Part shown: positions 1-64,000 of the stretch, in pieces
Layout of the letters: every line of letters begins with the position of its first letter
How positions within the stretch are numbered: position 1 is the first letter of the stretch
Origin: Carex sylvatica
Lineage: Eukaryota > Streptophyta > Magnoliopsida > Poales > Cyperaceae
Reading direction: 5' to 3'
Assembly (NCBI GenBank): GCA_964058845.1
Contig: CAXKVR010000006.1
Coordinates: 558,001 to 622,000, forward strand
Length of the DNA: 64,000 bases
The notes under the pieces: model-generated
What the model was told of the DNA's origin: nothing
Seen by the model: only the letters and a program-made list of their open reading frames with translations
Databases searched by the model: none
Translations under genes and position numbers: made by a program

Positions 1-362
1 GTATAGTTCGGCAATGATTCGATACAATAAAGAAGCAAAAAAAATTACCCCAAACTAAAAAAAAATTGTCGTTTTTTTCACATTTTTTTTGCGAATAATT
101 TGTGACTCGGGTTTTATTCAGAATTCGGTTTGAAAATGTCAAAAAAAAAAGAATAAAACGTGAATTATTCGCGTATATTATTACTATGAGACATACTGGT
201 GAAAATCCTGATGAATGATGACTTACCACACCATATGACATATGATATCCACCACAGAGACTCCAACTCAGTCAAAGAAGTTAAGAATTAAGAATCTCTT
301 GACAAGTGGCAGCTAAGAAATCCAACTCAGAGAAACTCTTGTCTGGTTGTAGCACAGCTACT
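1..362. other. AT-rich upstream region
   Basis: Poly-A and poly-T rich sequence without a convincing reading frame. It contains no recognisable repeat end. It is probably the 5' flank of the small gene that begins at 473. Confidence 0.5.
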
Positions 363-369
363 TATATAA
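363..369 (+). promoter_or_regulatory. Putative TATA box of the small coiled-coil gene
   Basis: A TATATAA heptamer lies about 105 bp upstream of the first ATG at 473, a normal plant TATA-to-ATG distance with a 70-80 nt leader. Assignment rests on position and motif only. Confidence 0.45.
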
Positions 370-472
370 ATTTACATCCTGTAATTAGAAAGTGCAAGAG
401 GGGGAGAGAAGAACACAATCTACCTTCACAACTAAAAAGAAAAATAAGGGATTTTTTTTTGTAAAAGACACC

Positions 473-1248
473 ATGTTAGGAAAGAAGAGAAGGTTAGTAG
501 AATCAAGCAACAAAACGGCTTATTTACCAGAAGGTAGCTATACAACTGTTCCCGGAACTATTGCAGCACAAGACAGCAGTACCATCAACATATCTGCTTT
601 CATTTCTCATCTTGGTACCTCTCCTTTCTCCATGAATAATTATATTTGATTTTTTTTTTTTTTGCGGTTTCCTTTTCAGTGGAGTAGTTTGTGATTATCT
701 TAAGTATATCCTCCTGGTTAGTAGTTTAATTTAAGGATGATGACATGAAATTAAAATTCAAAATGTGGGTCGAAAGGAATAAGAAAGAGAATGCATGATT
801 ATTCTATATGAAGTGTTTGATCTTGTTTGAAATTGGAATGCAATCTACTTGTAAAATAAAATAAAATAAAATAAAAAGAATTAGAATGGTGTAAGAATGG
901 TTTCAAATAATAGATAATAATATATATATATAACAAACTAGCTATTAAAGACTCGAAATAAGAGCTAACATCATAGCCAAGAAATCAGGTCCATTTAAAA
1001 AAGCAAAAAGGATCAAAACTTTTACCAGACAAAATTAACTTAAAGAGTCATTGAATATATCTATGCTCATCTCTGCGCTCTCCCTTAAACTTCAAACCAA
1101 AAAATTAATCAAAGTTGCCTATATATATACTGGTACTGCAGATGATACTACAAAGAAGAGACTGGACCGCATGAACCAGAGACTGAGGCAGCTGGAATTG
1201 CAAATGGAGGCTATTGAGGCTGAGATGACTAAAGCCAGTGAAGAATGA
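473..1248 (+). CDS. Small two-exon coiled-coil protein, unknown function
   Basis: Proposed exons are 473-614 and 1142-1248, giving 82 residues. The first exon starts at an ATG in good context (ACACCATG) and ends CTTG|GTACCT. The second starts after TGCAG|AT. The junction is in phase and creates an Asp codon followed by the conserved-looking stretch DDTTKKRLDRMNQ. The C-terminal ~35 residues (RLRQLELQMEAIEAEM) form an amphipathic heptad pattern with charged residues, so a short coiled coil is likely. The N-terminus is basic (MLGKKRR) and then Ser/Thr-rich. I recall similar short plant proteins but cannot assign a function. The gene converges on STN1, with 321 bp between the stop codons. No signal peptide or membrane segment is seen. 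The intron assignment is inference from splice motifs and frame. Confidence 0.6.
853..877. repeat. (AAAAT)n microsatellite
   Basis: Five tandem AAAAT-type units lie inside the intron of the small coiled-coil gene. A TA run follows at about 918-932. Confidence 0.8.
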
Positions 1249-1569
1249 GATACTTAAACCTTATTCAACTAATTACCAGCTTCTCAAATTAGCAACAGAT
1301 TACAAAAGAGTTGTTGGTCACATACACTTCTATCCAACAATTAGTATATAGTTAGGAGATTATTAGTTTGCTTCAGGATTAGTTTTTGAGCAAATGTATT
1401 TTGCAGTTTTCTTTTTACAGCCAAAAGAAAAGAAATGCTAGCAAAAATTAAGGTACCAGTATATTCCATACAGCTGTTTTTCAAAAAGCTAACAGATAGT
1501 TCATTGGAGCAAAAGATCAAACACCTTGTGAGCATGAGCACCATCAAATCAAATCAGAATCCCAAAAGC

Positions 1570-2034
1570 CTAATCCTTACCCAGGGAATCACAGCGAGTG
1601 AACTGCTGAGCAATCCTGACACAATCCAGCCGATGAAAGGTATCCATGTTAGGATCTCTTTCTACCAGTACATCTCTAACAGTAATCTGTAGTTCACCTC
1701 TGTACACAGTAATCCTGCCTCTAACCCTCAGCTGTTCCCCAAGCTTCACCATCCGAGCATGAGAGCCCGTGAACTCGACCGTGAGATTTTGATTGGAGGG
1801 GGAGGGCACGTGGCGGTGGTTGAGCCAGAGGATGCATGGGATGCAACCAGTGCCATCGTCTAAGAGGAATTTGAGGAATTTGGGTTTGGATTCGAGAGAG
1901 ACGACGATGCCGAGGATCTCAGCACGGGAGATTGAGGAGCGGGAGAGAGGGCGGGAGAAAGAACGAGGGATGGTGGGGTATATTGTCAGAGATCGGAGCT
2001 CCGTAGCTAGGAGCTTCACATGCGCCATGTCCAT
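1570..2034 (-). CDS. STN1: CST complex subunit STN1 (OB-fold telomere protein)
   Basis: A single uninterrupted frame of 154 residues, close to the ~160 of known plant STN1. STN1 is the OB-fold subunit of the CTC1-STN1-TEN1 complex, which binds single-stranded G-rich telomeric DNA, protects chromosome ends and assists DNA polymerase alpha fill-in in the nucleus. Visible features are an N-terminal VKLLA segment, then the OB-fold strands SRAEILGIVVSLE, KFLKFLLDDGTGCIPCILWL (about residues 33-70) and LGEQLRVRGRITVYRGELQI (about 97-116). Next come ITVRDVLVERDPN and a short C-terminal helix. The DDGTG(C) turn and the RVRG(R)-x-YRGE-QI strand are the plant STN1 signature. As in other plants it lacks the C-terminal winged-helix domains of human STN1. 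Start: the first Met at 2034; Met3 is an alternative. The gene appears intact. Confidence 0.88.
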   Translation of the reverse strand: MDMAHVKLLATELRSLTIYPTIPRSFSRPLSRSSISRAEILGIVVSLESKPKFLKFLLDDGTGCIPCILWLNHRHVPSPSNQNLTVEFTGSHARMVKLGEQLRVRGRITVYRGELQITVRDVLVERDPNMDTFHRLDCVRIAQQFTRCDSLGKD

Positions 2035-2281
2035 GTAACATCTGGATCGGATCGCTTTTGTTATACAGAGCGACCTTTGATTTGAATTATGTCGTTCATT
2101 GTGGCAATGTTTTTCTTTTTTTGTGAAATTATTGTGTATATATAATATAAGATCCGTGATTCATTTTTTTTTTTTGGCTGTTTGTGACTCAGTAAACGAA
2201 GTAGGAGATTGATTTTTTTGATAAACTCATTTTTTTGTCAACTTGTTTTTTTACATATATTATATATACATATACATATTA

Positions 2282-2310
2282 CTAGTCCAGTGCCCGTGCG
2301 TTGCAACGGG
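2282..2310 (-). mobile_element. Putative Helitron 3' terminus
   Basis: Read on the minus strand, a hairpin-forming stretch at 2310-2293 (CCCGTTGCAACGCACGGG) is followed after about 7 nt by CTAG and then a T at 2281. A short GC hairpin just before CTRR, inserted before a T, is the Helitron 3' end pattern. The body would extend to higher coordinates. The 5' TC end was not located, so the element length is unknown. Confidence 0.45.
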
Positions 2311-2667
2311 GTTGAAATATTATTTTGATCACTTTCTTTAAATAATTTCTTCATTATGTGTTCATCAATAATAAAAGCAAATTATAACCTTAGAGCTTAA
2401 TACTATATTACGGCATCTCCATTGATGCAGTTGATTTGCAATTGCAAACAACTATCCTGAAATAATTGAAATCAATTTCATTTCTTAATTGCAAAACTCC
2501 TGCATTAATGCAATTTGCAAATCAACATCTGAAAAATAATTTTGCATAAACTCAAATACATCCATGTAAAATTGTAAATTAGAAAAATATAAGGGGAATA
2601 ATGAAAATATTATTTTCACAAAGAAATCAGTGCCATCGTTGGAAAGGAGAAAGGAACGCATGGGGAA
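2311..2667. other. Non-coding AT-rich DNA with a weak palindrome
   Basis: No gene is seen. At about 2410-2530 a CATCTCCATTGATG segment and an inverted partner around CATTAATGCAATTTGC suggest a decayed foldback. It may be internal to the Helitron-like element. Confidence 0.35.
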
Positions 2668-3107
2668 GAAAATTCATATCGTCTGAGATATCTTAAATTT
2701 TACCTTGACTTTTTGGAAAACCTAAACCGTTCAAATACAGTCTACACGAATCTCGAAGCTCAATAATACTTTCTACACGAATAGGCACGCAAAAGTTGAG
2801 ATCCAGAGCCGTTCAAATACTTTTTGCACGAATCTCCAAGCTCAAATAATACTGGCCCCTGCGCTACCCCCGAATAGGCACCGGACACGTGGGTCAAGCA
2901 AAAGTTGAGATATCTCGAGAAAACGCGGAGTCCGCGTAAACTCTGAGATATCTCAACTTTTGCTTGACCCACGTGGCCGGTGCCTATTCGGGGGTAGCGC
3001 AGGGGCAGTATTATTTGAGCTTCGAGATTCGTGCAGAAAGTATTTGAACAGCTGAGATTTTTCATAAAGTCACGCAAAGTTTGAGATACCGCAGAGGATA
3101 CGAATTC
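2668..3107. mobile_element. Rearranged Mutator-like MITE (head-to-head inverted copy)
   Basis: The element ends in GAATTCG at 3102-3107 and begins near an AATTCATATCGTCTGAG end at 2668-2690. Inside are two arms of about 115 bp (about 2808-2922 and 2941-3055) that are near-perfect inverted copies around a short GC-rich loop. Each arm carries the GAGATATCTCAACTTTTG sub-terminal motif seen in the elements at 10026 and 44622. It therefore looks like two copies of one MITE family fused head to head. No clean target duplication was found. Confidence 0.6.
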
Positions 3108-3428
3108 GAAAAAGTTGGAAACAGTAGAAAACGTGTGGAAAAAAGAAGATTGAGTAATACAATTTCTGTGTGGCATTATATGTAGCATGTATATAAATCA
3201 CTAAATTTAGATTTCTACACGTTTGACAACATGAAACAGGTGTATAAAATTAAAATTATTTATTAAAGGCTGAGATTAAGATCTGTTTTGATGAGTGGCT
3301 GAGATTTATAGAATCAACGGCTCAGATCTTCTCTGGACAAATAGAGGGTTGGATCCCAAAAAAATATGCATGCTATTTAGTAGGGAGGATATATACACAT
3401 ACATATTATATATATATATATATATATA

Positions 3429-4248
3429 GAGGTTGGCTACTATGCTTATATAAGCATATCTCCACATATGCTTATAACTCATTTTTGTGTTTTCAATGTC
3501 CAAATGGTCGATCTGAACCGTTAGATGTGATCTCTATATTGAAATGTGCTTGGAGACTAAATTTTACATTTTTCTGAATTTTTTTACTATTTATTAAGCC
3601 ACTTTGAAAATCGCTGATCCAACGGTGGCTGCACAAAACAGTAAAATCAGCAGCCACCGTTGGATTAATAATTTTCAAAGTGGCTTAATAAATAGTAAAA
3701 AAATTCAGAAAAATATAAAATTTGGTCTCCAAGCACATATTAATATGGAGAACAAGATGAACGGTTCAGATCGACCATTTGGACATTGGAAGCACAAAAA
3801 TGAGTTATAAGCATATGTGGGGATATGCTTATATAAGCATATCCCTACATATGCTTATAACTCTTTTTTGTGTTTCCAATGTCCAAATAGTCGATCTGAA
3901 TCGTTAGATGTGATCTATATATTGAAATGTGCTTAGAGACCAAATTTTACATTTTTCTGAATTTTTTTACTATTTATTAAGCCAATTTGAAAATGTCTGA
4001 TCCAACGGTGGCTTCTGATTTTACTGTTTTGTTAAGCCATCGTTGGATCAGCGATTTTTAAAGTGACTTAATAAATAGTAAACAAATTCAGAAAAATGTA
4101 AAATTTGGTCTCCAAGAACATATTAATATGGAGAACAAGATGAACGGTTCCGATCGACCATTTGGACATTGGAAACACAAAAATGAGTTATAAGCATATG
4201 TAGGGATATGCTTATATAAGCATAGTAGCCAACCTCGTAGCCAACCTC
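3429..4248. mobile_element. Dimeric palindromic MITE in a TA repeat
   Basis: GAGGTTGGCTACTATGCT at 3429 is inverted as AGCATAGTAGCCAACCTC near 4220-4238, and the last 10 bp (GTAGCCAACCTC) are then repeated. Between the ends lie two tandem foldback units of about 390 bp. They share the AACCGTT...GTGCTTGGAGAC core and the motif AAAAATTCAGAAAAAT, and are joined at a copy of the ATGCTTATATAAGCAT palindrome (about 3826-3842). The insertion lies in a (TA)n run, so the target duplication cannot be resolved. Confidence 0.7.
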
Positions 4249-4271
4249 TATATATATATATATATATATAT

Positions 4272-4630
4272 AGGAACTTGCTAGCATGCTATGCATAGCA
4301 TGGAAGGGATCCGTGCAACGGCTCAATATTCATTTTTTAAAATCCTAACGGTTGATCCGAACCGTTCATTTTGTTCTCCATATTAATATGTGTTTGGAGA
4401 CTAAAATTTATATTTTTTGGAATTTTTTTACTATTTTTTTAGATTTATTGAAAAATCGCTGTTTTTTATGGTCCAGATTTGTCTGAAAAACAACAATTTT
4501 CAATTAATCTAAAAAAATAGTAAAATATCTCCAAAAAATGTAAATTTTGATCTCCAAGCATATTTAAATATAGATTAAACATCTAACAGTTTGAATCAGC
4601 TATTTTGATTTCAAAACTAGAGATATTTTT
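4272..4630. mobile_element. Decayed foldback MITE, same core family
   Basis: It carries the core seen in the neighbouring elements: AACGGTTGATCCGAACCGTT, TCCATATTAATATG, then GGAGACTAAAATTTATA. A degraded inverted partner with ATCTCCAAGCATATTTAAATA lies near 4540-4570. The left end TAGGAACTTGCTAGCATGCTATGC has no clear right-hand counterpart, so it is probably truncated. Confidence 0.5.
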
Positions 4631-4794
4631 TTTAAAATATAGATTAAACACCCCAAGTCGCAGGAAAATCCTAAAAATAGTTAATAAAAAAGCCCCAAGT
4701 TGCAGATTTTTTTTGTGACTTGGGTATTTTTTTTAAAAATTCTAAAACATGATTATTTTTAATAAAATATTTTAGAAAATAGGTAAAAATAAAA

Positions 4795-5700
4795 AAGTCG
4801 GACGGAGGACCTTCAAAATTTCAAAATCTGTTTAATGGTTTGTTGAGGTCTATGCAAATCACACGTTCAAAAAAGTAACTATGAAATTAGTATTTACAGT
4901 GCATTAACTATAAGAAATTTCATTCATTACGACCTGATTATTATAATTATGTACATTAATTAATATAACATAAACCCAATATTCGTCTAAAACAAAGAAG
5001 GAAAATAAATTCAAAGTTTGAATAAAATCAGAGATGATAGTGTGATTACTGTTTGATGGACTTATAATTGTAATTATGTTCATGAATTATTTTTGTTTGA
5101 GAAAACTATTTTTTTGATAATTAGTTAATTTTATTACAATATATGAATTATTTATTCAAGTGATATATGTATTTGTATTCGTATTTGCTTAATATCCGAT
5201 CCAGATACGGATAATATCCAAAAAAATAAAAATAAATACGGATATGATTTTATCACTATCCGATCTGTTTGCATTCCTATACCGGACCAAAAAATAATTA
5301 TCGTAAAATAGATTAACTTCAACAATTTAAATTTGTCATTTGAAATTAATTCAATAAGATTTTAAATTAAGCTCTTCAAAGAAGTTAGTGACCTTAAGAA
5401 CACCATAATTATGGTAGTACTACCCGGTTGGGAAATTTGCATTTTCATCTTCGTAAATAAAAAAAAATTGCATCTCCTTTTCCATGTTATCTTCAATTCG
5501 GAAAAAACTCGGTAATGAAAAAAAGATTTTAAGATGTAAATTTGGACATGTGAGGAATGATGTCAATTACTTAAACTCATCTCGTGAAATTAAATACAAT
5601 CAAATTACATTCGAAGAAATATACAACAGCTTCTTAATTACTAGGACTCTCCATTGAACAAAAAAGAAAAAGAAAATTTATACTCAAGTTAATAAATGTA
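4795..5700. repeat. Direct duplication, copy 1 (partner 10965-11870)
   Basis: About 0.9 kb is collinear with 10965-11870 in the same orientation. Shared blocks include TTATTATAATTATGTACATT (about 4937 and 11120), GAAGGAAAATAAATTCAAAG, TTTGGACATGTGAGGAATGA (about 5541 and 11719) and GAAATATACAACAGCTTCTTA. Divergence and indels indicate an old event. The interval also holds a decayed element with GATCCAGATACGGATAATAT at about 5200-5280. Confidence 0.75.
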
Positions 5701-7230
5701 CAGCTGCTGCCAGGTACTAATGGCAGTTACCAAAACCACTAATTTTTAATTATTGTCCATCATTACTAACTAGTTTAATTAGAAAAAAAGCAAGTTTAGG
5801 AAACTAAGGTGGAAGATGAAATCTTTACCCTAAAAAAAAAATCAATTTGATATCCTCCAATAACTCAACTAATTATATGAAATATATTTTTCTATTTTTA
5901 AGAAGATTTCTAAAAATCAGTTGCTCGTATTTTGCCAGTATATCATCTAATTTAGTTAAGTTTGTCATTGCAAATTTAGAAAAGACACACAAGCTGAATG
6001 CATAAATATTTGCATTGTATGGGATGAGACATATATTCTTATACTTATCAAATTTGCATTTGATGCATTCTATTTACATGAACGGTGACCGAGTTGGGAC
6101 GAAATTTGTGTTACTAAGGCGCGTGTCTGATTAAATGTAATTAATTAAGATTGTGAAATAGATAATTAATTGTAACAAAAAAAAATCTATTTCTTGAGAT
6201 ATTAAGTTACAATTAGGTACGTTTGGTTGTAATATTAGAATAACTAAAATAGTAAAATTGATATTTATCTTATTTAAATAGTTTGTTTCAATATTTTGTG
6301 AGAAGAATATTTTTTTTTTCCATCTTTTATCCCCCATTCGTCCCCCATCGCTCTAACTAACCTCAAATCCAGTTACTAACGACTTCGAACTGTTTAAACT
6401 TTCATTACCACTCAATCACTGGAAGTGTCCAGTCCACTCTATCTTCTTCTTCTTCGTTCCTTTCACGAGCCAGCTCTCTGATCTTTCGCGATTCCTCATG
6501 TCGCTCTCTCAGTCACCCATGGCCATCCTATCTCTCTCGTCGCTTTAATGCCATTGCATCTCCTCTCTCGTGTCAGCGCGCCACGACCTCTCCTCTCTCG
6601 CGCTCCAAGACCTCTCTGCTATCTCCTCCTCCTATGAAAAAACAAGCCCCCCCAGACAGATTCTCAACTCCCGAGGCGGGCGGTGCCCAGTCACAGTGTT
6701 CTCATCTCCTCGGTTACAATTATGTACTCTTCTCCTCTCTTCCTGTAGACTTCTAGGATTTCGTTTCTCAATCTCATATTCAGCCAAGTATTTTCACATA
6801 TTAGTTATCCCATTTCCTCTTTGGAGTTACTTAACAACTACTTTTAGGATAGGATAAATCTGTGTCTTTTCATTTCAAATCACGGAGTAAAGATGAATGC
6901 AAATATTCATATCTATGTAATTCTACATATTTCGTAATTGTTTCTTCACTTTATCTTACGAAATTACAGTCAGTTAGTTCTAATTGTTTCGCTTAATTAG
7001 TTCTTGCATGAACAATTATTCTTTTTTTCCCCTTGCTTTTACCAGTACGATTAAATAGAAAGATCTAGGTAAGTACACTTGTATTATCGCTTTCTCTATT
7101 AATTATTGGAGCAATTCCTCTCTTGTCTTTTCTAGGCTTGTTTGAGACTAATTAGGGGTTTAGTTTCATAGCATTGGGTTAGTCAACAAGGATAATGGGG
7201 GCAAGGTTGAGACTTGACCTCATACTAGAC
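5701..7230. other. Intergenic; CT-rich patch near 6370-6720
   Basis: Mostly AT-rich DNA without a supported gene. From about 6415 to 6720 composition changes to a CT-rich, higher-GC stretch with CTTCTTCTTCTT and repeated CTCTCTCG, resembling a plant 5' UTR or promoter-proximal region on the plus strand. The open frame at 6570-6857 has Ser/Leu-rich composition typical of translated CT repeats and no recognisable domain. It could be the orphaned 5' end of a lost gene or a non-coding transcript start. Confidence 0.4.
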
Positions 7231-8117
7231 CAGTGTTGTAAATAACGGTATGCGGTCATTGGACGGATGGGTACTGTCAAGCGACTAATTAGTATGCGGA
7301 CAATTTAATGTTTTTAATGTTTTTATGTATATATATCATAATTTATTTAACTCATTAGAATTATGTGGACAATTTAATGTGGACAACCGATTAATAACTC
7401 ATTAGAATTATGTGGACAACCGATTAATAAGAATTATGTGGACAATTTAATGTTTTTATTAAATTTATGTATACATATCATAATTTATTTAACTCATTAG
7501 ACTTATCAAATAAACTTAATTTAACTTAATTTCATTATTATAACATGATACTACACTTATTTTTTTAAACTCATAATACTTTACATGTGTCAGTAACACA
7601 TTTATTTAATAAAAAAATTCAAGAGTTAAACTTTTTTCAAATACTAATAACATATTATGTAAAAGAAATGAAACATTCCAACATAAAATCACTAAATTTA
7701 GTTTATAATAACAACTTAGTTTCATAAATAAATGTGTCATACTAATTGAAAAAATTACATCAGTAATTAGTAAGAAAAATATATGATAAATAAATAGAAG
7801 AATAATTAATCAATTTTAAAGTAAGTAAGAAGATAAGATATATATAAAAAATATTAAATATATGTTCAAGCACAAACAAAATTATAATACATAATTTATA
7901 AAACTTATTTCACACACTATCACATAAAAAAGAGTCAATGTAAAAAAAAAATTACTGAAATAAACGGAAAGAAATGGTCGATTAAACGGTAAAACGGCCG
8001 ATTAATCGAAAAAATCCGCAAAAAGTTTTCCATTAAGTATATTTGTAACAATTTGGCCGCTATTTTCGATTAAACGGCTGATTAAATCGGCCGTTGAGAC
8101 CCTTTTTTACAACTCTG
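7231..8117. mobile_element. hAT-like non-autonomous element
   Basis: The left end CAGTGTTGTAAATAACGG and right end ...TTTTTTACAACTCTG are inverted (CAG[T/A]GTTGTAAA). Flanks TACTAGAC and ACTAAGAC resemble an imperfect 8-bp target duplication. The sub-terminal parts repeat CGGCCGATTAA-type motifs, and a short tandem repeat of AATTATGTGGACAA lies at about 7363-7447. No transposase frame is present in 887 bp. Confidence 0.6.
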
Positions 8118-8962
8118 ACTAAGACTAAGGCATCATTTTGAAATGTAATATTTCAGTAATTCAGCTCTTTATTTTATTTTTATTTTTTATATGAAACAGG
8201 TTATAGAGAAGAGAGACCAGATGTTGACAAGGTTAATCAAATTTTTTTTGTTCTTCATTTGATTGCACACGCAAGTACTGGTTAATTACTACCAGCACTG
8301 TATCCAACTAGTTCCTGCAACTCAAGTGTCACACTTCAGATTTTTGACCATCTAAAGCGTGATTATAACATCATCATACACATCAAATTATGCATGCATA
8401 TTTAACCGGCAATAGCACGTCAGTCTAGGTTATTCGTAAAATAAGTCACATCATATTTTCAACCATCAAACCCGACTGCAACTAGTATTCCCCGCATATT
8501 AGTCCCGACCACGATTAGCAACCCCCTTGTATCAGATAAATTAAATTCCAACCTCATACCCACTATTCCGTTAAATATGTCATCATAATCCAATATTCAA
8601 TACCAATATTCAAATCAACCATACAAAACGAAAACACATATTATAGAGAAGCCCAGTTACCTGATAGTGAGACATTCAGAATTTCAAATCAAATTGCAAC
8701 GATAACTCGGAATCACTGTGATGTAGTCGGAGTTCGAAAGTGGCATATGATAATTGATATCAAAACAAAATATTTCTTCTTTCTCTTTTTTCTCTTATTT
8801 TCGGGGCTGATTATGGTTGTTGGATTTTAATGATATAAGATGAATAAATCAATTTTAGATTATATTCTAAGTAGATATTGTGATAGATAAAGTCAAAAGA
8901 AATTTCACAGAGGAATGATGTGAATCTAGGATACGGATGGAGGGGGGTTTATAACTCAACAG
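8118..8962. other. Intergenic, no feature recognised
   Basis: AT-rich sequence with no supported gene. I saw no clear terminal inverted repeat or tandem array here. Confidence 0.5.
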
Positions 8963-9475
8963 AGGCGGTTATAATTGAAATTTTTTTATTAGTAGAAATT
9001 AATAGAAAAGAAGAGAGAAATAAAAAGAATATATTATTTGTTATATTAATAGTAAAATCAGTAGGAATTCTACCGATTCTAAAAGTCTCAAATTTTCTGA
9101 TCGGCAATATTAATACCGATCCTAAAAACTCATGAAAGCAAGGGAAATAAATCTGCTGTTATTCCGATTCCGACGTTCTTTTTCATGTACGAATCTCAAC
9201 AAAGTTTTCAATAGTAAGAAATGGGCATGGGCCCCAGCAATTAATCATTCTTCCCAGTAAGAAATGTCTACAGACCTTGGTCTACCTACAAAGTCCTCTG
9301 GTCAACCATATCACACGCCCTTTAGGATCGGTATTAATATTACCGATCAAAAAATTTGAGACTTTTAGGATTGATAAAATTTCTACTAATCTTACTATTA
9401 ATATAACAAATGATATACTATTTTTATTTTTATTTTTCTCTCTTCTTTTTTATTAATTTCAACCAATAAAAAATT
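8963..9475. repeat. Long inverted repeat with unrelated spacer
   Basis: The arm at about 8963-9127 (containing TATTAATAGTAAAATCAGTA and ATCGGCAATATTAATACCGAT) is inverted at about 9323-9475 (containing GATCGGTATTAATATTACCG). The spacer of about 195 bp carries a fragment GGGAAATAAATCTGCTG near 9143, the end motif of the MITEs at 23267 and 24630. This is probably a foldback element whose loop received another insertion. Confidence 0.6.
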
Positions 9476-9782
9476 TATTTTATAATTCATCTTAGAAAAA
9501 TAAAAGAACAACATGAAAAATAAAGAGATCAAATCTAATGATTTTATTTTGACTTTTAAATTTTAAATTTTGAGTTATAAAAAATGGAGGGATTTCCTCA
9601 ATATAAAATTAGAACCAAATTTAAGTTGAAGTTTGTCGCTGGTCAGCCTACCGGAGAAGAATGGTCTTTTTATTTTTTGGTCATAGTCTCCGAGTCAAAA
9701 AGTGACTACTCACCAGAGAAGATATTTTGACTCAGTTTCAGTTCTACTTCACTCATCTCAACTTTTCAAGCCAAGCCCAGAG

Positions 9783-10000
9783 GAATTCGTATCGTCTGCA
9801 TTAACGCAAAAAGGAATCTTTTGAGTTAATACATCTATTCCGTTCGAGAAGGTTTAAGATTCGTGCAAATTAAATCCGCACTAATATTGATGACCCCTAT
9901 GGTTTAGGCGGAGGCCGGATGGGCTCCGTTTACAATCGGACGGTCCATATCTATTAACTCAAAAGATTCTCTTTTGCGTTAATGCAGACGATGTGGACTC
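9783..10000. mobile_element. Mutator-like MITE, 9-bp target duplication
   Basis: 218 bp flanked by perfect 9-bp direct repeats AGCCCAGAG (9774-9782 and 10001-10009). Termini are GAATTCGTATCGTCTGCATT and the inverse of GAGTCCACATCGTCTGCATT, continuing into TAACGCAAAA on both sides. The interior contains GGACGGTCC. A 9-bp duplication points to the Mutator superfamily. There is no coding capacity. Confidence 0.88.
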
Positions 10001-10025
10001 AGCCCAGAGACCAGAGAGAGTAGTA

Positions 10026-10204
10026 GAGTGCGTATCCTCTGAGATATCTCAACTTTTGTGTGACCGACGTGTCCGGTTCCTATTCGTGTGTGATGTAGGA
10101 GTCAGTATTATGTATGCTTCGAGATTCGTGCAGAACGTATTTAAACAGTTAAGATTTTCCATAGAGTCACGCAAAGTTTGAGATATCTCAGAGAATATGA
10201 ATTC
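10026..10204. mobile_element. Mutator-like MITE of the GAGTGCGTATCC family
   Basis: 179 bp from GAGTGCGTATCCTCTGAG to its inverted partner ending in GAATTC. The GAGATATCTCAA palindromic motif follows on both sides. GTAGTA flanks both ends, extending to GTAGTAGAG if the boundary is shifted. It lies 17 bp from the end of the preceding MITE's target duplication, so two related elements inserted nearly side by side. Relatives lie at 2668, 24543, 26333 and 44622. Confidence 0.8.
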
Positions 10205-10371
10205 GTAGTAGAGTTACACATTCCTACTATCACCATAAATGCAATTTTACATCAAAGACCACGTCTTTTTCACCAAATAAAGTGCAAATGGATCAGATAT
10301 TTTCTGTCTGGCTTCGGATCTCTATCTGAAATTTTACAGATTCAAATAATCAGATACAGATAATTTATAAA

Positions 10372-10787
10372 GAGTAAGTCTACCATACATTGCAATGCAT
10401 AGGCACCTCTATGCATTGAACTATAAATCACCATATTCAAAGTTCAAATGATCGATCCAAACCGTTCATCTTGTTCTCCATATTAATATGTGCTTGGAGA
10501 CCAAATTTTATATTTTTTGGAATTGTTTTACTATTTATTAAGCCACATTGAAAATCGCTGATCCAACGGTTACAGTAAAATCAAAAGGCACCGTTGGATC
10601 AGCGATTTTCAATGTGGCTTAATAAATAGTAAAAAAATTTCAAAAAATATAAAATTTGGTCTCCAAGCACATATTAATATAGAGAACAAGATGAACGGTT
10701 TGGATCGGTCATTTGGACTTTGAATCCGTGATTTATAGTCCAATGCATAGAGGTGCCTATGCATTGCAATGTATGGTAGACTTACTC
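10372..10787. mobile_element. Palindromic Mutator-like MITE with shared core
   Basis: 416 bp with a perfect 10-bp duplication AATTTATAAA (10362-10371 and 10788-10797). Ends GAGTAAGTCTACCATACATT are perfectly inverted. The whole element folds back: the GCACCGTTGGATCAGCGATT arm pairs with AATCGCTGATCCAACGGT around about 18 nt. The core AACCGTTCATCTTGTTCTCC and TATTAATATGTGCTTGGAGA recurs in the elements at 3429, 4272, 36007 and 57898. Confidence 0.9.
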
Positions 10788-10964
10788 AATTTATAAATAT
10801 GAATTACAGTTTTAATTAAAAAAATACGGATATAAATATAAATAATTTTTAATTATTCATATCCATATCCGTTTTCAATTTTGGGATACCCCCTAACGAT
10901 TCGCTTTATTTTATGCAAAAAAAAATTTCGAGCCTTTGACTAATTCTCTTACCCTTTGATTTCT

Positions 10965-11870
10965 TTTATTTTATTCTTCAAATTTTCAAAATGTGTTTAA
11001 TGATTTGTTGAGGTCTGATTAGGATTACTTCATTTATGCAAATCACACCTCCCAACTTTGCTAATACATTCATTTTTCTTGAAATAGTGCATTAAGAAAT
11101 TTTGTTCCTTACGACCTCATTATTATAATTATGTACATTAATTAATATAAATATAAAGCCCATATTAGTCTAAAACAAGAAGGAAAATAAATTCAAAGTT
11201 TGAATAAAATCAAAAATTATTGTAATTTTGTACATTATAATTACTGTTTGAGGGACTTATAATTGTAATTATGTTCATGAATTATTTTTGTTAGAGAAAA
11301 CTATTTTATTTAATAATAAGTTAATTTTATTACAATATATGAATTATGTATTCGAATGATATCCGTATTCGTATTTGTATTTGCTTGACATACGATCTGG
11401 ATACAAATAATATCCAAAAAATAAAAACAGATACAGATATGATTATCATGATTAGTTTGCACCCCTACCAAACAAAAAAATAATTATGGTAAATTAGATT
11501 AGTTTTAACAATTTAAATTTGTCATTTATGATTAATTCAATAATTAAGCTGCTCAGTGATAATTCTACCGGTTGGGAATTCAAATTCGTACTTCATGAAA
11601 TTTAATTTTCTTTTCATTTAATTTTGAATTTTCATCTTCGTAATTTTTAAAAAAAAATTGCATCTCCTTTACCATAGTAACCTTCAATTCAATTCAGTAA
11701 TGAAAAAAAAATCGTAAATTTGGACATGTGAGGAATGATGTCAATTACTTAAAACTCATATCGTCAAATTAAATACAATCAAAATACATTACAAGAAATA
11801 TACAACAGCTTCTTACCAGCACCTCTGCATTGAACAAAAAAGGACAAGGAAAATTATCCTTGCCCTTGAA
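10965..11870. repeat. Direct duplication, copy 2 (partner 4795-5700)
   Basis: Collinear with 4795-5700 in the same orientation with moderate divergence. It ends about 100 bp downstream of the Tubby-like gene's stop codon and probably includes its 3' flank. The copy at 4.8-5.7 kb has no Tubby coding sequence beside it, so the duplication captured only the flank or the gene part was lost. Confidence 0.75.
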
Positions 11871-11976
11871 CAAAAATCACAGTGATTAATATTCTAGTCA
11901 ATGCTACGATCACAAACCCGAACCTGTTTTCCAAACCATCGATTAGTTTTAGTTTTAGCATTCAAATAACAGCTTT

Positions 11977-14255
11977 TTATTCACAAGCAAGCTTAGTGCC
12001 GAAGCTGGTAAGGCAAATTGCAAAGGCCTGGAAAGCTGAGAGCGGCTCCTTATAATCCATTGTAAAAATGTCATCGCATACTTTCCCGAACTGCAGTAAA
12101 ACTGTTTCCTCCTGATCAGTTTCTGAAACAAGCTGGAAGTTCTTGACCGATGCAACAGTAACTCGACCGTGAAAATTCAAGCACCAGCACTGCAGATGCT
12201 CATGCCAGCGTGGCGCCTTGTTCTTTAGAACCAATTTCGGACTCACTACACTATTCGGTTTCAATTTTGGGGATTCGGGTTTGTACTCATGCAGCAAACT
12301 GTCTTCTTCTTTGCTGGTTTGAGGAGAGGTTTGGAGAATAGTGTGAATACGCCTGGGACCGCGAGACTTGAGGAGGTTGAATTTGTAGGAGATCTGACCG
12401 ACCTCGAAATTGCCAACAGATGGGTTGGGGCTGACTCGCTTGGACCCAAATCGCTTGCTGGAGAAGTGGGACCCACTTCTGGTTGGAAGTGACTTGAAAC
12501 TGTCGTCTGGTTGTTGGCTGTCATAGATTTTGAAGTTGATACCAAGGAAATCAGATCTGCAAGCAATAACACAAGAATTAAATTGCTTCAGCATTAAATT
12601 GGTTCAATTTCTCTGTTTGTACTGATCAGATATTTAGTTAGCATGGAAAAATTTGCAGAAACAGTAACGGAACTTAATGAATGCCCCTTAAATATTGTTG
12701 TTTAAGGGAAGAAATTCAAGGCCTGTTCTAGATTGGAAAATACAGGGCTAATATTTGCTAACTATATGGCCAATTATAATGTTCATTCATGCACACAAAG
12801 ATAGAAAAGAGAGAAAAAAAAAATAAGCCAGAGTTAGTCTGCGCAAACAAAGCAATAAAAACAATTCACTAAGATTTATACGTAGAGACCAGACATAACT
12901 TTTATGAAGAAAAAAAAAAAAAAGGGAAAATACCTAAGTTTTCCAAGATAGGAATAGCTGCCTTGACTCATGTCCTCTACATCAAGGGAGATGATGTATT
13001 CTCCATGTGCACCACGCCTATACCTCTTAGCCGCCATCAGAAACTTCCCCAAATCCATCAAAGCTGTCATGTTAAAAAAAGAAGAAGAGAGAGTTACAAA
13101 ACGTGTTGGCAACTAGCTCGCCTATGGTATATGCCAATTATACAAATATCATATATTTGCTAACTTAACTTTGTCATATCCTGAGGTTTAGTTTTTAAGT
13201 GTTATGGCATGCGTAAAAAGTTGTTCTTATGTTTCATTCAAAAGGTTGTACTTTTGAAAGGTTTGCATCATCAAAGCAAAAAGTAAAAGTGAAAAAGAAA
13301 TTACTTACAATGTGTTAAGCCCAGATACAGATAATATATCGATTCCTTCTTGTTCCTTTTAATAAAGCATTGTGTCATTGTCTCCTTTGATCCTGGCTGT
13401 TTCACCATCATATTAATACACACATTAAACATTTTATCCAACAAAAAGACTATTGCAGACAACAAATCTTATAATAGTTCATAAATTTTGAAACTTATCT
13501 TGTTAACAATTTTTGTTTTTTTTTTTGAATTTCTATTTTAAGGTTAATTAGTAGACTTGGAACTACGAATCAATGGTACATTACATAGTATTCTTATAAT
13601 CAATTACATAAATTACAGAACACAAAGTAGTGATCCTAATTTATTACTTGTACAATTAAAGATTCCATTCCACCAAACACACAGAATACATCTTTCAAAC
13701 ATCAAACCATGGAATCATCACCCCTACAGGGCCTCTGCATTTAATCAAAATTATCCAATCAAATCCCCTATCCATAATCAGTCCTATATTTCCAGTTTAA
13801 TCCCAAGATCACACATTTAAGCCTCTTCTCTACAAATTTAATGATTCCCAATTTTTGAATTTTGGAAATAAAAAAAGATAAAATCCAAAAAAAAAAAAAA
13901 ATTGCCCAGCAATAACCTGTTTGAGGGAAGAAGGGAAGGTGAATTTCCCGCATTCGATTGGTTTTCTGACAACGCTCTTGGTGACATCGCGCCACCGCTT
14001 ACAGACACCAGCGCAGGAGACAACATCTCTACGCTGAGGCCAACGGTCACACCCAGCCTCGACCCGCCTTACGATCTCCCCCAGTAGCTCAGGCAATAGA
14101 CTCGACCATCGGTCTGACTGCTCCTCCTCTGGCACCGGTTCAGATTCGGTCTCTCTCTCCCGCTGCTCCACCACCAAAGCACTCATCATCCCCGACAGAG
14201 AAGGCCACCTCCGCCTAGCGCGGCTCCCTCTCCGATCAGACATCGATGGATTCAT
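11977..14255 (-). CDS. TULP: Tubby-like F-box protein
   Basis: Exons on the minus strand: 14255-13917, 13396-13309, 13063-12934 and 12556-11977. Each has GT..AG borders and phases fit, giving 378 residues. Plant Tubby-like F-box proteins bind phosphoinositides at the plasma membrane through the Tubby barrel and recruit SKP1-cullin ligases through the F-box. Residues about 50-100 are the F-box ([17 protein letters not shown]...[13 protein letters not shown]). LTFPxSLKQ-like FTFPSSLKQ marks the start of the Tubby domain. [28 protein letters not shown] and [21 protein letters not shown] follow. The protein ends [15 protein letters not shown], the classic plant Tubby C-terminus. N-terminal basic [12 protein letters not shown] is typical. 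Length is in the normal 370-450 range. The start is the first Met of exon 1. The gene looks intact, and the start is preceded by a GATC-rich repeat. Confidence 0.9.
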
Positions 14256-14258
14256 GGC

Positions 14259-14300
14259 ATCGATAGATCGATAGATCGATCGATCGATGTATCTATCGAT
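14259..14300. repeat. GATC/GATA microsatellite at the Tubby gene start
   Basis: Tandem CGATAGATCGATAGATCGAT runs into CGATCGATCGATG and ATCTATCGAT, directly 5' of the TULP start codon on the minus strand. It lies in the presumed 5' UTR and is self-complementary. Confidence 0.8.
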
Positions 14301-14460
14301 TTCAGCTGCTGTTTCTTAGCAATTTTTTCTTCTCTCTCCGCGTTCCATCCCTCGTGTCGAGTTTGGTCGGGAGATGAGAAAAAAAAAGGTTTCCTGTGAG
14401 ACAGAGAGTTCCAATTTCTAGTCAGAGATACAAATTACATCCAAGTACCTCTACTTTTAT

Positions 14461-14628
14461 GAATTCACATCCACTCAGGTTACCGGACTTAGTACAATTG
14501 AATCAGACGGCTCAAAATTGTTCTATTTAACTTGACACGAATCTCAAAGCAAAAATATACAGGATGAGAGTAAATTTGAGACGTCCATTTCAATTGTGTT
14601 GAGTCAGGTAACTGGGAGGATAGGTATC
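14461..14628. mobile_element. Mutator-like MITE, 10-bp target duplication
   Basis: 168 bp flanked by perfect CTACTTTTAT repeats (14451-14460 and 14629-14638). The left end GAATTCACATCCACTCAGGT and the right end (inverse GATACCTATCCTCCCAGTTA) are imperfectly inverted. The left terminus matches the MITE inside the NLR relic at 19289. It lies about 200 bp upstream of the Tubby-like gene. Confidence 0.85.
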
Positions 14629-14639
14629 CTACTTTTATA

Positions 14640-16220
14640 ATTTAATAGTTAATAAAATATTTCTGTTTAGATTTGTACCGCCTGATCAGATTTTGGGTAA
14701 AGAATTTAACAGATAATTTTTGCCTTCATGCAGCGCATGAAGCATATGGATTTCTGTTTTGATTCTATAGTATGCGCGCTGTATAAAGCTAAAGCTACTC
14801 TGTTAAAATCTTTACCCTAGATTTTGGACTAATCTGGCTCGAGGTTATGATCGGACGGTCTGGATCCAAACAAAAATGCAAGTTTAGTTTGAATTATTTC
14901 GTTTGGGACCAATTTTAATATTTTATACATTGTGTGGGTATATATGAGATAATTCATTGTACGATTTTTTATAACAAATTTTTTAAGGGCAGTGCACGAA
15001 AGTCGTAATTGGGGGCATGCGAGAGAGAGAAATATAAATGCACATGGTGCATGAACGTACAAATCTTGATATACACGAAAGACAGGTTTTTTATTCTATG
15101 AATAGTTCATTAGTTAGTCCGGGTAGTGGTACCCACGTTTCAGAGTATATGAAGAGTATCTGTGTTGACTTGTATGCACCAGGTTTTGCATGCGAGGAAA
15201 GAAAATAAGAGCGCGTCTCCGTCTCGCGTGGCTAAGATTGCGGTCGCATTTGCGAACTGTTTAAGATTTGTCCGAATTTTTTTTTATTCGAAAAATATAT
15301 AAATTTTGAAATTAAAATTTTTAAAATTCTGGATGATCGGAATAAAGAATCATACACTGATACTGTGATACACATCTCAGTTAAAATAAAGAATCATACA
15401 AGGATAAAAAAAATTCAACCCTTTTAGAGTGTGCTTCAGAAGAGAAAACGCAGAGGAAAAGGGAAGAGAAAAACACTGTGCTGAGGTTACGACATAGCCA
15501 GACTGTATCTGACCGAGGTTCTGCACCTCCTCCAAAAGGGGAGAATTGAAGAGGAAGCAGAGGGTGCGTGATACTGTGCGGAGGTGAAGAGAGGGGGCCA
15601 AGCTTTATTTTGACGAAATCTATACCCCTCAATTTGGGATGTAAATTTACTGTGCGGAGAGTTGGTCACCCCCGTCGCTCTTCCCTCCCTTCCCTTTAAT
15701 GGGGTTTTCCCTCTCCATTCAGAAGCACAACCTTAGATATGAATTTGGAAGATATTGTGATACAGATCACACTATCTCTCTTGTAACGTATTAGGGACCG
15801 AATCTCCTGTCACCTGTAGGCAGAAAATTATTGCCTCTAAAATTACTAACACATAGGTCTGAAGTGGATTTTGAGGCAAAACATATCTAATATTTAAATG
15901 TCTAAATTTATACTGGATCCACGTGTTAATAACGTAAGAATTCCGTCTTCACAGAAGAACAGGCGATCCAGTTCCATGTATTAGACAGGTAGCAAACACA
16001 CAAAGCAACAGGTGCGAGAGGAAACACTACAATGTTACCAGCATAATCGATTATACATGTAATACCCCTTCGAGTTTGGAAGCCAGACAGAGATGATCAG
16101 ATGATTGTCAACCTAGACGGCCAAAATGCAGGAGCAGTGTAAGTTAACTTCGTTTTTTGAATGAAACTGGACTTCAGTCTTTTTACTCAAAAAAAAAAAA
16201 AAGGACAACGCTCTATAAGA
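14640..16220. other. Intergenic, no gene recognised
   Basis: Mixed AT-rich DNA. A short region at 15420-15600 is more GC-balanced but holds no domain. Both-strand frames there are short and carry no recognisable motif. No terminal repeat pair was seen. Confidence 0.45.
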
Positions 16221-16566
16221 TATGTTTGGTTAGAGTAAGAATAAACTATTTTTAGAACAAGACTATTCGGAATAGTTTGTTCTTTGTTTGGATGATGTTA
16301 AATAACTAGAATAGTTGAATTTAATTATTATAATAAGACAAATGGCAAATGAACTATTTTAGTTATTTTTGTTTTGCAATCAAACATACCCATAGTCTAT
16401 TTTAATAAGAATAGCTTTTGTTTGATTGTAAAATAAAAATAGCTAGAATAGTCAAATTAAAAATAGTTATTATTTGTCTTATTAAAATAGGTAAATCTCA
16501 AAATAGTCTATTCTAATAAGATAATTTTTTTGGATTCTTAGCTATTCTAATCTAACCAAACACATA
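16221..16566. mobile_element. Foldback MITE with TATGTTTGGTTAGA ends
   Basis: TATGTTTGGTTAGAGTAAGAAT at the left pairs with ATTCTAATCTAACCAAACACATA at the right. Interior blocks of AATAGTTATT/ACTATTTT type repeat in both orientations. A shorter relative with TACGTTTGGTTGTAATATTA lies near 6217. Target duplication is uncertain. Confidence 0.6.
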
Positions 16567-17600
16567 ATAAACTATTATAAATAGCCTAACTTCAAAAAAA
16601 ACATTTTTTCAATCAACCAAACATACTAATTGAAAGAAACTCTTGTTACCTCAAAAATTAATGTAAACTTCACAAGTGTTGTTGTACTTGTACTTATATA
16701 CGGACTGTTGAATTAATTTAGGCAGTTCAGTTCGGACTAAAAGGCTTATAAAAATTTAAATTTGATTTAAGTAGTTTGAAATCCGGCAACGTACAAAATC
16801 TGTAATATATAGTTGTTAAAAAAAAATATTCGTGTAGAGTATACATAAATTGTTAATCTTAAATTTTCCATGTTATCATATATTTTTGTTATGATATTAG
16901 CACCGCAAAAGGTGCTCAAAATCCGAAATTGTTATTCGTAAGATTGATTTAATAAAATATATGATTGGTAACAATTATCAATACTTGCTCTGGTTATAAG
17001 AATAAAACAGTATCGGCAAGAGTATTCGTAAGGGTAGCGTTGCAGATACTCTTATTGGTAATACCGACACATTCATAAAAATATTTTTTATATTTTTTCT
17101 ATCAGTGTATTTTTACAAATAATTACTTTTTACTCTTACAGATACTGGTATATTCTTATATATCAATGTCAAAGCATCATGTCAGTGCGTAATAGTCACA
17201 AAAATATGACCACTACATAAATTTAAATTTATAATTTATATACGGTTCCACTAGCTCATAATTTGTAAAGGATTCACACGTGATTTCTTGTTATTGGTAG
17301 GTGAACTGTTGGCAATATTTATTTGTGTGAAAAAATAGAATATCATTTTAATGTTACAAGAATTTTGTGCTATTAAATACGACAACCTCATCTATTTCAT
17401 TTGTATTTTAAAAATTGGAACTCAAATGTCAAGTTCAAACAAGTAATTTTGTTCATTTTCACGAGATTTACATTGGTGCAGTATTTACAAAATTTTGACA
17501 AAGGTCCCGTTTGGGCCGTTTCTTGTTAGCGAACTGCCTTGCATTGGCTATGATTTCTTACTCACCAACGGTACTGATAGGACATAATAACGATACTAAA
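16567..17600. other. Intergenic, no gene recognised
   Basis: AT-rich DNA. Short direct and inverted motifs such as GGTGCTCAAAATCC occur, but nothing forms a complete element or reading frame. Confidence 0.45.
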
Positions 17601-18008
17601 GAGTTTGGCTAGTATAACATCAGTGTCATTTCAACCTATATAACACCAACTCTAAAACCTATCAAATTGACTTCAAACGGTAAATTCAAACCGTTCAAAC
17701 CGATCTACTTTATTAGTTGTGCATTTACATACAAAATTTATAACTTTTCGAATTTATCTAGTATTTAGATCAAATGGTCAAATATGTGAGTTTTTAAGTT
17801 AATTTTAATACATTAATTTTTTAAAATTTGCACCACTTGATCTGATACTAAAATAACTCAAAAATATAAAAATTTTATATGTAAACGCATTACATATAAT
17901 GTAAATTAGTTTGAACAGTTTGAATTAGCCGTTCAAAATCGATTTAATGAGTTTTAAAATTGATGTTATATAAGCTAAAATGACACTAATGTTATACTAG
18001 CCCAACTC
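17601..18008. mobile_element. Palindromic Mutator-like MITE
   Basis: 408 bp with ends GAGTTTGGCTAGTATAACAT and an inverted partner ending TATACTAGCCCAACTC. Flanks GATACTAAA (17592-17600) and GATATTAAA (18009-18017) are a 9-bp duplication with one change. The whole element is a weak foldback. Confidence 0.82.
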
Positions 18009-18053
18009 GATATTAAATTATAAATTTTAACATAGAGAGCGGCTTTGAATTCT

Positions 18054-18187
18054 AAATTTAAATGTTTTTTTCGAATCAAAATCAATCAAATCACAAAATT
18101 CGAGCTTTTTTAGCAACCCTAAATTTAAATGTTTTTTTCGAATCAAAATCAATCAAATCACAAAATTCGAGCTTTTTTAGCAACCCT
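18054..18187. repeat. 67-bp perfect tandem duplication
   Basis: A 67-bp unit beginning AAATTTAAATGTTTTTTTCG and ending AGCAACCCT is present twice with no visible difference, so the duplication is recent. The unit resembles the tail of the dispersed repeat at 18360-18545. Confidence 0.85.
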
Positions 18188-18359
18188 ACCGCCTTTGATT
18201 ATTTTTTGAAAATTAGATAGCTTAAACTAAGTATTGTATTGAATCTTATCTGATCATATCAGACATTCATTTATACCTATTTGAAATAAAACTTTGAATT
18301 TGCATTGAACCACTAACGTTGCTCTAATTTGAACGGTACATGTTAATTTGAGATTCCAA

Positions 18360-18545
18360 TCCTAAATAGTTCGCAAATGAATTTCGAACAAACTATATCC
18401 AATTTGAGTTTTGAGTTTGAATAAGATCCGAACTGAACTGATTTGATTTATTTTAGAACGAACTTCAATCGACGAGTTAATTTGAACTTTTTTTCAAATC
18501 GAAATCAATCAAATCACAAACTACGAACTTTTTTGACAGCCTTGA
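18360..18545. repeat. Dispersed repeat (relative at 21830-21985)
   Basis: TTGAGTTTTGAGTTTGAATA and nearby sequence recur at 21870, both copies ending in a TTTTTG[A/T]..CAGCC or GTAGCCCTAC tail. The tail resembles hAT-type ends (GACAGCCCTA at 44607). Boundaries were not determined. Confidence 0.55.
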
Positions 18546-18978
18546 AGTGCTTAGATCTATGGAATATATGAAATCACCACATACACATCAAAGGACAATG
18601 CAAAATTTAGATCATATACAAGTCACTTTTTGAAGTCCCTCATTTCCCTCTTTTTTTTGTGTATTGGCATTAGAAAACTGCCCTGTTAACTGTTGCAGTA
18701 ATGCAAGATCTATCTTACAGAAAAACATGTATTTTTGAAGGTTTGTAAGGCACAGGAACCCTAGAGGCACACCTAACCAGTCACAAACAACAATATGAAG
18801 TTCTTTTAAAATGGGCATGGCACCCTCCTCTATCTTTCATTCCTCTGGCATATTTAATTCAAGAAGCATCGACTTCTAACTGGCTAATTAGTAGCAGTTT
18901 TGAAATGAAAACACACTGTGTATCAAGGTCACTAACCACAAATTAATACAGAGTATGTGAAACACTTATTAACAAGAT

Positions 18979-18999
18979 ATATATATATATATATATATC
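18979..18999. repeat. (TA)n microsatellite
   Basis: A run of about 10 TA units within the NLR relic, between the LRR and NB pieces. It is one sign that the locus no longer codes for protein. Confidence 0.8.
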
Positions 19000-19288
19000 A
19001 AGGTCCTGTAATCGAGTTCAAATAAAGACTATGCTTTGGTTGCAAAATAAGAGCGGAATCAACTTGAACCAAATTGACAGTGAAAGCCATAATTTAGAAA
19101 ATCAAATAGCCAATACCAATTGTACATTTTTTTTGCAAGAGTAGTCTTTCCGAGTCCACCGAGCAACCAAATTGAAACCACATAACATCTCTTAGTGTTC
19201 TCATCAAGCAACTCTTTGACAAGGTGGTTGCGATCAGCCTTGAAACCAACAATATCGGGATCGATGTCAGCTAACACCGGTGGCCTGA

Positions 19289-19479
19289 GAATTCACATCC
19301 TCTCCAATTCCTGATAAGGGAATCTTTTACAATTACTAGATCTGGACCGTTCTTTTTAACTTGGCACGAATCTCAAAGCCCAACAATACTGCCCCCTATG
19401 GTGACCCGAATCCCAAACCAGTTTGAGATTAAACCGTAAAGTAAGGGTAATCCTCTGCAATACCTGAGGATACAAACTC
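19289..19479. mobile_element. Mutator-like MITE inserted in the NLR linker
   Basis: 191 bp bounded by GAATTCACATCC and GGATACAAACTC, with perfect 9-bp direct repeats GTGGCCTGA on each side (19280-19288 and 19480-19488). The insertion lies between the coiled coil and P-loop of the NLR relic. With one repeat and the element removed, the frame runs through RLPIRPPVLADIDPD. Confidence 0.88.
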
Positions 19480-19639
19480 GTGGCCTGATGGGTAGTCTGA
19501 TATCCCCTCTGTCCTCACCCAAATTATTTATTCCATATCTAGCTTTGCTCGTGTCGATCTCTTTCAACCTTGTTTGAATATGGCCGATCTCATCTACAAA
19601 TTTGTGCATGGCTACAATCTTGTATGACATTTTCTATGG

Positions 19640-20705
19640 ATATAAGAGATGAGAGTCAGAAGCAGATAATAGACGAGAGGCAGAAACAATGAGAGACCTC
19701 CCCGGATTCACCTGTTGCGCCCAATGTTTTTGCCTCTCATCTGTTATCTGCTTCTTGTCAGCATCCTTTAGAAAAAGCCACACACAGCTAGCGGAGTTCA
19801 TTGGTTTGGTTCGGCTCAAATCAAATTAAAATAAGCTGACCAAAGTTTTATTGAAGGATGCTGACAAAAAGCAGATAACAGATGAGAGACCTCGGATTCA
19901 CCTGTTGCACTCAATGTTTTTGCCTTTCATCTGTTATCTGCCTCTTGTCAGCATCCTTCAGAAAAAGTCTCAGACAGCTAGCAGAGTTCATCGGTTCGGT
20001 TCGGCTCAAATCAAATTAAAATAAGCCCAACAAAAGTTTTATTTGGTTTTTAAAAATCAAATTAAAATAAGCCAACCAAAGTTTTATTGAAAGATGCTGA
20101 CAAGAAACAAATAACAGATGAGAGACCTCCTCGGATTCACCTGCTTCACCAAATGTTTTTGCCTCTCATCTGTTATCTGCTTCTTGTCAGCATCCTTCAG
20201 AAAAAGTCTCAGACAGCTAGCGGAGTTCATCGGTTCGGATTGACTCAAATCAAATTAAAATAAGCCAACCAAAGTTTTATTCAATTTTTAAAAATCAAAT
20301 TAAAATAACTCAACCAAAGTTTTATTCGGTTTTTAAAAGTCAAATTAAAATAAGCCAACCAAAGTTTTATCGAAGGATGCTGACAGGAAGCAGATAAAAG
20401 ATGAGAGACCTCCTCGGATTCACCTATTGCACCCAATGTTTTTGCTTCTCATCTGTTATCTGCTTCTTGTCAGCATCCTTCAGAAAAAGTCTCTGACAAC
20501 TAGCGGAGTTCATCGGTTCGGTTTGGCTCAAATCAAATTAAAATAAGCCAACCAAAGTTTTATTGAAGGATGCTGACAAGAAACAGATAACAGATGAGAG
20601 ATCTCCTCGGATTCACCTGTTGCACCCAATGTTTTTGCCTCTCATCTGTTATCTACTTCTTGTCAGCATCCTTCAGAAAAAGTATTATCTACTTCTTGTC
20701 AGCAT
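19640..20705. repeat. Tandem array of NLR-derived foldbacks (small-RNA-like)
   Basis: At least four complete units, plus a degenerate first one and an extra half arm at the end. In each, an arm of ~36 bp containing GATGCTGACAAGAAGCAG is followed by a loop (CCTCGGATTCACCTGTTGCA type) and the inverse arm. Arm pairs: 19853-19888/19924-19959, 20089-20124/20163-20199, 20372-20407/20445-20481, 20565-20600/20639-20674. A lone arm lies at 19735-19769. On the minus strand each right arm plus loop still reads FLKDADKKQITDERQKHW, the NLR coiled coil, so the array arose from the adjacent gene by inverted duplication and amplification. Units are separated by 50-100 bp of AAATTAAAATAAGCCAACC repeats. Foldbacks of ~107-110 nt with mostly paired arms resemble plant MIRNA precursors. 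Expression is unknown. Confidence 0.85.
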
Positions 20706-21207
20706 GTCTCTGTAACCACTTGCACATCAATGCCGGTTCAGCTCAAACCAAATTAAAATAAACCAACCAAAGTTTTATTCAGTTTTTAAAAAATCAAACC
20801 AAATCGACCAAACTAAATTTACCGACTGAATAAGAACTGAACCAAACAAACCAAATTAAATTTCAAATTTCGGTTTGTTCGGTTGAATTCGCAAGGTGCA
20901 AAAAACAAGAACGAGTTCAATCTATTGTAACTAAAAAACACAAGTAAAGATAGTAGTGATAGATCTAAAACAATAACTGAAGGAAAGAAAAAAAATCTAA
21001 ACATAATGGTAACAATAGAAAGGATCCTTGTTTGGAGCCATGAATCATTGAACAAGTTCAATCTGGCCTAAAATCCCGAATCAACAAAAGAAAAACAAAC
21101 AAATCAACAACAGAAAAACGAAGAAACGCCAAAACCAAATCATATGAGACAAAACCTCAAATTCGATTAAAAGAAAAACGAAGAAACGATCACAGACAAG
21201 CGATTAC

Positions 21208-21255
21208 CAGTTGAGATGAACAAAATAATTCTCCCGAAACCATGTCGGCTTGCAT
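21208..21255 (-). other. Candidate orphan first exon / 5' UTR
   Basis: On the minus strand, CTCTCTCGTTCTCTCTGG and CTAGGGTTTTAG (typical plant leader sequence) precede an ATG at 21255. The frame runs MQADMVSGELFCSSQL to a GT donor at 21207. It lies upstream of and in line with the foldback array and NLR relic. It may be the old promoter and first exon of a transcript running through them, but no partner exon was identified. Confidence 0.35.
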
Positions 21256-21829
21256 CGCTATATTGGATCGGGTCCTCGACTAAAACCCTAGATCTTTCCA
21301 GAGAGAACGAGAGAGAACGGAGAAGGAAACTTATAACTAGAAGTGAAGATGTTATTGTGGCCCAATATTTTCTTTTTGGGCCGCCTACCCTTTGTGCACT
21401 ATTCTTCGTTACTTTTCTTTGGGCCACAATAACACGCATTGTTTTTCAACGAATTAACTACGATTTTTTTTCAAATCACGTACTAGGGATTTTTTTGGCA
21501 GTCACCAGCAGTTTATACATTAGTTTTTTTCACACAGAACAAAATTCATACAGTTTTCTTTTACTTTGTATTTTTTATGAATTCATACTGATGAATTATA
21601 GGCCAGTCCAAAATTATCTTACCTTTTACACCGTTTGATTGATTAAAATCACAGCATGAACCTAATCAAATAGAACTTATTTTCATTGTTAATTTGTTAC
21701 GTTGTTAAAATATTTTTCTATTATAAGTTATCATTATATTAACAATTTTGAGCTTTGGTATAAGTTTGATTATGTATTATTAAAGATTGATGGTTGAAGC
21801 CATTAGTTACATTATTTGAAATTCGAATA

Positions 21830-21985
21830 TAAATAATTCATGAATCAATTTCGAACGAACTATACCTAATTTGAGTTTTGAGTTTGAATAAGATTCGAAT
21901 CAAACTAGTTTGATTTGTTTCAGAATAAACTAATTTTGAATCAAATTAATTACAAACTTTTTGTGTAGCCCTACTTTGATTCATA
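21830..21985. repeat. Dispersed repeat (relative at 18360-18545)
   Basis: Shares TTTCGAAC[A/G]AACTATA and TTGAGTTTTGAGTTTGAATA with 18360-18545 and ends near GTAGCCCTAC. Probably a fragment of a hAT-like family. Confidence 0.5.
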
Positions 21986-22159
21986 ATCAAATTTGAGGCT
22001 ATTGTTACTCACCTCAATAATAATAAAAATAAAACTTTATATAATCAAATGCATAAGAGGACCAAAAATTAAACATTTTTATACAGTGTAAATGTGTAAT
22101 TACAATTTTGAACAAACAATGATACAATGTTAACAAAGATGAATAAAACAATATTGGGG

Positions 22160-23660
22160 AAGAAAAAAAAATGCCCCGTCGAATACAGAGAGAAGAGATG
22201 GCCGTTGTTGCGCCATGTATTCCGGCAGTTCGGCGCATTGCATAAGCACGGCACTCGATCTTCCTCACTCGTGCCACTTCGAACATATAGTCAAGTCTAC
22301 ATGCATGAAATAAGTATTGAAATTAGCAATAATAATACAAACTTCTACTGTTAAGTTCTAAATTACAAAATGTATGGAGAAAATTAAGTGCTACATACGT
22401 TAGCTCTTGACCAGCAGAGATGTTTTTCTCTGGCTACGAACACAAGTCGGGTTGTGTTTCCCATAGGCAATTTCCTTGCAAAGCAGTTCGGTTGGCACTG
22501 TTACCAGTAAAAAAAAAAAACCTCTAGTCAGTACATATGAAATGAAATTAAATCCTGTAAATACCAACATTTTTTGCTTTTGTTTTGTGGGAAAGAACTT
22601 GTAAAAACAAGAGGGATGGACTTACCGAGTGATTGATGAACCGTGCTACGTTGCCTTTGTCAGTGGCGTCGATTACTACCTGATCGCTGACTTGGAAGAA
22701 CTAAAGAAAAAAATCGAAAAAAAAATTGTGTTAAGCCCAAATCAGAGAAGAAATTATCAAAAGTATGATAATGAAGTTAGAAAAAATATAACTCACGTAG
22801 CAATGTTTGTTCTTCGACTGGTATTGCTTCTCTCTCGCATCACTGACGCTGAGCCGAATTAGCTCACCACGATATTCAATGATCTGCAAATAGATAACAT
22901 AACAAGTAATTACATAAAAAGAGAAAATTGCATAAAGTACCATTCCTAAAAAAACTAGTAATTATTTATTTAAAAATGAAAGAATTAAATTGTACCATTT
23001 GTCCTTCTTGAATGGGCCTGCGAGCAAATAGTCCCCAGCCTTGTCTGCCCGATTTGCCAAAGCATACTATGTGATCTTCATTTTTCTATAATACACCAAT
23101 CCAACAAAAACAAATTAGAAAATAAAATAAGAAAAATTCATAGTAGTACCACAAGATTAAAAATAAATAAAAATAAAAGATAACCTTCAAGTGCTGGAGA
23201 CGCTCCTCGAATGGGGAGAAGGTGATCATGTCCTGCTCACTCTGTCAAGTCATACAAATTAATAGGGAAACAAATCTGCTGTTATTCAAATTTAATGAAC
23301 AGTATTCTGAAATCTCTGTTTTTTCAAATCCAACTGTTTATTTATTTTGAGATGCGTGCACAAAAAAACTATATATTTGAAGATACGTGCACAGAAAAAG
23401 TTGAACAGTTAGATTTAAAAAAGTAGGGATTTCAGGATACTGTTCATCAAATTCGGATCGCATCAGATTTCATTCCAATTAATAGGGATTAAGCAAACAC
23501 ACAGACGCATCAAAAGGTAGAGAAGTGAAAAACTTTTAAATTGTTTTATCAAGAAAGAGCAGAATATTACTGGAGGTATGATGCCTATTTCTTCCTGAAT
23601 AACCTCCAGTGAATGGCGGTGATGCCCCATAACGAGGTGAGCAACTGCCTCTTCTCTTCT
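22160..23660 (-). pseudogene. Degenerate SET-domain exons, ATX3/4/5-like methyltransferase
   Basis: Seven consecutive exons on the minus strand encode the C-terminus of a trithorax-type H3K4 methyltransferase: 23660-23571, 23241-23185, 23085-22996, 22883-22797, 22700-22626, 22497-22399 and from 22296. All have GT/AG borders. The reading is REEAVAHLVMG, FEERLQHLKK, CFGKSGRQGWGLFARR, IIEYRGELIRLSV, VVIDATDKGNVARF, then NHS joined to CQPNCFARKL (the SET NHSCxPNC motif), then ISAGQELT and post-SET CLCNAPNC. An extra A in the run near 22420 shifts frame inside FVARE/NISAGQ. An extra ~5 bp splits IEC from CLCNAPNC near 22245. The PWWP, FYR and PHD parts of a full ATX protein are absent upstream. 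So this is a truncated, frameshifted copy unless the shifts are assembly errors. Confidence 0.75.
23267..23476. mobile_element. Mutator-like MITE in an intron of the SET relic
   Basis: 210 bp with perfect 10-bp duplication AATTAATAGG (23257-23266 and 23477-23486). Ends GAAACAAATCTGCTG and the inverse of GGAATGAAATCTGATG. Interior GATGCGTGCACA and GATACGTGCACAGAAAAAGT also occur near 37626, placing both in one family. Confidence 0.85.
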
Positions 23661-23669
23661 CTGAAATTA

Positions 23670-24189
23670 AAAAAATTATAACTACTGAAAACCTTGGAGT
23701 ACTGAACCTTAACCAATCCTTAATTGAAACCTACATAGACAATTCACCACAAAATAATTAAAAAGTTAAATAAAGTAATACAGTTAAGCTTTAAATTAAT
23801 CTTTAAATCTTAGAATTCCAGATCATGCATATGAAATGTCTAATTTATGCCAACCCATTAATTACATTATTTCGCCCAAGGCAAATGGAATATCGGAGAA
23901 ATTAATTCAAAGTTCATGAGCATACCATGAAAAATTAGAATATGTTAGTAATATCTATAAATTCTAGCAACATTGGGATCTGAAAAAACAAGGAAAAATA
24001 TCAGAATTAGAGAAATTAAGCAAAGCACCCACAAGGCCACACCTCATACATTTGTTAAAGAGAAAGAGATGGAAATTGTGAGTTGGGAAGAAGGGTACCT
24101 TAAGCAATGTCTAAGAATAAGATTTGATGAGTCCTTTAAACCAGTCCTTGTAATCGGAGAGAGTAATTGTGAAGTTATAATTTATTTAT
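23670..24189. other. Non-coding, possible intron of the SET relic
   Basis: AT-rich sequence upstream (minus sense) of the SET exons. A minus-strand stretch near 24170-24120 reads SDYKDWFKGLIKSYS but matches no family I know. No PHD or PWWP exon is visible. Confidence 0.4.
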
Positions 24190-24370
24190 TTCTAGACTGA
24201 AATGGGAAATGGTAGTGCGTACATAGAGAGAGAGAGCAGAAGAGAGATATCAGAGACGGAGTGGAGACTGAAGAGAGGAGTCGATGACGGTTTTTTCGCT
24301 CTCACGAAAATCATCGGAGAAAAGAGTTTCATCTGCGCGGGTGTGATTTCCGTGGAGTGGGAATGAAAAA
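24190..24370 (-). promoter_or_regulatory. 5'-UTR-like CT-rich segment for the SET relic
   Basis: On the minus strand this is rich in CTCTCTCTCT and TCTTCTGCTC with balanced GC, contrasting with AT-rich surroundings. It could be a retained or newly acquired transcription start upstream of the SET exons. Position and composition are the only evidence. Confidence 0.35.
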
Positions 24371-24542
24371 ATTATGTCTTTTTTTGGGCTATCGCAATAG
24401 CCATCAACTGGGGCATTGTGATGACAAAGGGAATCAGTGATTCCTGCGCTTATTCCCTTCGTCTTCTAACCAAACACGGTAATGACAAAATGGCATTGAG
24501 ATACCAAGGAATCACTCTCCGATAGAATGAACCAAACATCCC

Positions 24543-24592
24543 CTGGTCACGCAAAATATGAGATATCTTAGAGGATACGCACTCTTTTAGGA
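24543..24592. mobile_element. Fragment of the GAGTGCGTATCC MITE family
   Basis: TCACGCAAAATATGAGATAT and then CTTAGAGGATACGCACTC match one terminus of the elements at 10026 and 44622. The rest is missing. Confidence 0.6.
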
Positions 24593-24629
24593 CGAGGTAA
24601 AGTGAGGTAGAGGCGATAACCACATTGCT

Positions 24630-25049
24630 GGAAATAAATCTGCTGGTGATTCCAGTGGAATAACAGGGTCCTGTTATTATAATTCCAACCATTCAACTTC
24701 GTTGAGATTCGTAGATGAAAAAGTTTCTTTATTGAGATTCGCACACATAAAACTTTGAATAGTTGAGATTGGAATAACATGACCCTGTTATTCCATTAGA
24801 ATCACAACATATTTATTTCCCACATTGCTAGGGTGCACAGGAAGCCATTATTGAGATTCGCACACATAAAACTTTGAATAGTTGAGATTGGAATAACATG
24901 ACCCTGTTATTCCATTAGAATCACAACATATTTATTTCCCACATTGCTAGAGTGCACAGAAAGCCATTATTGAGATTCGCACACAGAAAACTTTGAATGG
25001 TTGAGATTGAAATAACACGACCCATTGGAATCACAGCAGATTTATTTCC
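24630..25049. mobile_element. Mutator-like MITE expanded by internal tandem duplication
   Basis: Outer ends GGAAATAAATCTGCTG and the inverse of TCACAGCAGATTTATTTCC lie between CACATTGCT direct repeats (24621-24629 and 25050-25058). Inside, a ~119-bp unit starting ATTGAGATTCGCACACA repeats at 24731, 24850 and 24969. Each unit contains half the element plus the target sequence CACATTGCTAGGGTGCACAG and its flank. Amplification therefore followed insertion, probably by unequal recombination between the two ends. Confidence 0.82.
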
Positions 25050-25080
25050 CACATTGCTAGGGTGCACAGGAAGCCATTAT

Positions 25081-26332
25081 TTTCATATTAAAGTTTTTTT
25101 TGGGACCAAACTTTATAATTAAAAAAAAAAATATATATATTATTTTCTAAAATAGATACAACATTCTTATTTATTGACCATTCAAAATTATTGTTTTGAA
25201 CGATTCAGAAAAAAAGATTTTATATCTATGTTTTTCGTAATAAATTTATAAAAATTATAGAGATATAATTTTGTTATATGGAATTCAAACAGAGAATTCA
25301 TATCCTTCGAAATAACATTTTTTTTTTGTTAATTAAGAGAGTAACACGACGGATTATCTTGATGTTATGGTTTATAATGTCTGTCGGACGTTATAAGTCA
25401 TAACAGTTTTTTTATATTTCAAAATCTGACAAATTCATTTATTATTGTCAATTTTTGTTTTGTTGTTCCTATTAATAAAAAAATTGGAATTGATTGGAAA
25501 TAAAATTTTGGTTAAGGAGAAGTTATTTTTTCTATATCTTGATTTAGGTGAAGGGCAGGGTTATATACATGGTGTTCGAAATAAAATTTTGGTTTTTGAC
25601 ACCGCGGGCTCTCCTTAAAAACAGGCATTTTATGTTCAGACGTCCACTTCTTAGTTCTTGGGTTGGATTTGGTCCATTACCTTAAAAGACAGTGTCTGAT
25701 TTATTTTTTTAAATTAATGCTTACATGCACGGATTTACATAGACATACCAGCTGTTTATGTGAATTTACAATCTCTGAGTGTTGAGATTTCGGATAGGTT
25801 GTAGTGCAACAATTTGAATAATTTCAAGATTTGTTCACTATCTGAAAATCAGAATCCATGCATAAAATTAAGCTCAGGATTAAATATAGAGTTTATCACT
25901 AGACGCGTAGCGTAAACTTCAAGTCTAGTTTAGCAATAGTCTTCTTCTCCTTTCCTTGTCGTGTCAGATTCATGCAACAACCCAGCAGTCATGCCTCTAT
26001 CAGTATTCACACGAACAGGTTGACCAACTACTGTAATTCGGTATGCTAGTACCGAATTGACAACCCCTTTCTTTCGTTCTGTCTCTCTTTCGTTTTATGG
26101 AAAAATGGAATAGAATGGCTAACCGAATTCTTAAAAGATCATTGCATATTTATATAACATATGCACCAGTTCATTCGAGCCTATTCATGGCACTAATTCG
26201 TTGAGCCCTTTCAGAAGACTTATGTGATCTGATCAGATGAGAACAGAAAATTCGAACCTAGTCCAACAAGAAATAACCAAATATTAATTATAAATATAGC
26301 CCAATATATTCTGATTTTAGTACATTTCTAAC
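25081..26332. other. Intergenic, contains a dispersed ~130 bp duplicate
   Basis: No gene is supported. The block at about 25365-25490 (ATAATGTCTGTCGGACGTTA onward) recurs almost unchanged at 34345-34460. A shorter block (GAAGTTATTTTTTCTATA) at 25519 recurs at 34736. Confidence 0.6.
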
Positions 26333-26500
26333 ACTGAGATATCTCAAAAGTAGAGTGTTTTCTTTATAAATCTCAACTATTCAAATAAGCTATATACGAA
26401 TTTCGAAGCACAAATAATACTGGCCCCATGCGCTATCCCCGAATAGGCAACAGACACGTCAGTCACTCAAAAATTGAAACATCTCAGAGGATACGCACTC
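26333..26500. mobile_element. Left-truncated MITE of the GAGTGCGTATCC family
   Basis: The right end CTCAGAGGATACGCACTC is intact. The left begins at CTGAGATATCTCAAAAG without the outer 10 bases. The interior GCGCTATCCCCGAATAGGCA matches the other family members in inverse orientation. Confidence 0.7.
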
Positions 26501-27121
26501 CTGTTATGTTTGCATAATTTACTTTTTAGTCATTATAGGCTTTCCTATTTTTACAAATTCTAATTGATCGTATATTCATGAATTATAATACAAACTTCAA
26601 AGGTCAATATAAGATAAATTAAATGTGACTTTGATTTTTATCTGCTGCATATATGTTAACATATATTAATTCCAAAGACTGAAACTCAGCCTACTATATA
26701 TTGTTATTCTTTTGTTAAGATGGTCACAAATCAAGTTGGAATTCATTTGCACCTTCAACATGATCATCCCATAATTAATTCTATATATGTAGGGATATAT
26801 ATGGTTCTGTTCTGTTTTCAGAAAGAAATTAAGAGAACTAATTTTTAATTCCGACTTTTTTTAGAGCTAGGTTTTATTCATACCAATACAAACCCCAAGA
26901 TTGTTTCAAGATATTAAGCTTATGTTCAGTATATGGTACTATTAGACCAAATTCACCACATTGATACCTTTGTTAACAAACAATCACAAAAATAGTTCCT
27001 AACATACATTTTGTGCCCTTTGTGTATAAAAAATTATATTTAATAGACAAACACACTCTCATGAAAATACATAGTGATTTATACCCATTTATTATTACAA
27101 AGACCTTACATATAATATCCA
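26501..27121. other. 3' flank of the receptor-like protein gene
   Basis: AT-rich, no reading frame or repeat end recognised. Probably includes the 3' UTR of the gene ending at 27122. Confidence 0.45.
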
Positions 27122-29695
27122 TCAGTGAATATGTTGAATGTAAAACCTATCTATAATGAAATTAAACCACTTTCTTCCATTTTCCCATAATATCGTTGCC
27201 CAAATTACAAAGACAAACCCCACACCTATCCCCAATCCAATAGGAACAGAGATCCAATTTACATCAGTTGAAGACTTTGAAGGCAAACTTTTATTAAACA
27301 CATAATTTGTAGGAGTTGTTGGGCACTGTATCGATAAAGGACTTCCACACAATCCAGGGTTACCTAAGTAAGAATCATTTGAAAAGGTTGAGAACTGACG
27401 TGCTTTTGGTATTTCTCCAACTAAATTGTTGTATGACAGATTTAGTTCAGAAAGAAAAGTGAGAGAGGTGAGTTCTTGAGGGATGTGTCCGGAAAACTGA
27501 TTGGAGGAGAGATCCAGTAATTGAAGTTGCTTTAAATTACCAAATTGTTGTGGAATTGGACCAATCAGGACATTATGTGATAGGTTAAGTACATCAAGTG
27601 ACTTGAGTTTCCCGATCTCTTCAGGTATTCTCCCCCAAAATGTATTATTTGACAGATCAATGTAGCTTAATATGTTAAGTGAGTGTATCACATCAAAACT
27701 CTGTCCTTTGTATGTGACTGAAGCTCCATACGAAATGTCACCTAGACTCATCCTAAAAAACCATGCGGAATTTGTAATAGATGCACTCATCATAACCTTT
27801 AGATTCATGAAAATATTTTTAGGCAATGTACCACTGAAATGATTTGAGGAAAGGTCAAGAACTTTTAGCATGGGGAAAAAGGAATCATTTCCTTTTGTTT
27901 TGATTTCCACGTCTGAAATTTCTCCATAAAACATATTCGATCTTAAGATAAGAACTCTCAAATTTACAAGATTTCCCAGCCAATAGGGAAATATGTTCAC
28001 TATCTGGTTGTTTTCCATGTCTAAGATCACGAGATTTATTGTTTTAAGTCCACGGGCTTGACTGATATTTTGTAGCAATGGCCCGCTTAATTTGTTACTT
28101 TTCAGGTAAAGCAGTTCCAATTCAGTTTCTTTTAGAAGGCAAGATGGAATTATTCCTGTTAAATTGTTATATGAAAGATCAAGCGCTGTTAGTGATGTCA
28201 TATTACAAATGGAAAGGGGAATCTCTCCCGTGATACTATTATTTGAGAGGTCTAAGAAGTAAATATTTGTTTGGTAATTCAGAAAAGTAGGGAAATCTAT
28301 TAAATTGCACGATGCCAGCTGGATAAATTCTATTTGTGGAAATGAAGCATAGAATGACTCGTTATGATTTTCTCCTTCTATTATTGAAAACTTGTTGTTG
28401 GAGAGATCTAGAGCATCTAGGTACTTATTGTACTTGATGAATCTTGAAATTGACAATTGTCCTTGAAGATTGTTGTCTGCAAGGCCAATATTTGCCAAAT
28501 TTGATGATCCATTTGAGAACTCTGCTGGTAGATATCCTGAGAATTGGTTATCTGATAGACCCAAAGATTCCAAAGAAGGGTGAGAAAACAAAGACATGGG
28601 TATAGTACCTATCAATGTGTTTGACACTAAGTCCAATTCTTCAAGCCTTGTAAGGTTTGTTATTGAAGGTGGAATTTCTCCATAGATGTTACAGTTGTAA
28701 AGAATCAATACCGATAAGTATTGGAGATTTCCAATCGAATCTGGTAGTGAACCAGTGAAATTTATACCTGAAAGATCCAGATATTGCCAAATGCTTTGTT
28801 TGGTGAATTCTGCCAGTTCACCGGACAACATTGAATTGCCATATAATTCAAGTTTTGTTAGATTTGTAAGGTGGAATATTTCATGCGGTAAATTTCCTCT
28901 TAATCCACAACCTACCATGGATAGCTCCTGAAGAGTTGGGCCTACTTGAAAAACTGCCTTGCCCCACTCAGATCCACTGAGTGAAAGGTCAACCCCATTC
29001 AAGCGAAGAACTTGAAGCTTAGTGAGGTTGCTGAGTAAGTTTTTTAGGCCTGTATCATGAAGGTACGAGGGATAGTCGTAGATTAGATTTGATAAGTCAA
29101 GGTACATAAGGTTGGTGAGGGCAGAAATTCTGATCGGAATTTGACCGGTAAAGCCAGAATCGGACAAGTCGAGATGGGTTAAATTAGCAAGTCGCTCAAA
29201 CCCAGTTTGTGGAAGGGTAATATTAAGGAAGTTGTTCGAAGAAAGGTCGAGGTACTGAAGAGAGCTGAGATTAAAAATGCCCCTCGGAACTTGGCCGACA
29301 AAGCCAGAATAGGATAAATCAAGATGGGTTAAATTATCAAGTCGCTCAAACTCGGTTTGTGGAAGTATAACACCATGGAAATCGTTACATGAAAGGTTGA
29401 GGTTCTGAAGAGAGCTGAGGTTGAACAAAGCTGGGTTGATTTCACCCGAGATGGATCTGTTAAAAAGGTTGACTGTAGTCACCATACCGGTTTGCTTATC
29501 GCATGTGATACCATCCCATATGCAACAGTCGGTACTTGCATTCCATGAATGGAGTTCAGTGGTGTTGAAACCTTGCTTGAGTTGAATCAAGGCGTCACCT
29601 TGGTGAGGAAGGCAGTGGGCTTGTGTTAGAATGGTGGTTTTGATGGATAAGGAGATGAGAACAAGTGATAGGAAAAGAAGTACAGAAAGGACCAT
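27122..29695 (-). CDS. LRR receptor-like protein (Cf-9/Ve1-like RLP)
   Basis: A single-exon gene of 857 residues. Residues 1-27 are a hydrophobic signal peptide ending near AHC. Residues 28-66 are the LRR N-cap with QGDALIQLKQGF, HSWNASTDCC-W and GITCD. About 25 plant extracellular LRRs (LxxLxxLDLSxNxFxGxIP) follow. An island region near 650-690 (FRMSLGDISYGASVTYKGQS) is followed by four canonical LRRs. NPGLCGSPL is the C-cap. Residues ~815-837 form one membrane helix rich in Gly/Val/Ile, with a ~20-residue basic cytoplasmic tail. There is no kinase domain, so signalling needs a partner such as SOBIR1. RLPs of this class sit in the plasma membrane and sense pathogen or developmental ligands. 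Around residue 555 GLKTINLVILDMENN looks like two LRRs fused by an in-frame loss of about 25 residues. Otherwise intact. Confidence 0.9.
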   Translation of the reverse strand: MVLSVLLFLSLVLISLSIKTTILTQAHCLPHQGDALIQLKQGFNTTELHSWNASTDCCIWDGITCDKQTGMVTTVNLFNRSISGEINPALFNLSSLQNLNLSCNDFHGVILPQTEFERLDNLTHLDLSYSGFVGQVPRGIFNLSSLQYLDLSSNNFLNITLPQTGFERLANLTHLDLSDSGFTGQIPIRISALTNLMYLDLSNLIYDYPSYLHDTGLKNLLSNLTKLQVLRLNGVDLSLSGSEWGKAVFQVGPTLQELSMVGCGLRGNLPHEIFHLTNLTKLELYGNSMLSGELAEFTKQSIWQYLDLSGINFTGSLPDSIGNLQYLSVLILYNCNIYGEIPPSITNLTRLEELDLVSNTLIGTIPMSLFSHPSLESLGLSDNQFSGYLPAEFSNGSSNLANIGLADNNLQGQLSISRFIKYNKYLDALDLSNNKFSIIEGENHNESFYASFPQIEFIQLASCNLIDFPTFLNYQTNIYFLDLSNNSITGEIPLSICNMTSLTALDLSYNNLTGIIPSCLLKETELELLYLKSNKLSGPLLQNISQARGLKTINLVILDMENNQIVNIFPYWLGNLVNLRVLILRSNMFYGEISDVEIKTKGNDSFFPMLKVLDLSSNHFSGTLPKNIFMNLKVMMSASITNSAWFFRMSLGDISYGASVTYKGQSFDVIHSLNILSYIDLSNNTFWGRIPEEIGKLKSLDVLNLSHNVLIGPIPQQFGNLKQLQLLDLSSNQFSGHIPQELTSLTFLSELNLSYNNLVGEIPKARQFSTFSNDSYLGNPGLCGSPLSIQCPTTPTNYVFNKSLPSKSSTDVNWISVPIGLGIGVGFVFVIWATILWENGRKWFNFIIDRFYIQHIH

Positions 29696-29753
29696 TGCAG
29701 GAGAGAAAGAGTAAGCAAGACAATTTTAAGCGGTGCTTGGTTGTAAAGGGTTG

Positions 29754-29788
29754 AGTATACATACATACATACATATATATATATATAA
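29754..29788. promoter_or_regulatory. CATA/TA microsatellite with TATA-like core upstream of RLP
   Basis: (ACAT)n followed by (AT)n lies 60-95 bp upstream of the RLP start codon on the minus strand, and includes TATATATATA. It sits where a TATA box is expected, so the repeat length may affect expression. Confidence 0.45.
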
Positions 29789-29799
29789 GAGCATGTATA

Positions 29800-30866
29800 A
29801 AGATCTCAAAATAAAAAACGTTAATCAAAATTAATTGAACAGAGAAAAGTCTTGACTTAACAGAAGACATGGAGAGCGGAGAAAATATGGTCTTTGGTCT
29901 TGGAATATTAACTTGCAAAATTAAATTAATGAAAACAACCAATTTTTTGGTCTTGGAGAACGCGCAAAATTAATGAAACATCGTTAATCAATTAGGCTGA
30001 TTGTGTAATTAAAAATTAAATTAAAACAAACCAATTTCTAATCAGTCGGTACTTGCAAAATTCACAGAACTTTCTTAGATTAATAAACAGATTAGGGTAA
30101 TGTGGGGTTGCGCTAGCTGTTCCACAAATAAAAATAAAAATGTTATTAAAAGGTTTTGTGAAGTAATGTTTTATTCCCATTATGATATTTGTCTTATAAC
30201 TTATTTATTTTTAGTTCTGTGCTGATGCAAAAGAAATTGACATTTTTTTTTGATATGAGGAGGAGCTTGCGAGCCTTCTCCATCATTAAAAAAATGAAAA
30301 AAAAATTATCTCCATGCAGAATTTGTACGTGTTTTTTTAAATCTTGAGAATAAAAATAAGAAGATAATTGAATGCAGTACTTTTTATTCGGTTTATGGTC
30401 AGGTCTAGTATATGCTGTATTAAATACATTTTATAGTACTTAAGTTTCCTAGATTGTTGTTCTGCTTTGATTATTTTACAATCAATTTATTTTGGTGGAA
30501 ATAATTATGTATTTGCGTTTCCTATGTATGTACTTCTTTATTCGATGGGTTTTATTGGTTGAAAAGGAAAGCTAAATAAACCAAAATAAAAGTTCGGTGA
30601 GATTCATAATAATCATAATTAAAAAGTTCATAATACCTAGTTATTCAATTAGATTTAATAAAATAAATAAATCAAATCTGTAAATATTGAAATTTTTTTT
30701 TTGATTGTTATCCATAGAGAAATTTTCTTTCGAATTACCAGTTTACTGACATTCCAAAAAAAATCGTAAATTGAAGATTATTTTAATATATAGAATTGAA
30801 GAGTCCACAATTTATTGTGAAAGTGAAATGAAAAGGAATGCAGTAATGACAATGTAGAAAAGAAGA
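29800..30866. other. Intergenic upstream of the RLP gene
   Basis: AT-rich DNA with no supported gene and no complete element. A run of simple A/T tracts occurs around 30240-30310. Confidence 0.45.
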
Positions 30867-30898
30867 GCTAAGGACTAAGGACTAAGGACTAAGGACTA
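30867..30898. repeat. (AAGGACT)4 short tandem repeat
   Basis: Four exact copies of a 7-bp unit lie directly before the 90-bp minisatellite. Confidence 0.88.
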
Positions 30899-31400
30899 AT
30901 GTTGAGTGATTGTAATTTTACATAAAATATGTGGACTGGATTAATGTGGAGAGATTTTACTAATCAGTGTGATGAATAATTCAACTGATGTTGAGTGATT
31001 GCAATTTTACATAAAATATGTGGACTGAATTAATGTGGAGAGACTTGACTAATCAGTGCGATGAATAATTCAACTAATGTTGAGTGATTGCAATTTTACA
31101 TAAAATATGTGGATTGAATTAATGTGGAGAGACTTGACAAATCAGTTGAAAGGGGAGGTAGTACAGTTGGCTAGAAAAAAGCCCTAGAGCTGTTATACCC
31201 AAAGGTCGAGAGTTCGATTCTCCCTCACGACTTCGTAGCTTCTACGAAAGTTTTCAAAAAAAAAAAAGACTTGACAAATCAGTGCGATGAATAATTCAAC
31301 TGATGTTGAGTGATTGCAATTTTACATAAAATATGTGGACTAAATTAATGTGGAGAGACTTGACTAATTCAGTGCGATGAATAATTCAACTGATGTTAAA
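30896..31400. repeat. ~90-bp minisatellite, interrupted by a SINE
   Basis: Units beginning TGTTGAGTGATTGCAATTTT recur at about 30899, 30989, 31078 and, after the SINE, 31301. Each contains ATGTGGACTGAATTAATGTG and CAGTGCGATGAATAATTC. Copies are about 95% alike by eye. The SINE sits in the third unit's tail, so it arrived after the expansion. Confidence 0.82.
31147..31267 (+). mobile_element. tRNA-derived SINE with 16-bp target duplication
   Basis: 121 bp ending in a 12-base A tail, flanked by perfect 16-bp direct repeats GACTTGACAAATCAGT (31131-31146 and 31268-31283). The head is tRNA-like: TAGTACAGTTGG at 31159-31170 matches the Pol III A box and GAGTTCGATTC at 31210-31220 the B box, about 40 bp apart. 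GGGGAGG near the start could pair with CTCCCTC after the B box as a remnant acceptor stem. Such SINEs are copied by LINE machinery. The exact duplication and homogeneous tail suggest a young insertion. Confidence 0.88.
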
Positions 31401-32449
31401 CGTTGATAGGGATGAAATAAGTCGTTATTTTTTCTATCACTTAGTCTAAATTATTGTCATTTATCGAGTTGCAATTGCTTATTTTTTAGAGAATCAGATT
31501 ACTTTTTATTATTTCACTTAATTTTAGAGAATTACTGATTTTCAATGATATTAGTGCAAAAACAGCCATAAAACGATATAATTCTGACATTTAACCTCAG
31601 CCGCACGGATGCCTTCATCCGCATGCGACTCAAAAGTGCATCGAGGCCAAGCTTGTATTTTTGTCATAAGTGTCCCATTTCGTTGTGCCTATCACATGTA
31701 CATACGTACTGTGCTGTGCTGATGCGCAAAGAGAGACACATCTGGCCGCGACACTACATATATACCAGCAATTCACTAGTTACAGTATTTTCATTTATGA
31801 GTTTATTATTAAGTAACCATGGTGCATATAAATTTTACAATAACTACTAAGGGATCAAATTATTTGTAGTGATAGCATAAAAGGGTCATGAATTTCTTTC
31901 TCCATGTAGCTTCGTTTTTATGACAATGTCGTTGTATTTTTTTTTTTTGTCAGGTCCTGCATAAATTATTGTAACAAAACAACGTGATTATCTATTTTTG
32001 CCCTCAATAATTTTCATTAATTGCTTACTCTCGCTCAAATGTGAAAAACAGTGAATAAAAGATAAGATGTAACAAAAGTTGTAGAAAAAACAAGTTCAAG
32101 ATGAGCTTTTTTTCCTCATCATTTGATGAAGTGAGATGCTATTTTTCTATGCAGAAATGTGGAATCAAAAAAACAAAATTGCAATACAACGTGGTGTTTG
32201 TTTTATGAGTGTGGCATTTTTTTTCAATATTTAATCAAGAGAAAAATATGAGATTTTTAAAGGGAAGAGAAGAGATAAAAAGAATGGGAGTAAATTGGGA
32301 GGAGGGGAAAGTTTTATATTGATGGGTTCCTAATAAGTATAAATTATATACATATTCGATCTAGTTTTTATCATAAAATAACGCTAAAAATTTTGTATTT
32401 TGAATATAAAGTTAATATAATACACCTAGAATCAAGTTACTGCGTTTGT
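31401..32449. other. Intergenic, no gene recognised
   Basis: AT-rich sequence with short frames only. No repeat ends were resolved. Confidence 0.45.
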
Positions 32450-34250
32450 TTGGCTTTACAGTGCAGGAAATGATGAAAAATGGAGAAAAATACTCCCAGT
32501 GCAGCACTGTAGCAGAATGCAGAAATGAAGCATAAACTTAAAACGACTATAAATTTTGACTCGTAACTCCGTTTTGGGCGTATGACCACTTTTTAGAAAG
32601 CTAGCGAGAAGATATACAACCTGAGAAACTAAAAAAAAAAATTTGGGATCCAGTGCGGACGCACTCACCACTTAGACGAATTTTCAGCATCTCAGTACTT
32701 CACAGAAAAAAGTTCGAGCCTAATGTGGACGCACTCACCTCCAATGCGGGTCATCTACCCGCACTCAGTACTTAGCCAACTTCAGAAACTTCAGAACAGC
32801 ATAGAAAATTCATCAGTGCGGGTCAGCCACCCGCATTCATGCAGAGTGCAAGCGCATTGGACACGCAGACAGTCAAAATTACACGTTTTCAACATGGTTT
32901 CTATTTTTAGCGAGCCAGGGACGCATTTTGACAACTAAATTTGGACACATCAATCCAGAAAAACAAAACAAAGATAGCACCCACTAACCCCACCTTCTAG
33001 CCTCTAAATTGGGCATAGTATTTTGCTATATAAGAGGGGTTCATTTTCCATTCAAGACACAAATCTCTCTCTCTCTCTCTCACCACTTGGTGCATGTCCA
33101 TTTTCAGAAAATATAGCGATAAATCTGCAGCAATTCTCGGAGTTCCGGAAGCTTTTCTAGGAAGGAGAAGGAGGTCCAAGCAAGATTTCAGAAAAATAAG
33201 GACTCTTGATTCGATAAAGGGTGTAATCATTTCTTTATTTTATTTCTTCTTAATTTTGCCAACTTTTGTAATAGATCTCTCCAAGATAGAGTAGATCTCT
33301 TTCTAGGAATTTAGGTCAATGCATGAACTTGTTTAATTTTATCTTATTCGGTTATTTATTTTTATTATGATTATTTTATCGGATTTGATGTTAATTTCTG
33401 AGATTTATCATTTGTGTTAATTACATAATTAGTACTTAAAATCGATGTAGTTCCGCTTTGGAATCGAAAGAACCAAAGTAGTTAGGACGAGAGGAGAGTA
33501 CCAAATTATGAACGCAAATACCTTAGGTTTGGATTAAGATCTAACCAATTTGTAATCTAAGCCGGAACTACATAAATTAGGGTTAGGGAGTTGGTGAAGG
33601 ACGTAACTGTGAAATCAAACTCTAATTAGAACATCTCAAATTGAATCAGATATTGGTATAAAGGACGTAACTGTGAAGTACCAATATTCGAGGAGATGAG
33701 AGACTAACAAGAGCTTATGGTCTAGGTAGCTAGGATGAATGACGTAATTGTGAAGTCTGAATTACTTAGGCACGTTATTAATTCACGAAAATGACCCTTA
33801 ATGACATATTAGGTTACAAATCTCATCAAATCATACATGAATTTAAACAATACCAAACAGATAGGATTAATAAGGAATTGTAGACCGAATACCTCTAGAT
33901 CTTCTCAACTTGAAAGCAACCTAAACTTTTCTTTTCTCTTTACTTTACTTTTATTGTTTGAAACATCATCTTTTCGGGTGTTGAACCCAACCTTTAGGAT
34001 TTTTTAGAACAAATCCCCATTTTCTTTACCTTTTTTTTTAATAATATGAAATTAGTTAATAGAGTCAAGAACTAGTAATTATTCATATTCCCTATGAATC
34101 GATACCTAAAATACTACATTGATAGGTTGTGCGCTTGCAATCAACCATTCTTTGAGTATAAAGATTTATAAATTTAAAAGTTAAACGTGTACAAAATCAA
34201 ACCTAAAATCTGTACACAAAATACTCAACAGTCCCACAGAGATATTTTGT
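32450..34250 (+). mobile_element. Probable Ty3/gypsy LTR remnant
   Basis: The stretch has the composition and phrases I associate with long LTRs of plant Ty3/gypsy elements. These include repeated GTGCGGACGCACTCACC and GCGGGTCATCTACCCGC motifs near 32650-32850, a (CT)n run at 33065-33083, and near 34090-34250 GAATCGATACCTAAAATACT, GATAGGTTGTGCGCTTGCAA and ending TTTGTCAATAAATTTT. In intact elements that last phrase precedes a tRNA primer-binding site; here it is replaced by unrelated DNA. No gag or pol frame follows, so it is a solo or partial LTR. The exact ends and target duplication were not found, and recognition is from memory. Confidence 0.45.
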
Positions 34251-34317
34251 CAATAAATTTTGAGAGAAGGTATTTTGTTTGATTTTTTTCAAAGCAAGGT
34301 TATTTTATTAAATTTCC

Positions 34318-34780
34318 CTTTTTTTAATTAAGAGACGGATTATAATGTCTGTCGGACGTTATAAGTCATAACAGTTTTTTTATATTTCAAAATCTGACAA
34401 ATTCATTTACTATTGTCAATTTTTGTTTTGTTGTTCCTATTAATAAAAAAATGGGAATTGAATGGAACATTAATTCGGTGCGCCTATAAGTAGCAACGGG
34501 TTTGTATTCCGCATGTACTTTTGAGGTGCAATTTATATAAACAAATGGTTCAAATTAATCTCAGTTAAACTAAACTCAATTCAGTATTTATGAAAATTCT
34601 AAGGGATCTAATTTGAAATTCATGCCAAGTTAAAAGAACGGTCTGATAGACATCAAACCTACTCTTGTCTGGTGTTTTAGAACGGATCTTATGAAGAAGG
34701 AAAAAAAAAAAAAGGGGAGACACAACAGCGTAGAGAAGTTATTTTTTCTATAACTCGATTTAGGTGAGAATATGTGAAAA
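34318..34780. repeat. Dispersed duplicate of 25330-25560 with an insertion
   Basis: 34345-34460 matches 25365-25490, including GTTATAAGTCATAACAGTTT and TGTTCCTATTAATAAAAAAA. Homology resumes at about 34733 (GAAGTTATTTTTTCTATA, GATTTAGGTGA), matching 25517. The intervening ~270 bp (34465-34730) has no counterpart in the first copy. Confidence 0.7.
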
Positions 34781-34851
34781 TAGTCTTTGAAATTATGTTA
34801 AAACTTTAATTGAAAAAAGTCAAAATTTTCAATTAAATATATTTATTTAAA

Positions 34852-35183
34852 GAAGAGGGATCCACTTACAATATTTTATAATATGATTTTTGAAAGTCCA
34901 AAAGTCGATCCACACCGTTTGATCAAAATTATAAAATATGCTTAGAGATCGAATTTTATATATATTTTTTTATTTTTTATTTTTTATATTTATTAAGTAT
35001 TTTATAAAATTATTATTTTAAGACCATTGAATTTTGTAACCATCTTAATAAATAGTAAAATAGTTAAAAAAATATAAAATTTTATCTCCAAATATATTTT
35101 ACAATTCTAGTTATATTGAACAATTTGAATCGATTGTTAAATTTTTAAAAAATCGTATTATAAAATGTTGTAAGTGGATCCTC
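34852..35183. mobile_element. Palindromic Mutator-like MITE
   Basis: 332 bp with perfect 9-bp duplication TTATTTAAA (34843-34851 and 35184-35192). Ends GAGGGATCCACTTACAATAT and their inverse. The core GTCGATCCACACCGTTTGAT and GAGATCGAATTTTATA relates it to the core-sharing family. Confidence 0.85.
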
Positions 35184-35381
35184 TTATTTAAAATCTCTAT
35201 TCGTTGTTCTTCTATATCCGAGGATTAAACTGAAGATTTTATTATTTAATAAATATTACTTTTCAATTGTATCATTTTGTTTTTAAGTGGTTAAAAAGTT
35301 GCAACGGTTGCGTCCGTTTGATGTTAAAATGGCCGATTTTTTTATTGTTAGCATTTTAAAAGAATGAATACCCAAAGTTAT

Positions 35382-35383
<2 letters not shown>

Positions 35384-35423
<40 letters not shown>
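35384..35423. repeat. (TA)n microsatellite
   Basis: About 20 uninterrupted TA units, followed by a duplicated TTGGTCTACTATTG motif at 35426 and 35461. Confidence 0.88.
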
Positions 35424-35424
<1 letters not shown>

Positions 35425-36006
35425 GTTGGTCTACTATTGTTTTTTTTATATATATACTGTTGGTCTACTATTGGATGGTACAATTTTGGTTTAACCATTG
35501 GTCTCTAAAAAGTCCGAAACTTTTATTTATACCATATTAAAAAAAAAATCGTATTTTGTGAGGATTTCAAAAAATACCAGGTCTGCAAGTCAATATGTGG
35601 TTTCATTTTTTTTGGGAGGAGAGGAAGGTTCATTGGCTTGGCTGTCTCCAAAAACCAAAAAATGTACTATAATATTAAATATATTTAGGTTTTTTAGGGA
35701 CCTCCAAACCAATCTGTGACCCTCCAAAGATAGAACTGCATATTAGTTTGCAGGTCTTGGTATTTTTCAAAACCCCACAATTAGAGTGTTTTTTTTTTTT
35801 TTTTAATGGTATAAATAAAAATTTCCGCTAAAAGTCACCAGTTGGTTGGAATGCTAAATTTAATTAATTACAAACAAATCATTTATATTTATATTACATC
35901 AAAAGTTAAAAGACTAACCTCATCTAAATGTGGCTCCAATTTATTAAAAAAAAATTGAACCGTGCCTATTCAGTATTCAACACTAGCTAAAATTAATGCA
36001 TATAAA
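35424..36006. other. Intergenic with a weak inverted repeat
   Basis: GGTATAAATAAAAA and AAAAATACC motifs appear in both orientations around a core at 35498-35830 (AGTCCGAAACTTTTATTTAT against AATAAAAATTTCCG). This is probably a decayed foldback element. No gene. Confidence 0.4.
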
Positions 36007-36419
36007 GAGATGGGCTATGAAGTAAAGCGACTATTTTATTTCTCACTTATATTTTACGATTTTAAAGTTCAAAACGTCGATCCGAACCGCTCAACATGAT
36101 TTCCATATTGAAATGAGCTTGGAGACCAAATTTTATATTTTTTTGAATTTTTGTTACTATTTATTAAGCCACTTTGAAAATCGCCGATCCAGTGGTCCAA
36201 ATTTTTTTATTGTTTTTACAGTTCACTCGGATTTTCAGATTTTCAAAATGGCTTAATAAATAGTAAAAAAATTTTAAAAAATGTAAATTTTAGTTTTCAA
36301 GCATATTTTATTATAAAGAACATGTTGAAAGGTTCAAATCAGCTATTTGAACTTTGAAAATGAAGATATTGTGTGAAGTATAAACATGTTTTACTTCGCA
36401 ACTCACCGTAACCCATCTC
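36007..36419. mobile_element. Palindromic Mutator-like MITE with shared core
   Basis: 413 bp with a perfect 10-bp duplication TGCATATAAA (35997-36006 and 36420-36429). The left end GAGATGGGCTATGAAGTAAA pairs with a right end ending CCCATCTC. The core CGATCCGAACCGCTCAACAT and GAGCTTGGAGACCAAATTTT matches the elements at 3429 and 10372. Confidence 0.9.
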
Positions 36420-36984
36420 TGCATATAAATTACCAATATTATACACATAAAGTTAGCCAAAATAAATCTACAGCATTGTATGCCTATTTAATATTCCAAT
36501 AAATTCCATCTACATTTTAACTCTTCAAGTCACATAATCACAAAATATTAACGCGTACATCTGCATCAATTTTTGCGCTAAACAAAAATTATTTGCTTGT
36601 AATTAATTAAACAAAAACTTATGCACGGAACAATGTTGCTCGTGACACACCACATTATAGGAGAATGATATGATGCATGGCATCTCAAGATTCGTGTATT
36701 CTCTTTTTATGATCTATAAATTCTCTGATAAACACAGTGTCAAGTTCGTAACTCGGCAATGCTGAAAATTATATGTCGAATAAAATACAAATATGATTGC
36801 GAATAATTAATTTTTGATGTATAAATAATATATTAATGTATTGATATTTTTAAAGCAAATGACAAATTATAAATTGGTTAAATTATACAAATATTAATCC
36901 CATATTATTTGGTAAAATTCGTTAAATTGCAATAATATGTACATTAGAAGAATGCTTTAAAAATACTACAAAAATTACACTCTA

Positions 36985-37290
36985 TATTTTCAAAGTTTTC
37001 AAAATCCAAACAATCAATTCAAACTGTCTAACAAGATGGAAGTTCATGTAGATCAAATTTTATAATTTTTTGATTATTTTTTTACTATTTATTAAGTATT
37101 TTACAAAATCATTGCTAACAGACCATTTAATTTTTGTACTCATCTTAATAAATAGTAAAAAATTAAAAAAAAAAAAAATTTAATCTGCAAGCATATTTTA
37201 ATATATCTATCATGTTGAACGGTTTGGATCGATTGTTTGAACTTTGAAAATATAAAATATAATTCGGTGTTATAAAAAAAGAGTATAAGT
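36985..37290. mobile_element. Decayed core-family foldback
   Basis: TATATTTTCAAAGTTTTCAA at about 36992 pairs with CTTTGAAAATATAAAATATA near 37242. Core pieces CAAACTGTCTAACAAGATGG and TTTACTATTTATTAAG occur with inverse partners. Terminal 20-30 bp and target duplication are not resolved. Confidence 0.5.
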
Positions 37291-37541
37291 GAATCTCTCC
37301 TTATAGGAAAAAAGCAGAATTTTTTTTTTAAAAAGAATGAGGAATGGAAAAAAGTAGAAGGATGCGTTGAAAGTAATTTACAACTAGTCAGACGAATTAT
37401 TTGGAGCAGAACACAAATAATTTACATTTAATCCGTGAATTAACGAATAATTCACAAATTATGGAATTAGAAATCTCTATGTTTTTTTTGGGGGTTAAAA
37501 TACATACAATTTGCGAATTAATAGCAATTTTTAATACAACA

Positions 37542-37755
37542 GATCCGAATCTGCTGTAATTCGAGACCAGTGAACAGTGATCTTGAAATCTCTGCAAACT
37601 AAATCTAGTCATCAAATTGTTTCGAGATGCGTGCACAGAAAAATCAACTATTTTGAGATGTGTTCTAAAAAAAATTAACTACTAGATTCGAAATTGCAGA
37701 AATTTCAGAATACTATACATTGAATTAGGAATTGCAGTAGATTTATTTTCTTTGT
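37542..37755. mobile_element. MITE of the AAATCTGCTGTGATTC family
   Basis: CCGAATCTGCTGTAATTCGA at the left and the inverse of GAATTGCAGTAGATTTATTT at the right. The interior GAGATGCGTGCACAGAAAAA matches the element at 23267. No clear target duplication. Confidence 0.6.
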
Positions 37756-39026
37756 TAAACTCAAGCATTAATGCAGATGATATAAATTCCCTCAATAAAA
37801 ATAAAATAAAATGATATGAATTCCAAAGTAGTCATTCGGAACAATTGCAGAATCCATATCACCTGATGTAACATAACATCATGAAATGATATACTAGGAG
37901 TCTATTTACCATTCAATATATGTAACGCAAGGTACGTATCTTTTTATACATTGTTAATAGCATTCGTTATTTTTGTTACATCTCAAATAATTAATAAGAA
38001 TTATTTGGCATTTATAGTGGATGATGCTAGAGAAATATTCTCTGCATCATGTCAGATAAAATAATCTCAAATCCTATATCTTTAGATGTTCATGTTGTCA
38101 ATTATAACCCAGAAGTATTTATCTGTCTTCGCATAATGAACATGCAACCCACAAGAGGAAATGAGTGAGAAATAATTTAATAAATTATTTCTCAGTACTG
38201 ATTGCCACTCAGATTATTGAATTCGAAGAAAATTCATATTCATAATGAAATTACCGCACGAGAAACAAGCAATTCATTTCATAATGACGAATGCAATTTT
38301 TAGTCTAGTAACACAAATAAATTATAATTCTAAGAATCTTATCAGAATAAATGGTTTAGGTCAAAATCTTTTAAACCATAAAATTTGATAACGTTTGATT
38401 TCCTAACTTTACAATTTCTAGTCTAGTAACACAAACATATAGCATCTGACTTGCCGTTGCAGATGCCATCCAACAACCTAGTATGCCTTTTCACATGATA
38501 TATATATGTCGTATTAGGCTTATACTATTCTTTAGTAATTTTTTTAAATGTATGTCCAGTAAATCACTAATAAAGATATTCAAAATTTGTTCATAGCAAA
38601 TCATTGAAGTGTAATTACTCGCAATTGACAAAAATAACTAATAAAGATATTCAAAATTTAGTGCCTCTTCATAGTATTATGAGGAGCTGTAATATAATAT
38701 TTTCACGAATTGCTTTTTTTTTTTGGCCAAATATAGTTGTAACCGACATTATTTTCAATAACATTTGTCTTTATTAACATGGCATGTATCTTATTGCTTC
38801 ACGCGGGATGCATTTCCTAAATATGATATACATGAGTAATGTAGTATCAAATCATTTATAATGGAGAAGTTGTCTTTAAAATGTATCAATCTTAGTATAC
38901 TAAATATGATTTTTAAGTTTTGTTTATGAATTGACATTAATAATAAAAAAATTATATTTTGTTTCTTTTTCGGTTTATGATGTTGGAGAAAATTGCATAT
39001 TTGTTAAACATCTTTAATACGTTTAC
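37756..39026. other. Intergenic, no gene recognised
   Basis: AT-rich DNA. A 30-bp motif (CTAATAAAGATATTCAAAAT) is repeated at 38567 and 38639. No coding region or complete element is visible. Confidence 0.45.
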
Positions 39027-39146
39027 GAGGAGGAGGCCGCCTTATCCGAGGAGGTCCCGAACGGAGAGGACCCACCTGGCCCTATGTATGGTCCTGTGAT
39101 CGATCCAAATTTGTTCAAGGATTTATACGAAGCAATGGAGAGATAG
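39027..39146 (+). pseudogene. Isolated coding-like tail, origin unknown
   Basis: A GC-rich patch in AT-rich DNA reads EEEAALSEEVPNGEDPPGPM then YGPVIDPNLFKDLYEAMER and a stop at 39146. Composition, acidic start and a clean stop suggest the C-terminus of a real protein. No start, no upstream exon and no family that I recognise. It may be the end of a transposon protein or a captured exon. Confidence 0.4.
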
Positions 39147-39450
39147 GGTTCAGATCATGGTTTTTTTCCTTCCAATGAATTGTAGTTGGAGCCTAGTTTG
39201 TTGTTAGGGTTCAGATCATGGTTTTTTTCCTTCCAATAAATTGTAGTTGGAGCCTAGTTTGTTGTTAGGGTTCAGATCATGGTTTTTTTCCTTCCAATAA
39301 ATTGTAGTTGGAGCCTAGTTTGTTGTTAGGGTTCAGATCATGGTTTTTTTCCTTCCAATAAATTGTAGTTGGAGCCTAGTTTGTTGTTAGGGTTCAGATT
39401 ATGGTTTTTTTTACTTCCAATGAATTGTAGTTGGAGCATAGTTCGTTGTT
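39146..39450. repeat. 61-bp tandem repeat, five copies
   Basis: The unit starts GGGTTCAGATCATGGTTTTT and ends TAGTTTGTTGTTA, at 39146, 39207, 39268, 39329 and 39390. Copies differ by only one to three bases (CAATGAAT versus CAATAAAT, and the last GATTATGG). The array starts exactly at the stop codon of the coding-like tail. Confidence 0.88.
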
Positions 39451-41787
39451 AGTTGTTATGCGTTATTTTTTTCATACATTCGTTATGTTTCTTTGTTATG
39501 TATTGATGTTATGTTATGAATTCTGATAATGATTTTGGCTTCTTGGCTTCTTGGCTTCTTGATTTTGATGATTTTAAAAATTTCTTTTGTTTACAATAAG
39601 TATTATATGCGCAATATATAAGACATTGGCAAATGTAATAACAATTAATTCCGATATATACTTTAGACCTACATTCTACTAATACATTGGTTTAGTTAAC
39701 AGACAATAAAAGCAAATGTAATGGTATTGACAAAAATAAAAGCAATGTAATTACAAATTTCAATGACTGATAGCACCATTACTCACTAAATAATTGTAAT
39801 ATGAATTCGTGAGTAATTAATATTATTAATTGTCAATTAAATTATGATATACTTTAGACCTACATAATAACATCGATTAACTTAACAATAAATGTAGCGA
39901 ATTACTAAAGAAGACTACATTCATTTGATAAAGTACACATTTAGTATTCTAAGATTAAATTACTAAAGAGTAATATAACACTTTAGTAATTATGAACTCA
40001 ATACAATTATGAACAATTGCTAAGATTAAAAAATAATATTTAGTAATTGTGAACTACTAAAGACTTTAATAATTAACAATTATGAACAATTACTAAGACT
40101 TTAATAATTAACAATTACTAAAGTGTGCTAAATTTCAATGTAATAACAATTATTTCGCCACACGCGGTTTGAGATTATAGAATTGTATTGACAATAGTAT
40201 ATATGTTAACAATTGTATTTAGTAATTGTTAACAATACAAATGTATATATCATAATTAATTGTATTTAGAAATTGTTCATAATGCTAGGAATGTAGGTCT
40301 AAGGTACATTTAGCAATTAAACAAATTAATCTAATACAATTATTTATGAGTAATTTCAACTATGAAACTTTGATTTCCCTCATAATACTATGTTAACTAA
40401 ACCAATGTGTAGTTCCATAGAAAATTGGTTTTGTTTAATTGTAAATATACTATGAATTAAAATATCATCTTGAAACTACAATATTGTGTAGTATGTCAAC
40501 AATTGATTGTAGTTTCAAAGTTCAAACATGTGATCAGTTTCAACTTTAGTTATTTAGTCGTATTTAACCACGTACAACAATGGAGGAAGAAAAAAAATGT
40601 TAGCGAACAGTTAAGAGTGGCGGAAAAGAAAGGAAAATAATGTTTTAATGAAAAGTGGGATCCGCTTGTTAGCGACACTGTATATGAACAACATCCAATA
40701 CATTTAATATTAAAATATACAAAACCTGACTAAATCAATAGAAAAGCAACACTTAAGACGTCCTTGGTTATTGATTTATTAGATTTGAATCTAGAGAAAA
40801 ATCACTTTTGGAGAGATCCCATAATAGAAAGTAATTAAGAAGATTAAATATAACAATGCATGTGCCTCATATATACCATCTAGTACTATTAAGAGATGCG
40901 ATGGTTAACCTAAAATATTGGTTGTGCAAGGGAAAAGAAAAATAACAAATATTGTCAAGAAATGCGATGTAGAACCTAAATTGGTTGAGCAAGATATAAA
41001 AAAATAATAAATAAAGAAGAAAATGCAGCAGCTTTGCTGCTTAAGGATGGAAAAAAAAGCACAAAATATTAATTAAACCTTAAGTTTTGTTGAAGCAAAT
41101 ATTTGTAATTTGTATATCGGTAGAAATTGGTCCACCAGTGAGGAATTAGTATAGCTAGCAAACATAAGATCTTAAGAGGAAAAATTGCATCTTGAAGTTT
41201 AAAAGCTTCAAACTAATAAGGGAAATTTTACCATTGAGAAGGCGATGGTTTTTTAATATGATATGGTGAAAGTAGGAATATGGTATTGAGGAGGCATTAA
41301 TTTGTTATTTGGATCTAATAGGGTGATTAATTAATTGGGAAATTTTTATGGGGATGGAGTGGGAATATAGGAGTTGAAATTAAGTACTCTATTTTTACAT
41401 TTTGGTTTATGTTGGATTTATGTTTTGATTAATAATGCATTAATTTGCAGGAGTCTTTTCATTGTGTTCAATAATCTACCAAATTTATAATATTGTTGAG
41501 TTGTAAAACATTACTTCGATCACAGTGTCCGAAAAGCTTTACAGTGCATACTTTTGCAACTTACAGATTTGTGTTTCTAAAAATTCTCTAATTTCAACCA
41601 TGCCTGAGATTTTAAATACTACCAAGGAAAAATCTCAATTTCATAAAATTCACATATAAAGCCACCCAATTTGTAATGCTGAGTTGCAAAAGATCAGTTG
41701 ACAGCGTGTCAAAGCATTAATTGTGCATATGCAGTAATTATGTACCTTGTTTTTAGCTTCTCTCGAATTGATGCTCTGTCATTTAGG
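39451..41787. other. Long AT-rich intergenic region
   Basis: 39537-39560 holds (CTTGGCTT)n. From 39760 to 40330 there are many short variants of AATTACTAAAG, AACAATTACTAA and TAATAATTAACAATT in both orientations, without a clear unit. No gene is supported. Confidence 0.5.
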
Positions 41788-41946
41788 GTCTGTTTAGCTG
41801 CTTTTCAAAAAATATTATTCATGTGGAAAAAATAAAATTTATTCATATTGAATTTTTTTTTTTCCACGTGAACAGTAAATTTCAGTTCAAAAATTTTGCA
41901 TTCCTATTTCTATTCTCATTTCCTCTGTGCAACCAAACAGGCCCTT
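41788..41946. mobile_element. Short hAT-like MITE
   Basis: AGGGTCTGTTTAGCTGC at the left and the inverse of GCAACCAAACAGGCCCTT at the right, with an A/T-rich inside (TTTTTTTTTCCACGTGAACA against TTCATGTGGAAAAAAT). The GGGCCTGTTTGGTTGC type end is common in plant hAT MITEs. The 8-bp target duplication is not clear. Confidence 0.6.
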
Positions 41947-42637
41947 ATGTTCGTTGTTGTTGTGGTCATCGATCAGCTGAGTTTCAGAACTGCAAGAAAA
42001 AATTAGTAGTAGCCATGAGAAAAAAAATTATTGCTGGAAAGATTGATGTGATGTGTTTTTTGTTGTTGTAAGCTGGTTACATATACATTTTACTATTTTA
42101 TACGAATCTCTACAACTACTGTGCTCTATTTTTACTAAAAAAAAGAGAAAAAAAATAAATTTTACATTTCTACATCAAAACTTATCCGTAAGTGAAGAGA
42201 TGTACTAACCATTACTTTGTTTATGCTAATTTTCCAATGATTCTGCAACTTTTGAATGAAGTTGGTTTGAAACATTAAAAAATACTACATTTGAATTTTA
42301 GTAGCTTCTTTTCATAATTTGAAGTCGGTGTTGTTGGTGGATGAGGTGACACTGTTTTTGTTGTTAATCGTGTAAAAAAATGCATCGTGAAATTAATACT
42401 AAATGCATTATTCTAATTCGTTATTGGGATTAAACTCAAAAACTAAAATATATAGTCGTAAGATAGAAATTTACAAACACGTCCTAAGAAATACTTAATA
42501 TTATATTTGCATGAACAAATTCTTTATATTTTTACTTACAACTAATGCTTAAATGTTAAATTAATGAGAAAAACAATTACCTCAAAGATTATACAAACTG
42601 CAGAAAAGAGCACTGCTTAACTCTTAACAATCAAGCT
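41947..42637. other. Intergenic, no gene recognised
   Basis: AT-rich; no gene or complete repeat found. Confidence 0.45.
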
Positions 42638-42910
42638 CAAGGGCGAATCTTAGTGTATTGAAAAGGTGGCTAAGCCACCCCGATAATTTTAAAATTTTAG
42701 TTATATATATTGAAATTTAATTAAATTTTATTTTTTTCAAAACTTTTTATATAGTTCAGTCCTTCTCAATAATAATTAAATGTTTACTTGTAGTCTAGTA
42801 GTTAGAACTTTATTTTGTAGTTGAGAAGTATTGGGTTCAAATTTCACTCACCACATTTATACATTTTAATTTTCAGCCCCTTCTATCAAAGTTTTATAAT
42901 TCCGCCCCTG
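42638..42910. mobile_element. hAT-like MITE with CAGGGGCGGA-type end
   Basis: The right end ATTCCGCCCCTG is the inverse of CAGGGGCGGAAT and the left end is CAAGGGCGAATC. GGTGGCTAAGCCACC is an internal palindrome near the left end. The 8-bp flanks do not match exactly. A short B-box-like GGGTTCAAATTTC at about 42833 is probably chance. Confidence 0.6.
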
Positions 42911-43926
42911 ATTACAAGGAACGGAATTGTCAAAACAAATATAAGAAAGAATTAATTAGTTTTGAACTCCATCTACCCAACTCAGCCAACAGCACCAGAG
43001 AGCATTTCTCAACTATATACATACAACCCAGCAATTACAAAAGGATTTTTTATTAAGCAATTCTTTCCAATAATTGCTAAATAAACAATAGCCATACAAC
43101 CCAGCAATTACAAAAATAATTAACACATCAGCATAAGCAATTCATAAGCAATCACTGTTGGAGATGCTCTTAGATTTGTCCACTATATACTTAGAACTCA
43201 TTAAATCGATAAAAATATTTCATGACAAAATATTTGTAGCTCTCGGGAAAAGTTGACAGTTTTTTTAACCATAAATATATCAAGATTTCATCCACAAAAT
43301 AAATGAACACAAGTATAAATTAATGTACAAGCAACACAGAACTAATTTGTTTTTCTCTCTTTATATATTTAATTAGGCCATGTATTTATTGTTATTTTCT
43401 AAATATTATGGGCTCTCTTTATGTACGTCTCATCTAAATTAATTTGGTCTTCCTTGTAAGACACAAGAAATATTGCTAATGACTTTATGATAAATAAAAT
43501 ATTCTTTTATAAATATCACATTGTTCTAATTCATACTCTGAGTTAGTGTATCATTATTTGTAAGCGAACAAAAAGTTATTCATAAATATCTTATTGAAAA
43601 AAAAAATGAATAATTAGACAATTGAATAAACAAATTTCATTTAAAAAATGATCTTGTTCAGGTTACAAAACTTACAAATTAAATTGATAAATTTTCGACA
43701 GACGATTGTTCATAAATTTTAATGGAAATATATCTCTGTTTAGAACAGTACCGTTCGTTCAATCAGAATCTGCACGAATATTAAAGAAACACTGTGTGTT
43801 TTGGATTAGTTCGAATTTTGATCGGACGGTCCGTATCTAAAGAGAACGTCCCACTGCGAACAAATCATAAAAGCATCAAACCAACAAGTCCGACAACGAA
43901 TTCTGCAATTAGGCGGAGGGTTTGAG
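42911..43926. other. Intergenic, no gene recognised
   Basis: CATACAACCCAGCAATTACA occurs twice (43020 and 43094), suggesting a small duplication or a decayed element ending at TTGGAGATGCTC (43160). No coding evidence. Confidence 0.45.
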
Positions 43927-44087
43927 GAGTTCCGACTTCCTGAAGTAACCCAATTTTTGTGTTTAGATCCAGACCGTCAGATTAAACGGACCCGTGCGCT
44001 CTACATTGGACCGGATTGACCCGATTCGAATCGGACGGTCTGGATCTAAACTAAAAAATTGAGTTACTTAAGGGAATCCGGACCCTC
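43927..44087. mobile_element. Foldback MITE
   Basis: GAGTTCCGACTTCCTGAAGT then AACCCAATTTTTG pairs with CAAAAAATT...AAGGGAATCCGGACCCTC. GATCCAGACCGTC and GACGGTCTGGATC pair inside. The target duplication is not found. Confidence 0.65.
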
Positions 44088-44099
44088 GTAGTACCCGAG

Positions 44100-44616
44100 T
44101 AGGGGTGTAAACGAGCTGGTTCGGGCCGAGCTGGGCCTTAGCTCGGCTCGTTTATTTTGGCCTAAGCCTGGATCGAGCGAGCTGGACTTAGGTCACCCGA
44201 GCTAAAAACTCCTGGCTCGCTCGTGACAAGCTAGCTGACGAGCTGGCTCGCTGGACTTTATTAAACTACTATTATACAAATTAAAAAATATAAAAATAAG
44301 AAAGCCCATTTAAAAAAATTAAGAAATCGTCTAGCAGACACATCTTCAAGTAACTAAAGTCCATATCCTTTCTTTCTAGACCAAAAATACATCAATTTTG
44401 CATAATTACGTCTTTGAAAATGGAACTAGACTTAAAATTATACGGGGTTAAACCCTAAATCCACTATAGCTTAACGAGCCGAGCTGACCCTCGGCTCAGC
44501 TCGTTTATTTTGGCCTGAGCTAGAACCGAGCTGGCTCGTTAAGAGCTCGGTCCACTACCGAGCGAGCTGTTAGCGAGCGAGCTAGAGCCGAGCCGCAAGC
44601 TTTTTTGACAGCCCTA
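44100..44616. mobile_element. hAT-like element with TAGGGGTGTAAACG end
   Basis: 517 bp beginning TAGGGGTGTAAACGAGCTGG and ending TTTTTTGACAGCCCTA, with perfect 8-bp target duplication TACCCGAG (44092-44099 and 44617-44624). The interior is rich in GAGCTGGCTCG and CGGCTCGTTTATTTTGGCCT in both orientations. No transposase. It inserted at the left border of the Mutator-like MITE at 44622, splitting that MITE from its own left target repeat. Confidence 0.9.
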
Positions 44617-44621
44617 TACCC

Positions 44622-44800
44622 GAGTGTGTATCCTCTGAGATATTTCAACTTTTGCGTGACCGACGTGTCCGGTGCCTATTCGGGGTGATGTAGGGAGTCA
44701 GTATTATTTGTGCTTTGAGATTCGTGTAGAACGTATTTAAACGGTTGCGATTTTCCATAAAGTCGCGCAAAGTTTGAGATATCTCAGAGGATACGAATTC
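44622..44800. mobile_element. Mutator-like MITE upstream of VPS16
   Basis: 179 bp from GAGTGTGTATCCTCTGAG to GAGGATACGAATTC. Direct repeats CGTAGTACCC lie at 44087-44096 and 44801-44810, so the left copy is now 525 bp away because the hAT element inserted between. The same family occurs at 10026. It lies 335 bp before the VPS16 start codon, within the likely promoter. Confidence 0.88.
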
Positions 44801-45135
44801 CGTAGTACCCGTTCCCTTTTTCTTTTTTTCTTCACTTCGGCAGAGAACAACTGCGATCGGAACAGTAGAAGGTTGCTTTTGGGACACCGCCTCGCGCCAA
44901 TTTTTGTCAAATCAATTCTCGCCAAATTTTATGGTTTTTCACGGGAATTCGGGAGCTAAAATTTCTCTCCAAATCTCGTCAAAGAAATCAATTTCAGTAG
45001 GAGATTTGAGAATTCGTTAATTCCGTTCCCTGTTTTACCTCTGTCAATTAATCTCGAGGCCTTCTGCGACTTGCTTCAATTTCTTCTGTCCCAAACTGAT
45101 CTTCGCAATTCTCCGGAAAACCATAAACCTCAGCC

Positions 45136-48100
45136 ATGTCGACGGCCGCGGTGGCGGCGGAGTGGCAAGAGATCGCCGACCAGAAATACCTCCGACGGCC
45201 TGAAGTCTACACCATGCAATGGGGCCGCATGGACCTCTCCCGTTTTCGCATTGCATGTGCTCCGTTTGGTGGTCCGATCGCTGCCATTAGAGACGACTCC
45301 AAGATTGTCCAGTTGCTTGCTGAGTCGGCGCGCCGCCACCTCCAGATCTTTTCCAGTTCAGGCGAGCTAATTGCTTCCTGCCCGTGGGACCGGTCTGGGG
45401 GGAAGCTGGTTGGGATGGCCTGGACTGACGATCTCCAGGTGGCATGCCTACTGGAGGATGCATCGGTGCATCTGTTCAATTCGAGGGCTGAGCCTGTGGG
45501 GCCTGCGATCTCTCTTGGAAAGGAGCCATCTGAGAGGCTTATCATGCATTATGTGTTTTGGGGAACTGGTGTTGCATGTTTAACAGAAACGAACCAGGTT
45601 CAGAGAAGTTTCTCTTTCATACTGTTCTCTTTGGATAGCAATGTACTGTAGTGTGCAGGTGATTTTTTTTATTTGTGTCAGATATTTGGAATGAGCACTG
45701 ACCTGTGTACCAGTACTTTAACTGACCGGTATAAACAGCTCACGTGCCATATTTTAACTATAAAGTGTCCAAGAAGGTTAAACCTTAAATATTACAAATG
45801 TTATTTAGCATGCATATCTCTTATTAGTACACAAGTAGCAACCATATCGTGTAACATTGTATTAGGTATCTTAACAACAGCTGTGGCTGAGAACTCGTAA
45901 ACCTGTAAACTCCAGTGCAGTTACTGACAATAATAAACTCTTGGAATCAGGTGTACTGCATCCCAGATTTCAAAAACCCAAATTCGTGCCAGCTAGCGGA
46001 CCCTGGAATTGATGAGGCTGATCAGGTGTTCTGCATGGCTGTGAACGAGCCGAAGGCCGTGAAGTTTGGTACGCCTGAGGTGCTTCTAGCAGTAGGGGAC
46101 TCTGTGCTATTAGTTGGTGAGTATGCGGCACAGACAGTTGGCGAAGGTATCGGGCCTATTCAGAAAATGGCCGTCTCGAAGGAAGGGAAGTTTGTTGCAA
46201 TGTTCACAGGTGACGGCCGGCTCTTGGTGGCCCCCATGGACTTCTCAAGGATTCTCTTTGAGTATGACTGTGAAGTTAGTGCTCGCAATCACTTTGTGTT
46301 TTCTTTTTTTGGTATTACAGACTTGTACTTCTCTGGTTATTGTGCAACTTTGGTTCGTTGTTTAACTGGCCTTCAAGCCTAATTGGATTCACACATAGTT
46401 TTAGTTATAGTTAACCTAATAATTATACAGCAAAAGAGTCAAGTAAACAGATAAGTAGATGAATCATGAGTAACCAGTTCACGGGTAGCATCTCCAAAAT
46501 CCCATCTGAGAAATACCATTTTTAAGTATTGAAAGAGCATCGAAGTCCTAATCCTTGGTGGTTACTAGATGTTTGTTGTCACACTGCATGTCACTATCCA
46601 TTGTGGGAGTTAACCCTGTATTAGCAGAAGCAGATGCAAACCTTCTTGTCATCAAGGTGATTTTACTGTTAAGTTTTCAGTTGCTATTTGCTAATAATCG
46701 GCTAAGTAGTGGTTTTATCTTGTAGTCAGCCCTACCCCCTGATCAGATGGTCTGGTCTAGTCTGGACAGTGTGGTTCTCTACTGGGAAGAGCTGCTTTCA
46801 GTTTCTGTGATTAGTCCAGCCGGGGACCCAGTACACTATACATATGATGAACCAGGTATCCAGCTGATACCTGAGTGTGATGGAGTCAGGATCCTCTCAA
46901 ATTCAAGCATGGAATTTCTCCACCTGGTTCCCGAATCAACTGTCTCGATTTTTGGTATATTCGAAACAATGGAACCATCAGCTATACTGTATGATGCTTA
47001 TGATAACTTTGAAAGACGAAGTGCAAAGGTATGCTTTATCCTTTAAACGGTGCTTGTAAAGTATTGCTTAGAAAATGTTGAACTAGAGGTATTATATTTG
47101 TCAGTATTAACCAAATTAGATAATTTGATTTCTGGAGACCTCATATTGTTTCAGAAACATGAAGTTGATTGCTTTGAGGTCTTGAATCAAATTATCTGTA
47201 CCAGTTCTAACCATAAGTTCTAACAGTAGTTTGCAATAGTTTGGTTAGGTCTACTAGTGTGTTCAATAATTTGTTGCACTATTTGTAGGTTACAATCTTG
47301 ATATACTTTCCTTTTTTTGGTTTATTTTCTAATATCTTGTTGTAAGTTTTGGAGGCTGAATTTGAATCTTTAAAGTCATAATTTCACAACTAGTATTTTA
47401 CTTGGTGTATGTTTGGATTAAATCAAGGTTTAATAACATAACAATTAGACCTTAGGTGAGTTACTTCAATCTTATTTAGACAAATAATTAAATTTTGACC
47501 GAAACAACCTTCTGTCCATTCACTATTGATGGAACTAAATAAGTAAAGTGTTAAAAGATAGACCACACTCTTCTATATTCTAAACGAGAAAGGTGAACTT
47601 TTGACAGGCTGATGAAAACCTGAGATCCATTCGTTCTTTGCTCCCAAAGGCAATTAAGGGGTGTATTGATGCCGCTGGGCATGAGTTTGATGTTTCTCGC
47701 CAGCGCACACTGCTTCGTGCTGCCAGCTATGGCCGTGCCTTCTGCAGGTGAGTGTTGTAAACTTCCTGGACCTTTTTGTCTTTATACATTGGCTGAAAGC
47801 CTGAAACAAAGGCAAAGATGCGAAAAACATAGGAGGATCAAAGATGGCAGTTTCAGTAATTAAGCCCAAGTTTTTTTCTGGTATTTACTGGCACAGCTGC
47901 TACTGAAATGACATAAATACGGTGGGCTATAGTTTCCTAAATTTGTATTTTTGTCTAGACTGGACATATGAAGCCCCACGGGATCTCAATGTTGTATGTG
48001 TTACATCAATTTACCCTCAGAAGTTCAGCTCAAATATGCATTTTTCATCCCGTAATATAATCTATACTGAAGTTTCCTTGAAAACAAGCCTATAAAAAGG

Positions 48101-51100
48101 GTAAAACAATGACCACTGCAACTAGTACTATATGTTGTACTGTTTGTCTAGGTTTGATCTTTAGTTCTAACGAAATAGTTGTAATGTTTACTCTGGTTTA
48201 CTTTTCAAAAATTTGAATGCTATATCAGTATATAAAGACTTCAATAATAGACAAAAAGAACTCGGTAGCATGATAGTCAAGCATAAGTATAGTGTTTACC
48301 AGAACCTAATCGGTTATTTTATATGATAAAGAGTCCAAGGTTCTGATATTAAACATGGTAATGATACATCCAGTTGGCTTTGACAGCCAGTATGATCGTG
48401 ACCACTTCAAGGAGATGTGCAAAACATTACGGGTACTAAATGCTGTTCGTGATATTGGTATCCCGCTTAGCATCGGCCAGTACCAGGTACATTAAAGAGC
48501 ATTTCCGCCCCATTTTTTTTTTTTTTAAATTTGCATCTATGTCATTTAAAATTTGGTTTCTTAGCTTCTAAAATATTTCTATCTAAAATGGCATGTTTTA
48601 AGCTTGTCCAGCGTGGGTTGAAATTTTAGAGCCTAATATCAGCTCTACCTGGAGCTGTAGAATTTCTTTTAGATGCAAAATAACAATGAATTAGAAATCA
48701 TAGATAAGACCGTGCCTTTTGTAGATTGAAACCTGTGTGGACTTGTACTATACTGAAATCCAAGACTCTTGTCACTGTAATGCTAGGGTTGTATACAAAG
48801 GGGAAGTCAGTATATAGCCATACAAACCCATAACATATATTCCTGTAATTCACCCCTACATACCAGAACAACATTATACTTCCCTAGCTTCCCCTTTTTT
48901 TAAAAGGATAACCAAAAGGCTTATCGTTCAATGAGGAAAATGAACTGGTATAACATTTTCAATGTTATGTAGATTATCCTATGTAATGATTTTCTGAAAT
49001 TTAGGGACATTTAACATTTTCTGCACAAAAGTAATATTACATGAGTATATGCAATGTATAAATAGCAGGAGTAAATATGTAGATTCCTATTCTTTCAGTG
49101 ATTTTAATTTATAGATAACAAACTCCCCTCAAGAATCATCAAATATTGTGGCTTTATTAGACACAGAAAATGGTCAACCGTAATACAAAAAGAAAATTTG
49201 GTGTAACATATAGCAAGCTGGTGTGTTATATGGGAAGTTATATGTCTACAAGTGCTATAATCTATGCCAAAAAAAAAGGTCATAGCGAATTCAAGATGTT
49301 ATTGATGATTTTTGGGATTCCTTTCTGTAGCAATCAAAGTTGAAGTTCTTTTATTAAATTCTGACTTGCTTGTCTCTGTCAGTTGCTGACGGCACCTGTT
49401 CTGATCGGACGGCTGATTAATGCCAACCAACATTTTCTTGCTTTAAGGATCTCGGAGTACCTCAACCTAAATCCGGTAACACTCTTTTTTTGTTGCTTAT
49501 TTTTAAGGTTAGCAATTGCTCAATTCTTAATAAGTTCAGGTTGAACTTCTTTTTTGCAATTAAAACCACAAGTCAATACATTGCTAACAAGTTCAAATAA
49601 ATCATATAAACTAGTGCTGATGAGGCAATCCTTTAAACTCGGTTTTTAAGTACAATTTGTGCAAAGTATTGTTACATCATCCATTAGATACGGATTATTG
49701 CTATTTGTATCATTTTGTAGTAACATCTGTTGCTACTTGACGCCAGAGCTTCTTGTCAATTACTTGGAAACATCTTGAAACTTGTTAAGTTGAATGTTTC
49801 AGGGCTTGTAATGTTTTTTTGTGAAATATATAACATATATAGGGGCATATAAAGCAGTGCAATTTCCTAAAAGTGTTTTGATTAAATAGGCACTAATTAC
49901 ATGTTCTAAGCCTGTTTGTAGATACAGCATTTGACCTGAGATGGTTGGTTAGTTAATTATGAAAAGATAAGTAATGCTTGGTGGTGCTAATATAAAAGGA
50001 ATAGTTTGCATAGCACCACAAATTAATCTTGGTGTATTAATTGATTTGAGAAACTTAATTTCATTAATTCCCCAAATTGGGTTATATAGTTGCACATATT
50101 ACATAGAGGTCCCTCATCTATTCTATAATTACCTTTTTTACCAAAAATACCCTTGATACAATCTTGATTCTCAACAGTATTCTTTGGTAAAGCCCACTGT
50201 CCTTGTATGGGTTCAATTTTACTCTCTTGAACTTCGGTGATTTGGTTTTTGTAGGAGGTGGTTATTATGCATTGGGCATGCGAAAAGATAACTGTATCAC
50301 CTTCTGTTCCAGATGACGCTCTTCTAGAAGCTTTGCTGGAAAAGGTTCACTTTACTTGAAAATTTGATATAACTTTTGGTTGCAAAATTAAGTTGCTACT
50401 GATCTCATATAACAGTTGAACACAGCAATAAGTTTACTCTGAACAGATGTTGATCAGATTAATCGATATTCTACTCTAAGAGCTGGAGCTTAGTATCTTA
50501 TGACTCTAAATGTAATGTGAAGTCTAATTTACAGGAGTATTCCTGGAAATGGAATTTGGCCATGAGCTGTGAACTATTATTTTTCAATTTGCACCTTAGA
50601 CATTTATGTGTTTAATAGATGGGATGTACTAAAAACTAATATTGGTTCTAATTTGAAATGTAGCTGAAATTATGTAAAGGAATATCATATGCGGCAATTG
50701 CGGCCCATGCTGACAACAGTGGAAGGAGGAAGTTAGCTGCAATGCTAGTTGAGCATGAGTTGCAATCTTCCAAACAGGTATTCTTTCTATAGTATGTTTT
50801 TGGTTTCATTCAGCCTATATGAAATATAGGATAAGTTCGAGCAAAAGCCTATGTAGATTTTACATAAAGGTTATTGTATTGATTGTTGTATTGGCACATA
50901 GAACCGTCTGTGACATTTTGGTTCAAGAGAAAGGGAAAAAAAATGAGCAAGGATTTCAACCATGAATCTCTTTAGGAAATGAAGTAGCACAAAAGATAGG
51001 TAATCTTTAAGGCATCCTAGCATGCATTGTTAATGATCCAGTAGCGGTCACTCCTGGAGTAACAATGCTTGGACTTGTTTCTGGACAGCTGTTTAAATCA

Positions 51101-54100
51101 TCCATTCATGAATTATTTGATCAATCCATAATTTGAATAGGTGGTACTTGTTTTAGACAATAAGGAGGCACTCCTGCTTGCTCCCCACTATGCAAAAGTT
51201 TTTCTCGATCATGTGTTCTCCAAGGAAATGTTAAATGCTCTTAAATAATCCTGCTCTTAACTACTTGGAATGTATGACTGTTGCTCTAAACTTAATTCAC
51301 ATTGATAAAAGTAACATTTCTCTTTACCATTTTCTATAGGAGATGGCAATCTTTCACAATTTTTGCTGCATAATAGGATTTTTTTTTTTTGTGAATCATG
51401 TGTTTTTACACATTCCTCCTGGATACAAATGTTATTACTATGGTCGCTATTGATCTTATGCAGTATTAGCCCACGGCAACTGTGGCATAGTAGTGGTATT
51501 ACTTTGATTTTTTTTTTCCTGTGGCAGGTGCCTTTGTTGCTAAGCATTGATGAGGAGGACACTGCACTGGCAAAGGCAACGGAAAGTGGTGATACTGATC
51601 TCATCTATCTTGTTCTTTTCCATATTTGGCAGAAGGTAACTCCACAAATTAAATTTTTCTCTGTTTCGAAGCCTTGTTCCAATCCCAAAAGATGAGATCC
51701 AATAAGCATCCACACAAAAAGTTGGTATTGACATTGACACCTAAGGCTTCTCATAAAAATTTGAACTTGTGGAATCTTGGAATAAACAATACTAGTTAAT
51801 TGGAATGGCTTCCTTTTAGATTTCTTGTCAAACAATGTATTTGTAAGAAAAATGTCTTTCTAGTTTAAGAAAAAAAGGAAAGAAAGAAGAAACTGTTTAA
51901 GAAGTATGTTATGAAGTGGAAATAAAACCCAAAGCACATGTATAACCAAAAATCAAGTAGCCTGGGTTTATAAAAGCTTTTAATGAGCTAATAATAACAC
52001 AGTTTTAGGCTTTTAGCAATGATACATGGTCTGCAAGTCATTTTGTCTAAGTCCGATAATACAGGTATAAGCAGTGTATATGCCAGCTTCTGCTTGTTTG
52101 AATTGATAGATTGGAGTTGCAATGTTTGCTTAGTACGATGAGTTGTGGCCAATTGAGTCAACTGCTAACTATTGAATAATAATTTGCAGAATAAAAGGCT
52201 AATTGAGTCTGTGACTTGTCGTTTAAGCTCTAGTAGATCTCAATTATTCTGCAATGTTTGCTTAGTAGGATGAGTTGTGGCCAATTGAGTCTGTGACTTG
52301 TCGTAATTCAGGATGAAAAATTGAGATCTACTAGAGCTTAAACATAACTGGAGTTCAGTTTAGACTATGAATTAACTCAAGGCTTAATTGGATGACTTAG
52401 GGTTTCACCGAGTTAAAGCTAAGTTTCAGTTAAATTGGGGTGGAAGCTTTATTTGCACAAGACTCAGTTTACACATGTTGTTTAAATTAAAGTTAATCAC
52501 ACAGTTGAGGAAATGGGTTTTTACGGCGGTCTGATTGTTAAATGGGAACTTGCCATGAGTCCATGTGGGATCCATGTTTCAATTTGTTAGAATTAGGATT
52601 TGCCTGTTGCATTTACCTTTTTTTCAACATCTTCGCAGAAACCTTCAGTGGATTTCTTTGGCACAGTCAATGCGAGACCACTGGCTCGTGATCTGTTTGT
52701 TGCATATGCTAGGTCAGCATATTCCTGTTATAAAATCCGATGCAATATCTATCTCCAATTTTTGGAAGGGCCTTTCTGAAGTTACTTGAGATAAAAATTC
52801 GTCCTTTTTTGTTTCATTTGTTTGTTTGCAGATGTTACAAGCATGAATTTCTAAAGGACTTTTTTCTCTCCACTGGACAGCTTCAGGTAGGTTGAGTTTA
52901 TGAATTTTATTTTGTTAACCATTGGAATTCCAAGTTATACCAAAGGGTTTTTTTGTATATAGTGTAGAGTTGCCAGATATCACCAACTTAAATAATCAAT
53001 GTTATCACAACCGGACCGGACATCGATCCGGTAAAGTTCCAGGTCAACGGTTTACTTGTTGAACCGGTGGATCAACCAGTGATTTTGTAAATAGTCGTAT
53101 TTGATATTGAGATACTATCTTTTACCTCACTGAAATGTCAATTGCATAAATATTATGTGCATACAACTTAATTTGAGCAAAATTCATTACATTAATGATT
53201 CAAATGATAATATTTATATATTTTCAATTCAAATTGGTGCACACCATTTTTTTCATAATTTGTTATATAAATTATCAAAGTGATCATTTTCTTAATTATT
53301 TTTGGTTCAGATTGGTGCACACCTCAGTGGCATATCAGGTCTTTGTCAACATAATATTTACAATCAGTACTATTTATATTGCTGATTGCAAAATTTTAAA
53401 TCCAATACTATTCATATGACCCACTTTTATAATACAGTAAATGCATATAAAAAACAAAAATAAATAGAAAAATTGATAGAGTTAAATTGTAAATTCCAAT
53501 TTTACACAACAAAATAATGTTTTATACGTGATAAAATAAAACACCTTTGACAATATACATAGCATAATTTTTTTTTTTTTTTGCAATAAAAAGGAACTTA
53601 AACTTGATAGATAAAACAAAGAAATAATATTTTCTTTTTTAATATATAAAATTTAATCACCTGTTCATAAAAGCTTTTTTTTGCATCACTAAGCTATAAT
53701 GTATTTCGTCTTAAAATATAAAAGATGAAACTAATAGTCACATGGGCTTTCGTGGAGTCCAATTGGGCTGAAACTTGAAATTCTCACAAAGGTTAAATGA
53801 CATAATCAATCGGAAAATCCTCTTCACTTTCCTCTTTTCTATTCACGATTTCGATCTATTATCCTTCCACCAAATCTCAGATCTGTTTTAAACCGGATTT
53901 TTTCTCGGAATGGTTCAGCGATTCTTCAGTTAAATCCGGTCGGTTAAACCGTTTTTAACCGGTCCGATAACATTAACGATTCTGTGAAAGAACCAAACCG
54001 GACAATTGACAGGGTCCGGTCCAGTTCTGATAACACTGTAAATAATAGTTATCTAAATATGAGTTGATTACACAAAGCCCTTTCAGGCTTTGTGCTAAAT

Positions 54101-56629
54101 CAGGAGTTATAAGGTGCATTCTTTTCGGTTAGGGTGAATGCAGGTCACATGTGAGTTTTAGTTCATATTGGAAAGGTCAAGTTTCAGATTGGTTTCTGTA
54201 ATGAGATGCTCTTTCCAGTCATGGCACCTTCAGTGTGAAAAGATGAAGAAAAATTGACATGACGTGATATTTTGTAGGATGTTTCCTTCCTTTTGTTAAA
54301 GGAGTCGAGGCTAATGGAAAAGAATCCAATGGCTAGCAAAGGTTCACCTCTGCAGGGCCCGCGGATCAGGCTCATTGAACAAGCTTACAAGCTTTTTGCT
54401 GAAACCAAAGAAAACACGTTCGAGTCTAAGGCTTCAGAAGAGTATTCAAAATTGTTAAGGTAGACCTTTGGTCCATCCCTAAACACTGTACTATAAGGAA
54501 GAAATAGTCTCTGTATTGTACAATGCAAGTTAGGATTGACAGTTGTTAATGCTAAGGCCTTGCCCTTGGGCTGATAGGTTAGGGTTCCGGATTCTTTTTA
54601 CTTGATGGCATATCTGATCTGTACCAATTAACCAACCTCTTGGTGAAAAAAAACAAAAGACTGAAATTCCAAGATAAGCCACCATTTTTCAGTAAGAAAA
54701 ACTGCAGACTGCAATGTGTGAACTCAAGGAACCAATTCTTTATTTTTTTTTTCTACTTTAGCTTTTTTGGCCTTTATTTGTAATGTGTTTACACCATGCA
54801 GAGTACAGCATGAACTAGAAGTTTCAACAAAGCAGGCTATTTTTGTGGATTCTAGCATCAGTGACACTATTAGGACATGCATTGTAATGGGAAATCATCG
54901 GGCCGCACTCAAGGTTAAGAGTGAGTTCAAGGTTAGTATTTGGAGCATCCCTGTGACCCCTAAATGATTGTGCGTCAGTATAGCGATACTTCTAATTTGT
55001 AACCCTATTTTAATTTAAAAAGGAATTACCTAAAATACTTGTTCCGTAATACTTTATCTATCCTGCAAATCGTAGACAATAACACTGGTATCATCCAAGT
55101 ATGAGCATAGTGTTGACTGTTTGTCAAAAATGATGATGTCATTTAACATTTTCTTTTCTTTATTTCTCGAGGTTTCTGAGAAGAGGTGGTACTGGCTGAA
55201 AGCATTTGCTCTGGCTACAGTGAGGGACTGGGATGCTTTGGAGAAGTTCTCAAAAGAGAAGAGTAGACCCCCTGGAGGTGAATTACTTTCTCTTTGTTGT
55301 TTAAAGGCTTAGCTTAAGTCTAATTGAGATAATTAGTGCTTCAGTATCACAATGTATGCAAATAAACCCAGGAAATATATCTTAAATTGACGCAATGCTA
55401 ACCATTCAAATCCTGACACCAGCATGTATCTGACAAAGTTCATTATCTCTTGGCTAGGTTTGCAAATCCTGGCAAAATAGTGAGAATTGTACCTTTGTGA
55501 ATAGTGGCAGATGAACAATTTAAAATAACACTTGATTCAGGCATACACATGATGTTTCAGGTTTTGAGGATTAAATATGAAATAACAGAAGGCAATTTAT
55601 ATGGTCATAACTAATTTGTATGTATATTATATTCTAGGTAACACGAGTAAATGGCTCAAGTTGTGTATGTATATCACTCTGTTTTTCTTTACTTTATTTT
55701 TATCTGTAGGATACAAGCCCTTTGTGCAAGCATGCATAGATGCTGGTGAGAAATCAGAAGCCCTCAAGTACATTCCAAAGTTAACCGATCCACGTGATAA
55801 ATCAGAGGTATCTTGGTTCTACATTCATTTCAACCCAAAACCTCATGTGGTAGCTTTCCTAGAGTTTGGTAATATTTAGGATCCATTTTCCGTCATTGCA
55901 AATAATTTATGGTTATATGTTGAGATGCGATTGAATAACAGGAAAATAAAATTTGATAGAAGACTGTAGTATTGAGTTCTATGTTGAAAAACTAAGACAT
56001 AGTAATTAAATTAGATAATTATCACCACAATGTTCTCCTCAAATTCTTGTTGGTCTTTTTCTTCTTTTGTCACATTGTAAACTAGAGGAGAGGTGAAATG
56101 GGAGGTTTCACACTATTTTGAGAGGCATAACTAGGGTGCAAATGGATCGGGTATTATCCGATCGTATCCGAATCTGTATCCGAAAATTAGATACAGATAT
56201 CCTGAAACGGAGACGGATATGGTTTTAAATTTTAATTATCCGTATCCGAATAATAGATATATATTATATAGTTTAATATATATTATTAAAAAAATATGTT
56301 ATTTACTATTATAAAAGGCGATATCTGTCTCCGTTTAATATCCGATCCGTATTCGTATCCGAAAAATAAAAGCAGATACGGATATGGTTTTAGGACTATC
56401 CGATCTGTTTGCACCCCTGGGCATAACTATGGATTATGTATTTTTTTCATTTATCATTATTTTTGGCAAATAGGCATATGCACGCATTGGCATGGCAAAA
56501 GAAGCTGCGGATGCTGGTTCTCAAGTAAAAGACAGTGAGATTTTTGGCCGACTTCTAGGTCAAAATTCAGGTGCATCTTCCATTTTTGACTCGCTACGTG
56601 ATCGCTTATCTTTTCAAGGAACTTACTAG
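45136..56629 (+). CDS. VPS16: VPS16 (vacuolar sorting, HOPS/CORVET core)
   Basis: Sixteen exons, all GT..AG and in phase, give 844 residues, the normal length: 45136-45597, 45951-46274, 46726-47028, 47608-47747, 48387-48486, 49383-49475, 50255-50344, 50664-50777, 51528-51635, 52639-52712, 52832-52886, 54278-54459, 54802-54931, 55172-55277, 55710-55807, 56474-56629. VPS16 (VCL1 in Arabidopsis) is a core subunit of the class C tethering complexes that drive fusion at the vacuole and late endosome. The N-terminal half (to ~370) is a beta-propeller with FGGPIAAIRDDSKIVQL and IPECDGVRILSN. The C-terminal half is an alpha-solenoid with AAGHEFDVSRQRTLLRAASY, VVIMHWACEKIT, SGDTDLIYLVLFHIWQK, GSPLQGPRI, WYWLKAFALATVRDW and AYARIGMAKEAAD. 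It ends LRDRLSFQGTY. The start has GCCATGT context with no upstream in-frame Met in this leader. hAT elements sit in introns 11 and 15. Intact. Confidence 0.93.
52128..52295. repeat. Local duplication in VPS16 intron 9
   Basis: TGTTTGCTTAGTA[C/G]GATGAG and TGTGGCCAATTGAGTC occur at 52124-52160 and 52250-52288. GAGTCTGTGACTTGTCGT is also repeated, and CTCTAGTAGATCTCAATT has an inverted copy near 52320. This is a small local rearrangement. Confidence 0.6.
52997..54038. mobile_element. hAT element in VPS16 intron 11
   Basis: 1,042 bp from CAATGTTATCACAACCGGAC to GTCCAGTTCTGATAACACTG (inverted), with perfect 8-bp target duplication TAAATAAT (52989-52996 and 54039-54046). Sub-terminal CCGGTTNAACCGG-type repeats (GGTTAAACCG, TTTTAACCGG) are clustered at both ends. 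The interior is AT-rich with no transposase. It explains why intron 11 is the longest (about 1.4 kb). Confidence 0.9.
56133..56420. mobile_element. hAT-like MITE in VPS16 intron 15
   Basis: Left AGGGTGCAAATGGATCGGGT and right TCCGATCTGTTTGCACCCCT are inverted. Flanks GGCATAACT (56124-56132 and 56420-56428) give an 8-9 bp target duplication. The interior is built of TATCCGTATCCGAA variants in both orientations. Related fragments occur at about 5200-5280 and 11390-11470. Confidence 0.85.
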
Positions 56630-56987
56630 TAGATGCTCCTGGCATATCTCCAAAGTTTATGTGTTTATGATGATTTATTTTTATTTTTATTTGATTGTTT
56701 TTCTTTTGGTTTGTGGGATCATCATGTAATTAGCTTCATGTTCATGTTTCTTTTCCATTTGCATCATTTTCTCTGTGACAGATAAAGTTTGCTTGTAATT
56801 ATTTTTCATCTTTCGCTTGTTACATTTTGTAGTGCAGAAAAAAAGACTGAATTTTTTTCGTGTGGAGTTGGTCTCATCGATAAATATGCATCCATGTGTC
56901 ACGCATAGAAATAAGACGCTTTTTATGTGCGTTTGTCTTGCGTGTTGTTTTTATGCTTAATGATTTTAATAAAATAGAAATGTGTTT
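56630..56987. other. 3' flank of VPS16
   Basis: AT-rich with several AATAAA-like signals (for example near 56967). No gene. Presumably includes the VPS16 3' UTR. Confidence 0.5.
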
Positions 56988-57118
56988 GAGTGAGTCCATG
57001 GTGCTGTGCATATCATCATTTGGTTTGTAATACGGATCAATATTTTCGGTTTTAGAATTCTAACGATCAATATGAACCGTTCAACATGATTTTCATATGA
57101 ATATATGTACTTGTAGAC

Positions 57119-57155
<37 letters not shown>

Positions 57156-57382
57156 AGAAAATAACTGTTTTTGAATGGTTCAAAATTTTCATATCAAGTG
57201 ATTTTCTACCTATTTTAAAAAATAAAAAAAAATTCTTAAAAATATAAAATTTGATCGGCAAGTACACATTCATATGGGGATCATGTTAAACGGTTTGGAT
57301 CAATTGTTAGAATTTTGAAAACAAAAATTTTAGTTCATATTACAAACTAACCTGTGATATGCATATTACCATAGACTCACTC
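56988..57382. mobile_element. Palindromic Mutator-like MITE 3' of VPS16
   Basis: 395 bp with ends GAGTGAGTCCATGG and the inverse of CCATAGACTCACTC. Target repeats AATGTGTTT (56979-56987) and AATGCGTTT (57383-57391) differ by one base. The interior carries AACGATCAATATGAACCGTT and its inverse, linking it to the core family, and a (TA)n run at 57127-57152. Confidence 0.85.
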
Positions 57383-57897
57383 AATGCGTTTTGTTGACAG
57401 ACCAAATACACAATCTAAAGGCATTTGTACTAAGAATGGTACCTATGCTAAAAAAAATGTATTGGCATGGCATTAAGTAATGTATTATCTGCAGTACCTA
57501 TAATAATATGTTTCGTCCCATATCTTGGATTTCTTGAACATGTAAACAAAGTAGCTGAGATGCTAGTAGTCTGGGTTGGCTGTTCAACTTCATACAGATC
57601 ATGGCAGTAAATTTCAGTAGAGTCAAGATGATGCATCAATTTATATGTTGCACAAGTAATGATAACTATTCAATCTGAATATACTTTGACAGTCCGATCT
57701 AATCTAAGAAATAATATAGTACCATACAGTTTACCAAGCAACAATTCTCAAATTCCAAGCTGGCGTACATGTTTAGGGTATCAACAACAGGTATAAAACA
57801 AGTTGGGGGACGTAGTATTTTCGATTCTTATCCATTAACGAAAGAAAACTTGAACCCTTATAATACCCATATAAATATATATATGTATATATAATAT
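57383..57897. other. Intergenic, no gene recognised
   Basis: No coding evidence and no complete element. It separates two palindromic MITEs. Confidence 0.45.
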
Positions 57898-58248
57898 GAG
57901 ATGAGTTATCTTGAGAAGTAAAAAAAATGTTTACTTCTCATTCATATCTCTATTTTCAAAGTTTAAATAGTCGATTTAAACCTCACAACACGATCTTCAT
58001 ATTGTAATGTGCTTGAAGATCAAATTTACAATTTTTGAAATTTTTTACTATTTTTTTTTTAAATCACTATTTTTCTGATTTTTTTTAAAAAATTTTTATT
58101 TAATGAAAAGATGTGATTTTCAAAAACTCTAAAAATATACTACATTTTTTCATAAAAATGTAAAAGTTGGTCTTCAATCAACTGTATGAACTTTGAAATT
58201 GGAGATAATAAAAAAGAAAACACTCTATTTACTTCTTATAGTCTTAAC
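57898..58248. mobile_element. Palindromic Mutator-like MITE with shared core
   Basis: 351 bp flanked by TATATAATAT (57888-57897 and 58249-58258). The left GAGATGAGTTATCTTGAGAA pairs with the right TTCTTATAGTCTTAAC. The core TAGTCGATTTAAACC, ATATTGTAATGTGCTTGAAG and TTTTTTACTATTT is a diverged version of the family core. The AT-rich target lowers the weight of the duplication. Confidence 0.75.
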
Positions 58249-58258
58249 TATATAATAT

Positions 58259-58697
58259 TAAAATCATGCATAATCCCCATATAATATATATTTATATATA
58301 TTTGCATATAGAAGAGGGTTCAAAATGCCTCCAATTTTTTGTGCCTCCGCTGTCTGTGTCTCCATTTTTAAAATATTAACAAATTAAAATTTAAATCATA
58401 AATATCAAAATAAAACCATTAAATGTGATCTATATTATTCTCTCTATGTGCTAAAAAAAAATAATCTCTACCCATATATATAATTTCGAAATAATCTCTA
58501 CCCAGCACTTATCAGTTGTATTAACAAAAAAAAAGTTTCTGCCCTCAACCACATCCACTAACCATAAGGTAAAGAAAAAAAATTACTCATACCCATCTTA
58601 TAATCCCCATATAAATATATATTTATATATAATATTATCATTTTTATTCTAATAATTACCTTATAGAGTTATGATTCCGGAATAATTTTGAAAAAGG
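58259..58697. other. Intergenic, short AT repeats
   Basis: CCCATATAATATATATTTAT-type motifs recur at 58276, 58605 and 57866. AATAATCTCTACCCA is repeated at 58468 and 58488. Nothing coding. Confidence 0.45.
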
Positions 58698-59097
58698 GGA
58701 TGGCTTTTGGTTTTTATCAATATATAGGTAAATCGAGATGGTTTATCCCGTCCAGCTACAGTGTTCTGGACAAAATAAACCATTCCGTCCAGATTAGTGC
58801 TCACTAATTTCACTTAGCAGAAAAAAAAAAAATTCTTGGACGGGATAGATTATCCCATCTGATACTGTAGCATTTTTAAAAAAAAAAAATCATTCTCCAA
58901 GATGAGAGAAAGAGAAAGAAAAAAAAACGCTACAGTACCGGACGGGATAATCTATCCCGTCCAAGAAACTTTTTTTTTTTTCTTTCTTTCTGCTAAGTGA
59001 AATTAGTGAGCACTAATCTGAACGGGCAGAACACTATAGTTGGACGGGATAAACTATCCCGATCTACCTGTATATCGATAAAATCCAAAAACCATCC
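58698..59097. mobile_element. Long palindromic MITE (GGACGGGATA arms)
   Basis: About 400 bp that folds back. The left GGATGGCTTTTGGTTTTTAT pairs with the right ATAAAATCCAAAAACCATCC. Internally TTCTTGGACGGGATAGATTA pairs with TAATCTATCCCGTCCAAGAA, and TTAGTGCTCACTAATTTCAC with its inverse. The target duplication is unclear. No core similarity with the AACCGTT family. Confidence 0.82.
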
Positions 59098-60868
59098 GTT
59101 TTTCGATATTTTATTTATTTATTTTCTATTAATAAAAAAATCGGATAATTTCTACCTATGCACTTATCCATTGTATTAACAAAAAAATAACCCATCTTAT
59201 CAATACGGTTAAACATATAAAAGGGAACCATTACCCCTACGTATAACTAATGTCCAAAGTTTCTACGATCGAAAAATATTATTGCGAGTCTCTTGGGGTG
59301 TGTTAATCTACTATTGAAAAATATTATTTATTAAAAAAAATTAACCAATCCACAGTAATTGAACAATCAAAACATCAATCATGCTTTATGCTATATAACC
59401 AGGAACTTTTGTAAATCATAGAAAACACTAGAATCTAAATTCACTATTAGCATCTTAAAAACAAAATACACCAGTTCCTGGACAAGCATATATAATCACA
59501 AGAAACTTCTGTTTAAACAACAGTTTGACATCCCAAAAAACTTGTACAGGCAAATGAAAGCCAAAGAGCTTTTGTTAAAAAGATTTTAAAAAATCCCCCA
59601 TGCTGAATCAGCCTACTAGGTAAAAAAAGGAAAGTCCCCCCTCAGAAAAAAAAAATTATTTAGAATATAAATGTTGGGTCTGAAATGGATGTGAACTTCA
59701 CGAGATGTCAACATTTTTATCTACAGCAAACCCCAAGCATTATAGGCAACAGGGAAAAAGAGGAAACCAAATAATGAAATTGGAAACCCCGGCAAAGTTG
59801 CCTTGCAAGAATGCAAAAAAACAGTAATATAACGACATGATTATTACAACTGAAAGCAAAAGTTCCCTGTCCAAATTAGGTGCTATTCCTTTCCATTTCC
59901 AAATGCACTTCCAGGTATGTCAATGCTTGTTGGTATCCTTGTACATCTCTCTATCGGAATCCCGTCCAAATTAGCCTATCCGGTATTGTATTGTATTGTA
60001 TTGTATTGTAGGGAACGTACGTAGCTTTATTAGTTTTGCATTCTTTATTCAGTTGGCATTACAAAATGAGAAGATTGTTAGGCTTTTGTTTTAGTAGACA
60101 AATCCTCATTCCTCAATATTATTCATGCAATATTAAGTTGTTATTCTCTCACTTAATTCTGCTTTATATTTCATCTATTATTTAGTTTCCTCTTGTTTTC
60201 CCAATGAAGAACATTAATTAATTTAGCCCTAAAACGCCCGCCTGAGAAAATTAAAATTTCTGATAAGTTATAATTAAATAAGAGCATGACCCTTATTTTT
60301 TTCTCACAAAAAATTTAATAGGATGACAAAAGGCTACTTGTTATAGGAATGAGTGAATTCAGTATACATGATCTGTCAGACAATATCATAAAAAAAACAA
60401 AATCCGTATACATTAATTTCATTCGTTTTTTCTGCGTTTAAGAGATTATACGAGATTTGTTGTACAATATGATAAAAAAATTCCTTATGGTAGTGATTTA
60501 ATATAGTACGTGTATTGTTTATCAGAATTGAATGATGCATGTGTAAATTTTCTAATGACTTCGAAATTGCTATCTCTATGTGATTTCAATGTATTTTTTT
60601 TTTTTTCATGAAAACCTATGTCCCGTGTTTGCATGAAGATTTTTTAGACATGCTCTGTAAATTAAAAGAAAAAAAAGTCAAAAACACATGTATTGCACAT
60701 TTGAGGAGCCATAAATGAATGAGTACAGGTAATATTTCGTAATCACTTACTAGCTGCTCAGTTATACAACGATCAAACTATAAACAAGTTCCTATGTCCT
60801 GTTTTATTGATAGCATATAATCTATTTCTTTTCTTCTTGCTCCTTGGTAAAGAGACCCATTCAATAAA
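59098..60868. other. Intergenic, OCT upstream region
   Basis: AT-rich, includes the (TATTG)n repeat at 59984-60010. No other gene or transposon end was recognised. The last few hundred bases should hold the promoter of the transporter gene. Confidence 0.45.
59984..60010. repeat. (TATTG)n microsatellite
   Basis: Five tandem TATTG units between VPS16 and the transporter gene. Confidence 0.88.
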
Positions 60869-62329
60869 ATGGTAGATTCAACTTCAACTCCTCTCCTCCG
60901 ATCTCATAGTTCCTCTGTTGAAGGTGCCGATGAAGCTGCCGTACAACAATCCTTCTCAATGCAACTTCTTCAATCAATTGTTGTTGCGGCAGCGTGGTTT
61001 TTTGATGGCCAGCAGACTTTCATCACTGTCTTTACTGATGCTGATCCCAAGTGGAAGTGCCTCGACCCGGTTGACCCGATATGCAATTCTGCTTCAAGCC
61101 CATGTGCACTCCAGCCAGGCTCATGGGCTTGGGACTCAGTCGATACCTCAATTGTGTCAGAGTGGGCCCTTCAGTGCACAGACACGATTCTTTCATCGAT
61201 TCCTGCTTCGTCTTTTTTCACTGGTTGTGTTGTGGGTGCCTTGTTTATGTCAACCTTGGCAGACTCGGTTCTTGGCCGGAAGATGCTTCTCATACTGTCA
61301 TGCCTTATCATGTCAGTTGGTGGCGCTATGACGGTTCTCTCTCCTAACATTTGGGTTTACTCAGCTCTTAAATTTATTTCTGGGCTCGGTCGTGCTTCGA
61401 TTGGCTCGTCAGCTCTTGTACTATCAATGGAAATTGTAGATCAGTGGTGGCGTGATAAGATCGGTGTCCTAGGGTTTACTTTTTACATGCTGGGGTTCTT
61501 AACTCTACCAATAATGGCCTACAATATGGGCCAAGGTTTGTCATGGAGGTATATGTACCTTTTGACAAATATTCCTTGTTTGTGCTACACCATTTTTCTT
61601 TTTTGCTTTGTTCAAGAGTCACCTAGATGGCTAAAGGTGCACCGACAAAACGAAGATAATTTAACCAAGAAGGATGCGGTGCAATTTACGAGCCATGATT
61701 TTTTATCTTCATTGAAAATGCTTTGTACCGCCAAACAATTCCTATGGAGGTTGATAGCTGTCATGATGGGGAGTTTTGGAACAGGGTTTATATACTTCGG
61801 TTTACCCTTCACTCTCGGAGACCTCAATTCAAATCTTTACCTTAGTGTGGCTTTGAATGCTCTATCTGAGCTACCCGCATCTCTCTTGACCTTACTTCTT
61901 GTGGCGACAATGGATCGTAGAACTACAGTTCTCATATTAACTGCAGTAAGTGCGCTGTGCAGCCTGACATGCGCATTTGATACTGTCGGCATAGCCAATA
62001 GAATTCAGCTGGCAGCTGAAGTGATATCCTATTGTGCAGCTTGCACAGCGATTAATGTCATGTTGATATACTGTGTTGAGCTTTTCCCGACTACTATACG
62101 TAACACAGCAATATCATTAGTTAGAGAAACTACTCTTCTGGCAGGAGCATTTGCACCTGTTATGGCAGTTGAAGGGAAGAGCAACCGATTGTGGTCATTT
62201 GGTTTCTTTGGGCTTGCAATTGGGTTCTGTTCTTTGCCTTTTGCTTTCCTGCCTGATACTAAAGGGAAAGATTTAGTTGATAACATTCAAGATGAGGAAT
62301 ATCACCATGTTAGGGAAGAGTATGCATAG
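60869..62329 (+). CDS. Organic cation/carnitine transporter (OCT, MFS)
   Basis: An intronless frame of 486 residues, similar to plant OCT proteins (about 500-520). These major-facilitator carriers move carnitine, polyamines or related organic cations across the plasma membrane or tonoplast. Structure: cytosolic N-terminus (1-33), first helix 34-56, then the OCT-specific outer loop (58-103) with Cys64, Cys72, Cys79, Cys103 and GSWAWD. Helices follow with the MFS loop LADSVLGRKMLL (130-141), RASIGSSALVLSMEI, LSWRYMYLLTN, and ESPRWLKVHRQ (250-260), the SLC22-type signature after helix 6. The second half starts near 285, with MDRRTTVLIL between helices 8 and 9 and VELFPTTIRNTAISLVRE after helix 10. 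The start is the first ATG, in strong AAAATGG context. The frame is uninterrupted and ends TAG. Closest group by motif is probably OCT1/OCT3-like; the substrate cannot be read from sequence. Confidence 0.9.
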   Translation: MVDSTSTPLLRSHSSSVEGADEAAVQQSFSMQLLQSIVVAAAWFFDGQQTFITVFTDADPKWKCLDPVDPICNSASSPCALQPGSWAWDSVDTSIVSEWALQCTDTILSSIPASSFFTGCVVGALFMSTLADSVLGRKMLLILSCLIMSVGGAMTVLSPNIWVYSALKFISGLGRASIGSSALVLSMEIVDQWWRDKIGVLGFTFYMLGFLTLPIMAYNMGQGLSWRYMYLLTNIPCLCYTIFLFCFVQESPRWLKVHRQNEDNLTKKDAVQFTSHDFLSSLKMLCTAKQFLWRLIAVMMGSFGTGFIYFGLPFTLGDLNSNLYLSVALNALSELPASLLTLLLVATMDRRTTVLILTAVSALCSLTCAFDTVGIANRIQLAAEVISYCAACTAINVMLIYCVELFPTTIRNTAISLVRETTLLAGAFAPVMAVEGKSNRLWSFGFFGLAIGFCSLPFAFLPDTKGKDLVDNIQDEEYHHVREEYA

Positions 62330-63808
62330 AGTAAATGTTTTATTACCTGTATTGTACTGTCAAGAGTATTGTAGGGTTTCGTCTAGATCGAGTATGATAC
62401 TATCATACTATGAATAGAGTAAATGTTTTATTTAGTATGAGGCATAATAATGGGATATATATCATCATGTTCTTTTGAGGATTTTTCTTTGCTTGTCAAT
62501 TTTATTTATTTCTATTCTAGAATGCACACCATAACACATCAATATATATAAATTGTTGGAATATGTGTTACATACATATATTGGTCAAGTATGTATGTGA
62601 GAATTAAATTGATATTTATCTAACTGTAAAACATTTCGAAAAATTGTAACCAGGCTAAAACTTAGTTTTCTCCTTCAGACATATATATATATTCTGGTTC
62701 CTATTTGCAGTATATAACAATAAAAAATTGATATCTCTATGAAAACTTATAGGCAATGACCCAAAGTTATTTACTTATTTTGATTGCTTCAATAACACAT
62801 GAATCTTGTTATTTTTTCATTAAAGTTCCTTGCATTTACATTATATTTTGTACGGCGATACTGGCGCAAGTTATAGCTTATGCATCCTAAATCATATATA
62901 TAGACCTTTCAGATGGAAGTATAGTTTTAGTTAATTAATTACGGCATTTGTTTCTATTTTCTCTTCTGTGCACTTTTTCTGTTGTCGAAAATAGAAAATA
63001 CAAAAAAATGTGTGAAGTTCACACAAGATAATAAAGTCCACTCATTAATATAAAAGGGTATTAGACACATCCTGCTTACTATTAGCCTCAAATATATAAT
63101 AAGGACATAAAAGTACTTATTTAGGAATTAGTGATTATTCCGTGCAATATCTATATAAAATAGTATATATAGAACTTCTTAATGATAAATAGTTAATTAA
63201 ATACAACAATATAATAAGCCACAGGCCCACCGCCCACAGCATGCATGAGCCGTAAATGAAAGATCGACTAAAAAAAGAAGAAGAAAAATGTGGTGAAAAG
63301 GAAAATGATGGAGATACGTGCATGCACGTGTCAGAAGCTCATCGATCGATCTCCAGTCACATACTAATATTAATTGGTCTCTTAAAGAACAATACTGTAG
63401 ATAATAACTGCATTAGTTGAAAATAGATAGGCAGCTGTAATCGACCGGCTTAATTAATGTGTTTCACCTTCCAATCTAAAAACATAACAACTCTGCCATA
63501 TGTTACCTCAAGAATTTAAGGTATTGTCTGGATTTCTGTAGCTACTCTGGCACTGTTTGGTTGTCAGTAGTTGCAAGAATTGAAGATGCATGCTAAGTAC
63601 GTGGCAGTATAGCTGCCTCGCGGAGTGTCTGTTTGGATCCGTATCGTATCCGAAAACACGGGTAAGTATAAGATTATTTTTCGTTAGCTAATCGGGTACG
63701 GATAAGGGTAATAATTTTTTTCGTTATCTTATCCTTTTTCGTATAAGATAATTTTCAAAAATAAAATTATATATATAGATATATATTTGTATAAAGATGA
63801 TACATGAT
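62330..63808. other. 3' flank and intergenic
   Basis: Contains ATAGAGTAAATGTTTTATT twice (62327 and 62414), just after the transporter stop. The rest is AT-rich without gene or element. GGGTACGGATAAGGGTAATA-type motifs near 63690 relate to the element starting at 63809. Confidence 0.45.
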
Positions 63809-64000
63809 TAGGGGTGTAAACGGATACGGATAATCCGCTCCGTATTCGCTCCGTATCCGGAGATTATCCGTATCCGGATTAAACGGATACGGATAATTGC
63901 GGATACGGATACGGATAATTTTTGCATATAGTGAAAAAATGGCGGATACGGATACGGATAATTTCATGAATGTGAATATCCGTATCGTATCCGCAATTAT
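63809..64000. mobile_element. hAT-like element, cut by window end
   Basis: Begins TAGGGGTGTAAACGGATACG, the same terminal TAGGGGTGTAAACG as the element at 44100, after the possible target ACATGATT. The interior consists of CGGATACGGATAAT variants in both orientations. The other end lies beyond the window. Confidence 0.7.

What the first reader, a model, noticed from the sequence alone, without database searches (positions are those of the whole stretch)
19640..20705. Array of foldbacks made from an NLR coiled-coil coding segment: candidate young small-RNA locus
Seen: four complete units (plus one degenerate and one half) each hold two ~36-nt arms in inverted orientation around a 35-48-nt loop. 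Read on the minus strand, arm plus loop still encode FLKDADKKQITDERQKHW, the Rx-type coiled coil of the adjacent NLR relic. Known: new plant MIRNA genes can arise by inverted duplication of their target (Allen et al. model), and NLRs are classic targets of miR482/2118-type and other small RNAs that keep NLR dosage low. Inference: this may be a lineage-specific MIRNA or hairpin-siRNA cluster aimed at the coiled-coil region rather than the P-loop. Tandem amplification would raise output.
Basis: partly seen in the sequence, partly recalled or inferred. Interest (0 to 1): 0.88.

Follow-up and report, generated by a model that had tools for sequence, protein, structure and literature searches.

The report
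Hairpin array from dead resistance gene
Next to a dead disease-resistance gene in a sedge-like plant, a small piece of that gene has been copied back-to-back into near-perfect hairpins and repeated in tandem; it could feed small-RNA silencing, but its sequence shows no sign of being kept for that, so it is most likely genomic debris worth one small-RNA check.

Summary
At 19640-20705 there are four complete foldbacks (paired core 36 nt, arms 42-43 nt, loops 35-40 nt), one degenerate unit and one half arm. RNA folds lie 7-11 s.d. below shuffles. The minus strand carries the Rx-type coiled-coil stretch FLKDADKKQITDERQKHW of a truncated CNL exon that continues directly from the array. New here: each spacer is the end of a dispersed repeat (TAGGGGTGTTCATCGGTTCGG; 133 places at <=2 mismatches in the held 64 Mb).

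The small-RNA reading is possible but unsupported. Arms vary as much as the rest (10/74 against 10/78 sites). Arms of one unit pair no better than arms of different units (33.25 of 36 Watson-Crick pairs both ways). Predicted targeting of 121 coiled-coil loci is within the range of ordinary NLR segments. Foldbacks are common in the window: 48 pairs in all, and 21 of the 25 longest lie outside the array. CC-targeting NLR miRNAs are already listed (PMC10575705). Best reading: unselected tandem debris, at most a hairpin-siRNA source. Small-RNA reads would decide.

The parts
20685..20705 (-). half arm (outermost, 21 nt)
   Evidence: 95% identity over 21 nt; unit layout
20639..20681 (-). unit u0 sense (coding) arm
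20558..20600 (-). unit u0 inverted arm
20447..20488 (-). unit u1 sense arm
20365..20407 (-). unit u1 inverted arm
20163..20205 (-). unit u2 sense arm
20082..20124 (-). unit u2 inverted arm
19924..19966 (-). unit u3 sense arm
19846..19888 (-). unit u3 inverted arm
19658..19776 (-). degenerate unit u4, nearest the relic: sense arm 19734-19776, inverted part 19658-19691; pairing reaches further into the loop than in u0-u3
20501..20563 (+). spacer: end piece of the dispersed repeat (terminus TAGCGGAGTTCATCGG)
   Evidence: inner limit approximate
20218..20370 (+). spacer: dispersed repeat end with 45-bp internal tandem copies
   Evidence: inner limit approximate
19979..20087 (+). spacer: dispersed repeat end
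   Evidence: inner limit approximate
19789..19851 (+). spacer: dispersed repeat end nearest the relic
   Evidence: inner limit approximate
20734..20864 (+). longer copy of the dispersed repeat beyond the array
   Evidence: best match to L168, 76% over 135 columns
19490..19795 (-). NLR relic: coiled-coil fragment running from u4 into the C-terminal CC part, with an in-frame stop
   Evidence: 35.8% identity to L033, E 4e-14
19119..19304 (-). NLR relic: end of exon 1 with P-loop GGLGKTTLAKK
   Evidence: 54% identity to L033, E 3e-13; Pfam NB-ARC E 8e-4, below cut-off

Best explanation
The array is unselected tandem debris inside a dead CNL exon. Shown: a truncated CC-NLR exon 1 lies on the minus strand; a short coiled-coil stretch of it is joined to an inverted copy of 36-43 nt of itself and to the end of a dispersed repeat; that block is repeated, sense arms starting 190, 239, 284 and 192 bp apart. 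Inferred: an inverted duplication (template switching or aberrant transposition of the dispersed element) made the first foldback beside the relic, and unequal exchange or slippage between repeat pieces multiplied it. If the stretch is transcribed at all, its near-perfect stems would be Dicer substrates giving hairpin siRNAs that silence the locus itself; a regulatory role on living NLRs is not indicated.
For: The part before about residue 40 and exon 2 were not found in the window with 13 NLR queries at E <=0.01, and the relic has a stop. Units u0-u3 differ by 4.6-8.1% (mean 6.8%) with no slower change in arms than elsewhere: sense arm 3/37, inverted arm 7/37, loop 7/39, tail 3/32, seven-base lead 0/7 variable sites; arms 10/74 against rest 10/78, Fisher p 1.0. 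Within-unit Watson-Crick pairing equals cross-unit pairing (mean 33.25 of 36 for 4 and for 12 pairings, table): no covariation. Three of five units carry stops. Spacers end in a repeat terminus found 133 times (72+61, two of them in the array) against 0 for the backward pattern. Many other foldbacks in the window.
Against: All four complete units keep 36-nt stems with at most two mismatches on the minus strand. On the minus strand 7 of 9 arm transitions stay G-U pairable, on the plus strand 2 of 9 (counted by hand; binomial p 0.18), a weak hint that a minus-strand RNA hairpin mattered. The sense arm alone varies less (3/37) than loop or inverted arm. Four units give little power to see selection. 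No transcript or small-RNA data could be used.
Confidence: 0.65

Rival explanations
1. Hairpin-siRNA locus: the array is transcribed, DCL3/DCL4 cut the long near-perfect stems into mixed 21-24-nt siRNAs, which methylate the locus and perhaps quench close NLR relatives of the lost parent.
For: Stems are long and near-perfect. A 1,081-nt minus-strand transcript would fold to -443.8 kcal/mol; units u2, u3 and u4 keep their own hairpins, while arms of u0 and u1 pair with each other (no shuffles at that length).
Against: No transcription evidence; no Rx_N locus of the 121 fetched matches a 37-nt arm better than 28/37, so trans silencing would be limited to loci not held or to partial matches.
Confidence: 0.23
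2. Young MIRNA cluster (inverted-duplication model): one arm gives a discrete 21-22-nt RNA antisense to the FLKDAD codons of CNLs and lowers their dosage.
For: Antisense 21-22-mers from nine arms reach a weighted score <=3 in 1, <=4 in 3, <=5 in 13, <=6 in 29 of 121 Rx_N loci; reversed arms 0, 0, 0, 2; the 22 best listed sites lie at offsets 126-191 of the cropped cores, as expected for the homologous site. Carex rostrata proteins carry the motif at up to 19 of 22 residues.
Against: 86 ordinary NLR segments used as mock arms do comparably (<=4: median 4, mean 7.0; <=5: median 4, mean 7.9, max 30) to one arm (1 and 7 of 121). The best site, L040 (C7:38720-38740, two mismatches), has a first-exon ORF of only 146-147 aa against 207-216 in close relatives, so it may be dead. 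No conservation of the inverted, targeting arm (7/37 variable).
Confidence: 0.1
3. The array is part of a transposon family that captured an NLR fragment and spreads it.
For: Each block is bounded by the end of a dispersed repeat.
Against: No whole arm found elsewhere in the held assembly (three 21-23-nt registers at <=3 mismatches give 0, 2 and 2 places outside); no inverted partner end (TGAACACCCCTA, <=2 mismatches) within 1.2 kb of the ends found in the loci examined.
Confidence: 0.02

Closest known systems
Inverted-duplication origin of plant MIRNA genes (Allen et al. 2004, seen only as a citation in PMC10575705; rice/Arabidopsis update PMC3237417)
   Same: Inverted copies of a protein-coding fragment in a short foldback; PMC3237417 (passages seen, with part of the abstract) reports that most TE- and pseudogene-related MIRNAs arose by inverted duplication.
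   Different: Here four to five tandem foldbacks, no small RNA shown, and no arm conservation.
NLR-targeting miRNAs: miR482/2118, miR9863 and CC-targeting miR5376/miR5041 (PMC10575705, passages of its table seen)
   Same: Arm matches a conserved NLR motif, so in principle many NLRs.
   Different: Those are listed with PARE or RACE evidence; miR482/2118 aims at the P-loop, this arm at the coiled coil.
Composite insertions and tandem duplications from alternative transposition of Ac/Ds in maize (PMC4270019, passages seen, with part of the abstract)
   Same: Transposon ends beside tandem copies of flanking gene sequence.
   Different: Those are kilobases and longer, with Ac/fAc ends and 8-bp target duplications; here blocks are ~0.2-0.3 kb and hAT identity of the repeat is not shown.

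Membership tests
Plant MIRNA gene | Short foldback with a nearly fully paired arm duplex (criteria recalled from Axtell and Meyers, not read here) | tested here: met
Plant MIRNA gene | Precise excision of a 20-24-nt miRNA/miRNA* pair in small-RNA reads | not testable with these tools
   no small-RNA data
Plant MIRNA gene | Membership of a curated Rfam miRNA family | tested here: not met
   0 matches at gathering score in the window. With the E-value threshold, 30 rows: 28 to many unrelated miRNA families at 18-40 bits against cut-offs of 64-230, best E 4.7e-6 (MIR6457), and 2 to a bacterial sRNA; read as what a long hairpin gives
Inverted-duplication (young) MIRNA | Arms extend in similarity to a target gene family | tested here: met
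   best nucleotide match 28/37 in 121 held loci
Inverted-duplication (young) MIRNA | Targeting better than that of other fragments of the gene family (my test, not a published criterion) | tested here: not met
miR482/2118 superfamily | Complementary to the P-loop codons | tested here: not met
   arm lies in Rx_N profile 40-61
Hairpin-siRNA locus | Mixed-size siRNAs from a transcribed long stem | not testable with these tools
   stem present, reads unavailable
hAT-type MITE (for the spacer repeat; label recalled) | Terminal inverted repeats and 8-bp target duplication | tested here: inconclusive
   one defined end TAGGGGTG; no partner end found in the loci examined; target duplication not tested

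The most novel reading that the evidence does not exclude
A lineage-specific tandem cluster of hairpin small-RNA precursors, built from a dead sedge CNL and a dispersed repeat, that produces antisense small RNAs against the FLKDAD coiled-coil codons of living RPP13/RPP8-like NLRs not in the held part of the genome.
Probability: 0.1. Interest if true: 0.6.

Novelty: new member of a known kind. Interest (0 to 1): 0.27.

Why it matters
If small RNAs come from it, it would catch an NLR-directed small-RNA locus at birth, with the dead parent gene beside it and a repeat as the amplifier. If not, it is a clean example of how repeat-linked rearrangement makes hairpin-capable loci that selection ignores, a useful baseline for claims of new MIRNA genes.

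Tried and rejected
I first read the minus-strand stretch GATGAACTCCGCTA at the start of each block as NLR codons (NELR); alignment with dispersed copies showed it is the end of the repeat, so the NLR part starts after it. A simpler, unweighted target scan (best score <=3 in 9 of 121 loci, reversed control 1 of 121) looked favourable; it was followed by position-weighted scoring, which kept an excess over reversed arms, and by the mock-NLR control, which showed that the excess is what shared ancestry gives. In one search only 86 of 121 loci served as mock arms (those whose best window has <=18 of 37 mismatches); 35 were dropped, near-identical loci (<=4 differences) were excluded per mock, and for distant loci the best window may not be the homologous site; one arm (u2) was compared there, not all nine. 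In one search the strand was taken; 9 of 121 loci had a longer open frame on the other strand and were kept. A strand asymmetry of G-U pairs was tested and is not significant. Coding function of the array: rejected, stops in three of five units. Paper searches were seen as listings, and three papers as passages; none of the listed titles describes such an array, but I did not read the texts and claim no absence from print.

Full report
What is there. The array at 19640-20705 is real. Read on the minus strand, each block runs: end of a dispersed repeat (CCGATGAACTCCGCTA), coiled-coil coding stretch (sense arm), a 35-40-nt loop that continues the coding stretch (KHWVQQVNPRR), an inverted copy of the sense arm, then an internal piece of the dispersed repeat leading to the next end. 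Sense arms start 190, 239, 284 and 192 bp apart (coordinates); much of the difference comes from extra ~45-bp copies inside the repeat piece. All five foldbacks fold far better than dinucleotide shuffles. The exact peptide FLKDADKKQITDERQKHW remains in one of five units, and three of five have in-frame stops.

Where it comes from. tblastn with 13 CNL sequences of the same genome shows a relic on the minus strand: FLKDADKKQITDERQKHWAQQV in the last block, then the C-terminal coiled-coil part with an in-frame stop, then the P-loop end of exon 1. The part before about residue 40 and exon 2 were not found in the window at E <=0.01. The nearest relative in the held assembly is L033 (16 of 22 residues of the motif); outside it, L033 is closest to RPP13/RPP8-like proteins of Carex rostrata, then Rhynchospora. 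Of the 120 listed proteins (176 found), five have 19 of 22 residues of the motif: four from Carex rostrata, two of them apparently isoforms, and one unnamed JGI protein. A transporter in the window has unnamed metagenome proteins at 81-97% and Rhynchospora as nearest named relatives at 75-77%. The plant is therefore most likely a sedge (Cyperaceae); the genus is not settled.

The spacer. A DNA search finds 46 places in the held 64 Mb (40 of 43 candidates scored); 7 are this locus and the other 39 match spacer sequence, reaching at most about 7 nt into an arm; the arm-plus-loop query finds only this locus. The array's repeat end is TAGCGGAGTTCATCGGTTCGG; the family end is TAGGGGTGTTCATCGGTTCGG, 133 places at <=2 mismatches including two in the array, 0 for the backward control. 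The end resembles hAT-type termini (recalled), but no partner end was found in the loci examined, so its class is open.

Is it kept for a function? Among the four complete blocks, variable sites are 3/37 (sense arm), 7/37 (inverted arm), 7/39 (loop), 3/32 (tail), 0/7 (lead); arms together do not differ from the rest (p 1.0). The sixteen sense-by-inverted pairings give a mean of 33.25 Watson-Crick pairs of 36 both for the four within-unit and the twelve cross-unit pairings, so there is no covariation. Divergence of 6.8% on average means the array is not brand new. The power of four units is low, and a G-U asymmetry favouring a minus-strand RNA (7 of 9 transitions) is not significant.

Could it target NLRs? 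All 121 Rx_N matches listed for the held assembly (all but one over the curated cut-off) were fetched. Antisense 21-22-mers from nine arms reach a weighted score <=4 in 3 and <=5 in 13 of 121, reversed arms 0 and 0. Shared ancestry is enough to explain this: 86 NLR segments used as mock arms give on average 7.0 and 7.9 loci (medians 4 and 4), one arm gives 1 and 7. Pattern searches with up to 3 mismatches in three registers find, outside the array, 0, 2 and 2 places, one of them the CC of L040, whose exon-1 frame is short (146-147 aa). The held assembly is probably partial: only four PAZ matches, where I would recall a dozen or more from Argonaute and Dicer genes; missing targets cannot be excluded.

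Comparison. Inverted duplication of a pseudogene or TE-linked fragment is a described route to plant MIRNAs (PMC3237417, passages). NLR miRNAs mostly aim at P-loop or other conserved motifs, with two soybean miRNAs listed at the CC domain (PMC10575705, passages). Alternative transposition of Ac/Ds makes tandem and composite copies of flanking DNA (PMC4270019, passages), a possible but untested route here.

Verdict. Observation confirmed; interpretation possible but without positive support. Ordinary in kind, unusual in its tandem, gene-derived arms.

Noticed in passing
window 10435-10725: Near-perfect foldback, 136-nt arms at 96% with a 19-nt loop, a longer hairpin than any in the array; possibly a recent MITE.
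   Followed up: no
window 3429-4236: Two tandem 383-bp copies (90%), each itself a foldback with ~190-nt arms.
   Followed up: no
window 39144-39452: Five 61-bp tandem copies at 97%.
   Followed up: no
window 27122-29695 (-): 857-aa ORF that reads like an LRR receptor-like protein (by eye), with a 150-bp internal repeat at 29134-29419.
   Followed up: no
G000 contigs C131/C552, C301/C351, C288/C539: Pairs of contigs give identical family scores, suggesting unmerged haplotypes in the held assembly.
   Followed up: no
G000 C60, C29, C114, C109, C70, C939: Clusters of Rx_N loci; C60 and C70 carry many open frames of about 900 aa.
   Followed up: no
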